NCBI RefSeq assembly: GCF_029892965.1
Contig: NZ_JARXWN010000001.1
Location: 1 to 64,000, forward strand
Length of the DNA stretch: 64,000 bases
Direction of reading: 5' to 3'
DNA from: Dysgonomonas sp. PF1-14
GTDB taxonomy: Bacteria; Bacteroidota; Bacteroidia; Bacteroidales; Dysgonomonadaceae
Shown piece after piece: positions 1-64,000 of the stretch (its first letter is position 1; every line of letters begins with the position of its first letter). Below the pieces are notes generated by a model. The model searched no databases. It was not told the DNA's origin and saw only the letters and a program-made list of their open reading frames with translations. Made by a program: the position numbers and the translations under genes.

Positions 1-515
1 CCTTTGTCGAAGGCGTCTATAACGACGTATGAATTATCATTCTGCGGAAATGTAAAGCGAAACATGGCAGCACGGGAAGTGGGTGCCAGTTCGGCTATAA
101 CATCATGGTCGGCCAGATAGACTGAATAGTAATATGGTTTTGCCTGTTCGGACTTGTGTGAAAACCAACTGGCTCTTTCTTCTTCATCGAAGATGGGTTT
201 GCCTGTAACGGGCATAATGGAGAATTGACCATAATCGTTGATCCAAGGACTTGGCTGATGGGTTTGTTTGAGCCCCCTGATCTTATCGGCATCATAGGTA
301 TATGTCCATCCGTCACCCATCTTTCCGGTCTGTGGTGTCCAGAAATTCATGCCCCAGGGACGGGCAATGGCGGGATAGGTATTACCTGTAGATAAGGAAT
401 GCTTACTCTGTGTACCAACTAAGGGCGTGACATAGTCTACATAATTATTCTCCTGAGCCGCTATGGTTGTAAGAGAAAGTAACGAGGTTGTAATAAATAA
501 TAAATATTTTTTCAT
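1..515 (-). CDS. GH92 family alpha-mannosidase, N-terminal part (cut by window edge)
   Basis: The ATG is at 513-515 on the minus strand and about 171 residues are visible. An N-terminal signal peptide (MKKYLLFITTSLLSLTTIAAQ) is followed by YVDYVTPLVGTQSKHSLSTG, then NTYPAIARPWGMNFWTP. This is the hallmark start of GH92, a family of calcium-dependent exo-alpha-mannosidases that trim mannose from N-glycans. The catalytic C-terminal domain lies outside the window. The gene is the last visible member of the polysaccharide utilisation locus running from 12.2 kb downwards, and a hairpin (684-727) separates it from the preceding gene. No lipobox is seen, so a periplasmic enzyme is likely. The linkage cut cannot be judged from this fragment. 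Confidence 0.88.
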   Translation of the reverse strand, partial: MKKYLLFITTSLLSLTTIAAQENNYVDYVTPLVGTQSKHSLSTGNTYPAIARPWGMNFWTPQTGKMGDGWTYTYDADKIRGLKQTHQPSPWINDYGQFSIMPVTGKPIFDEEERASWFSHKSEQAKPYYYSVYLADHDVIAELAPTSRAAMFRFTFPQNDNSYVVIDAFDK

Positions 516-683
516 AAGGCACTTTTATATAAAAGGAGGCACTTATCGAACTCCTTGTGTACAATACAAAGAAACTTTTATAGCAATTTGTCTGTTTCTT
601 TTTCAAATTGATTAAGGCACAAACCTAACAGGCCACAAAACTATTTCATGGATTGATCAGTTCATTTTATCGTCTAAAGGAAA

Positions 684-727
684 CCGCACGGACAAACAAA
701 GATTATCTATTCTTCTTGGCCGTGCGG
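684..727 (-). terminator. Hairpin, probable minus-strand terminator or attenuator
   Basis: An 8-bp perfect GC-rich stem (CCGCACGG at 684-691, CCGTGCGG at 720-727) encloses a 28-nt loop. Read on the minus strand it is followed by TTTCCTTT. It lies between the Ig-like lipoprotein gene and the GH92 gene, so it may end or attenuate the upstream operon transcript. A TAGGTTTG element on the minus strand (620-627) could be the -7 box of a separate GH92 promoter, but no convincing -33 partner was found. Confidence 0.5.
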
Positions 728-761
728 CTGTTAGTTGTTTATAACACTTTAAGATTATCTT

Positions 762-1760
762 CTATATAGGTGAACAGAAGTATCCTGTATATAATTTCTC
801 CTGTGCGTCATTCACATATGAGAATATTCCCCAAATATTGACACCATCATTTTTGATGATTTCCATTGTGACGGGAGTATTAATAGAACCTGCACTATAA
901 TAGTAATAATCAAATACGGCCTCTTCTTTAACTCCTACATTCTTACCACCTTTGAATTCCAGTTTATACCAATAATATGACCAGTAATCCCAGCCATACC
1001 TTTGCTTACCTTGGCTAGTTACTTCATTCAGATATGTGTAATATGAGGAATCCGTTTTAGAACCATTATAATAATAACGCCGGGTATTATCAAGCATGAT
1101 AGCTTCTAACTCTGCATCCGTAAAAGGATCCATAGACGCCTTTACTGTAACTGCGATATCCTCCGACAGCCCGGTACAGTCTGTTACTGTAACTATAGCC
1201 GTAAATTCTGCCTTCTTGGAAACGGCAGTCATACTGATAACCCCTTCTTCATTCACACTGGCTGTTACGGCAGGGTTATTCGATGTAGCCTCATACCCGC
1301 CGTTACCTAACACTACATCTGCTGTCAGCGTCTTGGAATTACCCAGTACAGTTATCAAGTCGAATGTTTCATGGCTTAGCTGGAGTTTGTCGGTAGTGTA
1401 CACACTAACCGGTACTTTACGATAGCGGCTATATTTATCGGAAACAATCAATGAGGTCTGCCCATTTGCAAGTCCTTCTACTTTCACCACTCCATCTACC
1501 ATTTCAACTTTAGCTATATTTGTATCCAGAATAAAGGCATCGTATTCTCCTCCTCCTTCTTTTATATCCACAGACATTTTATTTTCAACGCCTATTTTCA
1601 CTTTGATAGATTCCTGCCCAAGTATAAATGCCGGAACTTCGGTTTCGCCACCGGGATTTATTGTTTCATCATCATCGCTGCTACATCCGGTAAACCCAAT
1701 GGGCAACAGCAACAACATGGCTATGGCCAATATCTGTATTACTTTATTTATGGTTTTCAT
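762..1760 (-). CDS. Lipoprotein with two bacterial Ig-like domains, PUL-associated
   Basis: 332 aa. The N-terminus is a lipoprotein signal with lipobox PIGFTGC followed by SSDDDE, an acidic tail typical of surface-exposed Bacteroidota lipoproteins. Two Ig-like domains of the BIG2/BACON sort follow (roughly residues 45-120 and 125-205). The C-terminal 120 residues are very rich in aromatic residues (RRYYYN, WDYWSYYWYKLEF, FDYYYYS), which suggests a carbohydrate-binding or beta-sandwich surface. It sits 37 nt downstream of the GH18 gene in the same operon. A glycan-binding accessory role is inferred from context; no enzyme motif is visible. Confidence 0.75.
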   Translation of the reverse strand: MKTINKVIQILAIAMLLLLPIGFTGCSSDDDETINPGGETEVPAFILGQESIKVKIGVENKMSVDIKEGGGEYDAFILDTNIAKVEMVDGVVKVEGLANGQTSLIVSDKYSRYRKVPVSVYTTDKLQLSHETFDLITVLGNSKTLTADVVLGNGGYEATSNNPAVTASVNEEGVISMTAVSKKAEFTAIVTVTDCTGLSEDIAVTVKASMDPFTDAELEAIMLDNTRRYYYNGSKTDSSYYTYLNEVTSQGKQRYGWDYWSYYWYKLEFKGGKNVGVKEEAVFDYYYYSAGSINTPVTMEIIKNDGVNIWGIFSYVNDAQEKLYTGYFCSPI

Positions 1761-1796
1761 AATTCATTTTTACATTTGAATGATTAGTACGCTTTC

Positions 1797-3218
1797 TTAT
1801 TTCCAATCTTTAGGATATTTAATACCATCAAATACCAGTTCGTCGTCATAGAATGCTCTGGCCATTCTTTGCATTGCAGGTAACTGCGATGATGTAAAGT
1901 TGGTACGGTTAGGATCCATAGCAAAGATCATATGCGACAAAAACCCGTTGTCACGCATTCTTTTCAAGTTGCTTTCGCTTGCTGTACGACCTTGCGAAAA
2001 CTCTTGTGAATACAAGCCCATGTTCGATTTAGGCATTCCGGGAAAGTAAGAGGATAGATCCGCAGAACCACCATAATCATGTAATGCGTAGTCTACAAAT
2101 TCACCGGAATTCATACCATCAATAGCAGGCAGGCCGTATGTCGTACTATAAGCATAAGCAACCACCCATCGTTCTGGCTGTATTTTCTTCACTTCATAGC
2201 AGAGGCGCGCTGCCGGCTCCTTACCCGGATATACAAATCCGGGAGTAAAATTACTATACTCATAGGTTGAATATTCATCATCTACAAAGATTCCATCCAA
2301 TTGGTAAGCATCACACATTGCCTTTACTTCTTTGGCAAACTCCTGAGCTGTTTCTTTACTCATATTTGCTACTCCCGATCGGTCATGGTTCCCCAGAAGT
2401 CCCAGTATGATTTTTATACCCCTTTCCTGTAACGGTTTCAGGTATTTCTCACGGTTATCAAGAATAGCTTTTACATTTTCGTTATTGAAGATATATACCC
2501 GCCCGGTTTCTTCGTTATAGTTGATGTTCGCAGAAAAAATAATCAATGCATCCACTAACGGTTTACCATTGCTGGCTAACGTAAAGCTAAGATTATTTAA
2601 CGGATTGGTATCATTAACCTCCATACAACTGAATACTTTAACACCCGGAGTGCCATCTATGTATTTGGTACAGTCGGGGATTCCGGTCAGGTCTTTTACG
2701 AATATCAAACGGGTTTGATCGGTTTCCGCCAATTTAAAATCTCCCGAAGTTACTTTCATCCGTAAAGGAATAACATAGCTCTTGTCAGCAGAAAGATTAC
2801 CATCGGAAGTATATGATACCTTCATCCCTACCGATTGCGTCGAACCTGTACTCAGGTTAATGATTCCACCATCGGCTAATGTAATTTTTTGCTGAGGAAA
2901 AGCTTCGTAGGCAGTCCCGTGAGTATTATTGTATTCAGTAAGAACCGTTTCGTCATAGCTTACGGCTACTGTGGCTCCCGAAACAAGCTTTGCTGTCGTC
3001 TTCAGTTGCAGGTGCATATCGCCCGCATCGCGAAATTCCACGTTCGAGAACATCCGCTTTCCGTTGTTATCGCTAATGTAGCCCATTACAGAACCGTCTC
3101 CTGTAGAGTATCTATTTTCATCAAGAGTCCCTACTGCAATGTCTTCGGAACACGCTGTAAGTAAACCGCCTACCAGTATAAATGCTGCAATCCAATATTT
3201 AATTTTTAAATATTTCAT
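1797..3218 (-). CDS. DUF1735-GH18 endo-beta-N-acetylglucosaminidase-like lipoprotein
   Basis: 473 aa. Lipobox LLTAC then SEDI. An N-terminal DUF1735 domain (about 45-175; note VAVSYDETVLTEYNNTHGTAY) is followed by a GH18 TIM barrel (about 185-470). The GH18 catalytic motif DGxxxDxE is intact as DGIFVDDE near residues 308-315, so Glu315 is the likely acid/base. The domain order matches endo-glycosidases such as BT_3987, which cleave the chitobiose core of high-mannose N-glycans. It is the probable surface enzyme that releases glycan for SusCD import. The neighbour at 4408-5433 looks like an inactive GH18 relative. Exact substrate is inferred from the family and the nearby GH92. Confidence 0.85.
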   Translation of the reverse strand: MKYLKIKYWIAAFILVGGLLTACSEDIAVGTLDENRYSTGDGSVMGYISDNNGKRMFSNVEFRDAGDMHLQLKTTAKLVSGATVAVSYDETVLTEYNNTHGTAYEAFPQQKITLADGGIINLSTGSTQSVGMKVSYTSDGNLSADKSYVIPLRMKVTSGDFKLAETDQTRLIFVKDLTGIPDCTKYIDGTPGVKVFSCMEVNDTNPLNNLSFTLASNGKPLVDALIIFSANINYNEETGRVYIFNNENVKAILDNREKYLKPLQERGIKIILGLLGNHDRSGVANMSKETAQEFAKEVKAMCDAYQLDGIFVDDEYSTYEYSNFTPGFVYPGKEPAARLCYEVKKIQPERWVVAYAYSTTYGLPAIDGMNSGEFVDYALHDYGGSADLSSYFPGMPKSNMGLYSQEFSQGRTASESNLKRMRDNGFLSHMIFAMDPNRTNFTSSQLPAMQRMARAFYDDELVFDGIKYPKDWK

Positions 3219-3247
3219 AATTTCTTTCTTTAAAAGTTATAAAACTA

Positions 3248-4393
3248 TTAATTAGGTAATGAGACTGGATTCCACGTAATTGTCTTGTTTGCAACTATGG
3301 TATTTTCATTACCTGTATGGTCGGCTATTATCTGTCCGCCTCCTTCGTTGAACTTCCAATATGCTACTAAGCCCGGACTGTCAGGTGCCACTACATAAAA
3401 ATGATCTTTTCCTTGAATTTCATCTTGTGTAAGCACACGATTCCACACCCTGCACTCGGATATAGATCCTGATAGATAACGATTGTCATCGTACGATTTG
3501 CCGACATAGAAACTTGATGTAGCCCAGTTCACATTGTTCCGGTAGCTAGTCGTCTTGGTATCTCCTTTTTTGATACCATTGAAATAAACATTCACTGCAC
3601 CATCAGCCGAATTGTAAGTGGCGGCCAGATGTACCCATACGCCGGTCGGCAACTGCCAGGCTGCATCGGTGACGTTTCCATTGGATGTAGCTAATTGCAA
3701 CTGATTGTCAGGAAGCCCTGCATCGCCAATACGGAACAGGAAATTTCCTTCAATACCCATTACCGTACTGATAAGTTTACCGAACTTGTCTATATATAAC
3801 AATGCTTCTATAGATACCTCTCCCATATTTTTCAGGGAAGAAGTTCCCGGACTCTGTAGTGAAAGATAATTCGTCGTAATATCGGCTACTGTATTAATCA
3901 GGGCAGCACCTCTTATTACGAAATAAGTACTACGGGTACTATTCAGAAATTCAATATTTGAGTTGGCCACAGTTATCGGCAATACATAAACCAAGTCGCG
4001 GTCTAAACCAGAGAGGTTTTTGAAGCTTATTTCCACATCATTCCCTTTCACTGTACCTACAGCAATGGTAGATACTGCCACCGTAAGCTCATAATATTCG
4101 CTGGGAAGGATAATGGCATTATCTGCATATGCCATATTGTATTGGCTTACTAAAGATTCGTCCACTTTATATGTCACTACAACATCAGATCCTTCGAGTT
4201 TAGCAATAGAAGTCTGAATGGTTCTGCTCTCTGTGTCATTAGTTCCCATTAGCAGTATAGAACTGACTTTCTCCGAGGTAGTGAAAGCTTTGTTGTCATA
4301 ATTCTCTGCATCTTCTCCGCAAGACGTCAATGCACCACAAGCTATGAGCGCTACAAAAAATGAAAGTACTAAATTATTGATTTTGCTTTTCAT
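3248..4393 (-). CDS. DUF1735 plus LamG-like lectin domain lipoprotein (putative surface glycan-binding protein)
   Basis: 381 aa. Lipobox GALTSC then GEDAE. The N-terminal half carries DUF1735 (about 35-165, with VDESLVSQYNMAY). The C-terminal half (about 185-375) is a concanavalin A/LamG-type jelly roll: WVHLAATYNSADGAVNVYFN, FYVGKSYDDNRYLSGSISEC, RVWNRVLTQDEI and LVAYWKFNEGGG are signature segments. No catalytic residues are evident. Position between the GH18 gene and the GH18-like gene, and the same domain pair in the high-mannose loci of gut Bacteroides, point to a glycan-binding role on the cell surface. Confidence 0.82.
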   Translation of the reverse strand: MKSKINNLVLSFFVALIACGALTSCGEDAENYDNKAFTTSEKVSSILLMGTNDTESRTIQTSIAKLEGSDVVVTYKVDESLVSQYNMAYADNAIILPSEYYELTVAVSTIAVGTVKGNDVEISFKNLSGLDRDLVYVLPITVANSNIEFLNSTRSTYFVIRGAALINTVADITTNYLSLQSPGTSSLKNMGEVSIEALLYIDKFGKLISTVMGIEGNFLFRIGDAGLPDNQLQLATSNGNVTDAAWQLPTGVWVHLAATYNSADGAVNVYFNGIKKGDTKTTSYRNNVNWATSSFYVGKSYDDNRYLSGSISECRVWNRVLTQDEIQGKDHFYVVAPDSPGLVAYWKFNEGGGQIIADHTGNENTIVANKTITWNPVSLPN

Positions 4394-4407
4394 AATTATT
4401 TCTTCTT

Positions 4408-5433
4408 TTATTTTATGGATGGATTAACACTCGAAATAATTTTTCTCAGGTAATAATAATCCTTTACAGTAGTATGGTAGTCGGTAGAGGCATTGTAAAC
4501 ACCTACAGCCTTTACTTTTATCCCATCGTGCGCAACTGATGCCCAGTCGGCGAGTCCTTCCATTGTCACTGTTCCGTTGGAAAAATATCCAGTACTCTTG
4601 TTCGGATCATTCAGGTCAATAGCCATCACCACCATTCCGAAACGATCTTTTGCAATATTATCTATGTTTGCAAGAAATAAAGTATAAGTCAGTTCGTCCT
4701 TTGCTGTTGCAGTTTTTCCTGAAATAAGGATGGACAAACAATCATCGAGTAATGAAGTATCTATCAGATTTTGAGGTTTTCCTTCGTATATTGTCATTTT
4801 CCCCGGATTACGTCTTTTCCAGTCCCTCATAATATTGATAAAAGCAGTCTCGTTCTCGATATATTGTTTCAATTCATTAGGACGCATATGGAGCCGTGAT
4901 TTTCCAGCATAACCTATACAAATACCATCGTAATTATATTTGTTCACCAGGCTAAGTGAGTACTCCAGAGAATCGGTCAGAAAATCTAGAAATTCCAATG
5001 CAATCGGTTCTTCTTCTGTGGCCAATTCAAGTTTGGCGTTATATGCGGCTTTGATTGCCTCAAAGTCTATTGTGTAAATAACCCTTGTTCCTTTATCGTT
5101 ACGCACTTTGCTTATATCTTCCAACTCCCAATTGACGAGTTCGTCCGGATGCATCAGCCCAATTATGTCTACACTATCGGGAAGATCTGTGATGTGATGC
5201 GCCCTGCTGTAAGGTTTCTTTTCACTGTTATCAACCCAAGCATATACCAGAACATGATCTGTTTTTTTATACTCTCGCAGGTTCTCCAGATATTTACCAT
5301 AGGCCGGTTTTTCCGGTTGCTTAATATCCACACTTTCGTCTTCGGTCCAGTCGCTACAAGAGGTAAGTAATAAACCTCCGGCTATAAGCGACAATAGAAA
5401 TATAAGTATTTTATTCATATTATTATTTTCCAT
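4408..5433 (-). CDS. Catalytically inactive GH18-like lipoprotein (putative surface glycan-binding protein)
   Basis: 341 aa; translation may start at the internal Met6 (MNKILIFLLSLIAGG), since a lipobox LLLTSC follows. The body resembles a GH18 barrel: VLVYAWVDNSE, SVDIIGLMHPDE, and the strand-4 segment YDGICIGYAGKS near residues 168-179. In active GH18 enzymes this strand reads DGxxxDxE; here the second Asp is Gly174 and the Glu is Ala176, so catalysis is not expected. Such inactive GH18 homologues follow SusD in Bacteroides N-glycan loci, where they bind glycan. It lies 19 nt downstream of SusD. Ligand is inferred. Confidence 0.78.
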   Translation of the reverse strand: MENNNMNKILIFLLSLIAGGLLLTSCSDWTEDESVDIKQPEKPAYGKYLENLREYKKTDHVLVYAWVDNSEKKPYSRAHHITDLPDSVDIIGLMHPDELVNWELEDISKVRNDKGTRVIYTIDFEAIKAAYNAKLELATEEEPIALEFLDFLTDSLEYSLSLVNKYNYDGICIGYAGKSRLHMRPNELKQYIENETAFINIMRDWKRRNPGKMTIYEGKPQNLIDTSLLDDCLSILISGKTATAKDELTYTLFLANIDNIAKDRFGMVVMAIDLNDPNKSTGYFSNGTVTMEGLADWASVAHDGIKVKAVGVYNASTDYHTTVKDYYYLRKIISSVNPSIK

Positions 5434-5451
5434 AATTAGATCGTAAATAAA

Positions 5452-7020
5452 TTAGTTCTTCTTAGCCCACCAAAGATCCGTAGCCATATTGTCGGGTCCT
5501 CCCAGATAGTTTGAAACGGCATCCTGCACATTTTTCAGGTTACCTGTATATTCGCTCTGAGGGAAAGAGAGTCTGCGCACCATGCGTGCTGTACTTACTA
5601 CCGAACTGCGGTTTAGCATTACAGGCATCAACTCAGGATAACCTGTACGACGGAACTCGCTCCATGCTTCTATACCATTCGGATAAATCGCAATCCATTT
5701 CTGGGTAATGATACGCTCCAGATTTTCTTCAAAGGTTGCAGAGTTACTCCATGCAACTTTTATAGTAGAAGCTGCGCCTGTGTAACTGAATGAACCCAGA
5801 GGGTCAACATATCTTTCAGGCATACTCGCTGCATCTGCTATATAGGCCGGTGCGCCTGTTGCACCCCATTGTTCGAATGAAAGGGTAATTCCTGATTCGT
5901 ACAGGTCTTTAGCCGTACCGCCCATATTCCAGCCCCGTAAAGCGCCTTCTGCTCTAAGGAATGCAACCTCTGCGGCATTCATCAGGTGCATAGTCGATCC
6001 GTTGTAGATATCAGCGTTCATATTGGTATATCTCTGTCCTATCGTCTGATCAGGGATATTGATACCTGAACGAAAACCGATATATACATCCTTGCCGAAA
6101 CCGCTTTCGTCAGCAAAATAACGAGGTCTGCGCGGATCGCTGTATCCGTTCATATAAGATATGATATCAGCTCCTATGTGTGTATCTCCTCCATTTCCCC
6201 AAAGGCTGAAACCAAAAGAGTAAGGATTTGTCTGACCAGAGATCAGTATCAGATTGGCATTGTCACTGTTAGATACCATAGGCCCTACGGCATGTGACAT
6301 TACTTCTTCGGCTGTAGTACGTGCCAAAGTCGCATCAACATTTGCCATACGAATGGCCATACGGAGTTTTATCGAATTAGCCAGTTTTATCCAGTTCACT
6401 GTGCTTCCTGCATAAATACGATCGGCTTTAGATGAGAAGTTACCGGTCTGGTTACTTGTCAGTATAGCAATTGCATCATTGAGTTCTCCTATCATCGTCT
6501 TATACACATCCTGCTGCGAATCGTACGGCGTATTTAACGCACCGTCTTTTCCTACTTTAGAGTATGGGATAGGACCATATATGTCGGTAATACGCGACAT
6601 AGCCATCACTTTTGTGATCGAAGCCACAGATAATAACACAGGGTCTTCGGTCATAGTAATTATCGTATTGTACGAAGTCATTACATTCTTCATTGCATTG
6701 TTGAATGTTGCTTCTATCCAGCCGCTTTCGGGTGCATAAGTAGAAAAGTTTCTGTTATTGAAACCCGGATTTACATCGGCAAAATAACCTGCATAAGTTC
6801 CGCCCAACAGTTGTTCGGTAAACTGGTTGGCATGCTCGTTACTAGGAATAATCCAGTTCTGCATATTGGTCATATGCTGTCTCAGGAAATACGCATCTCT
6901 TTCGCCTTCTTCGTCGTTTATTCCGGTTTTGTTATAATCATCATAAGCATCGGTACACTGAGTAAAGAAAAGAGCAGTGAATGCTAATAATACGATTGAT
7001 ATATATTTATATATTTTCAT
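5452..7020 (-). CDS. SusD/RagB-like outer membrane lipoprotein
   Basis: 522 aa, lipobox LFFTQC then TDAYDD. Typical SusD features: AYFLRQHMTNMQNWIIPSNE, SRITDIYGPIPYSK, the helical TPR-like region NWIKLANSIKLRMAIRMANV, MNAAEVAFLRAEGALRGW, and the C-terminal ITQKWIAIYPNGIEAWSEFRRTG. It belongs to the SusD_2-type branch. It acts as the lid over the SusC barrel at the cell surface and hands bound oligosaccharide to it. The gene follows susC by 22 nt, the normal pairing. Confidence 0.93.
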   Translation of the reverse strand: MKIYKYISIVLLAFTALFFTQCTDAYDDYNKTGINDEEGERDAYFLRQHMTNMQNWIIPSNEHANQFTEQLLGGTYAGYFADVNPGFNNRNFSTYAPESGWIEATFNNAMKNVMTSYNTIITMTEDPVLLSVASITKVMAMSRITDIYGPIPYSKVGKDGALNTPYDSQQDVYKTMIGELNDAIAILTSNQTGNFSSKADRIYAGSTVNWIKLANSIKLRMAIRMANVDATLARTTAEEVMSHAVGPMVSNSDNANLILISGQTNPYSFGFSLWGNGGDTHIGADIISYMNGYSDPRRPRYFADESGFGKDVYIGFRSGINIPDQTIGQRYTNMNADIYNGSTMHLMNAAEVAFLRAEGALRGWNMGGTAKDLYESGITLSFEQWGATGAPAYIADAASMPERYVDPLGSFSYTGAASTIKVAWSNSATFEENLERIITQKWIAIYPNGIEAWSEFRRTGYPELMPVMLNRSSVVSTARMVRRLSFPQSEYTGNLKNVQDAVSNYLGGPDNMATDLWWAKKN

Positions 7021-7042
7021 TGTCGTTCTATTATTAAATTAG

Positions 7043-10000
7043 TTAGAATCTTAATTTAACATTGAATCCCATACTTCTGTTGCTAGGCATCATGAAGTAG
7101 TCGATACCCTGATAGTTGTTTCCTGTTGTAGCAACAGATTCCGGATCGAATGGCGCTTTGTTGTAGATCATCCACAGATTACGCCCTACCAGTGAAAGAG
7201 TAAGATCTCCTATACCCCATAGTTGTGATTTAGGGAAAGTGTAACCGAAAGAAAGTTCCTGCAAGCGAACATTAGTTGCACTGTATGTGTAGTACTGTGC
7301 TATATTGGAACTGGAACCCACTGTCTGATACCATGTCTGAGAATCGACAACATCTGATCCGTTTACAACCATACCTCCGTTATCGCGGGCTGTTTCTGAA
7401 GCTTCTGATACGCCCTGGCTATCGAGGATAGCCTGAGTCGCAGAATAGACAATACCTCCCAGACGAGCAGATACCATGAATCCGAGATTGAAGTTTCTCC
7501 ATGAGAAATCATTTCTCCACGACATATTAGCCTTAGGCAATACGCTTCCAAGTTTTACAGGATTGTCAGCTACAGTAACTTTAGTGACATTTCCGGCAGC
7601 ATCTACATAGATGTTTCCGTTTCCATCTCTTTGCAGGTCAGTCAATGAATAAAGATCGCCCAACGTTCCACCTTCTTTCAGGATAAACTTAGTATCACCA
7701 AATGCTGTAAGCGTTAATCGGTCAACAGGATACGATTCTCCCGTAGCCGGATTTACATAATTATTAGCCAACTCTTTGATCTTATTGCTATTTGCACTGA
7801 GTGTATAAACGCTTGACCAGGTGAGGCCACTCCATGTATTTTCATATCCCAGCGACATTTCAATACCCTTGTTGAGTACGCTACCGGACTGAACATAATA
7901 GTGATCGTAACCGGATGACGCCGGAAGATTAGCATTAAATACCTGATTGTATGTTTTAGCATGATAAAGACCGATATCGAACTTGAAGTGTTTCAGAAAA
8001 CGGGTAGTGAGCCCTATTTCCCATGAATCGGTTTTCTGTGGGTCGAGGTAAGTTATCGGATAGTGGTCGTAATTCGGATAATAACCCAAACCACTTTCAT
8101 TCCATGAGTGATATCTCTGTGCCAGACGACGTTCGAACGGTAAACCGACAGAAGCAAAAGAAGCTCTCAGTTTAGCATATTCTATTTGTTTCGGCATAGT
8201 GAATATCTCTGACAGAACAAATGATGTTCCTACTGATGGATAGAAGAATCCACTCTTGGTAGACTGGGCTCCTGCCAACTGCGACGGCCAGTCGAAACGT
8301 CCTGTCAATGTCAGATAGTAAGCTCCTTTATATCCTATTTCGGCACTTGCGAAAACAGACTGTGTCTGATCCTGATACTTGTCCTGAAATGGTTTCAGTT
8401 TACTACGGTCAATCTGCATAATATTGAAAACATTCGGCACAGCACCGTCATACAGACCATCCATCAACGGACCTCTGACGTCCATGTAATCCTGCATGAT
8501 ATCCGAGATAGAACCTCCGACATTGGCAACCAATGTTACTTCTTCGTTGAAAGTCTTGTTTACATTAGCCATTACATCGGCATAAGTCTGCCTGTCTCTT
8601 GTAGACACTTCGGCATAGTAACCGGTAGTAGAACCTTCAGTCAGTGTAGTATTAGTACCGGCATACAGCTTTTCGGTATATTTGTTGTGTGAGAAGTCGG
8701 TACGCACACGTCCCGATACATTCAACCAATCTAATACATCGTAGCTCAGGCTTCCGTTCAGCATATAACGGTCTTTTGTATTCTTGCGAAGATTGCGGTA
8801 ACTGATCCAATATGGGTTTTGTCCTGTAAATGTATTCAGTCCATAGTCCCAACGCTGATCATAAATTTTGCGCGAAGTGTTCCACTCTTCATACATTTTC
8901 ACATCATTCCAGTCACCGCCTCTAGGGAACAGATAAGCAGAAACCAACGGATTCTGGTACTCTCCCTGATTGGTCATATTATTATCCTTCTGTTTGATGT
9001 AGCTTGCTCCTACGTCGATCTTCATCTTATCCTTCAGAAGAGATGTTGTATTACGTATCGAGAAATTCAAACGGTCGTAAGTATTGTTATGGATAATTCC
9101 TTCTGAATTCACAGCTGCAGCTGAAGCATAAGTCTGGTTACGCTCGCTACCTGTAGACAAAGTCAGTGTTTCGGTCGTAACAACCCCTGTTCTGAAATAG
9201 TCGTCACGCGGATCGTAACCCATATAGTTAGCGGCATTCAGTTTCGAACCCCAGCTCAGGTCAGTTCCTGTTCCATTAAGTCCGGCTGTACCAGTTCCAT
9301 AAGAGTTTTGGAATTTAGGAAGAACAAACGGGTTAAGGAATTCCGTATTTTGTGTAAATGTCAGGCTTGTTTTTCCGGCTTTCCCTGTTTTTGTAGTTAT
9401 CAGGATAACACCGTTAGCAGCATTACTACCATATAGGGCCGAAGCAGCAGCACCGTTCAGCACTGTCAACGATTCTATGTCTTCCGGATTGAGGTCGGCA
9501 ATAGCTTCGGTTGTACCCGAAGAACCTTTCTCGGTACTTCCTTCGGCTCCGGTATTGAACATCGGAATACCATCTATCACATACATGGCATTGTTCGATT
9601 GTCCTATACTTTTCACACCACGCATAACTACTTTGCTGGCACCTCCGACTCCGGAAGAGCTGGCGTTAATAGTTACCCCCGCTACTTTTCCCGAAAGGGC
9701 ATTGATAAAGTTAGCGTCTTTTACGCGTGTCAGTTCGTCCTGATTCACTTCCTGTGCATTGTAGCTCAGCGCTTTCTGTGAGCGTTTTATACCCAGTGCA
9801 GTAACCACAACAGCATCTAACTCTCTGGAAACCGGAGTCAGTTTCACGTCATAGTTATTCAGGTCTGAAACGACTATACTTTCAGAATTGTAACCCATAA
9901 ATGAAATTATGAGTGTAGCCCCTTTAGCTACATTCAATTCAAATTTTCCGTCGATATCGGTCATAGTACCTCCTGTGGTACCCCTTATGCCAACAGTTGC

Positions 10001-10441
10001 ACCGGTAAGTGGATCGCCATTTTCGTCAATAATGACTCCGGTGACTTTCTTTTTATCCGGCCCCGTATTCGAGCGTTCCATCAACATAATGTTATTTCCT
10101 TCGATGTGATAGGAAATATTTGTTTTGTTAAACACAGTTGTTAAAACCTCGTTAACGGATTTGTCTTTCAGATTTAATGTTGTTCTCTGGGTAAGATCTA
10201 TTTCCTGTTGGTTATAAACAAATAAGTAGTTCGTTTGCTTTTCAATCTGGCTGATAACATCCTTTAAGCTGGTATTCTGAGCACTTATGTTTACCCTTGA
10301 GCCCTGTGCATAGGCTCCGGGAGAAAATAATAAGCCGCAAATGAATATAAATAGCAGAAAGGAAGTAATTCCTGTTTTTTTTACACTCTTTGATAGAGGA
10401 TTAGACAGTATTCGGTTTTTCTCGGTTAATTTAATTTTCAT
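7043..10441 (-). CDS. SusC/RagA TonB-dependent transporter with STN signalling domain
   Basis: 1132 aa. After a signal peptide (about 1-45) comes an STN secretin/TonB short domain (about 48-118: VNISAQNTSLKDVISQIEKQ), then a carboxypeptidase-regulatory-like Ig domain (about 133-205), the plug (LSGKVAGVTI, MYVIDGIPMFN, ASALYGSNAANGVILITTK) and a long beta barrel ending in NVKLRF with the terminal aromatic. The STN domain is the part that contacts a FecR anti-sigma factor, so this importer also senses its substrate and reports through the adjacent FecR/sigma pair (10591-12208). It imports oligosaccharide across the outer membrane using TonB energy. Confidence 0.95.
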   Translation of the reverse strand: MKIKLTEKNRILSNPLSKSVKKTGITSFLLFIFICGLLFSPGAYAQGSRVNISAQNTSLKDVISQIEKQTNYLFVYNQQEIDLTQRTTLNLKDKSVNEVLTTVFNKTNISYHIEGNNIMLMERSNTGPDKKKVTGVIIDENGDPLTGATVGIRGTTGGTMTDIDGKFELNVAKGATLIISFMGYNSESIVVSDLNNYDVKLTPVSRELDAVVVTALGIKRSQKALSYNAQEVNQDELTRVKDANFINALSGKVAGVTINASSSGVGGASKVVMRGVKSIGQSNNAMYVIDGIPMFNTGAEGSTEKGSSGTTEAIADLNPEDIESLTVLNGAAASALYGSNAANGVILITTKTGKAGKTSLTFTQNTEFLNPFVLPKFQNSYGTGTAGLNGTGTDLSWGSKLNAANYMGYDPRDDYFRTGVVTTETLTLSTGSERNQTYASAAAVNSEGIIHNNTYDRLNFSIRNTTSLLKDKMKIDVGASYIKQKDNNMTNQGEYQNPLVSAYLFPRGGDWNDVKMYEEWNTSRKIYDQRWDYGLNTFTGQNPYWISYRNLRKNTKDRYMLNGSLSYDVLDWLNVSGRVRTDFSHNKYTEKLYAGTNTTLTEGSTTGYYAEVSTRDRQTYADVMANVNKTFNEEVTLVANVGGSISDIMQDYMDVRGPLMDGLYDGAVPNVFNIMQIDRSKLKPFQDKYQDQTQSVFASAEIGYKGAYYLTLTGRFDWPSQLAGAQSTKSGFFYPSVGTSFVLSEIFTMPKQIEYAKLRASFASVGLPFERRLAQRYHSWNESGLGYYPNYDHYPITYLDPQKTDSWEIGLTTRFLKHFKFDIGLYHAKTYNQVFNANLPASSGYDHYYVQSGSVLNKGIEMSLGYENTWSGLTWSSVYTLSANSNKIKELANNYVNPATGESYPVDRLTLTAFGDTKFILKEGGTLGDLYSLTDLQRDGNGNIYVDAAGNVTKVTVADNPVKLGSVLPKANMSWRNDFSWRNFNLGFMVSARLGGIVYSATQAILDSQGVSEASETARDNGGMVVNGSDVVDSQTWYQTVGSSSNIAQYYTYSATNVRLQELSFGYTFPKSQLWGIGDLTLSLVGRNLWMIYNKAPFDPESVATTGNNYQGIDYFMMPSNRSMGFNVKLRF

Positions 10442-10507
10442 ACATTTGTAATGTAAATGAAGTTAATACTAAGTGATTTTTACAATCTTGTCATGTATTG
10501 ATCTTCC

Positions 10508-10536
10508 ACCGGAAAGTGTTCGCTCCACTTTCCGGT
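10508..10536. terminator. Strong hairpin between fecR and susC
   Basis: An 11-bp perfect stem (ACCGGAAAGTG and its complement) with a 7-nt loop. The U-run is on the plus strand (T5 from about 10538), whereas both flanking genes are read from the minus strand, so it is not a textbook terminator for fecR. It may act as a processing or attenuation element between the regulator pair and the much more highly expressed susC, or end antisense transcripts. Confidence 0.55.
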
Positions 10537-10590
10537 CTTTTTATTCTTCGGATTTTCCCATTGGCAATTAGATTTAGATTAATTATTGTA

Positions 10591-11568
10591 TTAGTAAATG
10601 GTTATATTATTCATATCATCTTTGGTATATTTAAAGTTATGCCGGAGTTGGAGAACCTTCAACACATGTTCGATGCCATCTTTAGACCAGAATTTTCCGG
10701 TGTACTGGTATTTATGAGAAAGTATCTCCCTGTTTCTTACGTCTATCTTCACATCATAGTAAAGTTCTAGCTTTTCGAAAATGTCTTTAACATCCTGATT
10801 TTCGAAATACAAAATACCTTTTTTCCACAAGAATTGATCCTGTGATTCCAGATTAGCTAATACGAGCTTATTGTTTTCGGCATATACCCTATTGTTAGGC
10901 GACAGCATTATGCTTTCGTCCGTAGCATTGGCAATCACTTCTACCGACCCTTTTATCAGGGCAGTTTCAAAAACATCACTGCCACCGTACGCATTCACAT
11001 TGAATTCGGTACCATGTACTTTTATCTGATATTCTTTTGTTTTTACAATAAACTTTTTCGCATCATCGTGTGTAACATCGAAATAGGCTTCACCATCGAG
11101 TTTGACGACGCGTTCGGTTTCAGAAAATTCATTCGGGAAAGTCAGGCTTGATTTTGCATTCAACCATACTTTAGTTCCATCGGATAATACGACTTCAGCC
11201 CGTTGTCCTTCGGGAGAGTATACAGTCTGCAATGCAAAATTAGGTTGAATCTGCATATTCGGTGATAGGAACATATGATAGCAACCCAAAGCAAGGAGAA
11301 AGACAGCAGCAATTTTAAGGAACTCGCGTACCAGTTTTATTCTTCTTTTATTATTGCTGTTTCCGCTATCTTCGGTATGTTCTTCATTTACCTTTGCAAA
11401 AGTATCTTTACCTCTCCACAGGGATACATCATATACATTTCTCAGCAATAAGAATTCCTGCATATGTTTGTCATCGGCGTCGAGCCATCTGGCTACGTCT
11501 TCTTTTTCCTGCTGAGTAGAATTACCTTCGATATATCGCTGAAGAATTTCGTGATCCATAGTTTTCAT
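10591..11568 (-). CDS. FecR family anti-sigma factor
   Basis: 325 aa (Met1 or Met4 are both possible starts). Cytoplasmic N-terminus with the sigma-binding region (LQRYIEGNSTQQEKEDVARW), one transmembrane segment near 85-105 (FLKIAAVFLLALGCYHMFL), a periplasmic FecR domain (YSPEGQRAEVVLSDGTKVWL, NAKSSLTFP, EAYFDVTHD) and a C-terminal DUF4974-type domain (LYFENQDVKDIFEKLELYYD). It is 76 nt downstream of the sigma gene and followed by the STN-bearing susC. Together they form a trans-envelope relay: loaded SusC contacts FecR and the sigma factor is released or activated. Confidence 0.93.
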   Translation of the reverse strand: MKTMDHEILQRYIEGNSTQQEKEDVARWLDADDKHMQEFLLLRNVYDVSLWRGKDTFAKVNEEHTEDSGNSNNKRRIKLVREFLKIAAVFLLALGCYHMFLSPNMQIQPNFALQTVYSPEGQRAEVVLSDGTKVWLNAKSSLTFPNEFSETERVVKLDGEAYFDVTHDDAKKFIVKTKEYQIKVHGTEFNVNAYGGSDVFETALIKGSVEVIANATDESIMLSPNNRVYAENNKLVLANLESQDQFLWKKGILYFENQDVKDIFEKLELYYDVKIDVRNREILSHKYQYTGKFWSKDGIEHVLKVLQLRHNFKYTKDDMNNITIY

Positions 11569-11644
11569 ATATAACCAAAGGAATTAGTTTCCCCTTAGTC
11601 TATATAATACGATTGATCGTCGCGACCTACTAGTGAAGATGTAG

Positions 11645-12208
11645 TTAAAAATCGTTAATAAATAAAAGAAGGAAAATAGGAAAATAATCTTTCAGGTTTT
11701 CGCGCAGAGACGATAGCGCTTTAGATATGTGATAGTCAACACCTTTAACTGAAATTCCGAAATGATCTGCAATATCTTTTTTCGACACATCTTTGAAACG
11801 TGACATTTCAAATATTTTCTGGGTTTGCTCTGGCAGAGTGGCTATGGTGGCGCGGAGAATGTTCTGGATATCGTCGGCAAAAATCTTATCAGGATTGCTG
11901 GCTTCCAATGTGGATATACGGATTTCAAGTTCGCGGTCTGCAGAAGTAGACATAGACTCGAGTGCACTTTGTTTTATTTTTTCATGTTTCAGGTAATCCA
12001 GCGCCTTATTTTTCAAAATCACGAATAACAATCTGGATGGATTTTCAATTTCTTCTATTGTAGACAATTCCCATAACTTAATCAGAGTTTCGGATGCAAT
12101 GTCTTCTGCTACCAAATCATTATGAACATATGATTTAGCGAACAAGAAGCACCTATCATAATAGGTAACATAAAACGTCTTATAATTGGACGAATTTAAA
12201 CTATCCAT
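11645..12208 (-). CDS. ECF-type RNA polymerase sigma factor controlling the PUL
   Basis: 187 aa. Sigma region 2 is seen around 10-75 (YDRCFLFAKSYVHNDLVAED, IASETLIKLWE) and region 4 around 120-170 (ATLPEQTQKIFEMSRFKDVS, KKDIADHFGISVKGVDYHIS, KALSSLRENL). Length and the adjoining fecR gene are typical of Bacteroidota polysaccharide-locus ECF sigma factors. It probably directs transcription of susC and the genes below it. Confidence 0.93.
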   Translation of the reverse strand: MDSLNSSNYKTFYVTYYDRCFLFAKSYVHNDLVAEDIASETLIKLWELSTIEEIENPSRLLFVILKNKALDYLKHEKIKQSALESMSTSADRELEIRISTLEASNPDKIFADDIQNILRATIATLPEQTQKIFEMSRFKDVSKKDIADHFGISVKGVDYHISKALSSLRENLKDYFPIFLLLFINDF

Positions 12209-12291
12209 TAATTCTTATAATACACACGCTTGCTTCAGATCCAGAAGCAAGTACAAGTATCAGATTTTTAGTGACATCTCTACTATTAAAA

Positions 12292-12320
12292 CAAAGGTAA
12301 CAAAATTTATTGGCAACCAA
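12292..12320 (-). promoter_or_regulatory. Putative promoter of the sigma/fecR operon
   Basis: On the minus strand TTG, an 18-nt spacer and TACCTTTG match the Bacteroidota sigma-ABfr consensus (TTTG at -33, TAnnTTTG at -7). The start site would fall about 75-80 nt upstream of the sigma gene ATG. Pattern match only. Confidence 0.5.
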
Positions 12321-12496
12321 CAACCTATTATTTATACAATCTACTCTTTTTAATATAAATACAACGAACAAATTTCCTATTTGTTTCGATCAAACCGCAT
12401 TCTAAACTTGTTTTTAAAATGAAACTACTAGTACTAAGCAACCGTTACAGATTTAATTAAGACTAGTCACTATGCAGTAAATAAATAAGTTACGAT

Positions 12497-15283
12497 TTAT
12501 AACTTTTCTTTCAGGAAATGACCTGTATAAGATTTCTCACATTTCACAATCTTCTCAGGTGTACCTTCGCAAACTATATAGCCACCTTCTTTTCCTCCTT
12601 CGGGGCCTATGTCTATGATATGATCGGCGCATTTGATCACATCCATATTGTGTTCGATTATCACGATTGTATGCCCTCTCTTGATCAGTGAATCAAAGGC
12701 TTTCAACAATGTTTTTATATCGTGAAAGTGTAGCCCTGTTGTAGGTTCATCGAAAATAAACAAGGTCGGCTCCGGTTTTTCTTCTACCAGATGGAACGCC
12801 AGCTTCACACGCTGATTTTCACCTCCCGAAAGCGAAGATGATGACTGTCCCAGTTTGACATAGCCCAAGCCTACATCCTGTAACGGTTTTAACCTCTTCA
12901 CTATCTTCTTTTCGGCAGTTCCCTTGCCCTCTTCAAAGAATTCGATAGCCTGATCGATCGTCATTTCCAACACATCGTATATGCTTGCACCCTTGTATTG
13001 TACATCGAGTATATCCTGCTTGAAACGCCTTCCTTTACACACCTCGCATTCGAGCAACACATCGGCCATAAACTGCATTTCTACAAGTATCTTACCTTCT
13101 CCGGTACATTCTTCGCAGCGGCCACCCTCTACATTGAAAGAGAAAAAGGCGGGTGTAAAATGCAGCTGTTTTGCCAGAGGTTGGTCGGCAAACAATTTAC
13201 GTATCTCGTCGTATGCTTTTATATATGTCACAGGATTGGAGCGGGTCGACCTGCCGATAGGGTTCTGGTCTACCATCTCTATTTCCTTTATCAGCTTGAG
13301 ATCGCCTTCAAGACCGTTATACTGCACCACCTGTTCGCCTTTTCCTTTATAATGGCGTTCGAGGGCAGTATAGAACACATCACAGACAAGAGATGATTTC
13401 CCCGAACCGCTGACACCTGTTACTACAGTCATCACATTCAGTGGGAACTTCACATCGATGTTTTTCAGATTGTTCTGTCTTGCCCCTTTTACTTTTATAT
13501 AGTTGTTCCACTTGCGGCGGGTTTTCGGCACGTCTATTTTCTCTTCACCATTCAGATAGCGGACAGTATAGCTTTCTGTCTGTTTCCGCAATCCGGCAAC
13601 ATCGCCCTGATAAACGACTTCCCCCCCCAGACGTCCGGCTTTAGGCCCCATATCGATGATATAGTCGGCAGCACGGATAATTTCCTCATCATGCTCTACT
13701 ACAACGACGGTATTACCAATTCCTTTAAGCTCCTGCAAAACTTTTATCAACAGATCGGTATCGCGTGAATGCAAACCAATACTCGGTTCATCGAGTATGT
13801 AGAGCGAACCCACAAGGCTACTACCCAGAGAGGTTGCCAGGTTGATACGCTGGCTCTCCCCTCCCGAGAGGGAGTTTGAAAGACGGTTCAAGGTTAGATA
13901 GCCTAGCCCTACATTCATCAGGTATTGTATCCGTACATTTATATCGGTCAACAGACGTTTTGCAATGGCGGCATCCGTTTCATCCAGATTGAGCGAAGTG
14001 AAGAATTCTCTCAGTTCGCTTATCGGCATCAGTACCAGATCGGCAATAGTACGCCCACCCACTTTCACATACAGCGCTTGAGGTTTGAGCCGCGCTCCTT
14101 TACAGGACGGACAAGTAGTCTTTCCCCTGTAGCGGGCAAGCATCACCCTGTATTGTATCTTATATTGGTTTTCGCTCACCATTGCGAAGAAGTCATCGAT
14201 ACCATGCAGACCTTTTGCACCATGCCAGAGCAGGTCACGTTCTTTATCCGTCAGTTCGAAGTAAGGACGATGTACCGGAAAATCGTATTTACCGGCAGCA
14301 TGGATAAATTCGTTCTTCCATTCGCTCATTTTGTCTCCCCTCCAGCACATAACGGCATCTTCATACACAGACAAGCTTTTGTTAGGGACTACAAGGTCTT
14401 CATCTATTCCCATTACCCGCCCAAAACCTTCACACACAGGACAAGCTCCGACAGGGCTGTTGAAACTGAACATGAGATCGGTCGGTTCCTGAAATTCTAT
14501 CCCATCTGCTTCGAAGTGACGCGAAAAGTCAAACGACTCTATCCTGTCCTCTATATAGAAACGGATGATACAATCTCCTTCTCCTTCATAGAATGCTGTT
14601 TCTATAGATTCCGAGAAACGGCTTATATTCGCGGCATCCTTGTCGCAGGTAAGACGGTCGATAAGCAGAAGCATCTGGTCGACTTTATATTTTTCCTTTG
14701 AGGAAAGTATATTGTCAATGCGCTCTATTTTACCGTCCAGCTCTACACGCGAGAAGCCTTCTTTCTGTAATATCTCGAGTTGCTCATTCAGGGTGCGGCT
14801 GTCGCGCAAAATGATCTTTGTAAAAATGGCAAGGCGGGTATCTTCAGGATAGGTCTGCATCTTGGCTACAATGTCGCTCACCTGATGCTTTTTCACTTCC
14901 TGCCCCGAGACAGGCGAAATGGTTTTTCCGATACGGGCAAACAATAGTCGCAGGTATTCGTACACCTCAGTAGATGTACCCACAGTGGAACGCGGATTGC
15001 GCGAACTTACGCGCTGTTCGATAGCGATAGCGGGCGGAATACCCTTGATGAAGTCACTCTCGGGCTTGTTCATACGACCGAGAAACTGACGGGCATAGGC
15101 CGACAGGCTTTCTACATAGCGCCGCTGCCCTTCGGCATAGAGTGTGTCGAATGCAAGTGAGGACTTACCCGATCCGGATAAACCTGTAATAACCACGAAC
15201 TTGTTGCGAGGTATTTCTACGTCTATATTCTTGAGATTATTGACGCGCGCTCCCTTTATAAAAATATTTTTTTCTTCGGACAT
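12497..15283 (-). CDS. uvrA: UvrA excinuclease ABC ATPase subunit
   Basis: 928 aa, slightly shorter than E. coli UvrA (940). Two ABC ATPase modules are present: Walker [16 protein letters not shown] near residue 33 and [16 protein letters not shown] in the second half; signature motifs [12 protein letters not shown] and [12 protein letters not shown]; Walker [12 protein letters not shown] and [11 protein letters not shown]. Zinc modules CPVC...CPSC and CEEC...CEVC are visible. UvrA scans DNA for bulky damage in nucleotide excision repair. The gene stands alone. The second signature differs from the usual LSGGEAQR, so a UvrA paralogue (many Bacteroidota have two) is possible. Confidence 0.95.
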
Positions 15284-15611
15284 AATTCTCTAAAAAAATG
15301 GCTACAAAATTACTAAAAAAAGAACAGATATGCTATTTTGCCTGAGGACAGCAGGTGTTATAAATATGTAAAAGGAATTTTACCTTCATTTTCCTTTCTT
15401 TAAAAATCATATCTCAACAACACTCAGGTGAGTGCCATTCGCTTACTGTCAATATATTAAACATTTAGCACATCAAAAAAAGTCATATTCCATCGCCTTG
15501 ACCTATCTTTTTACGATATCCTTGAAGTATCTTTGACAAAAGGATAGCCGGTGCACAGGTTTACTTTATAGTTAACAAGATTATCTAAAAATTTATTGAC
15601 TTCTTGAAATC
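15284..15611. other. Divergent intergenic region between uvrA and a lipoprotein gene
   Basis: About 330 nt without a gene. A TATCTTTG element at 15528-15535 matches the -7 box of Bacteroidota promoters for the plus-strand lipoprotein gene starting at 15612; a matching -33 box at the expected spacing is not obvious. CAAAATTA at 15305-15312 is a possible -7 box (TAATTTTG) for uvrA on the other strand. Nothing else was recognised. Confidence 0.4.
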
Positions 15612-17189
15612 ATGAACATACAAAACCTGAAAAGATGGCTTGCAGTGCCTTTACTGCTCGGAGCCATCCTCTATGCCTGCCAGTCGGAAGACAGCCCCGA
15701 TATAGACACCAAACAGCCCGTAGAGCCGCTGACAGTAGCTATGGCACAATCGCTGTACGAACAGTATGTAGGTGCAACGGCGTATCTGAAAAATGACGAT
15801 GGAAACGGAGAATTTAACCTTGTTCCCGACTGGAATGCAGGGCAACTGTTCTCGGACAGTAACTGGTATGTGGTGGAGTCGCCGCTGGAACAGAGAGATG
15901 GTATGAAAATGATCTTTATGACCCAAGATGTAGGTGAATATGCACAGCAGCACGAAAACACACAAATAGAGCAGATACTCCGCCTGGTGGTAATGCGAAA
16001 CAAGGAAACCGGACTGAATTATTCGTTCATCATGCTGGTGATGCCCGAACTGGATTATATGTACAGAAAGGGAGCTGCCATCCATGAAAACAAATACCTG
16101 ACACGGGAAACCGATCTGGATGGATATGTCTATTTCCTCACGCCCGAGGGCTCGTTTGTAAATGCATGGAAGTATAAGGAGGGTAGAATAGTGGGGAGAA
16201 CACCACTGAGTACAGATAAAGTAACAAAAGGCTTTATACAAGTAGAGACTTGTTATTGGACACTAGTCACAGCGGGTGGAAATCAATATTGGAATTACCA
16301 CTGTGAGTACTACTGGTTGTTTGTAGAAGAAAATAAGGATGCCCCTCCTGCAATAGATAGTGGTGGACCTATCGATCCGGGCTATGATCCGATGAGTGGT
16401 CCCGGGGGTGGGGGTATTCCAACTTTGGACAAAGAACCTGAAAAACGTACCGATTGCACCGAAAAATCCCGATTGAATGGGAAGAATACGAGTAATATGC
16501 TTAACGATATAGATATAAAAGACAAGATGAATTTGTTGAGAACCAATGCTAATACCAGTCAGAAAATAGAATATGGAGCAGGTATCAGCTACGACAGTAA
16601 TTTTGGGACATACAGCATTACCGGCGGGCAAATAGCACAAGGAGCAGCAGGCAGTAATTCTGTGGAAATAACTTATAGTGCTTATACTGTCTATACTGCT
16701 CATACACACTATCAGGGACTGAACGCCGCATCGTCGGGTGGTGATATTATTACTACCGCCAAATTTTATAAAGAAATCAAAGCGATGGGTGGAGATTACA
16801 AAGGAACTATTAACTTTGCTGCCGATGGCTCGGAATATCTGATCTATGTGGACGATCCGGTAGCACTGGAGAAATTTTACAATGCGTTGCCGACTAACAA
16901 TGATTTCTTTGTAGCAAAAACAACCGAACTTGCCAACGGATCGGATTTTAAAAAAGATTCAGAATATCAAAGAATCTATATAGATGTAAAAAGAAAATTA
17001 GAGAAAGAAGGGTACTCAGAGAATGAAGCACAGGCGTACGCCTTATCCTATGTATCCGATCATTACAAAATGGGTCTTAAAATATCGTACCGTAAAAACA
17101 AAAATGATAACTTTAAGGAACAGAAAACGACCACAACAGGTACAGGAAAAAGCATAAAGTATAAACCACAAATATGTCCGGAATCATGA
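15612..17189 (+). CDS. Large lipoprotein with a possible JAMM/MPN-like motif
   Basis: 525 aa. Lipoprotein signal with lipobox AILYAC then QSEDS. Residues 40-240 form an unrecognised N-terminal region, followed by a Pro/Gly-rich linker (IDPGYDPMSGPGGGG, about 250-270). The C-terminal half contains AHTHYQGLNAASSGGD near residues 363-378. This reads HxH-x8-S-x2-D, close to the HxH-x7-S-x2-D metal motif of JAB/MPN peptidases, with VEITY upstream as a possible Glu donor. The linker layout resembles Bacteroidota exported modular proteins. A secreted or surface peptidase-like function is a hypothesis. The next gene overlaps its stop codon (ATGA), so the two are probably co-translated. Confidence 0.6.
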   Translation: MNIQNLKRWLAVPLLLGAILYACQSEDSPDIDTKQPVEPLTVAMAQSLYEQYVGATAYLKNDDGNGEFNLVPDWNAGQLFSDSNWYVVESPLEQRDGMKMIFMTQDVGEYAQQHENTQIEQILRLVVMRNKETGLNYSFIMLVMPELDYMYRKGAAIHENKYLTRETDLDGYVYFLTPEGSFVNAWKYKEGRIVGRTPLSTDKVTKGFIQVETCYWTLVTAGGNQYWNYHCEYYWLFVEENKDAPPAIDSGGPIDPGYDPMSGPGGGGIPTLDKEPEKRTDCTEKSRLNGKNTSNMLNDIDIKDKMNLLRTNANTSQKIEYGAGISYDSNFGTYSITGGQIAQGAAGSNSVEITYSAYTVYTAHTHYQGLNAASSGGDIITTAKFYKEIKAMGGDYKGTINFAADGSEYLIYVDDPVALEKFYNALPTNNDFFVAKTTELANGSDFKKDSEYQRIYIDVKRKLEKEGYSENEAQAYALSYVSDHYKMGLKISYRKNKNDNFKEQKTTTTGTGKSIKYKPQICPES

Positions 17190-17638
17190 AAAAGATTATA
17201 TTAATTCTATTTTTTATATTATTCACATTAGGCGCATCTGCTCAATGCAACAAGCCATACAAAGCTTTTAGTGCATTCGCTAAAGATACAACAGCATTTT
17301 TGCGTTATAACTTTAAAGAACGGACCGATTGCTATAAAGGAAAAACGGTAGCTCAAGTATTAACTGATTTACAGTTAACTCCAAAGTCTTATGTACCAAT
17401 ACCTTCTACATATAAAAATAAATATAGCGGTATATATGTATATGTAGATAATAGCTATTCAGCACAAAGGATAGAGAATCCTAAAATGAAAACTCAATAT
17501 ATATATATATATTGGCCGGAATTAATGGATTATACAGATCTTCTGAAGTTAATAAGAAAATATGATGATGACGTATGGGTACAGGAACATTACAATTTCT
17601 TTAAAAATAATATTGTAGGAGAAGTATCTACTAAATAA
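17186..17638 (+). CDS. Small secreted protein, paralogue of the broken gene downstream
   Basis: 150 aa from the ATG at 17186, which overlaps the TGA of the preceding lipoprotein gene (ATGA); an ATG at 17174 is the alternative. Signal peptide MKKIILILFFILFTLGASAQ. The mature part contains QCNKPYKAFSAFAKDTTAF and a Tyr-rich segment (SGIYVYVDNSY, TQYIYIYWPEL). Family not recognised. About half its length aligns with the frameshifted gene at 17682-18243, indicating tandem duplication. The translational coupling suggests it works with or protects against the upstream lipoprotein. Confidence 0.7.
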   Translation: MKKIILILFFILFTLGASAQCNKPYKAFSAFAKDTTAFLRYNFKERTDCYKGKTVAQVLTDLQLTPKSYVPIPSTYKNKYSGIYVYVDNSYSAQRIENPKMKTQYIYIYWPELMDYTDLLKLIRKYDDDVWVQEHYNFFKNNIVGEVSTK

Positions 17639-17645
17639 TAACTAG

Positions 17646-17665
17646 GCAGGGTTGAAAAGCCCTGC
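17646..17665 (+). terminator. Hairpin between the two paralogues
   Basis: GCAGGG at 17646-17651 pairs with CCCTGC at 17660-17665 around an 8-nt loop, followed by a modest T-rich stretch (TTATACTTCTTT). Probably a weak terminator. Confidence 0.5.
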
Positions 17666-17681
17666 TTATACTTCTTTGATT

Positions 17682-18243
17682 ATGAAAAGAATTATAATAA
17701 TATTAATATTAGCTGTTATGGCAATAGCGGGTTACAGCCAATGCAATCAGCCATACAAAGCATTATCCGAATTTAATAAGGATACTACCGCTTTTATTAT
17801 CTATAACTTTATGGATCGGGCGGATTACTATAAAGGAAAGACAATAAAAGAAGTATCAAAAGACTTACAGATACCTATCAAAGATTACACAAGAAACAGC
17901 TCAGCCAGAGGTGGTTATTTTACTGGCATATATATATTTATATGACCGTAATATTATTGATAAAATGGATGAAGAAAAGAAAGAAGATAATACGATTTTA
18001 ATTCATTGGAAAACTCCTATTGATGTATGCGACAAAACATATAAAACTTTCCGGAGGCATCCTGACTGGCATGACGGAATGTACGATTATGTAAAAGACA
18101 TGGAAATAGAGAAGGTCGAAGTCATTATACCAAACTATAGCAAATACTATGAGAAGTATAAGCCAAAAGAGACTAAATCGGCTCAAGATGATATAGTAAC
18201 AAAAAATCCTGATGGCTCGCTTAGTGTTAAGCGGGAATGGTAA
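17682..18243 (+). pseudogene. Small secreted protein gene interrupted by a frameshift in a TA repeat
   Basis: Start ATG at 17682 (MKRIIIILILAVMAIAGYSQ, a signal peptide). The first frame runs to a stop at 17945, after GGYFTGIYIFI. The +1 frame continues with LYDRNIIDKMDEEKKEDNT and ends in VKREW at 18243. The break lies in an alternating TA tract (about 17932-17942). One additional TA unit would fuse the frames as GIYIYLYDRN, matching GIYVYVDNSY of the paralogue at 17186. The restored protein would be about 187 aa. It is either a genuine slipped-strand change (phase variation or decay) or a sequencing error. Confidence 0.75.
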
Positions 18244-18255
18244 AAAAACAATAAC

Positions 18256-18282
18256 AGGGATGTGCCATTTTTGGCACACCCT
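18256..18282 (+). terminator. Intrinsic terminator after the frameshifted gene
   Basis: Stem AGGG-(A)-TGTGCCA / TGGCACACCCT with a T-rich loop and a CTCTTTT tail, 13 nt after the stop codon at 18243. Confidence 0.75.
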
Positions 18283-18302
18283 CTTTTAATCCACAATCCA
18301 AT

Positions 18303-19442
18303 ATGAAACACATCAATACATTATTCTTACTTCTATTGGTTTCTCTGAACTGCTTTGGACAAAGTAATATCTCTTACAAACCCCTACAAGAGATTGACAT
18401 ACTAAAAGAAGATCCCTCATTATCGGAAATAGTAGGATTGATCTGCAATGTAGAAACAGATTGGGGTAAATTGGGATTGAGAGATCAAGTAGAGTTCGTT
18501 ACAGAAAAGGTTATCTCGAGCGATGAGACTCTGAAAGAAACAAAATTTGTATTCGACGACAACGGGAAGATAGCAAGAATGATAGTCGATAATACAAAGA
18601 AAAAATATATATACACAAAGGATGGCAATCTGAAGCAAGAGTTAAACCATCTGAATCTCGTTCATTATGAATATGACTATAAGAAGAACAGGCTGACTGA
18701 TGCTGAATATGGGACGGATGGTGTGGTTCTTCAATATGGCAATAAAACATCCGTAAATATCTCCTACTATCCCGATGGATTGGTAAAAGAAGTGTTTTTT
18801 ATTGATAAACCGATGACTGTAAATTACAGATATGACGACAACAAACAGTTGATAGAAAAATATTACAGCTACGATAAGGGAGATAAGCATATTGCGGTAA
18901 ATACTCACATGGAATATAACGACAAGAATGATATAAAACAAAAATTCACATCACATATCGTATCGGGAGAGCAGGCAGATACTACCTATACAGTAGAAAC
19001 ACATGCATACAAGTACGATGAAAAAAACAACTGGACAGAATGTATATATGCCGGTAACGGGCAGATAATAACGATAAAACGGGAAATAAACTATTATACG
19101 GATGAAATCCCCGAAGACAGGATATATACAATGGAGGAAGTGACTATCCACCCTCAATATAAAGAGAAAGAAAGTGAATTACAAAGGTTTATAGCCATGA
19201 ATTTGAAGTACCCCATCAATGCCATGAAACATAAAATAGAGGGAGAAGTCTGTACCAGATTTATAATATCCGAGACCGGAGATGTTTCTGACTTTCAAGT
19301 AATACAAGAGGCTCACAGCAGCCTTAATAGAGAGGCACTACGTATAACAAAACTAATACCGAAGAAATGGACTCCGGCAAAGATAAACGGAAAAAACGTC
19401 AAGGTATATTACACCCTTCCAATATCATTCAGAATGATGTGA
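18303..19442 (+). CDS. Secreted protein with C-terminal TonB domain
   Basis: 379 aa. N-terminal signal peptide (MKHINTLFLLLLVSLNCFGQ). The middle carries repeated YD/YxxN segments (YEYDYKKNRLTDAEYG, NYRYDDNKQL, HAYKYDEKNNW), reminiscent of RHS/YD-type beta-strand repeats. The last 90 residues form a TonB C-terminal domain: LKYPINAMKHKIEGEVCTRF, ISETGDVSDFQVIQEAH, LNREALRITKLIPKKWTPAK. It lacks the N-terminal anchor and proline linker of a classical TonB, so the domain is likely used for protein contacts in the periplasm rather than energy transfer. Unlinked to the flanking genes by terminators on both sides. Confidence 0.8.
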   Translation: MKHINTLFLLLLVSLNCFGQSNISYKPLQEIDILKEDPSLSEIVGLICNVETDWGKLGLRDQVEFVTEKVISSDETLKETKFVFDDNGKIARMIVDNTKKKYIYTKDGNLKQELNHLNLVHYEYDYKKNRLTDAEYGTDGVVLQYGNKTSVNISYYPDGLVKEVFFIDKPMTVNYRYDDNKQLIEKYYSYDKGDKHIAVNTHMEYNDKNDIKQKFTSHIVSGEQADTTYTVETHAYKYDEKNNWTECIYAGNGQIITIKREINYYTDEIPEDRIYTMEEVTIHPQYKEKESELQRFIAMNLKYPINAMKHKIEGEVCTRFIISETGDVSDFQVIQEAHSSLNREALRITKLIPKKWTPAKINGKNVKVYYTLPISFRMM

Positions 19443-19455
19443 CTCTACATACCAC

Positions 19456-19501
19456 ACACGTAAAAGGAGCCACCGCCCAAAGCGATAACCCCTTTACGTG
19501 T
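19456..19501 (+). terminator. Hairpin after the TonB-domain gene
   Basis: ACACGTAAAAGG pairs with CCTTTACGTGT (11 pairs, one bulged A) and is followed by TTAATT. It lies 14 nt past the stop at 19442, between convergent genes. Confidence 0.6.
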
Positions 19502-19644
19502 TTAATTCATGGTGCGATGTATTATAGAAAATTGTTACATAAATGAGATGCAGAAAAAATCTTCCTGCTGCGCAAAAGAGTATTTATAAAACTTAAAAAA
19601 TGTTTCGGATGCCGCCACAGGCAAGGGGGAGTGGGATTATGCGA

Positions 19645-20235
19645 TTATATCGGATTATTTCTTTTTCTTTTCAGCTCGTCGCGAAGCAGGGAAGCAAGTT
19701 CGTAGTCTTCCCCCTCAATCGCATCTTTCAGCAAGGTTTCGAGTTCTTCCTGATTGAGCAGGGAGTAGTCTAGTGCGAGGCTGTCTTTTTCGTCATCGCG
19801 TGCATTATCCTGAACCGAATTTTCGTCGAAGATAATTGCCTGTTCCTGCATTATGCGTTCTGTAGTATATATAGGAGAGCGTGTTCTAAGTGCAATACCT
19901 ACCGCATCGGAAGTACGTGACTCTATTTCCACGATATGTTCTCCCTGACTAAGGATCATCTTGGAGAAGAAAACCCCATTTTCGTATTTATAGATTTGCA
20001 CCTCACGCAAAACGACACCCAACTGAGACAGCAGAGATTTGAACAGATCGTGAGTCAGTGGTCGCGGTGGTACAGAGCCTTGCAGTTTGAAAGCAATGGA
20101 CTGGGCTTCGGGAGTGCCTACGACTACCATGAGCCGCCGGATTCCGTCTTCTTCTGCCAGTACCAATCCATAAGCGCCGGATTGTGTCTGATTGAAAGAA
20201 AATCCCAATACTGATAATTTTACTTTTTCTTCCAT
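19645..20235 (-). CDS. Bifunctional nuclease (BFN/DUF151) domain protein with UVR-like tail
   Basis: 196 aa. The N-terminal 130 residues match the DUF151/BFN family (LVLAEEDGIRRLMVVVGTPE, AQSIAFKLQGSVPPRPLTHD, RTSDAVGIALRTRSPIYTTE). The C-terminal tail (LLNQEELETLLKDAIEGEDY, ELASLLRDELKRK) has the UVR motif pattern of UvrB/UvrC interaction helices. Plant members have been reported to have DNase/RNase activity; function in Bacteroidota is not established. Monocistronic by appearance. Confidence 0.85.
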   Translation of the reverse strand: MEEKVKLSVLGFSFNQTQSGAYGLVLAEEDGIRRLMVVVGTPEAQSIAFKLQGSVPPRPLTHDLFKSLLSQLGVVLREVQIYKYENGVFFSKMILSQGEHIVEIESRTSDAVGIALRTRSPIYTTERIMQEQAIIFDENSVQDNARDDEKDSLALDYSLLNQEELETLLKDAIEGEDYELASLLRDELKRKRNNPI

Positions 20236-20460
20236 AACCTTACAAATCTTAGATCAAAAATACTTATTTATTTTTTCATTACTATGAGAAACTCTCTTGT
20301 TTTAAAACATTTTAAGCTATGCCCGAACTTGCAACTGACAATCTGCAATAGATAAACAATAAAACAATACATTTTGTGCTAAAGAAAGTAAAATATTTAT
20401 AAGTAAATAATAATGAATATATTGGATTTTAACTTTCTTTGTAAAAGAAAAATGATAGAG

Positions 20461-21081
20461 ATGAAATACACAATAATAATATTATTAACTAGCATTTGCA
20501 CAATAATTGCAAGCTTCACAAGTTGCATACAGCGACAATCAGTGTCGCATGAAGAAGATGCAGTGATCAATGGCGTACGCTGGGCTACGCGCAATGTAGA
20601 TACTCCCGGCACTTTTACAGCCAAACCCGAAGATGCCGGAATGCTTTACCAATGGAACCGCAAAAAAGCGTGGAATACAACAGATGAATTTGTTTTTAAT
20701 TGGGACAACTCTATGCCTAAAGGTGAGAAATGGGAGAAAGTTAACGATCCTAGTCCCGTAGGCTGGCGATTACCAACTTTTGATGAACTAGAAAGTTTAC
20801 TTGATGAAGAAAAAGTGAGCAACGAATGGATAATCCAAAACGGCATAGCAGGGAGAAAGTTTACCGATAGAATGACTAAAAAAAGTATCTTCCTGCCTAC
20901 AGCAAGCTATCGCTTCTACAATGATGGTTCACTTGGTGATGCTGGTTCTTATGGCGATTATTGGAGTAGCATGGCACCTGATGACAGTACCGCTTATTTT
21001 TTGGCATTTGCTAGTGGTGGTATGGTCAGGCATTACGGCGATCGCAGCTATGGACGGTCAATACGTTGTGTGGCAGAATAA
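20461..21081 (+). CDS. FISUMP-domain lipoprotein
   Basis: 206 aa from the ATG at 20461; the frame is open from 20413 but MKYTIIILLTSICTIIASFT is the natural signal peptide. Lipobox SFTSC. The mature protein is a single Fibrobacter succinogenes major paralogous (FISUMP) domain: INGVRWATRNVDTPGTF, DPSPVGWRLPTFDELESLLD, the terminal GGMVRHYGDRSYGRSIRCV and YWSSMAPDD. This domain has a C-type-lectin-like look and is common in exported Bacteroidota proteins; ligand unknown. Confidence 0.85.
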   Translation: MKYTIIILLTSICTIIASFTSCIQRQSVSHEEDAVINGVRWATRNVDTPGTFTAKPEDAGMLYQWNRKKAWNTTDEFVFNWDNSMPKGEKWEKVNDPSPVGWRLPTFDELESLLDEEKVSNEWIIQNGIAGRKFTDRMTKKSIFLPTASYRFYNDGSLGDAGSYGDYWSSMAPDDSTAYFLAFASGGMVRHYGDRSYGRSIRCVAE

Positions 21082-21101
21082 ACAAAGAATAAATTGTCCT
21101 A

Positions 21102-21116
21102 CGGGCTTTCAGCCCG
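21102..21116 (+). terminator. Short hairpin downstream of the FISUMP gene
   Basis: CGGGCT, loop TTC, AGCCCG, followed by A-rich rather than U-rich sequence; it may work from the opposite strand, where a U-run follows. The stronger hairpin at 21208-21242 is the likelier terminator. Confidence 0.4.
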
Positions 21117-21207
21117 AAAAATAACACTATAAAAATTAGTAACTGCTAATGCGGATGTTTATTCACGAATGGCCGGAAGAATTTAAATTTCTGTATTATA
21201 GTTAATT

Positions 21208-21242
21208 GGAGGGTGTGTCAAAAGTAAATTGACATACCCTCC
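21208..21242. terminator. Bidirectional terminator between convergent genes
   Basis: A 14-bp stem (GGAGGGTGTGTCAA with TTGACATACCCTCC, one G-U pair) and a 7-nt loop, placed 24 nt before the end of the minus-strand DUF3857 gene and after the plus-strand FISUMP gene. Confidence 0.75.
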
Positions 21243-21265
21243 CGCTTGTCTTCATCTTTCGTGTC

Positions 21266-23416
21266 CTATTTCTTCTTCAACACTACCGACTGGGCGCAAA
21301 ATTCATTTGTCCCATCCAGCATTGCGAGCAATTGCGACCAGTTGCTAAGCGGCTCGAAAGCATGCTTATACACTTTGCGCGTCTTTATATTCAATAACTG
21401 TCCATTAAGTGTAGCTGATGCCGAAAATGATCCTGCTGCATTATCCACATTCTTATTCAGGGCAGCTACATTTTCCACTGTGTAGCCATCAGGTATCTGC
21501 ACCTGTATATCATGCTCATAGGAGCGAGCTGTAGGCATATATACGTCTACACTGCGCTTACGAGCTTCATCTTTCAGTTCGAGCTGGGCGCCGATAAGTT
21601 TTCCTGCATCGAGGATATAATTATTTCCGGCTTTTTTTACCAATCCTTCTACGCTGTATTTCACATTTGTACGGAAGTTCGGGTTAGCTTTTGTTATCCC
21701 CAGATTTATCACAGTATGTTCGGATATCTCTTTCGGATCGACTCCATGATAGTTGTTTATTTCTTCTTTGAACCGATCAACCAAATCTTTACGATCTTTT
21801 TCTACTTTTTCGTTGTAGTCATCAATATATTTGCGACTACTGCGCTTCTCTGCCATTTCCTGCTGCACAGATTTAGTGATACCCAGCCGTTGGCGGACTT
21901 CTTCCTGCCATTTTTCGACAGTGGCAAAGTTCTGCTGAAATTCTTTTTTCAGATTGCCGGCATTATCAGTAGTGCGGTCGACAACAAGCAGCAACGGATC
22001 ATTGTCTGAAAACTTAACCACAACCTTACTAATGCTACGATTGTAATTTTCATCTGTTAGCGGCACTTTAGATTCATTGTTGCCATCTTTTTTATTAAAT
22101 ACAGGAAGAGCTGTTTCACCTTCGAAAGCAGGAAGAACCTCTCCGGCAATATTGAAAGGAGGATTGTAGACAAAAATCTGTTTCCCATTAGCCTGAACGA
22201 AGTGAAAAAGGTCATCCATCTCAAACAACTCACTTCTACGGGCACCATATTTATTGGTAGTAAACATAATTTTTGATTCTATCTTATTCTCTTTAAGAAA
22301 AGTATGTAATACTCTCTGGAAGTAGTAATAGTTTCGCGAATTATTTCCCAGGTTGAACTGAAGTGCATCATAAATATAAGCAGCCAGATCTTCTTTTGAT
22401 ACATTCGGATTCTTCTTCACATAATCCTTTATCTGCTTCCTCGCATCTTTTGCTCCGTCACCTAACGGTCCGGGTTTCTCACTTCCAAAATAAGAACGGG
22501 CATCCTCTATTATGGTTTCGGGTGCAACATCTTTATGCAGTCCGTCTTTTCGTGCTGTTTTAGGCTTCCATATACCACCCGAGCCATTGTTCAATATAGC
22601 CAGACGAATTACAGGATACTCGCGCAGCGGGGAAGTCCATCTGTCCATCCCTTCTACCTTAGGGATATTGGTCTTTTGCACGTCCAGTATAATATCCTTG
22701 TCCTCATTAGTAGAAACCGTAAAGTCAGGAGCACCATTCAGGCAGCGGTATTCTGTAGTCAGTTTACGTCCTATTTCGCAATAGATAGAATAAGATAACA
22801 TCGGATGTTTATCAACAAAGATAAAGAGCATCGGGTCTATATTGAAAGCATCTACCAGCCCTTCCTGCTGAATAAAATAGTCGAGGATATCACCTACCTG
22901 TAAATCGGCAATAGCAAGTTTTTTATGATCTTCCTTGTCTTTTTTACCTTCGGTAATAGATACAGCCTCATCTACATCCACGTCCTTAATGGTACCATCC
23001 GGTTTTATAATGCGCGCACCTACAATCGTCTTAAACTTATTGGTCACATGTCTTCCATAAGACCGGTCTTCTTCCCGAAACGATATTTCTGAATATTCTT
23101 CGAGTGCAACCTTATCGTTTATTTTTACCATAGTACGGTATGTATTGGCATAAAGCAGTTCCTTATTGATGGTAAAGGTCGTTCTTGCCCTCAAGCGGCT
23201 TCGCCGTGTGGCCGTTATCAGGCTGTGACGTGCAAGAATTACTGCCGATTCGTTTTTGTACTCGGCAGGTACATTATAATTCTTAAATTCAGCTCTGTCC
23301 CACGCCCAGACTTCTTCTCTTACCTTTTTGGCATATTCGGTGTAATCATCGGCAAATACATTCTGAACGAGCAGAATAGAAATAATGCACAGAAATAGTT
23401 TAAATTGAATTTTCAT
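21266..23416 (-). CDS. DUF3857 protein with degenerate transglutaminase-like domain (copy 3)
   Basis: 716 aa with signal peptide (MKIQFKLFLCIISILLVQNV FADD). The N-terminal third is DUF3857 (about 60-260: EDHKKLAIADLQVGDILDYF). The middle aligns with the transglutaminase-like domain of the neighbour at 25691, but the catalytic region that reads YGDCKG there is replaced by a YYYFQRVLHTFLKEN segment, and the His/Asp region by FHFVQANGKQIFVYNPP, so it should be inactive. The C-terminus (LDAGKLIGAQLELKDEARKR) is almost identical to the paralogue upstream. Last gene of a three-gene unit; probably a periplasmic structural or binding protein. Confidence 0.8.
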   Translation of the reverse strand: MKIQFKLFLCIISILLVQNVFADDYTEYAKKVREEVWAWDRAEFKNYNVPAEYKNESAVILARHSLITATRRSRLRARTTFTINKELLYANTYRTMVKINDKVALEEYSEISFREEDRSYGRHVTNKFKTIVGARIIKPDGTIKDVDVDEAVSITEGKKDKEDHKKLAIADLQVGDILDYFIQQEGLVDAFNIDPMLFIFVDKHPMLSYSIYCEIGRKLTTEYRCLNGAPDFTVSTNEDKDIILDVQKTNIPKVEGMDRWTSPLREYPVIRLAILNNGSGGIWKPKTARKDGLHKDVAPETIIEDARSYFGSEKPGPLGDGAKDARKQIKDYVKKNPNVSKEDLAAYIYDALQFNLGNNSRNYYYFQRVLHTFLKENKIESKIMFTTNKYGARRSELFEMDDLFHFVQANGKQIFVYNPPFNIAGEVLPAFEGETALPVFNKKDGNNESKVPLTDENYNRSISKVVVKFSDNDPLLLVVDRTTDNAGNLKKEFQQNFATVEKWQEEVRQRLGITKSVQQEMAEKRSSRKYIDDYNEKVEKDRKDLVDRFKEEINNYHGVDPKEISEHTVINLGITKANPNFRTNVKYSVEGLVKKAGNNYILDAGKLIGAQLELKDEARKRSVDVYMPTARSYEHDIQVQIPDGYTVENVAALNKNVDNAAGSFSASATLNGQLLNIKTRKVYKHAFEPLSNWSQLLAMLDGTNEFCAQSVVLKKK

Positions 23417-23495
23417 AGTATTTGTCTATTTATATGTTCAAAATTGATGTCGATTGTATAGATTATAATTAAGCCATACTGGACTACATCTACTG

Positions 23496-25679
23496 TTATT
23501 TTTTTTTCAACACTACCGATTGGGCACAAAACTCATTCGTGCCATCCAGCATTTCGAGCAGTTGCGGCCAGTTGCTAAGCGGCTCGAAAGCATGTTTGTA
23601 GACTTTGCGGGTCTTTATAGTCAATACCTGTCCGTTAAGCGTAGCCGATGATGTGAACGAACCTGCTACATTATCCACTTTCTTATTCAGAGCAGCCACA
23701 TTTTCTACTATATAGCCATCAGGTATCTGTACCTGTATATCATGCTCATAGGAGCGAGCTGTAGGCATATATACATCCACACTACGTTTACGGGCTTCAT
23801 CTTTCAGTTCGAGCTGGGCACCGATAAGTTTTCCTGCATCGAGGATATAATTGTTTCCGGCTTTTTTTACCAGTCCTTCCATGCTGTATTTCACATTGCA
23901 CTCGAAATCGGGCTGAGCCTTGGTGATACCCATGTGAATGACCGACTGCGCGGTAACCTCTTTGGCTTCCATATCGTCGTGATAGTCCTTTATCTCCTTC
24001 TTAAATTCGTCAGTCTGATTTTTCCTCATCTTTTCGTTCAGATCTTTGTAGTCGTCAATGTACTTACGGTCACTCTTTTTCTTCTGCATTTCTTCCAACT
24101 GGCTTTGCTTTATGCCCAGACGCTTGCGCATATCTTCCTCGTATCGCTCGAGGGTAAAAAATCTTCGCTGATATGTACTTTTCAGGCTTCCCCTGTTACG
24201 GGTGGTGCGGTCGATGTTGAGCAGCAACATATCGTCGGGCGAAAAATTTACGTTCATGGTGGTTGCGCCCAAGTGTTTCGATTCATCGGATACGGGTATA
24301 GCAAACTCCGTTTTAGTTTTATCCTTCGTATTTGCCACAAGCATTGCCGTTTCGCCCTCAAAGCTGTAGTCTACCTCGCCTGCTATGGTAAATATGGGAT
24401 CGAAAGTAAATATCTGCTTATTACCATTTACTACAGTCAGATAAGTGATGTCGTCCATGTTAACTACCTCGTTTTTACGTGCGCTATATTTGCTTGTCAC
24501 CATTCCTGCCTTATAGTCTATTTTATTCTGTTTAAGATAATAGTTTACCGTATTCACAAAGCTTGAGGGAGTGAGATAGTACGGTGCCTCTTTAAACAAA
24601 TTATACTGAACAGCATCGTAAACAAACTCAGCCAGTTCTTCTTTTGTATGCGAAGGGTTCTCTTTCTTATAGTTCTTGGTCTGATCGGCTATTTTTTTTG
24701 ATGCTTCCTTCATTCCCATATAAAAACCTATATAGTTGTCAAGAATCTGGCTTCCGGCATCCTCAAATATGGTGGCGGAAGGTACATCTTTATGTAGCCC
24801 GTTTTTGCGTGCTGACTTTGGTTTCCATATTTCCTTCGACCTGTTGTTGAGTACAGCCATGCGTATCATCGGAAACTCGCGATAGGGCGAAGTCCAGCGT
24901 TCCATACCTTCCATCTTTGATATATCTTTCTTCTGCACATCCAGTACTATATCTTCATTATCGTTGGTAGACACTGTAAAGTCGGGAGCACCGTTCACGC
25001 AACGGTACTCAGTAGTCAGTTTATTGCCTATTTCGCAATGAACCGAATAGGACATCATCGGATATTCGTTTGCAAACACAAAGTCGATCGGGGGTATATT
25101 TTCGGTATCGGCATGACCTTCTCTCTGGACGAAATAGTCGAGTATGTCACCTACCTGCAAGTCAGAAATAGCAAGTTTTTTATGATCTTCCTTGTCTTTT
25201 TTCCCTTCAGTAACCGATACAGCCTCGTCTACATTTACTTCTTTGATGATGCCGTCAGGCTTAATGATACGCACACCTACAATTGTCTTAAACTTACTGG
25301 TAATCATACTTCCCGATGCTTCGGCCTCTTCTTTGTAAGAGATTTCGGAAAACTTATCCAAAGCAGCTTTATCATTTATTTTTACCATTTTGCGAAAGGT
25401 GTTGGTGTAGAGCAACTCCTTATTTATTTTCATAGCCAATGTGACCTTTATTCTGAAACGACTCTTACCTGTAGCTAGCAGCTGGTTGTGCATAGCCAGT
25501 ATCACCGCCGATTCGTTCTTAAATTCGGCAGGTACATTGTAGTTTTTAAATTCGGGTCTGCCCCACGCCCATACTTCTTCTCTTACCTTTTTGGCATATT
25601 CGTCGTAATCATCGGCAAATACATTCTGAACGAGCAGGATGGAGATAATGCATAGTAATAATTTAAAATATGTCTTCAT
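23496..25679 (-). CDS. DUF3857 protein with degenerate transglutaminase-like domain (copy 2)
   Basis: 727 aa, signal peptide ending FADD. About two thirds identical by eye to the downstream copy at 21266, with a nearly identical C-terminal 120 residues, so the pair is a recent tandem duplication. DUF3857 occupies about 60-265. The transglutaminase-like part lacks the Cys; SKYSARKNEVVNMDD and NGNKQIFTFDPIFTIAGEV replace the triad regions. Spaced 79 nt from copy 3 and 11 nt from the gene upstream, consistent with one operon. Confidence 0.8.
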   Translation of the reverse strand: MKTYFKLLLCIISILLVQNVFADDYDEYAKKVREEVWAWGRPEFKNYNVPAEFKNESAVILAMHNQLLATGKSRFRIKVTLAMKINKELLYTNTFRKMVKINDKAALDKFSEISYKEEAEASGSMITSKFKTIVGVRIIKPDGIIKEVNVDEAVSVTEGKKDKEDHKKLAISDLQVGDILDYFVQREGHADTENIPPIDFVFANEYPMMSYSVHCEIGNKLTTEYRCVNGAPDFTVSTNDNEDIVLDVQKKDISKMEGMERWTSPYREFPMIRMAVLNNRSKEIWKPKSARKNGLHKDVPSATIFEDAGSQILDNYIGFYMGMKEASKKIADQTKNYKKENPSHTKEELAEFVYDAVQYNLFKEAPYYLTPSSFVNTVNYYLKQNKIDYKAGMVTSKYSARKNEVVNMDDITYLTVVNGNKQIFTFDPIFTIAGEVDYSFEGETAMLVANTKDKTKTEFAIPVSDESKHLGATTMNVNFSPDDMLLLNIDRTTRNRGSLKSTYQRRFFTLERYEEDMRKRLGIKQSQLEEMQKKKSDRKYIDDYKDLNEKMRKNQTDEFKKEIKDYHDDMEAKEVTAQSVIHMGITKAQPDFECNVKYSMEGLVKKAGNNYILDAGKLIGAQLELKDEARKRSVDVYMPTARSYEHDIQVQIPDGYIVENVAALNKKVDNVAGSFTSSATLNGQVLTIKTRKVYKHAFEPLSNWPQLLEMLDGTNEFCAQSVVLKKK

Positions 25680-25690
25680 CGCATGTTTTA

Positions 25691-27538
25691 TTATTTTGTA
25701 AGTGATATTTGCTCCATATAGGCTTTCCGCAATTTAGCGATGTCGGAATTCCATTCTGCGAAATTTGATTTTCTCAGATAGATGTCACGTATTGTAATTT
25801 CTTTTTTGTAGAATAATTTGTTACCTTCCTGTCTATAGCTTATCCTGAAAGTATATCCGTCCTTATCTATATTTAATTTTTCGGGTATATGTGAAACTTT
25901 ATATCCTTCAGGAATATGCAGTACTACATTTTTCACGATATGATATCGGTAAGAAAATTCCAGATCGTTGACGCGTTTTGCAGTATCTATATTATTTGTC
26001 ATGAAATCCTTACCGGCATCGAGGTCTATATAATATTCAGCCCCGAGCTGCTGCAACCCCGACCTGTTGTCTATGTTGTACAGCATTTCTACCTGCTTCG
26101 ACTGCGAAGTAGCACCTATAGTCTGTATATCGGAAGCTTCATCCTGCGAATTGCCATTCTCCAAGAACCGTTTCAGTGCCCCACTAAGCCTGTCTTTCGG
26201 GGTAGCATCCATCAGAGAAAGGAGCACCTGCTTGGATTCGCCCATATAATACTGTCCGGCTTTGCCTTTCATCACATCTCCATCTATAGTGTATTCACAG
26301 TATAGGCTGTCGGTATTCAGTACAGGTGTAAATTCAGGAATTCTGTTGAGCAGATATTTGCTTTTATCCTTATCCTGTACCAGTGTCTGGCGCCCTTGTA
26401 TAGTCTGAGGATACTCGCCCAACGGCATATATTTCACTGTAGGATCGAGATAATAGGTCTTTCCATCGAAGAACAGGGCACAAATCATATGGTTGTCGGC
26501 CGACAGCGACGGTGTACTGTAATCGTAAGCTATATGGTTCGTCCCCAACCATGCCAGACGTGCATCGAAGCCTTTAGCCTTTAGCAGGGCTTTCAACAGG
26601 TTCGACATTCCTTTACAGTCTCCGTATTTTTTTCTCAGCACTTCTTGTGCATCATCAGGTTTGAATGCTGCTATTCCATCTTCAAAAGCAATATAACGTA
26701 TATTGTCCTGTACCCATGCAAACAAGGTTTTCACCTTTTCATCGTCAGTTGTACAGCTTTTAGTGATTTCATCGGCTTTAGCCTTTATTATTACCTCATC
26801 ATTTTTTACGTCTTTCACTATGTCGTTATACCATGCGTACTGGTCATTAAGAGTCTCGAAGTATGTGATTTTCTCTCCTTTTATGGTAGCCGACTTGGAT
26901 AATACCATTATATGTGGGAAGATGTGCGATTTGCCCGGCATATTATTTTCCACTTTCGTCGCCTTTTCATCGGTAATCTTATAGATGTAGACATGGGTTT
27001 TGTTCTTCTCATCCACCTTCACCTCCTTAGCTACATTCTTACCGAAATTACGGTCTACCAATTCCACCTTCATCCAATCGGGAATAGTTATCGTAACCGT
27101 TTTTTCTTTTACAAACTGAGGCTCTGACAAGTATATGGATGTAAAGTAGCGCGGGTCTTTATAAGTCTTTTCGAACTTAACCTCACCTGTTGAACCTTTG
27201 CGGTCGAAAGACAGGTCGAAGTGGCATACCTTCGCATCGGAGTAAAACATGTCATCGGTAGTGTACAGATTGTACTTAGGCGTTGCATTCCGCTTATTGC
27301 TTACCTTGTCGAGGGTGGTCTGGCTGTCATACATTTCCATGATGGGGATAGATGTACCTCTCTTTGTACACTCATAATAGGTTTCAGACTTCTCTTTTAC
27401 CACAGCAGTCCCTTTGCTTTCTTCAAAAACATAAGTTTCTATACGGTTGGTAATAATGACATTATCGTCATCGGTCTGAGCAAAAAGGGAGAAATAACCG
27501 CAAATAGCCAGGATGCAGCATAGTGTTCTTTTGTACAT
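25691..27538 (-). CDS. DUF3857 transglutaminase-like protein with intact catalytic triad
   Basis: 615 aa, signal peptide MYKRTLCCILAICGYFSLFA. DUF3857 (about 60-240) followed by a transglutaminase core (about 265-380). The catalytic Cys is in KKYGDCKGMSNLLKALLKAK, the His in DNHMICALFFDGKTYY and the Asp in LDPTVKYMPLG. Such proteins are periplasmic cysteine-protease/transglutaminase-fold enzymes of unknown substrate. First gene of the DUF3857 trio; its intact triad beside two degenerate relatives suggests an enzyme with non-catalytic partners. Confidence 0.85.
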   Translation of the reverse strand: MYKRTLCCILAICGYFSLFAQTDDDNVIITNRIETYVFEESKGTAVVKEKSETYYECTKRGTSIPIMEMYDSQTTLDKVSNKRNATPKYNLYTTDDMFYSDAKVCHFDLSFDRKGSTGEVKFEKTYKDPRYFTSIYLSEPQFVKEKTVTITIPDWMKVELVDRNFGKNVAKEVKVDEKNKTHVYIYKITDEKATKVENNMPGKSHIFPHIMVLSKSATIKGEKITYFETLNDQYAWYNDIVKDVKNDEVIIKAKADEITKSCTTDDEKVKTLFAWVQDNIRYIAFEDGIAAFKPDDAQEVLRKKYGDCKGMSNLLKALLKAKGFDARLAWLGTNHIAYDYSTPSLSADNHMICALFFDGKTYYLDPTVKYMPLGEYPQTIQGRQTLVQDKDKSKYLLNRIPEFTPVLNTDSLYCEYTIDGDVMKGKAGQYYMGESKQVLLSLMDATPKDRLSGALKRFLENGNSQDEASDIQTIGATSQSKQVEMLYNIDNRSGLQQLGAEYYIDLDAGKDFMTNNIDTAKRVNDLEFSYRYHIVKNVVLHIPEGYKVSHIPEKLNIDKDGYTFRISYRQEGNKLFYKKEITIRDIYLRKSNFAEWNSDIAKLRKAYMEQISLTK

Positions 27539-27652
27539 AGTTGATAGTTTTGTCTCTAAATATAAGGTATGTCTTTATCTTTTCTGAATAGATTGATACG
27601 CCGAAGATATGAAGCTTTTGGGAGAATTGCAATACATAATACAGGAATAGTG

Positions 27653-28348
27653 TCAGAAAAAATAAGAAAGAATAACAATGATCACCAAAGCCGGAAGCAT
27701 ATTGGTCACATTTATATCCTTTATTTTGAGAATACTGATTCCCAAACCGATAAGCAGAATGCCACCGACACCGGTCATATTGGCTGTCATATCATCACTC
27801 ATATAGCGCATGATAAAAGCGGCAAACAGAGTAAGGCTACCCTGATAAATCAGTACAGGTATAGATGAAAACAGAATGCAGACTCCGAAGGATGCAGCCA
27901 GAGCAACAGAAGATATCCCATCCATCACCGACTTGGTAAGCAATATATCGGGATTTTTACCCATACCGTCCTCAATAGCACCAAGTATAGCCATAGACCC
28001 CACGCAAAAAAGCATGGAAGCTGTAACAAACCCCTCTGTAAAACGGTTCTGTCCGGCATCATCTGCCAATTTCTCCTTTCGGGTCTTCGATCGGAGATAA
28101 TCGGAAAAGCGCCGCAGATATTTGTCGATGTCGACAGCCTGCCCGAGTATTGCTCCCGACACGATACTGACCACAACCAGTATCATGTCTTTTGTCTGCA
28201 ACGACATGGATACGCCGATAGCAATGGTAACCAGCCCGATACCCTGAAATACGATAGCAGTCATTCTTTCCGACAGGCGCGAGCGGATCATAAGTCCCAG
28301 AAGGCTCCCGCCAACAATAGCTCCTGTATTTACAAGGGTTCCGACCAT
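27653..28348 (-). CDS. DUF554 family integral membrane protein
   Basis: About 231 aa from the ATG at 28348 (MVGTLVNTGAIVGGSLLGLM); the frame is open to 28387 but the later start fits the family. Several hydrophobic helices: IVFQGIGLVTIAIGVSMSL, MILVVVSIVSGAILGQ, FVTASMLFCVGSMAILGAI, SVALAASFGVCILFSSIPVL. The EDGMGKNPDILLTKSVMDGI segment is characteristic of DUF554 (YdfK-like). Inner-membrane protein; transported substrate unknown. Confidence 0.88.
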   Translation of the reverse strand: MVGTLVNTGAIVGGSLLGLMIRSRLSERMTAIVFQGIGLVTIAIGVSMSLQTKDMILVVVSIVSGAILGQAVDIDKYLRRFSDYLRSKTRKEKLADDAGQNRFTEGFVTASMLFCVGSMAILGAIEDGMGKNPDILLTKSVMDGISSVALAASFGVCILFSSIPVLIYQGSLTLFAAFIMRYMSDDMTANMTGVGGILLIGLGISILKIKDINVTNMLPALVIIVILSYFF

Positions 28349-28453
28349 AGTATAGTATCTTTTTTTAGAGTTGCTTAATTGTTTCACTGCAAATGTAAAA
28401 AATATATTTCCTCACACGCCGAAGCTGTAGCAAAATAATATCTTCATATCATA

Positions 28454-28483
28454 TTGCATTTTTCAAAAGAATAAATATCTTTG
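28454..28483 (+). promoter_or_regulatory. Bacteroidota promoter upstream of the methyltransferase leader
   Basis: TTG at 28454-28456, a 19-nt spacer and TATCTTTG at 28476-28483 fit the consensus very well. The start site would be near 28490, leaving a leader of about 240 nt before the methyltransferase ATG. Confidence 0.65.
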
Positions 28484-28527
28484 CCCTATCATAACGAATT
28501 TATGTATTCTACAAACAAACAAATATT

Positions 28528-28606
28528 GGTGAGGTAAATAATCTGTAGTCCTTTTACAGATTATCCCTTCGGCGCTTTTGAATAATTGTCATTATTCAAA
28601 ACCTTT
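28528..28606 (+). ncRNA. Structured leader with two perfect hairpins (candidate cis-regulatory RNA or small RNA)
   Basis: Hairpin 1 pairs ATAATCTGTA (28538-28547) with TACAGATTAT (28555-28564). Hairpin 2 pairs TTTTGAATAAT (28576-28586) with ATTATTCAAAA (28591-28601). AGGT (28532-28535) can pair with ACCT (28601-28604, sharing one base with hairpin 2) to close a three-way junction, with CCTTCGGCGC joining the hairpins. It lies in the long leader between the promoter and the methyltransferase gene. It matches no riboswitch class I can name. Confidence 0.45.
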
Positions 28607-28727
28607 TCTATTTACATATAAGTAATAAATTTTTCATGCTTGCACATGTAAGATGTCTGCGTCTTTATGTACCTGCCAAACTCCAATATTTGGATGAAAT
28701 AATTTCATAACAAAAGAATTAACGATC

Positions 28728-29510
28728 ATGAATACAAAATATGAATTAAGCAATATACAAAACATCAGTCTTGACGAAATATATACAGAATGTAGCGGAC
28801 CGGGTGGTCTCAGGCTAGTAGACTTCCTTGCCAAGAAAATGGGAATAGAAACCGGGAAGAAGCTGTTGGACGCAGGAGCAAACAGAGGTTTTCCAACCTG
28901 TTACCTGACTAAGAAATACAATACATTCACCATAGCTATAGACCCTTGGGACGACCGTACAAGCCAACGGCCTCAGGTAGATTATATAACGGAGAATGCA
29001 AGCAAATGGAATGTTGCCGACAGGCTGATAGCAATGAAGCTAGCCTTGCCGGAGACATTCTTTGCCAACGGAACTTTCGACTATGTGTATTCGACCACTA
29101 CACTGGAAATGATAAGGACACTGGAAGGCGAAGAAGGATATCGGAATGCAGTAAAAGAAATATTCAGAGTACTGAAACCCGGCGGCATATTCGGACTGGC
29201 TGAACCAATGCACCTCGAAACGGAAATCCCCGAAGACCTCATCCCTTATCTGTCGCAGGAATCTTTTGCATGGAAAGACTGCTTCAAGAGCCTTTCGCAT
29301 ACACTGGAAGCAATATATGCAGCAGGATTTGAGGTTGTCGAAGCAGATTATGCTCCCGATGCTAACCTGTGGTGGCAAGAGTATGCAGCGCATGACCCTT
29401 ACTGTAAGCTGAATCCGGACGAAGACCCAAAAACATTGGCTGTAGATAACGGACGCTGGACAAGCTTCGGATATATTGTCGCTCGAAAACCTTTGGGTAT
29501 AATAAAGTAA
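28728..29510 (+). CDS. Class I SAM-dependent methyltransferase
   Basis: 260 aa. The SAM-binding motif I is KLLDAGANRGFPTCYL (about 45-60), followed by FTIAIDPWDD (acidic end of strand 2) and GTFDYVYSTTTLEMI (motif IV region), then EIFRVLKPGGIFGLAEP, the post-motif strand typical of UbiE/ArsM-type enzymes. The substrate cannot be assigned. It is followed after 6 nt by a GNAT acetyltransferase gene, so the two are likely co-transcribed. Confidence 0.85.
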   Translation: MNTKYELSNIQNISLDEIYTECSGPGGLRLVDFLAKKMGIETGKKLLDAGANRGFPTCYLTKKYNTFTIAIDPWDDRTSQRPQVDYITENASKWNVADRLIAMKLALPETFFANGTFDYVYSTTTLEMIRTLEGEEGYRNAVKEIFRVLKPGGIFGLAEPMHLETEIPEDLIPYLSQESFAWKDCFKSLSHTLEAIYAAGFEVVEADYAPDANLWWQEYAAHDPYCKLNPDEDPKTLAVDNGRWTSFGYIVARKPLGIIK

Positions 29511-29516
29511 TCCGGA

Positions 29517-30023
29517 ATGGAAATGGAAATATTAAGACTACGAATTGTTCCGCTCAGTGTGGAACATTTCCGTCTGTTTCTGGACGAGACAGAAAAGATG
29601 GAATTGCAAATGGGATTAACTCCTTCAAGAGAAATCCCCGATGAACATACCCGACAGGCAATGGAAGACCTTTATGCAAAAGCAATAGCGTATCCCGAGC
29701 ATTATTACTGGTACACCAACTGGCAAATAATACTCAAATCTGAAAATAAATCTATAGGCAGTGCCTGTTTTATGAAAGATGAGAGCGCACCATCGCAAGT
29801 AGAAATCGGCTATGGGACAAATGCAAAATACCGCAACAAAGGTTTTATGACAGAAGCAGTACAGGCATTGTGCAAATGGGCACTGCAACAACCCTATATA
29901 AAATGTATAACGGCTGAGACGGAAATAAATAACATACCATCGCAGCGGGTGTTGGAAAAATGCAAGATGCACAGATACAGACAAACCAATGAAAGCATTT
30001 GGTGGAAACTAGAAAAAGAATAA
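29517..30023 (+). CDS. GNAT acetyltransferase, RimJ/RimL type
   Basis: 168 aa. N-terminal LRLRIVPLSVEHFRLFLDET is the RimJ-like strand; acetyl-CoA site region VEIGYGTNAKYRNKGFMTEA (Q/RxxGxG/A equivalent is NKGFMTEA), and the C-terminal NIPSQRVLEKCKMHRYRQTN. Cytoplasmic; acceptor unknown. Start at 29517 is 6 nt past the methyltransferase stop; an internal Met3 is an alternative. Confidence 0.85.
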   Translation: MEMEILRLRIVPLSVEHFRLFLDETEKMELQMGLTPSREIPDEHTRQAMEDLYAKAIAYPEHYYWYTNWQIILKSENKSIGSACFMKDESAPSQVEIGYGTNAKYRNKGFMTEAVQALCKWALQQPYIKCITAETEINNIPSQRVLEKCKMHRYRQTNESIWWKLEKE

Positions 30024-30070
30024 AAATAAGAGTGCCAATCAAATTTAAACAGTTACTAATACTAAAGAAT

Positions 30071-30535
30071 ATGAGAATAATATCGATACGGGAAAATCCC
30101 GAATACATGAGCATAGCCATTCAATATTTTCAGAGTAAATGGCCTTCGGTCTATCCCCCTATTTATGAAGATTGTATCATACATGCCATTACATCCGATA
30201 TGCCGCTTCCCCAGTGGTATCTATTGGAAAAGGACGGGGAGATAATCGGTTGTGCCGGACTTATCACAAATGATTTTATCAGCAGGATGGATCTATACCC
30301 CTGGATATGTGCCCTGTATATAGAGGAAACCCATAGAGGGAATGCCTATAGTACATTATTGTTAGAAAAATCGAAACACGATGCAGCTAAAGCGGGGTTT
30401 AAAAGCATCTATCTAAGTACATATCATATAGGGTTCTACGAAAAATACGGATTCGATTATATCGGTCAGGGTTACCATCCATGGGAAGAAGAGTCGCGGA
30501 TATATAAGTCTGAAACAAATTTAGAATTATTATAA
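30071..30535 (+). CDS. GNAT acetyltransferase
   Basis: 154 aa from the ATG at 30071 (MRIISIRENPEYMSIAIQYF); the frame is open from 29999, but that would overlap the previous gene and lacks family sequence. ICALYIEETHRGNAYSTLL is the acetyl-CoA-binding region, and STYHIGFYEKYGFDYIGQGY the C-terminal strand. Third gene of the methyltransferase/GNAT cluster. Substrate unknown. Confidence 0.83.
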   Translation: MRIISIRENPEYMSIAIQYFQSKWPSVYPPIYEDCIIHAITSDMPLPQWYLLEKDGEIIGCAGLITNDFISRMDLYPWICALYIEETHRGNAYSTLLLEKSKHDAAKAGFKSIYLSTYHIGFYEKYGFDYIGQGYHPWEEESRIYKSETNLELL

Positions 30536-30633
30536 ACTTCATTAAAATATTATCCGATGTGATTCGTCTAAGATAATAAGCGACTAATAGAAAAAGGTAT
30601 TTATAAATGCTAAAAAACGCACAGATGAGCGAG

Positions 30634-31371
30634 ATGAGTAATAAAGTAGCACTTGTCAGTGGAGGAGCACAGGGAATGGGCGCCGAAGAGGTACGCCTGT
30701 TGGTATGGGAAGGAGCCAAAGTAGTCTTTGGGGATATTGCCGACAGCGAAGGAAAGCAGTTAGCAGAAGAATTGGGCGATAGTGTGCGTTTTGTTCATCT
30801 GGATGTAACTAAACCCGAAGACTGGAATAAGGCAGTGGAAACAGCCGAAAAAGAATTCGGACATGTAAATGTACTTATCAACAATGCCGAAATCGTAGAT
30901 AACGGTGCGTTTGAAGAATACTCAGCCGAACAGTTTAGCAATGTACTGGATGTAAATCTGATAGGCACCTTCAACGGGATGAAGGCTGTAACCTCATCGA
31001 TGAAGGCTGCAAAAGGTGGTTCTATCATCAATATATCATCTACTGCCGGAATGACGGGCTATCCTCTTATTTCAGGTTATGCAGCATCTAAATGGGCTGT
31101 ACGCGGATTGACAAAGAGTGTTGCCCTCGAACTGGGCAAATACAATATACGGGTCAACTCGGTGCATCCGGGACGTGTGCAAACCCATATGGATAACAAT
31201 AACGAAATGAAAACGCTGCACATAGCACTCAACAGAATAGGTCAGCCAAAAGAAATTGCTGATGTCATCCTGTTTCTGGCAGGCGACGAGTCGTCTTTCA
31301 TTACAGGAACAGAGATTGTAGTGGACGGTGGTGAGACAGCCGGGATGGCAATCGGTAGTATGGAAGAATAA
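30634..31371 (+). CDS. Short-chain dehydrogenase/reductase
   Basis: 245 aa from the ATG at 30634 (MSNKVALVSGGAQGMG); starts at 30607 and 30625 are also open. Classical SDR: cofactor motif GGAQGMG, acidic FGDIADSEG that favours NAD, HLDVTKPED, catalytic Ser in NISSTAGMTG, and YxxxK as YAASK. The usual NNAG motif reads NNAE here, an unusual change next to the active site. C-terminal LAGDESSFITGTEIVVDGG is the family ending. Likely an alcohol, sugar or steroid dehydrogenase; substrate not assignable. Confidence 0.88.
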   Translation: MSNKVALVSGGAQGMGAEEVRLLVWEGAKVVFGDIADSEGKQLAEELGDSVRFVHLDVTKPEDWNKAVETAEKEFGHVNVLINNAEIVDNGAFEEYSAEQFSNVLDVNLIGTFNGMKAVTSSMKAAKGGSIINISSTAGMTGYPLISGYAASKWAVRGLTKSVALELGKYNIRVNSVHPGRVQTHMDNNNEMKTLHIALNRIGQPKEIADVILFLAGDESSFITGTEIVVDGGETAGMAIGSMEE

Positions 31372-31387
31372 CAATCTCCTAAATAGA

Positions 31388-31423
31388 AAATATCCCTGTA
31401 CAGAGTTCTGCACAGGGATATTT
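31388..31423. terminator. Bidirectional terminator between SDR and transaldolase genes
   Basis: 12-bp perfect stem (AAATATCCCTGT / ACAGGGATATTT) with a 12-nt loop between convergent genes; T-rich on both sides. Confidence 0.8.
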
Positions 31424-31438
31424 CATTTTATAGTTTTT

Positions 31439-32095
31439 CTATCCGTTCACTTTCTTATAGTCGGCAAGGAAAGTAGCCAGACCGCTATCGGTAAGCGGAT
31501 GTTTGAGCAATCCTTTAATAGCAGGAAGCGGGCAGGTAGCCACGTCGGCACCTACCTCTATACATTGTATGATATGTTGTGTACTGCGTATAGATGCCGC
31601 TAATACTTGCGTTTCCATATCGTAAGTAGCGTACATATCCACAATTTTACCTACCAGTTCGATACCATCGCTCGAAATATCGTCGAGGCGTCCTACAAAC
31701 GGCGACACATAGGTGGCTCCCGCTTTTGCGGCAAGTAGCGCCTGCCCTACCGAAAAGATAAGCGTGCAATTGGTGCGTATGCCTTTTTTGCTGAAATATT
31801 TAATCGCTTTTATCCCATCTTCGATACAAGGCACTTTCACCACGATGTTAGGGTGTAGAGCTGCAAGCTCCTCCCCTTCGCGTATCATGCCTGTATAGTC
31901 TGTGGCAATCACTTCAGCACTAACATCGCCATCTACAATCTTGCAGATGGCGAGATAATGCTTGCGCTGGTTTTCTACTCCTTTGATTCCTTCTTTCGCC
32001 ATCAGTGACGGGTTTGTAGTTACACCGTCCAATACCCCCAGATCGTTGGCTTCGCGTATCTGATCGAGGTTAGCTGTATCAATAAAAAACTTCAT
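31439..32095 (-). CDS. fsa: Transaldolase / fructose-6-phosphate aldolase family (TalC/FSA)
   Basis: 218 aa, the length of the small decameric FSA/TalC type. [20 protein letters not shown] and [12 protein letters not shown] are the family start; the Schiff-base Lys is in [17 protein letters not shown]; the later [20 protein letters not shown] and [15 protein letters not shown] are conserved. Catalyses dihydroxyacetone transfer or aldol reactions in the non-oxidative pentose phosphate pathway. Stands alone, minus strand; transaldolase and aldolase members cannot be told apart here. Confidence 0.92.
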
Positions 32096-32244
32096 GATAT
32101 ATTGTTTTTAAGTACGTTCTATATTATTCAAATATCAGAATATATTTTAATAAAAACAATTATACGCAGGGGATTGTTTCACAGCTTATTTTTTATGGGC
32201 GATAAGACACTGTATAAATATTACGGGAAATTTATCTATACAGG

Positions 32245-32433
32245 AAAGCGGTCTTTGAATAACCAGTGTACTAGATTATAGAGTTAGCTACACCTTGTTC
32301 CGCTGAACGATGTTTCTAGTTTACTAGAAAAAAGAATTGCAAAGTAATCGGCGGAGCCAAATTTAAACTAGCAAGCTAGTAAACTAAAAAAACTAGTAAA
32401 CTAGTAAGAGTTGTCAGGTTTTAGTTAAATTCA
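32245..32433 (+). repeat. Left arm of a long inverted repeat (partner 39256-39446)
   Basis: About 189 bp, almost identical to the reverse complement of 39256-39446; differences are a few substitutions and a small indel near the ends. The arm is CTAG-rich (ACTAGTAAACTAGTAAG) and ends in the dispersed motif GTCAGGTTTTAGTTAAA. The two arms bracket 7.2 kb including the RNA array and the thiol operon. Confidence 0.9.
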
Positions 32434-32760
32434 CCTCACCCCGACCCTTTCCAAAGTGAGAGGGGGTTGCAAAGCCCAAAAAGGGAACGAGCTTGTAGGG
32501 GCGAACCCATGTGTTCGCCCGAAGATCAAATAAACGGGCAGACACGTAGGTCAGCCCATACGAAAAACAGAAAATAATGCTAGCAAACTAGTAGACTATA
32601 AACTAATAAACTTGTAAGAAATGTGAGGTTTTAGTTAATTAAAATGGAGTGTACTAGTTATAAGTGTACTAGTATACTAGAAAAAAGAAAAACTAGCAAG
32701 CAAGTAAACTTAAAAACTAGTAAACTTGTAACTTATGTCGGGTTTTAGTTAAAATTACAC
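32434..32760 (+). repeat. CTAG-rich repeat region with three copies of a dispersed motif
   Basis: No gene seen. It holds a palindrome GTAGGGGCGAAC...GTTCGCCC (32495-32520), also present in altered form at 56622-56648, and further degenerate copies of the CTAG-rich unit (about 32574-32640 and 32640-32755). Each ends in GGTTTTAGTTAA (32626-32640, 32739-32755), as does the inverted-repeat arm just before. Probably a graveyard of small repeats. Confidence 0.65.
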
Positions 32761-32761
32761 T

Positions 32762-32847
32762 TTTATAAAAAATAATTTCATCCACGCAAAAAGATTGCGC
32801 AACACCTGTTTTACTTTGTATCATCAAACAAGCGATCATTGAATTAC
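32762..32847 (+). promoter_or_regulatory. Upstream block of Y RNA-like gene A (copy of the array promoter region)
   Basis: Related by eye to 33489-33573 and 34634-34716: each has AATAATTT, GCAAAAAGATTGC (or a close variant), a TTTACTTTG box and an ATTGAATTA or TTGAATTA block. The conservation immediately before three tRNA-mimic RNAs argues that this is their promoter region; exact -33/-7 boxes are uncertain. Here the block is cut off from its RNA by a 182-bp insertion. Confidence 0.5.
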
Positions 32848-32850
32848 TAA

Positions 32851-33032
32851 GAGCCTGTTTAAATTTTATTCGTTTAGGTTTTCAGCACTATTTTTGGAAT
32901 GATTTTTTCTTATCTGAAGCGCGAATAGCGGGCTATTCAAGCTGAAGAAAGGGGAAAATCGGACAAAAAGAGACTGAAAATGAACGAAAAAAGAACGATA
33001 ACAAAATGTTTTGGTAAAATTTAAACAGGCTC
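32851..33032 (+). mobile_element. 182-bp MITE-like element
   Basis: Perfect 18-bp terminal inverted repeats (GAGCCTGTTTAAATTTTA and its complement) flanked by direct TAA duplications at 32848-32850 and 33033-33035. TNA duplications are typical of ISL2-group IS5-family transposases. No transposase is encoded. Removing it and one TAA joins the conserved upstream block to RNA A exactly as in the uninterrupted copies at 33574 and 34717. Confidence 0.82.
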
Positions 33033-33049
33033 TAATTATATAAGGAATA

Positions 33050-33207
33050 AACAAGTGCCGTAGATAAGGGTTACTTCGCATTATTAATGCCCGGGTCGTG
33101 GGTTCGATTCCCACCACTCCTACTATTTAAGTTGAAAAACATGAAGGGAGTGTAGCTCAGTGGATAGAGCAGGAACACAGTCCCTTTTCGCCTGTCGCCT
33201 TGTTTTT
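33050..33207 (+). ncRNA. Y RNA-like tRNA mimic A (circularly permuted tRNA fold)
   Basis: Outer stem ACAAG (33051) with CTTGT (ends 33203), then GC/GC and AAGGG/CCCTT around conserved internal-loop strands CGTAGA and TTTTCGCCTGT. Inside, the tRNA order is permuted: T-arm GTGGG-TTCGATT-CCCAC and 3' acceptor CACTCCT come first, then a linker of about 25 nt, the 5' acceptor GGGAGTG, TA and a D-arm GCTCAGTGGATAGAGC. The acceptor has seven pairs. A T-run follows the stem. This is the layout described for bacterial YrlA RNAs, which bind the ring protein Ro60. Family assignment is by structure only. Confidence 0.7.
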
Positions 33208-33211
33208 ATAT

Positions 33212-33401
33212 ACTCCTATAGCTTAAATGGAAAAGCCTGTGGAAAAATTAGATCTTACCACAGAGTGTGCGGATATCCCCGTTGCAGATTGCAGTGGGTA
33301 GATTTTACAGATGCACCGAAATTCGTAACTGTAGAGTAGGGAAGCGTATTTAGAGCCGTACTGCCTGAAAGGGAATATGAGTTCGAGCCTCATTAGGAGT
33401 A
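33212..33401 (+). ncRNA. tRNA-like RNA with a 140-nt insert in place of the anticodon arm
   Basis: Normal-order tRNA ends: acceptor ACTCCTA (33212-33218) pairs with TAGGAGT (33394-33400); spacer TA; D-arm GCTT-AAATGGAA-AAGC with the conserved GG; T-arm ATGAG-TTCGAGC-CTCAT. All pairs are perfect. Between position 26 and the T-arm there are about 140 nt instead of an anticodon arm, starting with a CTGTGG/CCACAG hairpin. No anticodon stem can be identified and no group I intron core was recognised. Starts 9 nt after the end of RNA A, so it may share its transcript. Confidence 0.6.
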
Positions 33402-33488
33402 CAAGATTTTCGTCTTTTCTGTTACCCTTCTGAAACTAATTTATCTATGTAGTAAAAGAGGTCTTTTTGATAAGATGGAATAAATATA
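33402..33488 (+). other. Short spacer within the RNA array
   Basis: AT-rich spacer between the tRNA-like RNA and the second promoter block; no gene, repeat or hairpin of note was found here. Confidence 0.4.
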
Positions 33489-33573
33489 TAATAATTTGCC
33501 GCTGCGCAAAAAGATTGCATCCCACCCTTTTTACTTTGCAGTATCAAATGAAGAGTTCTTTGAATTAAGATAT
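33489..33573 (+). promoter_or_regulatory. Upstream block of Y RNA-like gene B
   Basis: Nearly identical to 34634-34716, upstream of RNA C. It contains TTTGCCGCTGCGCAAAAAG, TTTACTTTGCAGTATCAAAT and TTCTTTGAATTAAGATA just before the RNA. A start site at about 33570 would place TTCTTTG at -7 and ACTTTG near -33. Functional boxes are inferred from conservation. Confidence 0.55.
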
Positions 33574-33706
33574 AAACAAGTGCCGTAGGATAGGGTTACT
33601 TCGCATTAACCGCCCGGGTCGCGGGTTCGATTCCCGCCGTCTTTCGAGACGTAGCTCAGTAGGTAGAGCAGGAAACAGTCCCTTTCCGCCTGTTGCCTTG
33701 TTTTTT
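33574..33706 (+). ncRNA. Y RNA-like tRNA mimic B (acceptor closed by UUCG)
   Basis: Outer stem ACAAG/CTTGT, AGGG/CCCT, conserved strands CCGTAGGA and TTTCCGCCTGTTGCC, then a T6 run. Permuted tRNA module: T-arm GCGGG-TTCGATT-CCCGC, then a 5-bp acceptor CGTCT-TTCG-AGACG closed by a stable UUCG tetraloop, TA, and a D-arm GCTC-AGTAGGTA-GAGC. With the acceptor sealed there is no free 3' end for CCA or an amino acid, so it can only be a mimic. Same layout as published YrlA RNAs. Confidence 0.75.
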
Positions 33707-33709
33707 GAT

Positions 33710-33854
33710 ATCCCTATGGCTTAAATGTGGACGGTCTGTGGTAAAATTGTATTTTACAGATGCATCAAAACTTGTAAGTGTAAAGTAGGGAAACGTATAT
33801 ATAAGGCTATACTATCCGTAGCGGAGAATATGAGTTTGGGCCTCTTTAAGAGTA
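33710..33854 (+). ncRNA. Decayed copy of the tRNA-like insert RNA
   Basis: Aligns with 33212-33401 along its length (CCCTATGGCTTAAATG, TTTTACAGATGCA, GTAGGGAAACGTAT, GAATATGAGTTTGGGCCTC) but lacks about 45 internal nt. The acceptor (ATCCCTA with TAAGAGT) and T-stem no longer pair well. A CTGT...TAAAAT/ATTTTACAG hairpin is kept. Probably a degenerating duplicate. It ends 16 nt before the start codon of the next gene and so also forms that gene's leader. Confidence 0.5.
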
Positions 33855-33870
33855 CAAAAATATATGAATT

Positions 33871-34623
33871 ATGATTAATATTATTGAAAAAAAAATAGAT
33901 CTGATTGAAAATTTCATTGATGAGTATTACTCTAATGGAGGATGTGTAGAATTTGCATTCTATGAGATAAAGGAAAATTATTTAGGTGAAAAGTCGGACG
34001 ATGAATACTTGAATCACCTTATGACTGCTACGCAAATCTTGGAATTGATAAATTATGAAACAAATTTTCATTTCAATAAAGCAAGATATAGTTACAATTG
34101 CATCAAGGGGTTGATAAGTCTGGATGATTTACCAAATAGTACCACTGATTATTCCGATTTGGTTGCAAACGGACGGAAAATTTCTCTGGAAGAATTTTTA
34201 GGCCCCTATTTTGATGTTGAAAAAAATATGCCATATATCAAAGGCCGGAAGGATAACTCTACTTTAAACTCATACTTCAGATACACTGATGATGAATGTT
34301 CCGGGAATGCACTGCCAATGAATGAATTGGTTAAGAAGCATATGGAGAAATTTCCGTCTTGCGACAATGGATTTATCTATGCACTTATACAACCACCCTA
34401 TAGCATGAGTTTTGGTGAGACATTGAAAGACAGGGGAGAATACGTACTCAATTTCTTCGATCTGTTGTTTGATAATCTGGATAAAATAGTGGTCTATAAG
34501 TGGAGTACCGATTGTAATCCATATTTTAATGCAGGCAAAGAATGGTGGGGCGCATACTTTTGGACTGTCTACAATCCGGTGAAGGACATCTATATAGGGA
34601 TAGTAGCATCTACAACAGACTAA
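33871..34623 (+). CDS. Hypothetical protein, possibly immunity-like, embedded in the RNA array
   Basis: 250 aa, no signal peptide or membrane segment. Acidic and aromatic-rich. The C-terminus NPYFNAGKEWWGAYFWTVYN plus IYIGIVASTTD is a pattern I associate with small cytoplasmic proteins of Bacteroidota toxin-immunity islands; this is recollection, not a search result. No promoter is seen between the preceding tRNA-like RNA and the ATG, so it is probably read from the RNA B promoter. No Ro60/TROVE, RtcB or nuclease motif is visible. Function unknown. Confidence 0.65.
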   Translation: MINIIEKKIDLIENFIDEYYSNGGCVEFAFYEIKENYLGEKSDDEYLNHLMTATQILELINYETNFHFNKARYSYNCIKGLISLDDLPNSTTDYSDLVANGRKISLEEFLGPYFDVEKNMPYIKGRKDNSTLNSYFRYTDDECSGNALPMNELVKKHMEKFPSCDNGFIYALIQPPYSMSFGETLKDRGEYVLNFFDLLFDNLDKIVVYKWSTDCNPYFNAGKEWWGAYFWTVYNPVKDIYIGIVASTTD

Positions 34624-34633
34624 AAAAATAAAA

Positions 34634-34716
34634 AATAATTTGCCGCTGCGCAAAAAGGTTGCATTCCGCCCTTTTTACTTTGCAGTATCAAATGAGAGTT
34701 CTTTGAATTAAGATAT
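34634..34716 (+). promoter_or_regulatory. Upstream block of Y RNA-like genes C-F
   Basis: Direct repeat of 33489-33573 with a handful of differences (for example one A fewer in AAATGAGAGTT). It is the only such block before four closely packed RNAs (C to F, gaps of 7-11 nt), which suggests one precursor processed into four RNAs. Confidence 0.55.
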
Positions 34717-34849
34717 AAACAAGTGCCGTAGGATAGGGTTACTTCGCATTAACCGCCCGGGTCGCGGGTTCGATTCCCGCCGTCTTTCGAGATGTAGCTC
34801 AGTTGGTAGAGCAGGAAACAGTCCCTTTCCGCCCGTTGCCTTGTTTTTT
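34717..34849 (+). ncRNA. Y RNA-like tRNA mimic C (near-identical to B)
   Basis: Differs from RNA B at only a few bases: GATG for GACG after the tetraloop, GTTGGTAGAGC for GTAGGTAGAGC in the D-arm and CCCGTTG for CCTGTTG on the 3' strand. T-arm GCGGG/CCCGC and the UUCG-closed acceptor are retained; the last acceptor pair becomes C-A/T-type. The B and C units, including their upstream blocks (about 217 nt), are a direct duplication. Confidence 0.75.
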
Positions 34850-34859
34850 GATATATACA

Positions 34860-34971
34860 AACAAGTGTCGTAAAGAAGAGTTACTTCGGTAGAAATGTTA
34901 TATACATTATTGTGGGTTCAAATCCCACTATCCATTAGGATATTGGCTCTTTTTGCTTGTTACCTTGTTTT
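34860..34971 (+). ncRNA. Y RNA-like tRNA mimic D (D-arm missing)
   Basis: Outer stem ACAAG/CTTGT; the next pair is GT/AC where A-C and F have GC/GC, a compensatory change; then AAGAG/CTCTT. Conserved CGTAAA, TTACTTCG and TTTTTGCTTGTTACC. The module has T-arm GTGGG-TTCAAAT-CCCAC and acceptor TATCC-ATTA-GGATA closed by a 4-nt loop, but the D-arm is absent. A small AATGT/ACATT hairpin precedes the T-arm. Confidence 0.68.
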
Positions 34972-34978
34972 AAGGTAA

Positions 34979-35109
34979 ACAGAATGTCGTAGAAAAGAGA
35001 TACTTCGCTGCCATTAAGGGGGAGGAATAGTGAGACCGTAAAATCGGTGAGACTATCCGGTTCGAATCCGGCTAGCGTGCCCCCGTCTCTGATCGCTTGT
35101 TACTTCTGT
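34979..35109 (+). ncRNA. Y RNA-like RNA E with a different effector module
   Basis: Outer stem changes to ACAGAA/TTCTGT with full complementarity, then GT/AC and AAGAGA/TCTCT; conserved CGTAGA, TACTTCG and TCGCTTGTTAC. The module differs: a GGGGG/CCCCC stem (starting about 35019) encloses a hairpin ATAGT-GAG-ACCG/CGGT-GAG-ACTAT and a T-arm CCGG-TTCGAAT-CCGG, i.e. in normal rather than permuted order. So the Y stem is shared while the cargo structure is not. Confidence 0.62.
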
Positions 35110-35117
35110 GAGAAATA

Positions 35118-35244
35118 ATCAGGTGCCGTAGAAAAGGAGTTCTTCGTTGGCTCCGGCGACACAGGTGCGATTCCTGTCAGGCGAAAGCCGGTAGTTTAGA
35201 GTAAAATACCGGATTGTAAGGCCTTTTCGACTTGTAGCCCTGAT
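35118..35244 (+). ncRNA. Y RNA-like tRNA mimic F (GNRA-closed acceptor)
   Basis: Outer stem ATCAGG/CCTGAT, again fully compensated against the other copies; GC/GC; AAAGG/CCTTT; conserved CGTAGA, TTCTTCG, TTTTCGACTTGTAGCC. Permuted module: T-arm ACAGG-TGCGATT-CCTGT, short acceptor GGC-GAAA-GCC closed by a GAAA tetraloop, then an extended D-arm CCGGTA-(13 nt)-TACCGG. Last member of the array. Confidence 0.68.
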
Positions 35245-35254
35245 GTAAAACAAA

Positions 35255-35382
35255 AGAAGATGTCCCAAAAGTGCTCATCTGCTTCATTGCTAGCTTCATC
35301 AGTCGTAGGTCACATACTTTAGTATGCTCCCGTCCTCCTGAGAACCAGCGGCTTCACGTCTAAACACTTTTGGAACACTTCT
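35255..35382 (+). mobile_element. 128-bp imperfect inverted-repeat element (MITE-like)
   Basis: Ends AGAAGATGTCCCAAAAGTG and CACTTTTGGAACACTTCT are imperfect inverted repeats. The interior has a perfect CATACT-TT-AGTATG palindrome (35313-35326). No coding sequence; no clear target duplication. It follows directly after RNA F. Confidence 0.55.
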
Positions 35383-35395
35383 GATTAAAATAGCA

Positions 35396-35434
35396 AAAGA
35401 GGCTATCCTTATTTACTTGTGGAATAGCCTCTTT
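35396..35434. terminator. Bidirectional terminator between RNA array and thioredoxin operon
   Basis: 11-bp perfect stem AAAGAGGCTAT / ATAGCCTCTTT with a 17-nt loop, 20 nt from the end of the minus-strand thioredoxin gene. Confidence 0.75.
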
Positions 35435-35453
35435 CTTTACAGTTTATATCGGG

Positions 35454-35924
35454 TTATTTTTTCAGTAATACCTTGTCGATAGCTTCTTTCAGAGCAGACT
35501 TCGGTAAAGCGCCCTGTGCCATTTGCGGCTGTTCGTCCATTGGGATAAATAACAGGCTCGGGATACTTCTGATGCCGAACAATGCGGCCAGCTCCTGTTC
35601 TTCTTCGGTGTTTATCTTGTAGATGTAAACTTCGCCGTCGTACTCGGCAGCCAGATCTTCCAGTATAGGGGCGATAACTTTACAAGGCCCGCACCAGTCT
35701 GCGTAGAAATCGATAAGAGCGGGTTTATCTCCCAAGTACTTGAATTCATTAGGATTGGCTTCATAATTAGCGACCTTCTTCAAAAAGTCTATTTTGTTGA
35801 GATGTATTGTTTTCATTTTAGTCTCCTTTTTAGTTGGTTCTTTGGTTTGTTTCTTGCCCGTTTGTCCACTACAGGCACTGAATGTAAATCCTGCTATGAG
35901 CAGTAAGAATAATAGTCGTTTCAT
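35454..35924 (-). CDS. Thioredoxin-like lipoprotein
   Basis: 156 aa. Lipoprotein signal with lipobox FTFSAC, a Lys/Thr-rich linker (GQTGKKQTKEPTKKETK) and a thioredoxin fold with active site DFYADWCGPCKVIAPIL and cis-Pro in IRSIPSLLFI. Anchored in the periplasm or at the outer membrane. It ends a five-gene minus-strand operon with MarR, a CoA-disulfide reductase fusion and two small proteins, pointing to thiol/persulfide or peroxide defence. Confidence 0.92.
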   Translation of the reverse strand: MKRLLFLLLIAGFTFSACSGQTGKKQTKEPTKKETKMKTIHLNKIDFLKKVANYEANPNEFKYLGDKPALIDFYADWCGPCKVIAPILEDLAAEYDGEVYIYKINTEEEQELAALFGIRSIPSLLFIPMDEQPQMAQGALPKSALKEAIDKVLLKK

Positions 35925-35927
35925 TTA

Positions 35928-36089
35928 TTACTTTGTTGTTTCTTGCTTTTCTTGTTGCACATCTGCTGTACTCATCTGACAATAGCCTGTAATACAACAG
36001 GAAGTAGAGAAGAACATTATGATGAATGCAAATATCATGCCTTTAATCGGGACTGACAAGTATTTTGGACTTTTTCTTATTCTATTCAT
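35928..36089 (-). CDS. 53-aa putative small lipoprotein between DUF6132 and thioredoxin genes
   Basis: Translation: positively charged start (MNRIRKSPKYLSVPIKG), hydrophobic MIFAFIIMFFSTSC, then CITGYCQMSTADVQQEKQ. The ATG overlaps the end of the DUF6132 gene by 8 nt and the stop is 3 nt before the thioredoxin ATG, so it is tightly coupled with both. A GGGG-containing purine stretch lies just upstream of the ATG. Four Cys residues (two adjacent) fit the thiol theme. An internal ATG at 36038 would give 36 aa. Confidence 0.6.
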   Translation of the reverse strand: MNRIRKSPKYLSVPIKGMIFAFIIMFFSTSCCITGYCQMSTADVQQEKQETTK

Positions 36090-36294
36090 TCTTAGCCCCT
36101 TTCTTGAACAGGCTGAACAGCAGGCTTCCCATTACAGCACCCCATATGATGCTGTTGATAGGCGAAGCGGTTATAGGGCAAGTTCCTGTATTGCAACCGA
36201 TGAAGTACCAGTATAGATATCCTGTAATTCCTCCGGCGACTGCTCCGGCCAGATATGTCCAGTTGCGTCTGAATATAGTGATTAGCTTTTCCAT
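36082..36294 (-). CDS. DUF6132 family small membrane protein
   Basis: 70 aa. Two hydrophobic segments (TYLAGAVAGGITGYLYWYFI and SIIWGAVMGSLLFSLF) separated by GCNTGTCPITASPI, a Cys-pair motif typical of DUF6132 proteins, which are usually encoded beside rhodanese-type sulfur-transfer genes. Located 12 nt downstream of the CoA-disulfide reductase gene. Possibly a membrane partner in persulfide handling; function not established. Confidence 0.85.
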   Translation of the reverse strand: MEKLITIFRRNWTYLAGAVAGGITGYLYWYFIGCNTGTCPITASPINSIIWGAVMGSLLFSLFKKGAKNE

Positions 36295-36306
36295 TGTTTA
36301 CATGTT

Positions 36307-38754
36307 TTATATGAATAGGTTTACATTGGCATTCTCAGCCCTGTCTAAGTAAGTAGCCACACCACCGATGGTGATGTTGTCCATCAGTTCCTCTTTTTTG
36401 ATACCCATCACATCCATCGACATAGAGCAGGCAATGAATTCCACGCCATTATCTTTGGCTTGTTGCATCAGGCTTTCGAGGCTGTCAATATTCTTGCTCT
36501 TCATGATGTAGCGCATCATTTTGCTGCCCATACCACCCATATTCATTTTAGACAGGCTTAGTTTTTTACTGCTCGACGGAAGCATGAACCCAAACATCTT
36601 GCCCATGAAGTCTTTTGATACAGATGGCTTCTTTGCTTTCTTGATTACGTTCAGTCCCCAGAAGGTGAAGAATATGCTGACCTTCTTGCCCGATGCTGCT
36701 GCTCCGTTAGCAATGACGAATGAAGCCAAAGCGCGGTCGAGATCATCGCTGAATACGATCAGAGTTTTGTTGTCGCCACCACTTGCTGGTTTATTGGATG
36801 CAGACTGTGCCTGCTTCTCTACGGTTGCAGTGATGATTCCTCCTGTATTGTCCATGCCTACCAGTTTGGCGCCTACCATGCGGCACCATCCGTTGAGGTC
36901 TTCACCAAAAGCCTGATCAGTCACTTTTATCTGTAGACGGTCGCCATCGGCTATCTGGTCGTAGTTCTTCTTCAATTGCATTATCGGGCCGGGACACTGT
37001 AGTCCGCAGGCGTCTATAGTGATTGTCTTCATTTCTTTGAGTGCTTGGGTTATAACTGTGTCCTGTACTTTTACAGCACAGCTTGTTGGTTTCGCAGTAG
37101 TGTTATCTTCTGTAGCAGCCGAATAGGTTTTGTAACCACCCGAAAGATTATATACCTCTGTGTATCCGTTTTGTAGCAATATGCGCGAAGCAAGGTAACC
37201 TCTTAATCCGACAGCACAATAGAGAACGATCTTCTTATTCTTCGGTATCTCAGATAGTCGTCTCCTGATTTCGTCTACAGGTATATTAACAGAGCCTTCG
37301 ATGTGAGCAAACTCGTGTTCTTCTGCTGTGCGTGTATCTATTACAAAAGTCTGTGAACTATCCGATTTAGCCAGCTCGTTCCATTGTATGATATTGCCCT
37401 TTTTCCTAAGGATATTATCAGCTACGAAGCCTGCTATATTTACAGGGTCTTTTGCCGAGGAGTAAGGAGGAGCATAGGCATGCTCTATCTCTTGCAAGTC
37501 GTAGATAGTACCCCCTTTTCTGATCACTTCAGCAAAAAGGTCAATACGCTTATCTACTCCGTCGAAGCCTACTATCTGCGCCCCTAATAGTTTGCCGTCT
37601 GTAGGTAAGAAGTTTATCTTGACAGACAGAGGCAGTGCATCAGGGTAATATCCGGCATGCGAACTACCATGTGTATATGATTCTATATGAGCTATGCCCT
37701 CTCTGCCAAGCAGTTTAGATGAAGCTCCGGTAGCAGCAACTGTCAGGTCAAATACTTTAGCAATGGAAGTGCCTATTGTGCCTTTGTATTGATACTTATT
37801 CCCTTCGATGATATTATCCGCTACAATGCGTGCCTGCTTGTTGGCTGGCCCTGCAAGCGGGATGAGAGCGTGCTTTCCGATGACAGGGTTAAATACTTCT
37901 ACTGCATCACCCAGTGCATATATATCCTTGTCGGAGGTCTGCATATAGTCGTCTACTTTGATGCCTCCCAGTGTACCCAGCTCAAGCCCGGCTTCTTTTG
38001 CCAGCTTTGTCTCAGGACGCACTCCGATGCTCAGTATCACCATATCGGCTTCGAGCGGTGCATTCTTCTCTAATAGCACTTTCAGCTTGCTATCTGTTGT
38101 TTCAAAGGCAGTAACGCCTTCCTCAAGATAGAGGTCTACACCATTTTGTCTCAGATGTTGGTGTACAAGGCTTGCCATTGCATAGTCGATAGGAGCCATC
38201 ACCTGATTAGATTTCTCTACAACAGAAACTTTCAGCCCTGCTTCGTGCAGGTTTTCTACCATCTCCAGTCCGATAAACCCACCACCAACAACGACAGCCG
38301 TTCTCGGCTTGTGTTCGTTTATATAAGCTTTTATCTTGTCCATATCGGGAACATTCCGCAGCGAGAATATTCGCCTGTCCTCCATTCCGGCTAGTGGCGG
38401 TTTGATAGGTTCAGCACCTGTAGATACAATAAGCTTATCGTAGTTTTCGGTGTAAGTCTTTCCGGAGGCAAGATTGTGTACTGTTACTGTCTTATCCGCA
38501 GGGTCTATCTTTGTAACTTCCGACTGTACCCTGATGTCAATATTGAAACGGTTTACAAAACCGTCTACAGTTTGGACAAAGAGCCTGTCGCGGTCACTGA
38601 TAGTTCCTCCTATATGGTATGGTAATCCGCAATTGGCATACGATACATACTCACCCCTTTCGAACAAAATGATCTGCGCATTCTCGTCCATGCGCCTTAG
38701 TCTTGCTGCTGCTGTTGCGCCTCCGGCAACTCCTCCTATAATAAGTATTTTCAT
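36307..38754 (-). CDS. CoA-disulfide reductase fused to rhodanese, TusA and DsrE-like domains
   Basis: 815 aa in four parts. Residues 1-450 are an FAD/NAD(P) pyridine nucleotide disulfide oxidoreductase with GGVAGGATAAARLRR and the single redox Cys in YVSYANCGLPYH (about residue 42), as in CoA-disulfide/persulfide reductases. About 455-550 is a rhodanese domain with Cys in KIVLYCAVGLRGYLASR. About 570-650 is TusA-like with DACGLQCPGPIMQLKK. The last 150 residues are DsrE/DsrF-like (TLIVFSDDLDRALASFVIAN, ACSMSMDVMGIKKEEL). The chain could reduce persulfides and pass sulfane sulfur between domains. Confidence 0.93.
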   Translation of the reverse strand: MKILIIGGVAGGATAAARLRRMDENAQIILFERGEYVSYANCGLPYHIGGTISDRDRLFVQTVDGFVNRFNIDIRVQSEVTKIDPADKTVTVHNLASGKTYTENYDKLIVSTGAEPIKPPLAGMEDRRIFSLRNVPDMDKIKAYINEHKPRTAVVVGGGFIGLEMVENLHEAGLKVSVVEKSNQVMAPIDYAMASLVHQHLRQNGVDLYLEEGVTAFETTDSKLKVLLEKNAPLEADMVILSIGVRPETKLAKEAGLELGTLGGIKVDDYMQTSDKDIYALGDAVEVFNPVIGKHALIPLAGPANKQARIVADNIIEGNKYQYKGTIGTSIAKVFDLTVAATGASSKLLGREGIAHIESYTHGSSHAGYYPDALPLSVKINFLPTDGKLLGAQIVGFDGVDKRIDLFAEVIRKGGTIYDLQEIEHAYAPPYSSAKDPVNIAGFVADNILRKKGNIIQWNELAKSDSSQTFVIDTRTAEEHEFAHIEGSVNIPVDEIRRRLSEIPKNKKIVLYCAVGLRGYLASRILLQNGYTEVYNLSGGYKTYSAATEDNTTAKPTSCAVKVQDTVITQALKEMKTITIDACGLQCPGPIMQLKKNYDQIADGDRLQIKVTDQAFGEDLNGWCRMVGAKLVGMDNTGGIITATVEKQAQSASNKPASGGDNKTLIVFSDDLDRALASFVIANGAAASGKKVSIFFTFWGLNVIKKAKKPSVSKDFMGKMFGFMLPSSSKKLSLSKMNMGGMGSKMMRYIMKSKNIDSLESLMQQAKDNGVEFIACSMSMDVMGIKKEELMDNITIGGVATYLDRAENANVNLFI

Positions 38755-38807
38755 AATTTATATTATAAATATTTGTTATTAGCAATTATATGTTTAAAAA
38801 ATTAGTC

Positions 38808-39167
38808 CTATCCTATCAGTCCTGAAACTTGGGTGGCAAGTCCCGAGAAGTCCATATTCTGAGCTTGCATGGCATCAGTCTTCTCTTTTCCCAGTTCGGT
38901 CAGTGTAAAGATCATTTGACGTTTGTCTGTTGTTCCCATTGTACGCTCTATATAGCCTTTAGCTTCTACGGTCGTGATTATTCGTGATACGCGTGAATTG
39001 GATAAACCAACAAAATCACAGAGTTCGTTTGCCGACTTCGGCTTTCCGTCTTTGAGGCAACAAAGAAGCATTCCCTCGTTGATGGTGATTCCATTCTTTT
39101 CAGCAAACTCTTTCTCGAAGTTATAGAGTGCTTTATATACATCTTTTAATTTACAAATCGGTTCCAT
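38808..39167 (-). CDS. MarR family transcriptional regulator
   Basis: 119 aa. Winged helix-turn-helix: GMLLCCLKDGKPKSANELCD, FVGLSNSRVSRIITTVEAKG, YIERTMGTTDKRQMIFTLTE. It is the first gene of the minus-strand thiol operon (53 nt before the reductase) and is likely its redox- or sulfide-responsive repressor. Several Cys residues (near 6, 32, 33, 47) could sense oxidants; this is inference. Confidence 0.9.
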   Translation of the reverse strand: MEPICKLKDVYKALYNFEKEFAEKNGITINEGMLLCCLKDGKPKSANELCDFVGLSNSRVSRIITTVEAKGYIERTMGTTDKRQMIFTLTELGKEKTDAMQAQNMDFSGLATQVSGLIG

Positions 39168-39615
39168 TATTTTATTTGCTAGTGGAAATTATTCGCAAAG
39201 GAAAATATTATTATCGACAAATACAAATTATTTTAATGTTTTATACATGGTCTGATGAATTTTAACTAAAACCTGACAAACATTACTAGTTTACTAGTTT
39301 TTTTAGTTTACTAGCTTGCTAGTTTAAATTTGGCTCCGCCGATTACTTTGCAATTCTTTTTTCTAGTAAACTAGAAACATCGTTCAGCGGAACAAGGTGT
39401 AGCTAACTCTATAATCTAGTACACTGGTTATTCAAAGATCGCTTTTCGTTGTTAACTGATGACTGATGACTGTTGACTGATACATAGATAAACATATTCT
39501 ATGAAAATAATACATGCACATATACTATTTCTATGGGCTTAGCCTGTTAATAACCGGAAATTATAATTTAAAAAAGAATAAAAACTTATCTTTGCACCAA
39601 ATATTTACCTGAGAT
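39168..39615. other. Intergenic region holding the right inverted-repeat arm and a promoter box
   Basis: About 450 nt without a gene. It contains the right arm (39256-39446), a GACTGATGACTGATGACTG-like short repeat near 39460, and TATCTTTG at 39587-39594, a good -7 box for the glycosyltransferase gene at 39616 though no clear -33 element is seen. Confidence 0.6.
39256..39446 (-). repeat. Right arm of the long inverted repeat (partner 32245-32433)
   Basis: Reverse complement of the left arm over about 190 bp with very few mismatches. Begins with the dispersed motif TTTTAACTAAAACCTGACAA. Lies between the divergent MarR and glycosyltransferase genes. Confidence 0.9.
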
Positions 39616-41367
39616 ATGAGAAAGTCGCATTTTCTGCAAACGCTTTATCTACAAAAGCCACTCCTTCTTATACTGCTGATAGCCATAATATCTACCCTGC
39701 CATGGATAGGTATGGGCGAGTTCTATACAAAGGGAGAGCCGCGCGAAGCAGCTTTAGCGATTTCGATGATCGAAAAAGGAGAGTGGGTGATTCCATCCAA
39801 TTATGCAGACGAATTTGCATATAAACCCCCGTTGAATCATTGGTTGATTGCCGGATTCTCACTAGCTATAAATAAAGGGGAAGTGACTCCGTTTACATCG
39901 CGCCTACCGTCTACACTGGCTTTTATAGCCATGATAGGAGTCTGTTTTATGTTCTTTGCACGTCGCCGTCCTGTATTAGAGGCATTTGTCTCGTGTCTCA
40001 TTCTCATTACTTGTTTCGAATTACATCGGGCTGCCATGACTACTCGTATAGATATGTTGCTGACAGCTCTGATGGTGTGTGCTTTGATACAAATGTACAC
40101 ATGGTACGAGAAACGGCGGTTCGGGCAGCTGTTATCGATATGGTTGCTGATGAGCTTTGCTACGTTAGCCAAAGGGCCTGTAGGCATACTTGTTCCGTGC
40201 ATGATCTTCGGAACATACCTGCTTATACAAAAAGATAACTTCTTCAAAGCCACATTGAAATGCCTGATAATAGGAGTTCCTGCACTTATTATACCTTTCA
40301 TTTGGTACTACGCTGCTTATCAGATTCAGGGTGAAGCTTTCCTGGATAAGGTATTTGCCGAAAATTTCGGAAGATTCCTGAGTATGAAGTCATCAAATCT
40401 GGATATAACCTACGAACTGGGTGTGGAAAACCCATGGTATTATTATCCGATAACCCTTGTAGCCGGATTTCTCCCTTGGACTCTGTTACTGGCTATTTCC
40501 CTGTTCTTCATAAAGTATAAAAAGCCGGCAGGAACAATAAAGTCTTTCTTCCAGAAGATATTGTCAATGGATAAAGTGCATCTGTTCAGTCTTTCGGTAA
40601 TCGTCGTGTCGCTGATATTCTTTACCATTCCTACTTCGAAGCGGAGTGTGTATATCATGCTTGTCTATCCTTTTATAGCTATATTTATTGCCCGCTTTTT
40701 CATCTACCTTACCGAAATGAAGCCTTTGGCAATACGTATCTCGACCTCTATATTGGTAACAATCGGTATTCTGATGCTGATTATTGTAGGGCTGGCTTAT
40801 ACGGGTATTATTAATGTAGAAGAGCTGTCTCACCATATATCGAAACGTGAGCGGACACTGCGCGATATAAAGCTATTCTCAGATATGTTTATAAATATCG
40901 GCTGGAACGGATTGTTTGCCATACTCGTTCTTCTGTGCGCTGTTGCAAACAGTATTTATCTGTTGAGAAAGAAGATAAACGTAAAAATACTGATGGCAGG
41001 CTTTGGTCTTATGTTTGCTCTGAACATATTTCTGGATGTATATCTGCTCGCCGGGTTCAAAGATTCATATTCAGCTAAGCCTTTTGCCGAAAAGCTTTCG
41101 GATAAATATGAACTCAGGGATAATGTTTACGTTACCAACTATCTGAAAAACTACAGAAATCTGTATGGCCTGAATTTTTACTTACACAACAATTTTAGAA
41201 ACATTGCGACCGAACAGCCTGAAAAGGGCTTCTTTGTCGCTCTGAGACAAGATATTGACCGGATACAGGAAGAATACAACAACTATAATTTTACTTTACT
41301 CGAATCCAGTGATAAATTGAACGATTGCAAGGATAACATGCTATTCTTCAAGATAGAGAAGAAATGA
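39616..41367 (+). CDS. GT39/ArnT-like membrane glycosyltransferase
   Basis: 583 aa. About a dozen hydrophobic helices. The first periplasmic loop has MGEFYTKGEPREAALAISMI and FAYKPPLNHWLIAGF, typical of the polyprenyl-phosphate-dependent GT39/ArnT family, with FTSRLPSTLAF and FATLAKGPVGILVPC further on. Transfers a sugar from an undecaprenyl-phosphate donor to lipid A or protein in the periplasm. The next gene is a GtrA-like flippase 27 nt downstream, a usual partner. Confidence 0.88.
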   Translation: MRKSHFLQTLYLQKPLLLILLIAIISTLPWIGMGEFYTKGEPREAALAISMIEKGEWVIPSNYADEFAYKPPLNHWLIAGFSLAINKGEVTPFTSRLPSTLAFIAMIGVCFMFFARRRPVLEAFVSCLILITCFELHRAAMTTRIDMLLTALMVCALIQMYTWYEKRRFGQLLSIWLLMSFATLAKGPVGILVPCMIFGTYLLIQKDNFFKATLKCLIIGVPALIIPFIWYYAAYQIQGEAFLDKVFAENFGRFLSMKSSNLDITYELGVENPWYYYPITLVAGFLPWTLLLAISLFFIKYKKPAGTIKSFFQKILSMDKVHLFSLSVIVVSLIFFTIPTSKRSVYIMLVYPFIAIFIARFFIYLTEMKPLAIRISTSILVTIGILMLIIVGLAYTGIINVEELSHHISKRERTLRDIKLFSDMFINIGWNGLFAILVLLCAVANSIYLLRKKINVKILMAGFGLMFALNIFLDVYLLAGFKDSYSAKPFAEKLSDKYELRDNVYVTNYLKNYRNLYGLNFYLHNNFRNIATEQPEKGFFVALRQDIDRIQEEYNNYNFTLLESSDKLNDCKDNMLFFKIEKK

Positions 41368-41394
41368 TTTTGAGTAACAAACGGAACTACATAC

Positions 41395-41886
41395 ATGAAA
41401 CAGCAAATTAGCAATCTGGCTAAAAGAGAATCTGTCAGGCAACTTATAAAATACGGTTTGGTGGGAATGACCGGTCTGGTAATAGAGATGACCGTCTTTT
41501 ACCTGTTAGCTAAAAAGTTTTCGGTTCATTATCCTTTCTCCGGGTTTATCAGTGACATGCTGAATGGCAAGATGTCCGTAGCTCTCATAGATACCGATAC
41601 GTCACACATCATAAGCTCGGTATTGGCTATTACCAATAATTTTATACTCAACAGCTATTTCACATTCAAAGTTACGGACCATAAGGTAAGGCGTTTCTTT
41701 ACTTTCTTCGGAGTAGCAGCAGTCGGACTGGTTATCAGTACCACCCTTATGACTATTTTTGTCGGTAAATTCCAGATAGACGAAATGCTTTCAAAGGCAC
41801 TGGCGCTTGTTATTGTTGTAGCTATTCAATTCTTTATTAACAAGTTTTTCACGTTCAGGCAACACAAACAGGAAGATTTAACGTGA
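41395..41886 (+). CDS. GtrA family membrane protein
   Basis: 163 aa with four hydrophobic helices (LIKYGLVGMTGLVIEMTVFY, HIISSVLAITNNFILNSYFTF, FFTFFGVAAVGLVISTTLMT, ALALVIVVAIQFFINKFFTF). GtrA-like proteins are thought to flip undecaprenyl-phosphate-linked sugars. Co-directional and close to the GT39 gene. Confidence 0.88.
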   Translation: MKQQISNLAKRESVRQLIKYGLVGMTGLVIEMTVFYLLAKKFSVHYPFSGFISDMLNGKMSVALIDTDTSHIISSVLAITNNFILNSYFTFKVTDHKVRRFFTFFGVAAVGLVISTTLMTIFVGKFQIDEMLSKALALVIVVAIQFFINKFFTFRQHKQEDLT

Positions 41887-42027
41887 GTGCATCAAACAAA
41901 ACCTATCATCATTTGTTTAAAATATAAATTAAGGAGGATTATGCAGATTTATTGGATAAATAAAACTGCATAGCTATCATGGAAAAACAAACTTATACAT
42001 AACTCCTTTTCTGATAAATAAATCAAG

Positions 42028-43158
42028 ATGCTTAATAAAGGAATAAGAAAATATTTATCGAACCCTGCTATCGGACTTCTTCCATTTGTCCTGTTTGTTG
42101 TGTTGCATACAATGAATGTGCTGGATTCGTATGCGCTCATTGCCGGACTTGTATTTGCTGTTGCAGGAGAGATACTGATCAGGAACTACTACAAGAGCAG
42201 AGGTTTCAGTGTTACCTTCTACATTTCGGGTATATCTATTGTGATCACCCTCCTGATATGGTTTCTGACCTACCGGTATGTATGGAAACCCAATACATAC
42301 ATTGTGATATGTGAAGTATCTATTATCTCCTTGTTTATGGTACTCAGAGCCAGTAAAACGTATATTGCAGCGAAATTTTTCCGTCAAAAGAACCTATTGC
42401 AAAAGGCTCTGATGAACGAGTTTTTCGACTCTGCTACATTTCTGCAATACGGGCTCACCATTCATATATTCTGCATATTGCTATACCGGCAGTTCACGCT
42501 AGCCAATCCTGCCGAACGGATTATCGACCCTATCATTTTCTCTGTACTGCCTATACTCATTATATTGCTTATCGGAGCCTATCAGGCATTTAAAGTAAGC
42601 GCATTGTCTTCTAAGTTAAAACATGAGGAATGGCTTCCTATAGTAACCGAAAAAGGCGAAGTGACCGGAAAAATAGCCAAAAGTGTTTCCTTCAACATGA
42701 AGAATAAGTTTCTTCATCCTGTAGTAAGGGTTGCTTTGATATCCAAGTCGGAAGTCTACTTACAGGAAAGACCTGCTGACGATATCCTTAACCCCGGAAA
42801 ACTGGATTATCCTTTCGAGAAATACATGCTGTTCAACCATGAGATAAATCTGGCTGCACGTAACAGCATCCGGCAGATGGTAGGTGAAAATGTAGATGTC
42901 TCCGTTTCGTTCCTGCTGAAATATGTGTTCGAAAATGAAGATACAAAACGCCTTGTATTCTTGTTTGTAGCCAATCTTGAAGATGGAAGCAAGGTAAAGA
43001 GGGATGGGAAAATGACCGGAAAATTCTGGACTGTAAAACAGCTTGAAGAAAGTTTTGTTGATGAAATATTCAGCGAATGCTTCGAGTTGGAATTCGAGTA
43101 TCTGAAAAATATGGTGCTGGTACCTTCCGATATTATGAAACAGGCACACGCAAATTGA
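42028..43158 (+). CDS. Membrane protein with C-terminal Nudix-like domain
   Basis: 376 aa. Five to six transmembrane helices in residues 10-200 (LPFVLFVVLHTMNVLDSYAL, LILLIGAYQAFKV). The C-terminal 165 residues resemble a Nudix fold (EEWLPIVTEKGEVTGKIAKS, VSFNMKNKFLHPVVRVALIS, SEVYLQERP) but the catalytic GX5EX7REUXEEXGU box is not recognisable (INLAARNSIRQMVGENVDV takes its place). Hydrolase activity is therefore doubtful. Confidence 0.7.
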   Translation: MLNKGIRKYLSNPAIGLLPFVLFVVLHTMNVLDSYALIAGLVFAVAGEILIRNYYKSRGFSVTFYISGISIVITLLIWFLTYRYVWKPNTYIVICEVSIISLFMVLRASKTYIAAKFFRQKNLLQKALMNEFFDSATFLQYGLTIHIFCILLYRQFTLANPAERIIDPIIFSVLPILIILLIGAYQAFKVSALSSKLKHEEWLPIVTEKGEVTGKIAKSVSFNMKNKFLHPVVRVALISKSEVYLQERPADDILNPGKLDYPFEKYMLFNHEINLAARNSIRQMVGENVDVSVSFLLKYVFENEDTKRLVFLFVANLEDGSKVKRDGKMTGKFWTVKQLEESFVDEIFSECFELEFEYLKNMVLVPSDIMKQAHAN

Positions 43159-43162
43159 GCTG

Positions 43163-44065
43163 CTACAAATTCTTTCTGTTGCGCCACACCTGATACGAGT
43201 TCACGATATTTTGCCATAGCACATAAGCCCCCGGCCCGATAGACGAAATAGGGCTGAGGTAAGTCTGTGCCATCCAGATAGCCAGAATAGTATTCTTCTG
43301 CCCCAGTCCCTGTCCTCCGGCAACAGTATTGTCATAGCGGCTTCCCAGCCTGCGCCCTGTAAAGAACTGTGCTACGCAGACTATCAGTGCGGCAAGGGCA
43401 ATCGATATCTCTACTATATAGTTGGGGCTTTCCTGATCGCTGATAAACTGTACGGTTTTCCCTGTGATGATGACCAATGCTATCGACCACAGATAGAATG
43501 AAAGGCTTTTAGCTTTTTGTATTTCATAGTGTACTCTGGGTAATAGCTTCTGTAGCAATAAGGCGCCGAAGAAAGGCAGGAATAACAGTATAAATATCTT
43601 CTGGAAGACAATCCACAGCGAGTGTATGAATGACGAAGCATCTACTTCTCCTGTAAGGGCAAACAGTATGGGGGCTACGAATACGACAGTCATATTGCTG
43701 AGCAGGCTGTATGCGGTAAGGCTCTCCACATTTCCGCCGAGCATCCCCGTTATCACCGGAGCCGAAGTTGCCGTAGGAGCCAGTACACAGATCATAGCCC
43801 CCTGTGCTATGATGGGATTTACCGGAAGCAACAGCAGATAGACAATAATGCAACCGAATACCTGTATAAGGATAAGCCACAGATGCAGGCGCGAAAACTT
43901 TATGTCTTTGAATGAAATATTGCAATAGGTGATAAGGAGCATAGAGGCTATAAGGTAAGGGGTGAGGAAGCCCAGCGCATCCATATACCGGTGCAGAAGC
44001 ACACCTGTAATCATGGCTATAGGCATCATGTACGATTTTATCTTATTTACTATGTTGTATCCCAT
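43163..44065 (-). CDS. Bile acid:sodium symporter (BASS)-family transporter
   Basis: 300 aa, eight to ten hydrophobic helices. ICVLAPTATSAPVITGMLGG and the later VAGGQGLGQKNTILAIWMAQ are the two substrate/Na+ site regions typical of the BASS/AsbT-like family. Inner-membrane symporter of an organic anion; substrate unknown. Convergent with the Nudix-like gene, ends 4 nt away. Confidence 0.85.
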   Translation of the reverse strand: MGYNIVNKIKSYMMPIAMITGVLLHRYMDALGFLTPYLIASMLLITYCNISFKDIKFSRLHLWLILIQVFGCIIVYLLLLPVNPIIAQGAMICVLAPTATSAPVITGMLGGNVESLTAYSLLSNMTVVFVAPILFALTGEVDASSFIHSLWIVFQKIFILLFLPFFGALLLQKLLPRVHYEIQKAKSLSFYLWSIALVIITGKTVQFISDQESPNYIVEISIALAALIVCVAQFFTGRRLGSRYDNTVAGGQGLGQKNTILAIWMAQTYLSPISSIGPGAYVLWQNIVNSYQVWRNRKNL

Positions 44066-44159
44066 ATTTGTATTTTCTATTCACCTTGCAAAGCTACTGT
44101 GCTTTTTAATAAAACCTGATAAAGATGACATTTTTTATAAGCCGATAGTTAATAAAATT

Positions 44160-44294
44160 TTAACTAAACCCTGATGAAACTATTACGCTGGCGCGGCAGC
44201 GGGGTGTGGGGATTTCAGCATCGTTTACATTTTGTGCTTGTAACTGGCACAAGGTAAAGATGAAGAGTAATATGATGATGTGTAGTTGTTTCAT
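44160..44294 (-). pseudogene. Signal-peptide remnant ORF (44 aa)
   Basis: MKQLHIIILLFIFTLCQLQA is a clean signal peptide followed by only about 24 residues, the last of which (after RCRA) are encoded by the dispersed TTTTAACTAAACCCTGATGA repeat. It looks like the 5' end of a secreted-protein gene truncated by repeat insertion or deletion. A tiny functional peptide cannot be excluded. Confidence 0.4.
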
Positions 44295-44824
44295 GGATAT
44301 TTTTTATTCTATTTCTCTTAATTTTAAAGCACATTCCTATTCAAAGACATATGAGGTATTTAATTGAACTTCAAATATTTCTTGAAGCATATTTATGTGT
44401 ACTTCTCTTCATGAATGACCCAGCTATTTGCATAAATGCACTACGGGTATGATTTATAATACTGTATCATCTTATTTTAAGTTTAAAAAAGGACTCACAT
44501 CAATCGAACTATTTGAATTTTTGAAACACCTAATTTTGATTGAAATGACAGACCAAAATAAGATTCAAATTTAGAATAAAAATCTCCAATAAAAGAACCT
44601 GATTCATTTATATTTCTTTTCATGTCTACACCTCCAATTTTTCCATTATTTCCTATTCGGTTTTGAACTGTGATACAATTGCGTGGCAGCGAGGGCAGTA
44701 GCAGCACCGGAGTATCAACTTTGGGATTGCAAGCCCCGAAAAAGGGAAGTGAAATTATATTTTTTCAAAGAAAACACAAATATTAAATCATTTTAATTTA
44801 CTGTGTATTAATATATTATATCGC
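44295..44824. other. Decayed AT-rich intergenic region
   Basis: About 530 nt. Only short open frames are found; the best is a minus-strand frame of 70 codons (44495-44707), with a segment MKRNINESGSFIGDFYSKFE that looks protein-like but has no family I recognise. Fragments such as GGGATTGCAAGCCCC resemble sequence near 32.47 kb, so this is probably debris of lost genes and repeats. Confidence 0.4.
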
Positions 44825-44825
44825 A

Positions 44826-44892
44826 ATAACTAAATATTTAGTTATTTAATTAACGTTTTAGTTGTATAACTAAAACAGTAGTTATACATTTG
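44826..44892 (+). promoter_or_regulatory. BlaI-type operators overlapping the blaI/M56 promoter
   Basis: Three inverted repeats: ATAACTAAATATTTAGTTAT (44826-44845, perfect 20-bp palindrome); GTTTTAGTT/AACTAAAAC with a 4-nt spacer (44855-44876); and GTATAACTA/TAGTTATAC with a 6-nt spacer (44864-44887). The last overlaps TACATTTG (44885-44892), the -7 box, with GTTG about 20 nt upstream as -33. A BlaI dimer bound here would block its own promoter, the normal autoregulation of this family. Confidence 0.75.
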
Positions 44893-44906
44893 CGTTTTAT
44901 AAATTA

Positions 44907-45275
44907 ATGATTATGGAAATAGATCTTACCAAATTAGAACTTAAGCTGATGAATATCCTGTGGGATAAAGAGAAAGCATTTGTAAATGATATCATAGAAA
45001 TATTGCCCGAACCCAAACCGGCATACACTACTATTTCAACTATGATGCGCATTCTTGTTAAAAAAGGCTATGTAGCATATAATGCTTTTGGCAAAAGCCA
45101 CCAGTATTATCCGCTTATACATAAAGAAGATTATACACATACGCTTTTGCAAAACACAAAAGATAACCTGTTTGGCGGATCTTTGAAATCGATGATTTCA
45201 TTTTTTGCCGAATCAGAAAAGCTTTCATCAGCAGAAATAGAAGAACTGATAGAAATACTAAACAGCACTAAATAA
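44907..45275 (+). CDS. BlaI/MecI/CopY-family repressor
   Basis: 122 aa (Met1 or Met3). LTKLELKLMNILWDKEKAFV is the family start, followed by winged-helix DNA-binding ILPEPKPAYTTISTMMRILV and KKGYVAYNAFGKSHQYYPLI, and a C-terminal dimerisation helix. The region around KEDYTHTLLQNTKDNLFGGS carries the site cleaved in relatives. It is the cytoplasmic partner of the M56 sensor 21 nt downstream. Confidence 0.93.
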   Translation: MIMEIDLTKLELKLMNILWDKEKAFVNDIIEILPEPKPAYTTISTMMRILVKKGYVAYNAFGKSHQYYPLIHKEDYTHTLLQNTKDNLFGGSLKSMISFFAESEKLSSAEIEELIEILNSTK

Positions 45276-45296
45276 AGAACTGATAAAATCTAAACC

Positions 45297-47068
45297 ATGG
45301 AATCTTTACTACTCACGATTATAAAGATAATAGCTTCATCAAGCCTTTTATTTGTATTTTATTTATGCTTATTCAAAGGAAAGGCATCATACCTTGCGAG
45401 CCGCTTTTTTTAGTGGTGATCCCTCTGTTGAGCCTGATCTTTTCATTGACAACCATAGAGACCGAAAATGGAATAGCCGGTTTTTCGATATCAGGTTTGT
45501 TTGAGAACAAAAGCGAAATAAATAATAATTTGGCGGCGAACTATACGGCAGCATTCAACTACGATGCTCCAGCAATCGAAGAACAGGCAATCACAGCTCC
45601 CCCTGCATTATATCCATATCCGGGGAGTGAGATTATATCCGGAAAGAACCACGACTATACAATTCCTGTAGTAGTGATGATAGTGTATCTGCTTGTTTCG
45701 CTTACACTTGCCGCTTCAATAATCCGGCAAATGCTACGGATCAGAAAAGTATGCGCCGAAGAGCCATTACGCTATGTAGGAAATGTTCCGGTTTACAGCA
45801 GCAATAATGTACAGAGTTCATTCTCCGTTATGAAAAAGATTTATGTTCGCAACAATATAGCCGATGAAAAACTGAACCTCATCATACAACACGAATACCA
45901 GCATATAATATCCCGCCATTACATCGATCTTATTATATTAGAAATCATGTCTGTTTTGTTGTGGTTCAATCCTGTAGTCTGGCTTATCCGCAAAGAACTG
46001 CGTGCTGTACACGAGTTCGAAGCCGATACAAAACTATTGCACAGCGGCATCAAAGCACGTGAATACATGATTGCTATACTGGAAGAAACTACAGGAAGAA
46101 TACCTTCTCTGGCAAACGGTTTGCGGGGATCACTAATAAAAAAACGTTTTATAAATATGAAAAATGAAAATCGTGTTAGATTCAGAGCCCTGAGGGTTGC
46201 TCTGACAGTTCCTTTCATTGTAATATTGCTTATCTTTTTTAGCTGCAAGCAAGCCGAAAAAGGAGTAACAGCGCAATATGAGGAGCAGTATAAGTCGAAA
46301 CTGGTAAATGTTGAGAATGTGGGCGACAGACTCTTATATGAAGTCAGGAATTCTAACGGTGAATATGAACTGTTTTGGAGCGACGAGCTAGCAGAGAAAG
46401 TCAAAGATATGGCTTCTTTCAGAATCAAAGGATTGCCCCCTGTACGTATGATAAATGTTGACCATGAAGGTAATTACATTAAGGATGCAACCGATGACTA
46501 TCCTATCTATGCAAATAATCTGGAAGAGGGATTTGATTACGCCCGCCATAATGTAATCCTAGCTGCTGATGGTTCGTGGATAAATCCCGATGGGGTGGCT
46601 CTTGTAGACTGGACAAGGAGTTGCGGCGTCAAGTATAATGCCAAAGCAATAACAAACAAAAGGATATGGGTAAAAGAGAAATATTTACAACAGCCCAGAC
46701 GTATATTAAGAGTTGAAGCCAATGACAAAGAGACTAAAATTACTCTTGCAACTACAAGCTATTCGAACTGGGTATGGAGATTTACCGACAAAAATACCTG
46801 TCTGATAGATAAAAGCACCGGAGATCGTTATATGATTCGTGACATTGAAGGAGACGAAGAAGTCGGACGGTTATCTATACTTGAAGGCACAGATAGAAAA
46901 TGGTTTGAAGCCACCTACATTTTCCCTCCATTAAAGAAAGGTGTGGAAATGGTCGATTATTATTCTCCGTTCAATAACGTAGATGCTCCGGAAGATTACA
47001 ATGGTACAGAGGCCTATATTCCTGATATCAAGGTGAAAAATTCATATCAGGGGGAGATAATACGGTAA
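45297..47068 (+). pseudogene. BlaR1-type M56 peptidase gene, frameshifted in a T7 run
   Basis: The natural start is the ATG at 45297 (MESLLLTIIKIIASSSLLFV, first membrane helix, FYLCLFKGKASYLASRFF), which stops at TAG 45411-45413. The rest continues in another frame (LVVIPLLSLIFSL...) to 47068. The frames meet at seven Ts (45405-45411); eight would join them. Downstream all family parts are present: helix PVVVMIVYLLVSLTLAASI, zinc motif HEYQH (IIQHEYQHIISRHYIDL), EFEADTKLL, and helix VALTVPFIVILLIFF, then a 230-residue periplasmic domain. An ATG at 45365 would give 567 aa without helix 1. Sequencing error, phase variation or frameshifting are all possible. Confidence 0.75.
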
Positions 47069-47114
47069 CTGAATCTAATGACTCTTTTCTCTAAATATCT
47101 TTAACCATAATACA

Positions 47115-47146
47115 AAACGGCTTCGGAAAATTTCCCGAAGCCGTTT
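47115..47146. terminator. Bidirectional terminator
   Basis: 12-bp perfect stem AAACGGCTTCGG / CCGAAGCCGTTT with an 8-nt loop between the convergent M56 and DUF2807 genes. Confidence 0.85.
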
Positions 47147-47185
47147 CTTAGCTTTGATTATAATTATCATTATCTCGAAAACCTG

Positions 47186-47884
47186 TTATCGTTTGATGTC
47201 ACCGCCACCCGATTTATTGGCAACTACATTACCTGCTGTTAGCTGACTAATATTGATGTCGGCACCACCACTCGCCGATACTATCGCATTTTTCACATTC
47301 CCACTGATAATCAGATCAGCACCGCCACTGGCTGCCGCAGTGAGGTTATCGACATCTGCCTGGCTAATCTTACCATCGCTGCCACCCGAGAATGCGAGCG
47401 TCAGATTTTTTCCTTTAAATCGTTTGATCTCACAATCGGCGCCGCCAGAAAATGCGATTTTACATTCATCTGCCGACAGGTCATCTATCTCTACATCGGC
47501 ACCGCCCGAAGCAGCTATATTTATAGATTTGCCTGCGGCAAGCTTTTGTGCGCTGAAATCAGCACCACCCGACATTCCTATAGCACTAAGAGTTGGAGCA
47601 GTCACATATGCTTTTATCTGGGTATTGCGTGCAAAGTTTTCACCTTTTTTTCTCTTCAGTTCAAGCTTGCCTTCTTTCACCGTTACATCTATTTTCGGCA
47701 TATTTTCGGCTACTGTCTCTATCTCCAGCGAATACGAATTGCCTTGTGTAAAGTAAACATCTATTCCCGAACTGGAAGCTATCTTATCAAAAGATGTTAC
47801 TGTTTGCTTTTCTTTTACCACTTGCGCCGAGATTCCCAGACTCACAACACAGCACATCATTAACAATACATTTCTCGTTTTCAT
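47186..47884 (-). CDS. DUF2807 head-GIN-domain protein with SGGAD repeats
   Basis: 232 aa, signal peptide MKTRNVLLMMCCVVSLGISA. The fold is a beta-solenoid built of repeats with the consensus SGGAD (SGGADFSA, SGGADVEI, SGGADCEI, SGGSDGKI, SGGADLII, SGGADINI, SGGGDIKR), which belongs to the DUF2807 'putative auto-transporter adhesin' family. Exported; an envelope-stress or surface role is common for this family. Last gene of the ECF sigma operon 50301-47186. Confidence 0.87.
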   Translation of the reverse strand: MKTRNVLLMMCCVVSLGISAQVVKEKQTVTSFDKIASSSGIDVYFTQGNSYSLEIETVAENMPKIDVTVKEGKLELKRKKGENFARNTQIKAYVTAPTLSAIGMSGGADFSAQKLAAGKSINIAASGGADVEIDDLSADECKIAFSGGADCEIKRFKGKNLTLAFSGGSDGKISQADVDNLTAAASGGADLIISGNVKNAIVSASGGADINISQLTAGNVVANKSGGGDIKR

Positions 47885-47894
47885 CGTATTATCT

Positions 47895-49202
47895 TTATTT
47901 AATTAATATATCTGCATAAGTACTTCTCATCACTATTTTGGCAGTCGGTGTACCTGTTCCTATCTGTCCCTGTTTTATTACATTCGTATTGGTCTCCCTT
48001 TGCTGCACATTGCTCAATGTATGCTTTTTCCCTATATCTACACTGCCAAAAGTAGCACTGGTATCGTATGTAGCTTTGATCCCTGCGGGAAGCTCTATTG
48101 TCATATCGGTATAACTCCCTGTCATATCTATTGTTTTCAGTTTTGGCGATATGGTTTTTATCTTAATATCCCCATAGGTGAGTTTAGCGTCTATTGACGA
48201 AACGAGGGTACCAATTGAAACATCGGTGTAAGTAAATTTTCCTTTTATATTATCTATTGTACCTATCTTAAGGTCTCCATATAGCAGAGATCGTTCTGCG
48301 ACTACATTTTCGACTTCACTCAGTACATAGTCACTATAACTACCCGATATCTCTGCCGATTTTACTTTCTTAATATTTATATCCGAATATGCACCGACAA
48401 TTTTTATATTTTGAGCTTCTGTCACTTTCAGGTCAGAATATCTTATATCAAAGAAAGGAGTCGTATTTCCTGAAATCTTCTGGGCATTGAAATCCCCGTA
48501 CCATTGATTTACACGGATAGGGCTTGTCAATTTATCTGCCTTTATATCTCCGTATTTCAATTCTATATCCAATGACACATCTTCGGGGATACTGATTATA
48601 TAATTAATCTTTGAAACGGAATTTGTGCCCGACGTAATTATTGATAATGAGCTATTTGTTACACTTGCAGAAGATGTACCTTTCACATTTCTCGAATCGA
48701 AGTACTGTATTTCGATATCAACCTGCTTTTTATCCGATTGCCTAATGATAATATTTCCATACTTATGATCAATTTTCACATTCGATATGCCTGTGAAGAG
48801 CTTCGTTTCGATGCGTTTAGGTGTACCCTTCTGATTGTTTTGATTTTTCTCTTTACCTTCATTATTATCAAAATTCCGTCCAAAATTCTTAAACTCTTTT
48901 GCATACTCCCGGAATTCCTCTTTCATACCCATAAAATCTTTTCCAAAATCGGATTTGAACTCCTTCCGTAGTTTAGATAGTTCTGCAGAATTCATCCGCA
49001 TCGATTCTCTGAATTCGGCAATCTCAGTAGAGTCGAATTTGATTTTGGGGATTTCCATATTTTTCAAATCCTCAAACATCTCGTCCATATCAGACAAGTC
49101 AATCTTGCCCCTGTATGTATGTGTTGAATCCTGTGGTATCCCTGCATCGACTTTCAGCAAGGCAAGGCAAAATAGTCCTATTAATATTATATGCTTTTTC
49201 AT
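47895..49202 (-). CDS. DUF4097-like beta-solenoid protein
   Basis: 435 aa, signal peptide MKKHIILIGLFCLALLKVDA. Residues 30-135 are charged and probably coiled (MRMNSAELSKLRKEFKSDFG). From about 140 a solenoid of repeats alternates YGDI/YSDI motifs (HKYGNIIIRQ, ELKYGDIKADKL, AYSDINIKKV, LLYGDLKIGTI, LTYGDIKIKTI, STYADILIK), as in DUF4097. Exported and co-transcribed with the DUF2807 gene 10 nt downstream. Confidence 0.82.
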   Translation of the reverse strand: MKKHIILIGLFCLALLKVDAGIPQDSTHTYRGKIDLSDMDEMFEDLKNMEIPKIKFDSTEIAEFRESMRMNSAELSKLRKEFKSDFGKDFMGMKEEFREYAKEFKNFGRNFDNNEGKEKNQNNQKGTPKRIETKLFTGISNVKIDHKYGNIIIRQSDKKQVDIEIQYFDSRNVKGTSSASVTNSSLSIITSGTNSVSKINYIISIPEDVSLDIELKYGDIKADKLTSPIRVNQWYGDFNAQKISGNTTPFFDIRYSDLKVTEAQNIKIVGAYSDINIKKVKSAEISGSYSDYVLSEVENVVAERSLLYGDLKIGTIDNIKGKFTYTDVSIGTLVSSIDAKLTYGDIKIKTISPKLKTIDMTGSYTDMTIELPAGIKATYDTSATFGSVDIGKKHTLSNVQQRETNTNVIKQGQIGTGTPTAKIVMRSTYADILIK

Positions 49203-49212
49203 AACGTTAGCT

Positions 49213-49755
49213 TTAGCATTTTGTGTATTTTCCTAATTTCTCATTTATATTCTCAAGTACTTGTATGTTCGTCTTATAGTGTTTCACCAGATAATGTATC
49301 GCGACTTCCTGATTATCGGATTTTTTCATTTCTTCCACAAAAGCCGTATTACTATCCACCAGTTTTTGAAGATCGGCTGTCAGTTGTGCCTGATTTTCGG
49401 TATCGGTATAAGCCAGTTTGCACATAATATCTGCAATCTGTTCCTGCATCTGCTGATTGTAGTATTCATTCGTTGCCTCAAGTTCAGTTTGTACTCCGCC
49501 ATTTTCCTGTGTTGGCAGCACATCTATACTACCCGGAGCCAGAAATTTGACTGACACTGCAATAAGTATTGCGACAGAGGCTGCAACTGATATAAGACTG
49601 AATAGTCTCACTTTCCGAGCAGGCTTACTTTGCTTCTTTTTTTCATCCTGTTTCGCCAATAATGCCTCGAAACGCTCGAAGTGCCCTGCATCGGGTTCTT
49701 TATCGTCGAAAAACGGCCTGTTATCTTCTATGTATTTTTTTCTGTTATCTTTCAT
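49213..49755 (-). CDS. Putative anti-sigma factor (single-pass membrane protein)
   Basis: 180 aa. Cytoplasmic part of about 50 residues (YIEDNRPFFDDKEPDAGHFE, RFEALLAKQDEKKKQSKPAR), one transmembrane segment near 48-70 (LISVAASVAILIAVSVKFLA), then a periplasmic part with a predicted helical pair. Its position 12 nt after the sigma gene, size and topology suggest the anti-sigma factor; it is not FecR-like and I see no zinc motif. Confidence 0.65.
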   Translation of the reverse strand: MKDNRKKYIEDNRPFFDDKEPDAGHFERFEALLAKQDEKKKQSKPARKVRLFSLISVAASVAILIAVSVKFLAPGSIDVLPTQENGGVQTELEATNEYYNQQMQEQIADIMCKLAYTDTENQAQLTADLQKLVDSNTAFVEEMKKSDNQEVAIHYLVKHYKTNIQVLENINEKLGKYTKC

Positions 49756-49767
49756 ATTACACTCCTT

Positions 49768-50301
49768 TCATGCAATAAGTTCTATCAGTTTTTGTTTTGC
49801 TCTCATATATTGTATTCGCACTGTTCCCGATGCAATGCCCAATATCTCGGCTATCTCCTCATGGTCGTATCCTTCTATCAGATAGAGGGTAATGACCAAT
49901 CGCCCCGATTCGGGCAATTTTGCGATGGCAGCCTTTACTTGTTCCACCTTTTCCAGTACCTGTTCCCATTCTTCCTCGTCCTGAGTATCTTCTATCTCGT
50001 AATGGATATTCTCGTTCAGGTCTGTCAGTTCCAGTTCTTTCTTTCTGAGTTTATCGATGCACGTATTCACCGATATTCTCACCAGCCATGCTTCGAAAGG
50101 GATAGAATCGCTATACGTATCGAGTCGCGAAAAAGCTTTCAGAAAACTTTCCTGCATGGCATCCTCTGCCTCTGCCGAGTTTTGCAACACACGATAACAT
50201 GTATTATATACTCTCTTGTAGAAAGTACTATACAGCTGCATTTGTGCGCGGCGCTCGCCTTTTCTGCATTGGTCTATTATACCGTGTTCGAAACTGATCA
50301 T
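49768..50301 (-). CDS. ECF-type RNA polymerase sigma factor (second in window)
   Basis: 177 aa. Region 2: YSTFYKRVYNTCYRVLQNSA, EAEDAMQESFLKAFSRLDTY, PFEAWLVRISVNTCIDKLRK. Region 4: IAKLPESGRLVITLYLIEGY, DHEEIAEILGIASGTVRIQY. First gene of a four-gene operon (putative anti-sigma, DUF4097, DUF2807), probably an envelope-response regulon. Not linked to SusCD. Confidence 0.92.
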   Translation of the reverse strand: MISFEHGIIDQCRKGERRAQMQLYSTFYKRVYNTCYRVLQNSAEAEDAMQESFLKAFSRLDTYSDSIPFEAWLVRISVNTCIDKLRKKELELTDLNENIHYEIEDTQDEEEWEQVLEKVEQVKAAIAKLPESGRLVITLYLIEGYDHEEIAEILGIASGTVRIQYMRAKQKLIELIA

Positions 50302-50466
50302 CTATTTTTGGTTACCCTTTCATATATAATGTACGGACTAAAAAAAGAAGTGTTACAAAAGAAAGAAATATTTTTCCGGAAAAATAAAATATTTGAAAAA
50401 ACAACCGCTTTTTATGGAAAAGAAATGCTAGTTTTATCTACTCTATAAAACTTTACATTTCATACT

Positions 50467-51168
50467 ATGAGAAGAATACTTATATTTTTTCTGCTCACCC
50501 TCATTTTTACTTCGTGCAGCGAGAAAGAAAAGATAATGCTGGATGCGGAGAAAGTATATCTGGTAAGGTATCGTTCTCGTTGGTTGGATGATTATAGTAC
50601 AAGACTTACGATTAACGGATTTGCCGAAATAGATAAGTCATTCAGTACAAATATATATGTGTGCGATTTTGTAGGCGACAAAGGTTATTACCAATGGCAG
50701 CTACCCCTTGACGATAGTACAAAGACACGAATAAATAGGGTTATTGACAGCTATCCTGTGGACACCTCTTTTTATGATGAAAATAATGTCAGGCTATATA
50801 GTGGATTATATGCTTTTCTACTGATAAAGAAAGCGGATGGCAAACAGGTATTTCTCGATTTAGATATAGAAGATTTGCGTAACGAACTTGAACTCTTATA
50901 TAATGAGCTGCCAGATAGGACAGGCCATGTAGATACCAGCAAGGGCGTACTGGCAAACGACATGAAAGTGGTTTATAATATTGTAGTCGAAGATCTGGCA
51001 CACTCACTTCCGAAATGGATGTTTACGGACAGATATATTGCACCGCCTGCCCCTCCCCGAAGATGGCGCGAGCAGCATGGTATAGATCCCAAACTGATCA
51101 TTGCCGCCCCTGTGGGCATAGTGCCGGATACGATAGATTACCTTAAAATAATTAATGACGATGAATAG
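50467..51168 (+). CDS. Hypothetical lipoprotein (paralogue of the next gene)
   Basis: 233 aa. Lipobox LIFTSC then SEKEK. MLDAEKVYLVRYRSRWLDDY and RINRVIDSYPVDTSFYDENN correspond to LPAEKMYLVEYIFDV and KISGILDKYPRDTTFYSLNN in the following gene, so the two are tandem duplicates. Family not recognised; probable envelope protein. Overlaps the next frame (stop at 51168, next ATG at 51161). Confidence 0.7.
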   Translation: MRRILIFFLLTLIFTSCSEKEKIMLDAEKVYLVRYRSRWLDDYSTRLTINGFAEIDKSFSTNIYVCDFVGDKGYYQWQLPLDDSTKTRINRVIDSYPVDTSFYDENNVRLYSGLYAFLLIKKADGKQVFLDLDIEDLRNELELLYNELPDRTGHVDTSKGVLANDMKVVYNIVVEDLAHSLPKWMFTDRYIAPPAPPRRWREQHGIDPKLIIAAPVGIVPDTIDYLKIINDDE

Positions 51169-51823
51169 AATAATAATTCTCATTATACTTATCGCTTTTC
51201 TTTCGTGCCGGAAGAATGAAATAAAGCTCCCTGCCGAAAAAATGTATCTGGTAGAATATATCTTTGATGTACCCGACCCCCCGGAAACGGAATTCACATT
51301 CTATGTGAACGGATTGAGCGAAATAGATCCGTTCTATAATGTAGTGACTACCCAACGAAGCAAATGGAGAGGAGACTACCGTAGCACAACGTTTACACTT
51401 GCCGACAGCGTTAGAAACAAAATATCCGGAATACTCGACAAATATCCGCGTGATACTACCTTCTACAGTCTCAACAATAAGGTGAGCACGCGTCTGTACG
51501 GTGGCTATTACTACTTTTTGTGGATAGAACGCAACGATAATTCGCGCATACTGCTGGATATGTATATACCTGACGATCTGCCCGAAGACATGAAGTATGT
51601 CTACAGGAAAGTGTTTGAAGACTACAAAGGGCGGAAAACAGGTTATGTGGTTACAGATGTGGATTCTTTGCAACAATACTTTTCCCGGTTTGAAAAATGC
51701 CTGCCCAAGAATCATATTTCGAGACCTCCGGATATAGTATGGGATCGGAATTCGGGTTTCCATGCTCCCGAAATCACCGATACTGAAAGCAGTGACGACA
51801 GCGAATATTCGGAAGAAGATTGA
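51161..51823 (+). CDS. Hypothetical lipoprotein (tandem paralogue)
   Basis: 220 aa from ATG 51161 (MNRIIILIILIAFLSC, lipobox AFLSC); 51155 is also in frame. Shares the core of the preceding protein. Ends in an acidic tail (ESSDDSEYSEED). Overlap with the upstream gene suggests translational coupling. Function unknown. Confidence 0.7.
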   Translation: MNRIIILIILIAFLSCRKNEIKLPAEKMYLVEYIFDVPDPPETEFTFYVNGLSEIDPFYNVVTTQRSKWRGDYRSTTFTLADSVRNKISGILDKYPRDTTFYSLNNKVSTRLYGGYYYFLWIERNDNSRILLDMYIPDDLPEDMKYVYRKVFEDYKGRKTGYVVTDVDSLQQYFSRFEKCLPKNHISRPPDIVWDRNSGFHAPEITDTESSDDSEYSEED

Positions 51824-51864
51824 AGCAAACAGCCTTAACCTCTGCATTTTTCATAAAAAATACT

Positions 51865-51872
51865 TAGCTTTG
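51865..51872 (+). promoter_or_regulatory. Putative -7 box for the DUF4831 gene
   Basis: TAGCTTTG, matching TAnnTTTG, 30 nt before the ATG at 51902. The -33 partner is unclear. Confidence 0.4.
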
Positions 51873-51901
51873 TGGATAAATATATTTAAAACAGAAGACT
51901 T

Positions 51902-52981
51902 ATGAGGCATTGTATAAGCTTATTTCTGCTTCTTGCTATCGGCACAGCTACAGCATTTTCACAAAATACAGTAAAAATGAGTGCGGTGAAAGCTAACGAC
52001 TTCGGTGTGGCTTACTCGCTTCCAAAAACCTCGATTGTAATAACCATAAATTATACAAAAAAGATACGGAAGACAGGCGAATTTTTCCAGTATGCCGAAA
52101 GGTACCTGAATATATCCAACCCCATTACGGAAGATGCGACTATCTACACGCTGAACAGTATAGAATCGAGAACAAGAGGATTGGTAGACAAAGATAAATC
52201 GTATCTGGTAGAGTTCAGATCGAACACTACAGCTCCATTTGTAACCCTTACCAAAGATGGTGTGATATGCGCTATCAACAGTGACTATACCTTCGAGGAC
52301 GATGGTCTTCCGATGAAAACCCAGCAAGAATTGCAACAGTCTCTGAATCCGAAAAGCTTTTTGTCGGAAGAAATACTTCGCGCCGGTTCGACTGCCAAAC
52401 AAGCCGAACTGATCGCTAAACAAATATACCGCCTGCGCGAAAGCCGCACAAACATACTCACAGGAGAAGCCGATAATATGCCGCCGGATGGGAATGCTTA
52501 CCAGTTGGTAATGAGACAGCTCGATGAACAAGAGAAAGCACTTACTTCTATGTTTGCGGGAACAGAAACTGAAGTACCTGCGACAAAAGAATTGGTGATA
52601 ACCCCTGATGAAAAGAATATCGACAACAGGATTATCTGCCGCTTCTCGTCAAAACTAGGAATAGTAGATGCCAACGACCTATCGGGTGCGCCAGTTTACC
52701 TCACGCTGAAAAATAAAGAACCCAAACCCGAGCAGTTCCTTACCCCGAAGGAAGAGAAAGAGCTGGAAAAGAAATTCTCTTCGGGCATTATCTACAATAT
52801 TCCGGCTAAGGCAAGCCTGCAAGTAACATACAATGGCAGAAACTACGTACAGAAGGAATGCGATATAGTGCAATACGGCGTACAGGATGTACTGGTTAAG
52901 CAAATGTTCGACAACGCCAAACAGCCCATAAAGGTGATCTTCTATCCTGATATGGGAGCTATAAAGCAGATTATACAGTAA
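51902..52981 (+). CDS. DUF4831 family exported protein
   Basis: 359 aa, signal peptide MRHCISLFLLLAIGTATAFS. Conserved family segments: VAYSLPKTSIVITINYTKK, FFQYAERYLNISN, QIYRLRESRTNILTGEADN, MPPDGNAYQLVMRQLDEQEK, then GIIYNIPAKASLQVTYNGRN near the C-terminus. Widespread in Bacteroidales, usually near housekeeping genes; function unknown. Confidence 0.85.
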   Translation: MRHCISLFLLLAIGTATAFSQNTVKMSAVKANDFGVAYSLPKTSIVITINYTKKIRKTGEFFQYAERYLNISNPITEDATIYTLNSIESRTRGLVDKDKSYLVEFRSNTTAPFVTLTKDGVICAINSDYTFEDDGLPMKTQQELQQSLNPKSFLSEEILRAGSTAKQAELIAKQIYRLRESRTNILTGEADNMPPDGNAYQLVMRQLDEQEKALTSMFAGTETEVPATKELVITPDEKNIDNRIICRFSSKLGIVDANDLSGAPVYLTLKNKEPKPEQFLTPKEEKELEKKFSSGIIYNIPAKASLQVTYNGRNYVQKECDIVQYGVQDVLVKQMFDNAKQPIKVIFYPDMGAIKQIIQ

Positions 52982-53004
52982 AGGGTGACTTATCATAGTG
53001 TCTC

Positions 53005-53409
53005 ATGCTCAAAATCTCGAACAACATAAAAGCATATAAAATTCTGTCAATATACCTCTTAGCTCTTTTCGCCTCATTGGGGTGTACTGGTGGAAATAAG
53101 TCAGAGCGAAATAATGAGAATGAACATGTTGATGAAATTCCATCAATAAACAGACCTTTAAATTCGGATAACATTTTCGATTTGAAAGGATTAAGAGCAA
53201 ACTCTGAGGAAAGATTATTAGGTGTTCCGTTACTAAATAGAAATATCTCTTTACGAGCAAGAACAGCTTATGCGATTTCTGGCCTTGAAAACCCTGAACT
53301 GCCGCGCGATTGCATCGCGTGGTTTCTCTGTATTACGACTCATAATTGTTTACATTATACCACGCGATGCAATCGCGCGGTAGCGGGGGAACCTTGTACC
53401 ATTGAATAA
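53005..53409 (+). CDS. Lipoprotein gene whose 3' end is a palindromic repeat
   Basis: 134 aa. Lipobox ALFASLGC then TGGNKSE. Residues 1-98 look like a normal exported protein (acidic, ending in SLRARTAYAISGLENPE). From about residue 99 (LPRDCIAWFLCITTHNCL) to the stop the sequence is encoded by the inverted repeat 53302-53380 and its flank, and is Cys-rich and unlike the rest. The original gene was probably truncated or extended by the repeat. Function unknown. Confidence 0.5.
   Translation: MLKISNNIKAYKILSIYLLALFASLGCTGGNKSERNNENEHVDEIPSINRPLNSDNIFDLKGLRANSEERLLGVPLLNRNISLRARTAYAISGLENPELPRDCIAWFLCITTHNCLHYTTRCNRAVAGEPCTIE
53302..53380. repeat. GC-rich palindromic element inside a coding region
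   Basis: Perfect 22-bp inverted repeats (left CCGCGCGATTGCATCGCG..., 53302-53323; right 53359-53380) around a 35-bp AT-rich spacer. Each arm is itself nearly palindromic (CGCGAT-TGC-ATCGCG). GC content is far above the surroundings. REP- or MITE-like; no clear target duplication. Confidence 0.8.
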
Positions 53410-53414
53410 AAAAC

Positions 53415-53570
53415 TTATTTCTGATCCAATACTTTTTTTAAATCAGCAACTAATTTGTCATAATCTTTAAAATGTTGAGGGTATTTCATGGCATTTTCTG
53501 TCCAAACATCTACCATTCTGTTTGAATATTCTGCATAATCATTTTTATTCAATAATTTTTTTATAATCAT
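53415..53570 (-). CDS. 51-codon frame, probably the detached C-terminus of the gene upstream
   Basis: MIIKKLLNKNDYAEYSNRMV then DVWTENAMKYPQHFKDYDKL and VADLKKVLDQK. The ATG overlaps the stop of the upstream gene by one base. The sequence reads like the last part of that protein rather than a separate one: a single extra T in the CATTTAAACTAATG junction would give a continuous DHFKLMIIKKLLNKND. Could also be a translationally coupled small protein. Confidence 0.5.
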   Translation of the reverse strand: MIIKKLLNKNDYAEYSNRMVDVWTENAMKYPQHFKDYDKLVADLKKVLDQK

Positions 53571-54091
53571 TAGTTTAAATGGTCCATCTCCAGAAAAAAC
53601 TTAGGATAATCATCCTCTCGCAATGAAATGGCATGATTATGAACATCTTCCAGTGTCTGATATTTCTCAAAAAATGGCATCGCTCCATATTTCACAATTG
53701 CTTCCATTTCATCGAACACAAAATCAAAAGCTTCTGTCCCAGAAAAATATTCCGAATCTGAGATAAAACGATCAAACATTTCATAATCAACGCCTTTTAC
53801 CGGATGTATATTCCCCATTATTGTAAATTGTAGAGATTCACTTCCAATATTTTTTATATTATACTTATTCACTATATTTTCTAAAATTGATTCGACTTTA
53901 TTAAATCTAATTCTGACATTAGGTGGATCTAATAGAAAACCGGATTGATATTTTCTATAGCTCAAACCAATGCGCCTAGTTATCCCATTTATATCCTGAG
54001 TCCAATTATAACTCATGTTGCCTTTACACAAAGTGAAATCTGTAAAACATCTTCTTTTTATATCTGTATATAATTCCTTTACTGTATACAT
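53570..54091 (-). CDS. Hypothetical protein, possibly DUF4304-like (frameshifted at 3' end)
   Basis: 173 aa, cytoplasmic. FTDFTLCKGNMSYNWTQDIN, VRIRFNKVESILENIVNKYN and AIVKYGAMPFFEKYQTLEDV resemble small Bacteroidota proteins of the DUF4304 sort that are often found as orphan immunity genes; this is by memory of pattern only. It stops where related proteins would continue, and the missing end is found in another frame at 53415-53570. Reconstructed length about 224 aa. Confidence 0.55.
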   Translation of the reverse strand: MYTVKELYTDIKRRCFTDFTLCKGNMSYNWTQDINGITRRIGLSYRKYQSGFLLDPPNVRIRFNKVESILENIVNKYNIKNIGSESLQFTIMGNIHPVKGVDYEMFDRFISDSEYFSGTEAFDFVFDEMEAIVKYGAMPFFEKYQTLEDVHNHAISLREDDYPKFFLEMDHLN

Positions 54092-54117
54092 TATTATTTT
54101 GTATTTAGTTTGTTAAT

Positions 54118-54210
54118 CACTCGCTGGTGCGAACATTATGTTAGTGTCTTGTTCTGATAATCTGCTACGCAACACACAGACGAGATGTTTGTGCGAGTGG
54201 GGCTTTTTTT
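54118..54210 (+). repeat. Inverted repeat with U-run and a dispersed-repeat copy
   Basis: CACTCGC (54118-54124) and GCGAGTG (54193-54199) bracket 68 nt and are followed by GGGCTTTTTTT, which could terminate plus-strand transcription, and then by a copy of the dispersed motif TTTTAACTAAAACCTTACAA. No gene is present between 54091 and 54350. Confidence 0.45.
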
Positions 54211-54349
54211 AACTAAAACCTTACAAACCGAACAAAGTTATCTGCTATTCTTCATTTAAAAATAAGCTGATAATGGATGTAAGTATATTGTCTGTTTAAA
54301 ATCCTATAGATAAAATTGCAGAAGAATAATTCAGTAGTTTTTAGTAAAC

Positions 54350-55372
54350 CTAGTCAAGGTATAACCGCCTCATTCGTGCTATATCTACTTTCAGCACTTT
54401 GGTCAGGTAATTCATTATCGATCCGTGATCGCGCTTTATCTGGTTGATCCCTGCTTGCAGGAACATGCGCTTTACGGTGAAGATAGATTCGGCTCGGGGG
54501 TATTTCGCTATGAAGGCATCGTATTTGTCGCTCAGGTATATTTTAGAGAGCAGGTAGTCCTGCATCACAGTCTCTTCGTCCACGCCCAGCGCAAACAGTA
54601 TCAGTGCTGTTGCCATGCCAGCCCTGTCTTTTCCAGCCGAACAATGGAAAATAAGCGGTGCGCTCAGGTTGTTTTGCACAATGGCAAAAAATATGCGGAA
54701 AGCTCTCACACATGCCGGATCGCTTACCAGCAACCTGTTCATGTGCTTCATATGTGTGTCGATATTGGTCTTTAGCAGATTTGCCTGAATGCCTTCCGTA
54801 CTCAGGTTTCCGGGAGTAATGGCAATGGGGTAGGTGAAGTGTACGGTAGCCGGTAGTTTGTCCGGTGAACGCTTTGTTTCGTTTTGCGCCCTGAAGTCTA
54901 TAACTGATGTGATAGGAATGCTCGACAGGTATTTGATATCTTCTATCGTGAGGTTGGACAGTTCGTCGGCTCTGAACAGTTTACCCCATTTTACGGTGCG
55001 TCCTTCTTTTGTTTTGATGCCCCCCAGATCGCGGAAATTATACCCTCCGGCCATTGGCAGGTGCTTTTCAGCGAGGATGATGCGTTCATCGTTTATGGCG
55101 AGTTCGAAATAGATGCGTATAGATGTGCTTACAGTGAGATGGTAAATACCGCTTCTGTTACCCGTCAGTATAGGAGTATTGCGATTAATGCTTTCCTCGG
55201 TATGACCGGCGTACAAAGACCAATTACCTTCTGCGTTTATTTCAAGGCTGGCCTCTTTCGTGTATTTATTCCGTATTATTCGGGCTATCATCTGTATACC
55301 CTTATCCATAGACGGCGGAGCTTTCCTTTCCTTGTGAATATCCAATTCCAAATTCATCGTATGCAAAAACAT
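54350..55372 (-). CDS. Tyrosine/dual-specificity phosphatase, active-site intact
   Basis: 340 aa. No clear signal peptide. The second half is a tyrosine-phosphatase-like domain: GYNFRDLGGIKTKEGRTVKW, GKLFRADELSNLT, and the P-loop FHCSAGKDRAGMAT, which satisfies HCx5R. N-terminal 110 residues resemble a beta-sandwich cap. Family members (Tyr_phosphatase_3) dephosphorylate Tyr/Ser or phosphoinositide-like substrates. Divergent from a paralogue at 55538. Confidence 0.88.
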   Translation of the reverse strand: MFLHTMNLELDIHKERKAPPSMDKGIQMIARIIRNKYTKEASLEINAEGNWSLYAGHTEESINRNTPILTGNRSGIYHLTVSTSIRIYFELAINDERIILAEKHLPMAGGYNFRDLGGIKTKEGRTVKWGKLFRADELSNLTIEDIKYLSSIPITSVIDFRAQNETKRSPDKLPATVHFTYPIAITPGNLSTEGIQANLLKTNIDTHMKHMNRLLVSDPACVRAFRIFFAIVQNNLSAPLIFHCSAGKDRAGMATALILFALGVDEETVMQDYLLSKIYLSDKYDAFIAKYPRAESIFTVKRMFLQAGINQIKRDHGSIMNYLTKVLKVDIARMRRLYLD

Positions 55373-55469
55373 ACAAATATACGGAATTAGTTGGTATATC
55401 CTCTAATCTATAGTTAAATAGCGTGAAGTGTGAAAAAAAGGTAAATCTATGGAAAAAGCCTGTAGACTA

Positions 55470-55500
55470 TTGAAAAGCTTTCGAGACTAATGTATCTTTG
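55470..55500 (+). promoter_or_regulatory. Promoter of the pseudophosphatase gene
   Basis: TTG at 55470-55472, 20-nt spacer, TATCTTTG at 55493-55500, ATG 38 nt further on. Close to the Bacteroidota consensus. Confidence 0.6.
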
Positions 55501-55537
55501 TTAGTACGGTATCAATTTAAATAATGGGACTTTATAT

Positions 55538-56596
55538 ATGAAACTTAAATTTATAGCCTGTGTTATAAGCCTGCTTGCTTTGTATAACTGTTCTCCGAAA
55601 CCATCAGTGACAGCGTTGTGCGAAAAAGATCCGAATGGGAATTATATCCTCAGGTGGGAGATGTATCCCGAAGTAGATAATATCCCCGCTGAAATATTCA
55701 TGTCCGATAATGACAGTGTTTTTCCTTCGAGCCCATCTTTTACAGTTAATTCCAATGATTATATAACCATTGTCGAGAATAATTCGGATACGATTGTCGG
55801 GCGCCGCTATTTTCGTATAAGGATAGGGGGCACAACATCTAAAGTTATAACCAATCGTTTTTTTGAGCTGGATAGTATTCAGAATTTCAGAGATGTGGGC
55901 GGATATATTACCAATGATAAAAAAACAGTACGTTGGGGTAAAATTTTCCGTTCCGGAAGTTTTGTGAGAATGACTACTCACGATAGCCTCGAACTGAATA
56001 ATCTGAATATAAAGACTGTAATAGACCTGAGATCGGAAGATGTGAGAACTAAAACCCTGAACCGCTATACTGCTGTCAATAATATAAGAATACCTATTGC
56101 ATATAGCGGATATAGTGCTATATCACAGAAAGTGTTGGATGGGCAGTTTTTGAGGGGAGACGCCATTATTTTTACACAAGACACATATAGGGATATGATA
56201 AACAATTTTGCGGAGCAATATGCCGGATTTTTCGATTACCTCTGCGATGAGAAGAATTATCCGATTGTATATCACTGTTTCTTGGGAAAAGACCAGTCGG
56301 GGCTGGCTACATATTTTCTGCTCAGGGCATTGGATGTGCCTATGGATGATATAGAAAACGACTACATGGCATCCGATAAAGAGATTGATAAACACAAAAT
56401 GGTAAGGAATGCCGACAGCCTGTCGGAATCGCGTCAGGAAGCGTTTACAATGCTGACAAAAACCGATTTAGCTTATCTCAGGTATGGCATATCGTGCATA
56501 AGAGAGAAAAGCGGCTCGGTAGACGAATATATGCTGAATGAGCTGAAGCTCACCCCCGAAAAGCGGCAAAAACTGAAAAATATCCTGCTACACTGA
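55538..56596 (+). CDS. Phosphatase-like lipoprotein lacking the catalytic Arg
   Basis: 352 aa. Lipobox ALYNC then SPKPS. Same architecture as its divergent neighbour: N-terminal beta domain, IQNFRDVGGYITNDKKTVRW, GKIFRSGSF, then the P-loop VYHCFLGKDQSGLATYFLL. The motif HCx5R reads HCFLGKDQ, so Arg is replaced by Gln while Cys is kept. Activity is expected to be lost or much reduced; a binding or altered-chemistry role is possible. Placed at the envelope, unlike the intact copy. Confidence 0.85.
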   Translation: MKLKFIACVISLLALYNCSPKPSVTALCEKDPNGNYILRWEMYPEVDNIPAEIFMSDNDSVFPSSPSFTVNSNDYITIVENNSDTIVGRRYFRIRIGGTTSKVITNRFFELDSIQNFRDVGGYITNDKKTVRWGKIFRSGSFVRMTTHDSLELNNLNIKTVIDLRSEDVRTKTLNRYTAVNNIRIPIAYSGYSAISQKVLDGQFLRGDAIIFTQDTYRDMINNFAEQYAGFFDYLCDEKNYPIVYHCFLGKDQSGLATYFLLRALDVPMDDIENDYMASDKEIDKHKMVRNADSLSESRQEAFTMLTKTDLAYLRYGISCIREKSGSVDEYMLNELKLTPEKRQKLKNILLH

Positions 56597-56989
56597 TTCT
56601 ATTTATTTTGAAAAAGGTGATGTAGGGGCGAAAAATCTTTCGTCCGGAGAATGGCAGAAACACATTATACAAATTCTCATGCGCTTATTCTACGCCTTAC
56701 TGTTAGCAAGTAGGTTACTGAAAAAATTTAAACTAACGTGAGTTCGATATAAAAATAGTATGTAATCAATTGTTTTCCAAAATATATGATGTAAACTTCG
56801 TGCTCTTTGTGGTTTTTCTTTGTGTCCTTTGTGGTAAAAGAAATAAGATTTAACCACAAAGAGCACAAGGTTTTACACAAGGCTCACAAAGAAAATATAT
56901 AACTAGCTAATATTTAGATACTATTATTTCGAACTCACGTTAAACTAGAGCGCGAGTAAACTATAGACTAGCAAGCTAATAAGCTAAAA
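56597..56989. other. Intergenic region with a palindrome and a MITE-like element
   Basis: About 390 nt without a gene. It contains GTAGGGGCGAA...TTCGTCCG (56622-56648), a relative of the palindrome at 32495 and a plausible terminator for the phosphatase-like gene, then the 205-bp inverted-repeat element (56736-56940) and a CTAG-rich tail like that of the long inverted-repeat arms. Confidence 0.6.
56736..56940. mobile_element. 205-bp MITE-like inverted-repeat element with 7-bp target duplication
   Basis: Ends ACGTGAGTTCGA and TCGAACTCACGT are perfect inverted repeats, with imperfect pairing continuing inward. The element is flanked by direct TAAACTA copies at 56729-56735 and 56941-56947. The centre has a second perfect 14-bp inverted repeat, TGCTCTTTGTGGTT (56801-56814) with AACCACAAAGAGCA (56852-56865), giving a CACAAAG-rich interior. 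No coding sequence. Confidence 0.82.
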
Positions 56990-59900
56990 TCAGTCTTCCC
57001 TTTCATCATTTATCATCGGTTGCTTTACCACTGTCGACTGTGTAGAATCAGATGGTAATGAATCTGTTTTGGCAGCTTCCGGAGCTTGTTGCAGTGGTGG
57101 TTGCTGTATGCTGTCCTGAGCGTTTGTCGTGCTTCTTCTCCTTCTTGGTTTGAACGACTGGAACAGGCGTTTCAGCGTAGCCGCCTCTTTGCTGTACACA
57201 ATGCCGATGCCCTGAGTGGTAGGCGCCTGACGATAATAGCGGTCGTTGGTATGGCTGTATGCTTTCAGTGTCCACATCGAGTTCAACTGATATTCCAGAT
57301 CGAAGTCTCCGATAAATGTATTTTCTGCCGAAGTTGTCTGGTCGGTACGATATCCCAGATTGGTATTGAATCTCAGCTTATCGTCCAGAAACTTGCGCGA
57401 TACGCTCACACTCATATCCATTTCGGATAGTGAGCCATCGCTGGAATCTATGTTTGCACCTATCGTCCATTTGTCGCCCAGCATATTTCCGACCAAAGCG
57501 GTCAATCCACTCGATAGGGCAGTAGACACCATATTTGTCCATATACCGTTTCCGAAATTACTTCCGGCATTACCCAGATTGGCGTAGAATGATCCTGTGG
57601 CAACCAGTGAGGCAAACTGAAGGGTTTTCTGTTCATCTGTACTGATGTATGTGGCTACTTTAGTCATAATGTCGTCATTGGCATTCGGTAGGGCTATGTT
57701 ATATTTAACTTCCATCCCATCCAGATTACCCGATATTTCCAGTATGCAGTCTACTTCCACTTTTGATGAATAGTTCTGATTCTCGAAGCTCATATCCAGT
57801 GTTTTAAGGTCGGCTTTTACCCTGCGGTAGGCGGTAATGTCAAACCTTGTCTTCAATGGGTCTCCTTCGAAGAAAAGTTTACTTCCCGGTTGTATCTTAA
57901 ACTGGAGTTTCTTTATATTTTGCAGGTTCAGTTTGACGAATCCGTCCGACAGGGCATAATCTCCGCGTGCGGTCATGTTTTCGGTTTGCATATCATAAGT
58001 GAATCTGATATTCGATCCCGAACCCCGAGCCTGTAATTCGTCTCCTGTAGTCGGGTCTATTATTACTCCCAGCAATATATCGGGTGTTACATTCAGGTTT
58101 ACATCCAATTTCAGTGGTAACGATTCGCTTACTCTCGATTTTATAGCGTTTTTCAGTTCATCCTTTAGCTTCTCTTCCGGTACATTTATATACACTACGC
58201 TTTTATAGTCCGAAGCTTCGGAATGTTGGGGCAGTAATATATTCAGCCTCGAATTCTTATCATTTGTTACGTTCATCTTCATATTAATGCCGTTGTCATC
58301 ACCATTTATATTGAGTGAACCCGAAGCAAAGACTCTTCCATAGAACAGGCTGTCGGTACGATTTTCGGTATTGAGTACCATCAACTTATTCATCTGCATA
58401 TTGAGCGAGTATTTCATCTGCTCAAAGTTTTTATGTGTAAGTGTAGCGCTTACATTTGCGGTATTCCCATGACTGTCTTTTAGTGTAAGGTGGTCAAACC
58501 CTATTCTGTCGGGGCTTACCCGTATCGTATCCGATATGGTATATGTCACATTGGTATAGTCTACCCCTATCTGTGTATTGTTGAATCCTAAAAATCCTTT
58601 TACCTTAGGAGCTTTCATGCTGCCTTCCACCATCAGGTTGGTGCTGATGCTTCCGTCCAGTTTGTTCAGCATATCGGATACGAAAGGTTGCATCCAGCGC
58701 AACGGCATTTCCAGCATACGTATTTGCAGGTCGAGTGAGTCCTGACTCGTATATACCGTTCCGTCTACTTCGGCATGTGTCTCACCCTTATTTATTAATG
58801 TTGCATTTAGTCTGGCTCCGCCGAATTCATCGCTCCATGCGCTTTCGAGGTGCATGGTTCCCAGTGTGTCGGCAAACATCACAATGTCGGACATCTCCAG
58901 TCCGCGTGTGTACACTTCGGGCTGATCGAGCAGATTGGTAAGCAGCACATTGCCATGTATATTCCCTCTTATGTTTTTTATATCGAAAGCTTCGAGCAGG
59001 TCACCGATCTCAGCATGGTCGAAGTAAGCTCTCAGGCTATCGGACTTCTGATCGGAGACAACACCGTCAAGCCCGAAATACCTTTTCTTATTCAGCCCGA
59101 TGCCTACATTGTGTATTTCGGTGCGGCTGCCTGTATTTATTATTTCGGCAGGGAGCAGGTTCAATGCCAGTTTGTCTATCATCAGGTCTGATGGCGATAC
59201 TTTCAGTGACGATACCAGTTCGTTCTGTTCATTTCTGCTAAATTCGGCGAGGGCTTCCATATACCCGTTGATGCCGATGTCAGTCTTATCACTGGAAATG
59301 TTCGTAACAGCATGTATTGCATCCTGAGCGCCATCTACAAGCAGCGATAGTTTGTATTCACCCTTGTCCATCAGCATACGGCTATTGCCTACAACATTGA
59401 ATGCCGAATCTACATTCGATATATTCAGCGTGGTATTTTTTATATCGTATTCTCCGTAACGGATGTAAGGGACATCTCCGTCTATTTTGACTATATTATT
59501 TATCGTACTGATGCGCCCGCTTATGCTAGCCGGCTCTATTACATCTACAGGCAGGGCAAAGATGCGTCCAAGCTCTTCTGTATTATTAGTCTTCAGGCTA
59601 AACGTAAAGTCGTTCTGGTCGGGCTTTTTTTTACCCTTATGTTCGTGCGGGAATACGTTTGGCAGATATTCGTGCATTACATGTGCCATTTCATCGGCAA
59701 GAGTCGTAAATGTGTAATATCCCGATATGTTTGCAGTGAGTAGCGAAGAGGTAAGGTTGATGAATTTGTCTGTCTTCGATTTTCTGCCTGCTTCCAATGT
59801 GAACTTTCCCGGATGAAAATTGAAATTGGCATCATAGAAACGGAGGCTGTCTACATTCACCAGTCCGGTTACCTGATCTATATCGAGCCCTTTTATATTT

Positions 59901-61579
59901 CCGTTCAGGGAAAGATTCAGGCGCGGATTTACCCAATCCGGATTTTTATAGAAATAATCAACATGTAATGTATCTACTTTGAGTTCTACATTTATGTCGG
60001 GCACTTCATCCTGCGACATACTCGCCACAGCCATTATCTTGCCTATTTTCCAATCAGCTTTTGCAGAAATCCCCATTTCATCGGCATTGTAGTAAGCCTG
60101 GAATGGCAGATTTTTAATCGTTTCTTTTTCATAACCCAAAGCTTCTATCCTTCCCTGTGCCTCTGCCGATAGCGGCACTTTTTCGCTTTGGTGAGCTTTT
60201 ATGTCTAAGTTGGCAGTGAGGTTACCCAGTCCTGTATCTTCACCCAGCAGCTTGCCCAGATTGAAACCATGTGTTTTCAGTCCTGCCAGTACGTCAAAGT
60301 TGGTGAAGGTAGTATCTACCTTACCTGTAGCCAACATGTTTATGGAGCCTTGACGGCACCATGCTTCGGCATCCAGTTTGAATTTGTTTAGCTGTCCGGT
60401 CAGTTGTCCTTTCAGGAAGATGTCTCCCATGTCTTTTAGTATGTCGGGAGAAACGAATGTAGAATCGCCCAGCTTGGCAAAGGAATTGATGGCATCCGGG
60501 CTTGCTTTGGCTTTTTCTATATTGATTAGTATATCGGATGTGCCATATTTTGAATAATCGGCGATACCTGCCTTTCCACTCAGATAGAAATCTTCTCCAT
60601 ATGTCAGGTTGATCTTTTCTATCTGCACAGCCGGCAGTGTACCATTTATATCGGTCTGCAATCCAATTTTGTTTTTCAGGAATTTAAGCTCCGGCATGAA
60701 GGCGATAAGGTCTTCAGGCGCGATCTCTGTATCATTCGTTCCTACTTCAAACTGGTTTGTAGCCAGATTGTATCTTGCTTTGCTCGTTATCAGATGCGAT
60801 TGCGGCAGGGTGAGGGTAAGCCCTTCTACCCACATTTGGTCTCTTTCTGAATAGAGATGTCCTTTCAGGTCTTTTATTTCTATACCTGTTTTTTCTTTTG
60901 CCCTCAGATTGTTGAGCGCAATATCCAGCTTGTCAGTATCTATCGAATTCAGGTCGAGATTTGCATTTACATCATACAGGGCAATGTGTGAGGCATTGAA
61001 TATACCCGGAGTAATGGTGTCGGAAAGTACATCATAATTGAGCCGCCCTCTGTTGAGGCTCACATCTTCTATGACAATAACGAGGGAACTCTTTGTGGTA
61101 TCTACCTCTGTGGTATCGCTACTCGAAAAGGCATCTATGATAAATTGGAAATTGAAATCACTGATGCTGTCTTTCAGTGTTACATTGATCAGAAAATCGT
61201 CAACAGTAATTCCGGTTATCGCCAGCTTACTGCTTTTCAGCAGTTCCCATGGACTGAGGCTGACGTCGAGGCTGTTGGCGTAAAGCAGGGTGTCTTTTGC
61301 CTGATCTTCGATGTAAATACCTTTAAGTGTGGCGTGGTTGAACAGGCTGAGACGCACTTCGTCGACAGAGACTTCGGTTTTTAGCATTTTCTTTAGTTCA
61401 TCTATAGCGAAGTCTGCCGCTTTCTGCTGTACGGAAGGAATAGAGAGTAAGGCGTACAAGAGTACATTCAGTCCTATAATGCCCAGAACTATATATATAA
61501 GTATCCTGAAAAGCTTTTTTGCAAAACTCTTCTTTTTAGGTGGTTGTATTTCTTCCTGAACTTTTTCTTCTACTTCCAT
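56990..61579 (-). CDS. tamB: TamB/DUF490 translocation and assembly module protein
   Basis: 1529 aa. N-terminal cytoplasmic tail (EEKVQEEIQPPKKKSFAKKL), one transmembrane anchor (ILIYIVLGIIGLNVLLYALL), then a very long beta-rich AsmA-like periplasmic body with repeated strands (LKLAITGITVDDFLINVTLK, GNIKGLDIDQVTGLVNVDSL) and a C-terminal DUF490 domain (about 1150-1450: GSGSNIRFTYDMQTENMTAR, KLNLQNIKKLQFKIQPGSKL). TamB bridges inner and outer membranes, taking part in outer-membrane protein assembly and lipid transport. The Pro/Gln-rich tail after SFKPRRRRS is unusual. No tamA (BamA-like) gene is adjacent. Confidence 0.9.
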   Translation of the reverse strand: MEVEEKVQEEIQPPKKKSFAKKLFRILIYIVLGIIGLNVLLYALLSIPSVQQKAADFAIDELKKMLKTEVSVDEVRLSLFNHATLKGIYIEDQAKDTLLYANSLDVSLSPWELLKSSKLAITGITVDDFLINVTLKDSISDFNFQFIIDAFSSSDTTEVDTTKSSLVIVIEDVSLNRGRLNYDVLSDTITPGIFNASHIALYDVNANLDLNSIDTDKLDIALNNLRAKEKTGIEIKDLKGHLYSERDQMWVEGLTLTLPQSHLITSKARYNLATNQFEVGTNDTEIAPEDLIAFMPELKFLKNKIGLQTDINGTLPAVQIEKINLTYGEDFYLSGKAGIADYSKYGTSDILINIEKAKASPDAINSFAKLGDSTFVSPDILKDMGDIFLKGQLTGQLNKFKLDAEAWCRQGSINMLATGKVDTTFTNFDVLAGLKTHGFNLGKLLGEDTGLGNLTANLDIKAHQSEKVPLSAEAQGRIEALGYEKETIKNLPFQAYYNADEMGISAKADWKIGKIMAVASMSQDEVPDINVELKVDTLHVDYFYKNPDWVNPRLNLSLNGNIKGLDIDQVTGLVNVDSLRFYDANFNFHPGKFTLEAGRKSKTDKFINLTSSLLTANISGYYTFTTLADEMAHVMHEYLPNVFPHEHKGKKKPDQNDFTFSLKTNNTEELGRIFALPVDVIEPASISGRISTINNIVKIDGDVPYIRYGEYDIKNTTLNISNVDSAFNVVGNSRMLMDKGEYKLSLLVDGAQDAIHAVTNISSDKTDIGINGYMEALAEFSRNEQNELVSSLKVSPSDLMIDKLALNLLPAEIINTGSRTEIHNVGIGLNKKRYFGLDGVVSDQKSDSLRAYFDHAEIGDLLEAFDIKNIRGNIHGNVLLTNLLDQPEVYTRGLEMSDIVMFADTLGTMHLESAWSDEFGGARLNATLINKGETHAEVDGTVYTSQDSLDLQIRMLEMPLRWMQPFVSDMLNKLDGSISTNLMVEGSMKAPKVKGFLGFNNTQIGVDYTNVTYTISDTIRVSPDRIGFDHLTLKDSHGNTANVSATLTHKNFEQMKYSLNMQMNKLMVLNTENRTDSLFYGRVFASGSLNINGDDNGINMKMNVTNDKNSRLNILLPQHSEASDYKSVVYINVPEEKLKDELKNAIKSRVSESLPLKLDVNLNVTPDILLGVIIDPTTGDELQARGSGSNIRFTYDMQTENMTARGDYALSDGFVKLNLQNIKKLQFKIQPGSKLFFEGDPLKTRFDITAYRRVKADLKTLDMSFENQNYSSKVEVDCILEISGNLDGMEVKYNIALPNANDDIMTKVATYISTDEQKTLQFASLVATGSFYANLGNAGSNFGNGIWTNMVSTALSSGLTALVGNMLGDKWTIGANIDSSDGSLSEMDMSVSVSRKFLDDKLRFNTNLGYRTDQTTSAENTFIGDFDLEYQLNSMWTLKAYSHTNDRYYRQAPTTQGIGIVYSKEAATLKRLFQSFKPRRRRSTTNAQDSIQQPPLQQAPEAAKTDSLPSDSTQSTVVKQPMINDERED

Positions 61580-61652
61580 CTGTTCTCTTTGATCTTACCT
61601 TTCTCTCTTTATTTTAGCAGTAATACATTCCGAGCAATAATGAAGACGGTCG

Positions 61653-62012
61653 TTATTTCAGTTTACTGCTCCATTCTTCTTCGTTGAATCCTACCAGCAC
61701 AAAGCCTTTCGCAACAATGATAGGGCGTTTTACAACCATGCCGTTCGATGACAATATTCCGATCAATTCGTCTTCTGATGCCGATTTTACTTTTTCTTTC
61801 AGGTTTTCTTCTTTGTATATTTTCCCCGAAGTATTGAAAAACTTCGCAATGGGTAACCCGCTCTTTTTTATCCATGCACTCAGTTCGTCCCTAGTCGGAT
61901 TATCTTTCGATATATCGCGGCTGTCTACGCTTATGTTATTTTCTTTTAACCATTTAGCTGCTTTCTGGCATGTGCTGCATTTGGGGTATTGTAAAAAGAG
62001 GATATCCGCCAT
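61653..62012 (-). CDS. ArsC/Spx-family protein
   Basis: 119 aa from the ATG at 62012 (MADILFLQYPKCSTCQKAAK); the frame is open to 62048 but this is the family start. CSTC is the N-terminal CxxC-type redox site near residue 12; PTRDELSAWIKKSGLP, IAKFFNTSGKIYKEENLKEK and VVKRPIIVAKGFVLVGFNEE are typical of the ArsC/YffB/Spx thioredoxin-fold family. Arsenate reduction is one possibility, but stand-alone members often have other thiol roles. Confidence 0.88.
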   Translation of the reverse strand: MADILFLQYPKCSTCQKAAKWLKENNISVDSRDISKDNPTRDELSAWIKKSGLPIAKFFNTSGKIYKEENLKEKVKSASEDELIGILSSNGMVVKRPIIVAKGFVLVGFNEEEWSSKLK

Positions 62013-62127
62013 GTTATATGTTGTCTTTTGGGTTTTAACAATATGCAAATTTAAAGATTTACTACTGAATAACGCTGCTTCAGCATCGAAAGTTCGTCCT
62101 TTTTAGCCAAAGCGCATAATATTTGTT

Positions 62128-62135
62128 TATTTTTG
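62128..62135 (+). promoter_or_regulatory. Putative -7 box for yicC-gmk-nadD
   Basis: TATTTTTG, 28 nt before the yicC ATG; no good -33 partner is visible. Confidence 0.35.
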
Positions 62136-62162
62136 TAATTTAAAAATCAAAAAAATAACAGC

Positions 62163-63035
62163 ATGATACAGTCAATGACAGGCTTTGGTAAAGCATCTAC
62201 CGAACTTGAGAGAAGGAAGGTAACCGTAGAAGTAAAATCCCTTAACAGCAAACAGCTCGATCTGTCAGTACGTCTGCCTAATCTATATAAAGAGCATGAA
62301 ATGGAAATCCGTAACAGGCTCTCCCGTCAATTAGAACGCGGAAAAGTGGATTTTCTTGTATATGTGGAGAATATAGGAAATGAAACTCCTACACAGATAA
62401 ATCAGAGTATAGTAGAAGGATATTACAACCAGATAAAAGAATCGGCGCGTAAATTGGGAATAGATACTCCTGCCGACTGGTATCAGGTTATACTGCGTAT
62501 GCCCGATGTGCTGAAGTATGAATCGCAGGAGGTAGACGAGTCGGAATGGAATGCTGTATCGCAGGTGATAGACGAAGCGGTCAAACAACTGTTGGCTTTC
62601 CGTAAACAGGAGGGTGAGATGCTTGAAAATCTATTTAAAGAAAAGGTAGCAAATATATCATCTTTACTGACTGACATCGAGCCTTTTGAGGCCGAAAGGG
62701 TAGAAAAGATAAAAGTCCGTATAACTGAAGCATTACATAAAATAGAAGACTTTGATTATGATAAGAATCGTTTCGAACAGGAAATGATCTATTACATCGA
62801 GAAACTCGATATAAATGAAGAAAAATCACGTTTGACAAACCATCTGAGCTATTTTCTGGAAACAATGCAATCGGGTACCGGACAAGGTAAAAAATTGGGA
62901 TTCATTGCTCAGGAAATGGGACGTGAGATCAATACGATGGGTTCGAAATCTAACCATGCCGATATGCAGCAGATCGTTGTTCGCATGAAGGACGAACTGG
63001 AACAGATAAAAGAACAGGTGTTGAACGTATTGTAA
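62163..63035 (+). CDS. yicC: YicC family endoribonuclease
   Basis: 290 aa. MIQSMTGFGKASTELERRKV at the N-terminus, VEVKSLNSKQLDLSVRLPNL, and at the C-terminus GKKLGFIAQEMGREINTMGS, then KSNHADMQQIVVRMKDELEQ, are the YicC-N and DUF1732 signatures. E. coli YicC is reported to be an endoribonuclease acting on small RNAs. First gene of yicC-gmk-nadD, a gene order I associate with Bacteroidota. Confidence 0.93.
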   Translation: MIQSMTGFGKASTELERRKVTVEVKSLNSKQLDLSVRLPNLYKEHEMEIRNRLSRQLERGKVDFLVYVENIGNETPTQINQSIVEGYYNQIKESARKLGIDTPADWYQVILRMPDVLKYESQEVDESEWNAVSQVIDEAVKQLLAFRKQEGEMLENLFKEKVANISSLLTDIEPFEAERVEKIKVRITEALHKIEDFDYDKNRFEQEMIYYIEKLDINEEKSRLTNHLSYFLETMQSGTGQGKKLGFIAQEMGREINTMGSKSNHADMQQIVVRMKDELEQIKEQVLNVL

Positions 63036-63073
63036 TAATAGTTTTACAGTAAAGAGAGTAATAAAAATATAGA

Positions 63074-63637
63074 ATGGGTAAACTGATTATTTTCTCCGCA
63101 CCATCGGGAGCTGGTAAATCTACAATCGTAAATTATTTGTTGTCGCAAAAGCTTAATCTGCAATTTTCCATTTCAGCGACCAGCCGTCCACCGAGAGGAA
63201 CGGAGCAGCATGGCGTGGAATATTATTTCCATAGTCCCGACGAGTTCAGGCAAAAGATAGAGAATGACGAATTCCTCGAATACGAAGAAGTATATAAAGA
63301 TAAGTTTTACGGTACATTAAAGTCCGAAGTAGAAAGGATCTTTAGTAACGGTGGAAATGTCGTTTTCGATGTAGATGTAGTAGGAGGATGCAATATAAAG
63401 GACTATTATGGCGACAGGGCTTTGTCTATCTTTGTAGAGCCGCCATCCATTGCTGCGCTGCGCGACCGTCTGGAAAAAAGAGCGACCGATTCGCCTGAGG
63501 TCATAGATGCGCGTGTGGCGAAGGCTGAATTGGAGATGACGTTTGCCCCACGTTTCGATGTCGTTATAGTAAATAATGATCTGGAAGAGGCGAAAGCAGA
63601 AGCGTTGAAAGTTGTAACTGAATTTTTGTCGAAATGA
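63074..63637 (+). CDS. gmk: Guanylate kinase
   Basis: 187 aa. P-loop [20 protein letters not shown]-binding [20 protein letters not shown], and [15 protein letters not shown]. Converts GMP and ATP to GDP and ADP. Stop codon overlaps the nadD start (ATGA at 63634-63637), so the two are translationally coupled. Confidence 0.96.
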
Positions 63638-64000
63638 ATATAGGTATATTCTCCGGTTCGTTCAATCCTGTTCATATAGGGCATGTGATACTTGCAAACT
63701 ATATTGTGGAGTTTACCGATATAGACGAAGTGTGGTTTATTGTCAGTCCGCATAATCCGTTGAAATTACAGAATGAACTTTCCGATGAGAATATCCGTTT
63801 AGAAATGGTGGATATAGCACTAAGGAGTTATACCAAGCTCAGAGCGAGCGATTTTGAGTTTTCACTGCCACGACCGTCTTATACAATAGATACGCTGAAA
63901 GCTTTGAATAAGGCTTATCCACAGCACGATTTTACACTGATTATCGGAGCAGATAACTGGAATATCTTCGAGAACTGGAAAGAATCCAATTCAATTCTCG
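63634..64000 (+). CDS. nadD: Nicotinate-nucleotide adenylyltransferase, N-terminal part (cut by window edge)
   Basis: About 122 residues visible. [20 protein letters not shown] holds the nucleotidyltransferase HxGH motif; [11 protein letters not shown] and [19 protein letters not shown] are conserved in Nad[11 protein letters not shown] is the second binding strand. Transfers AMP to nicotinate mononucleotide in NAD synthesis. Starts inside the gmk stop codon. Confidence 0.95.

Follow-up and report, generated by a model that had tools for sequence, protein, structure and literature searches.

What are the six related RNAs, A to F, encoded between positions 33050 and 35244 of the window (the whole 64,000-nucleotide stretch of DNA analysed here), and how do they relate to bacterial Y RNAs, which are best known as one or two per species? 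A motif scan of the window found TGYCGTARNNNARRRNTWCTTCG, a 23-nt motif of the 5′ strand, with 0 mismatches in 6 of 6 RNAs, all on the same strand and at the positions where the original prediction had described near-constant 5′ strands. At up to one mismatch, TGYCGTARNNNARRRNTWCTTCG had 0 matches in 100 dinucleotide shuffles of the window. This search used a fixed-length pattern; an earlier regular-expression search that tolerated mismatches loosely had returned many chance matches. The predicted 3′ strands and compensated outer pairs (ACAAG/CTTGT, ACAGAA/TTCTGT and ATCAGG/CCTGAT) are also present. Judged from sequence comparison, A to F appear to be genuine and are best classed as Y RNAs, which presumably associate with the Ro60 (Rsr) ring protein.

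A repeat of family D3 lies about 220 nt 5′ of A (32759..32831, + strand), matches the reference copy at 63% and forms a putative promoter region. It is related to the D3 repeats found directly upstream of B (33479..33551, +, the reference copy) and of C (34623..34695, +, 92%). C, D, E and F follow one another at a spacing of 8–13 nt and are therefore likely to form a single transcript.

The shared stem is supported by its behaviour in relatives. Among the matches listed, a 3′ strand at a score of at least 18 accompanied 468 of 494 motif matches versus 30 of 494 controls, and at least five of the six outer pairs formed in 368 of the 494, where 200 partner swaps gave a mean of 99 and a maximum of 121. 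The 3′ site for this outer-pair test was picked without reference to the outer stem. Three of 497 motif matches were dropped for too short a tail, as were 26 of 494 with a stem score below 18 (from the insert types only, leaving 468) and four stretches (L097, L117, L144 and L163) that repeat contigs of genomes G010 and G013. For the type represented by E, a 56-sequence alignment (A1) had 95.2% of cells paired and substitutions in both partners of 23 of 31 pairs, so that the compensatory variation expected of homologous loci is found both in the outer-pair swaps and in the E-type pair counts. Single-sequence folding energy was considered as a further line of support and rejected, with z-scores mostly near zero (A −0.79, B −0.85, C −0.73, D −3.41, E +0.64 and F −0.88; −2.09 for RNA G, described below). 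In the minimum-energy folds, B and C display all three of T-arm, acceptor and D-arm, and D displays its hairpins, while that of F does not contain the arrangement that we read for it; the acceptor of A appears in the centroid fold only, and the knot of E is outside what the folding program can display. Single-sequence folding gives little support, and the evidence for the structure of A to F is comparative.

If these are Y RNAs, a Ro60 gene should be present in the same genome. The check for a TROVE-domain gene in this genome, probably that of a Dysgonomonas, identified a protein with TROVE (PF05731, E = 1.6e−32) and vWA_Ro60 (PF25045, E = 7.5e−7) domains, encoded on a different contig from A to F, in agreement with the earlier observation that no Ro60 gene lies near the array. 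Two further Y RNAs (L003:6722 and L003:4091) adjoin this rsr gene, such that six of the genome's eight Y RNAs sit on a contig other than that of rsr. An RtcB gene is located ~3.3 kb from rsr, with NYN/OST-HTH and ankyrin genes in between, and a PNPase gene is also present in the genome.

The tie between motif and Ro60 extends across genomes. Within the family (101 genomes), the exact motif was found in 5 of 5 genomes with TROVE versus 0 of 96 without; one or two one-mismatch matches each occurred in 12 of the 96 TROVE-less genomes, about as many as with a reversed control pattern. In a phylum draw of 395 genomes, searched for the exact motif only with mismatches disallowed, 7 of 28 genomes with TROVE had it versus 4 of 367 without. 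The 21 of 28 TROVE genomes in this draw that lack the exact motif include one (G544) with four motifs at 1–2 mismatches beside TROVE. One order member with TROVE (G156) had no motif at up to 3 mismatches in the 15.9 kb examined. At least 118 stretches were chosen by the motif itself; among the matches listed, a TROVE frame was present in 100 of 121 such Bacteroidota stretches (a count that still includes the four repeats), none was seen in 21 of 121, some being cut stretches, and 3–5 motifs occurred in 65 of 97 genomic stretches. Multi-RNA Y arrays thus appear to be common in Bacteroidota, many of them adjoining the Ro60 gene. A literature search at the level of titles and abstract openings found no prior report of such arrays in this phylum. 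Taken with the compensatory variation, the TROVE gene and the YrlA-model matches given below, this co-occurrence supports the assignment as a Y RNA array. The original prediction also held that six copies at one site are unusual, and that claim does not stand: in the Bacteroidota stretches examined, several Y RNAs per locus are the rule, and it is the distance from rsr that is odd.

The six RNAs differ in what the stem encloses. A (33050..33204, +), B (33574..33703, +) and C (34717..34846, +; 98% identical to B over 160 nt) each resemble a tRNA opened at the anticodon, with the T-arm leading, the acceptor (CACTCCT/GGGAGTG in A) next and the D-arm last. The same anticodon-cut architecture had been predicted for D and F; it applies only in part to F (35118..35244, +), which reads as this type with an altered T-loop, a weak D-arm and only 3 bp in its acceptor and has orthologues in G010, G013, G015 and G018, and it does not apply to D (34860..34969, +). 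In D an anticodon-arm-like hairpin precedes the T-arm and a short acceptor, and the D-arm is absent; D is best read as a worn relative of the D-loop-cut RNAs L019:8274, L020:8712, L064:4454 and L065:10327, and its position in the array matches the first two. E (34979..35109, +), of the GGGGAGGAA type, is tRNA-like in normal order, with a T-arm, a pseudoknotted acceptor and no D-arm. The stem therefore joins the tRNA-like part at the anticodon (A, B, C), at the D-loop (the relatives of D) or at an acceptor-side pseudoknot (E, 56 loci). The long type beside rsr carries a 23S rRNA segment in relatives, up to 33/33 nt. Among the matches listed, anticodon-cut modules make up 139 of 468 inserts in relatives versus 0 of 468 shuffled, no T-arm can be recognised in 63 of 468, and another class, 74 of 468, consists of minis shorter than 45 nt, in which the same stem closes inserts without any tRNA part; these type counts are unreliable to the extent that 14 of the 27 printed inserts above 140 nt, window C+D included, are visibly two neighbouring Y RNAs merged via the wrong 3′ strand and remain among the 468. 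In anticodon-cut modules, at least five of seven acceptor pairs formed in 129 of 135 cases (permuted mean 37, maximum 51), a test whose 143 rows contain two D-loop-cut RNAs (L019 and L020) earlier sorted as anticodon-cut.

Permuted tRNA genes occur in some algae and archaea, and the permuted order of acceptor, T-arm and D-arm within A to C could suggest that these are precursors of working tRNAs in which the outer stem merely joins the halves. However, the anticodon arm is missing and replaced by a Ro-type stem with conserved internal-loop strands, it is this stem that is conserved (closing the tRNA-less minis too) and its motif tracks TROVE. The D, E, F and long types are moreover incompatible with a working tRNA, and ARAGORN reported 0 tRNAs in the window. 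We give this explanation hardly any credence.

Two additional elements were overlooked in the original inventory of 33050–35244: RNA G (33211..33404, +) and a worn copy of it, H (33708..33857, +; 77% over 107 nt). In G the tRNA-like parts keep their usual order (acceptor, D-arm, T-arm). Where a tRNA has its 7-nt anticodon loop and a short variable region, G carries a long-loop hairpin and, ahead of the T-arm, a structured insert of ~120 nt. It scores 188.8 bits with model R1, which was built with the window copy of G included, and H scores 40 bits at 33648–33857; in the phylum draw, pieces of ordinary tRNA size score up to ~43 bits with R1, and only the four matches above 170 bits were counted there. 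Covariation is strong: a 17-sequence alignment shows substitutions in both partners of 31 of 43 pairs, and in alignment A2 the paired share of cells is 98.3% for helix 1, 98.0% for helix 2 and 98.8% for helix 10. Rfam gave no match covering G at E up to 5, and Rfam 15 appears to lack the family that G represents. Copies are found in similar loci of relatives; the copy in G021 seems to be truncated 5′. Viral contigs held no exact match to a G pattern and plasmids no match to G, and the absence of G in the phylum draw is a weak result because only six first-look candidates were scored per genome. A strictly Ro60-bound G was considered and ruled out by the intact copies in G571 and G575, in neither of which TROVE was found. 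Because it lacks the Ro motif, a role for G as a regulator or a mimic of substrates is more likely than one as an adaptor docked on Rsr.

The crowding of such elements could also be read as a graveyard of tRNA and Y RNA duplicates, with function left to A, E and G alone while B/C, D, F and H decay. The near-identity of B and C, the wear of H, the loss of the D-arm in D and the separation of array and rsr onto different contigs would fit such a history. Against it, G010 and G015 preserve the A-D-E-F order and types, E and F persist in 5 of 5 TROVE genomes of the genus, and all six RNAs (6/6) retain both intact outer pairs and a perfect motif. We regard this reading as improbable.

What, then, might the set do? 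One possibility is that the modules are decoys that absorb anticodon or other tRNA-cleaving nucleases, whether of phage, rival or SOS-response origin, while Ro60, next to the repair ligase RtcB, keeps the decoys stable or recycles them. This would suit the proximity of RtcB to rsr, the variety of modules that an arms race might produce and the presence of TROVE together with Y arrays on two viral contigs (L186 and L187), and a competitive-inhibitor role has been proposed for YrlA in PMC7790460. Yet the commonest recognised type, the anticodon-cut module, has no anticodon loop to offer, and the between-family conservation of E and of the 23S-like type seems excessive for an arms race, such that we consider decoys unlikely, if less so than decay. 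Rather, we think it quite probable that A to F are Y RNAs partnering the Ro60 encoded elsewhere in the genome. Because each RNA pairs one Ro-docking stem with a different module (the near-identical B and C excepted), the set probably serves as exchangeable adaptors. Rsr would grip the common docking stem of each Y RNA, and the module, resembling part of a tRNA viewed from another side, would recruit or gate a distinct RNA-handling client. Candidate clients are PNPase, enzymes of tRNA modification or repair (for instance RtcB, encoded near rsr) and damaged-tRNA substrates. What the comparison establishes is the stem with its compensated changes, the conserved module types and the association with Ro60 from genome to genome; Rsr binding, tethering and the identity of clients are what we infer from them.

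More tentatively, and with somewhat less than even confidence, we suggest that a modular toolkit of RNA mimics may have Bacteroidota Ro60 as its hub. A docking stem would be grafted onto a mimic of 23S rRNA helix 69–70 as well as onto tRNA (at the anticodon, D-loop or pseudoknotted acceptor), with one ring presented to several RNA enzymes and with the tRNA-like RNA G and its giant insert serving the same RNA-repair loci. With up to eight Y RNAs of conserved types per genome, module function can be compared inside one cell while the dock is held constant, and the 23S rRNA segment within a Y RNA offers a testable connection to ribosomal RNA handling. The RNA cargo of bacterial Ro60 is also of medical interest because Ro60 orthologues of gut bacteria, including Bacteroides thetaiotaomicron, have been linked to lupus autoimmunity (PMC8319742).

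Among known RNAs, tmRNA is the nearest comparison for G, alike in anatomy only, in that tRNA ends enclose a structured insert; G is ~190 nt long and has no covering Rfam match. For A to F the closest relative is YrlA (RF02553), the Y RNA of Salmonella and other bacteria that partners Rsr/Ro60. YrlA likewise has a Ro-type basal stem with an asymmetric internal loop and, inside it, an anticodon-opened tRNA with the T-arm first, and by our reading its basal strand CgaAUGCuuggGgaaCUAcg (Rfam consensus) aligns gap-free with CGUARNNNARRRNUWCUUCG here. The bacterial Y stem motif is GNCGAANG, in whose place GYCGUAR stands in the stems of A to F. The covariance search proposed at the outset did match B (42.2 bits, E = 2.5e−7), C (41.6 bits, E = 3.8e−7) and A (35.7 bits, E = 1.8e−5), but all below the Rfam YrlA gathering score of 69 bits, at which no Y RNA match was obtained in the window, four order members or 18 further loci. 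A to F also differ from YrlA in that there are several RNAs per genome with differing modules, D-loop or acceptor-pseudoknot joins and a 23S-like type, and in that the array of the window lies away from rsr; they probably belong to a wider Y RNA class and are not filed under RF02553. Known bacterial Y RNAs bind Rsr, tether PNPase and are modified by DusA and TruB. In the RYPER complex of Deinococcus radiodurans (Rsr, Y RNA and PNPase), a Ro60 ring carries a Y RNA tether, as outlined in PMC8394870. RYPER may serve as a model for the mode of action in the window's genome, which has a PNPase gene. Finally, the Salmonella RNA repair operon is arranged rsr-yrlBA-rtcBA. In the window's genome rsr, Y RNAs and RtcB are likewise close together, whereas here NYN/OST-HTH and ankyrin genes intervene and six of the eight Y RNAs are encoded on a different contig.

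The original prediction described six Y RNA-like RNAs between 33050 and 35244, and DNA reading, repeat finding and stem pairing all returned six same-strand copies there (RNAs A to F, forward strand). The 5' strands of all six read TGYCGTARNNNARRRNTWCTTCG without gaps, and this motif has 6 matches in the window at up to one mismatch, all 6 of them exact, with none in 100 shuffles. The 3' strands resemble CGCCTGTCGCC, and after each comes the sequence complementary to the outer 5' stem. A covariance search with the model of YrlA, the known bacterial Y RNA (Rfam RF02553), matched B (42.2 bits, E = 2.5e-7), C (41.6 bits, E = 3.8e-7) and A (35.7 bits, E = 1.8e-5), but all three fell under the gathering score of 69; across the scanned loci, Rfam 15 likewise gave no match at gathering score for any Y RNA, and no match for RNA G, described below. 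In the alignments of A-C the fit is good over the T-arm, acceptor and D-arm and poor over the basal stem, in our reading because the distance from stem to T-arm differs. Aligned gap-free, the Rfam YrlA basal strand CgaAUGCuuggGgaaCUAcg matches CGUARNNNARRRNUWCUUCG. As a class, A to F are Y RNAs.

Two other features lie in or beside the array. An inverted repeat at 32845-33038 (24-nt arms, 92% complementary, 146-nt spacer) lies between RNA A and the repeat upstream of it and resembles a small inserted element. A 250-aa frame at 33871-34623, for which no Pfam match was found, is flanked by the near-identical copies B and C.

Compensatory variation, first read in the outer stems of the array, is also seen in homologous loci. 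A 3' strand scoring at least 18 was found for 468 of the 494 motif hits with enough tail; with tails taken from elsewhere in the same locus, the count was 30 of 494. Five or more of the six outer pairs form in 368 of 494 (permuted mean 99, maximum 121), the 3' site having been picked without use of the outer stem. We sorted the 468 inserts closed by this stem, 14 of which are falsely joined neighbouring Y RNAs, alongside shuffled inserts sorted identically. Anticodon-cut modules account for 139 (shuffled 0), modules with a T-arm but no recognised D-arm for 103 (5), the E type for 56 (0), D-loop-cut modules for 14 (0), long 23S-like modules for 12 (0), both patterns together for 4 (0) and a T-arm only for 3 (0); 63 are other (386), and the 74 mini inserts under 45 nt (77) are a length class and so no test. 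In an earlier sorting, 129 of 135 anticodon-cut modules have acceptor strands that pair at 5 or more of 7 places, where permutation gives a mean of 37. D-loop-cut modules (e.g. L143:5442 and L019:8274 in two related loci) run from the D-arm 3' half through the anticodon-arm hairpin, T-arm and acceptor to the D-arm 5' half, so that the Ro stem exits from the D-loop. RNA D had been read as a tRNA module opened at the anticodon; its place in the array is that of the D-loop-cut RNAs in loci L019 and L020, and it retains their hairpin and T-arm but not the D-arm. Among the Y RNAs of loci L181 (176-1632) and L146 there are also tRNA matches, of which L181:1565-1632 and L146:2175-2249 lie within Y RNAs; the other four in L181 look like separate tRNA genes.

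The E type was aligned from 56 sequences in 56 loci, in which GGGAGGAA is invariant and the T-loop TTCRA nearly so. The alignment yields an outer stem, a second helix, a long arm, a T-arm and a pseudoknot, with 95.2% of cells paired and both sides changed in 23 of 31 pairs; none of 500 shuffles reached any of five measures, and every slide was lower. The GGGG/CCCC helix is almost constant and therefore offers no covariation evidence. The variable knot helix is the weakest, with 76.4% pairing in the alignment; when it is anchored by position, 49 of 56 sequences form 3 of 3 pairs (permuted mean 25.5, maximum 34).

Long modules carry a segment of 23S rRNA. The long Y RNA L003:6722, from the rsr locus of the window's own genome, has relatives in 11 other loci; in one of these (L085, 5999-6226), 33 of 33 module nucleotides are identical to the 23S rRNA of the same genome (L189, positions 1936-1968, E = 8e-15), a segment that we take to run from the helix 69 loop to helix 70. 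Identity extends over 27 of 27 nt in L167 (Y RNA 2732-2951) and in L174, and over only 11 nt in L003 and 10 nt in L146, and the remainder of the module gave no match to 23S rRNA beyond short pieces. The segment might act as a mimic.

Between A and B lies RNA G (33211-33404), a tRNA-like RNA with a giant insert, of which H (33708-33857, after B) is a worn copy. A profile search found G in 17 of 129 stretches, the window and 16 others (E = 3e-34 or better), on the strand of the nearest Y motif in 17 of 17 and 131 nt to 4.1 kb from it; in L079, L080 and L082 it stands about 50-100 nt ahead of a TROVE frame. After a 7-bp acceptor and a D-arm, G has a hairpin, then a structured insert closed by a 6-bp helix, then a small hairpin before the T-arm. 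In the 17-sequence alignment 43 pairs are supported, with 96.5% of cells paired and both sides changed in 31, and covariation is 0.580, compared with 0.235 for shuffles and no more than 0.114 for slides, a comparison that favours the structure over the slides because it was derived from the same alignment. An Rfam search at E up to 5 found no family covering G. Within the genus, G is intact in three of five TROVE genomes (G000, that of the window, G013 and G018) and was not found in the other two, G010 and G015; among 20 genomes without TROVE the only match, in G021, reads as 5'-cut. Across 395 genomes of the phylum, G exceeds 170 bits in at least four (G000 and G544, with TROVE; G571 and G575, no TROVE found), a lower bound since scoring was limited to six candidates in each genome. 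From this distribution, G is linked to Ro60 and not dependent on it. In G575, permuted tRNA-like pieces without a Ro motif follow G beside 14 tRNA genes (L211:8640-8980).

The motif itself tracks the TROVE domain. Within the family, TROVE occurs in 5 of 101 genomes and the exact motif in the same five (4 to 7 matches each) and in 0 of the 96 without TROVE, 12 of which have one or two one-mismatch matches, about as many as the reversed control pattern gives. TROVE was found in 5 of 393 genomes of the order, with the motif nearby at up to one mismatch in G000, G291, G433 and G482; the 15.9 kb read in G156 held no motif at up to three mismatches. In the phylum draw (n = 395) TROVE occurs in 28 genomes and the exact motif in 11, that is 7 of 28 with TROVE and 4 of 367 without; G544, with TROVE and four adjacent motifs of one or two mismatches, indicates that the exact search undercounts. 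A collection scan with a tighter motif gave at least 118 stretches; among the matches listed, 76 of 80 titled stretches are Bacteroidota, as assigned from names, and a TROVE frame is present in 100 of 121 stretches (118 among the matches listed plus three viral). The stretches were picked by motif, so that Y counts are conditional, but TROVE presence was no criterion of the choice. The 97 genomic TROVE stretches among the matches listed hold one motif in 4 cases, two in 12, three in 26, four in 20, five in 19, six in 9, seven in 3 and eight in 4 (up to two mismatches, repeats dropped, most stretches truncated at 8 kb). Viral contigs L186 and L187 carry TROVE and several Y motifs; L188 (235 kb) carries a Y motif, with no TROVE in the stretch covered. 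At L020:9744 (G010), a three-mismatch motif with a T-arm-like piece and no clear 3' stem may be a decayed Y RNA.

The Ro60 gene missing from the surroundings of the array does exist in this genome: its 49 contigs encode one TROVE protein (TROVE and vWA_Ro60 domains), on contig C21. The array is on C1, at least 60 kb away if the contigs adjoin. RtcB is encoded about 3.3 kb from rsr, with NYN/OST-HTH and ankyrin genes in between. A mini Y RNA (L003:4091, one mismatch) directly follows the rsr 3' end, and the long Y RNA (motif match at L003:6722, RNA 6517-6730) lies upstream; with six motifs on C1, the genome thus has at least eight Y RNAs. A PNPase gene is also present.

We would call new the number of Y RNAs per genome, the changed joining point, the E and long types and RNA G; an earlier mention in print is possible. 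The Y RNAs share a stem and carry variable modules, and A to F are best read as adaptors for Rsr that have one dock in common and present several tRNA faces. Rsr would dock through the shared stem, and clients would be engaged by the several tRNA-like faces. For YrlA and RYPER, the Rsr, Y RNA and PNPase machine of Deinococcus radiodurans, it is reported that the basal stem holds Rsr and that the tRNA-like part binds PNPase and is modified by DusA and TruB (PMC8394870).
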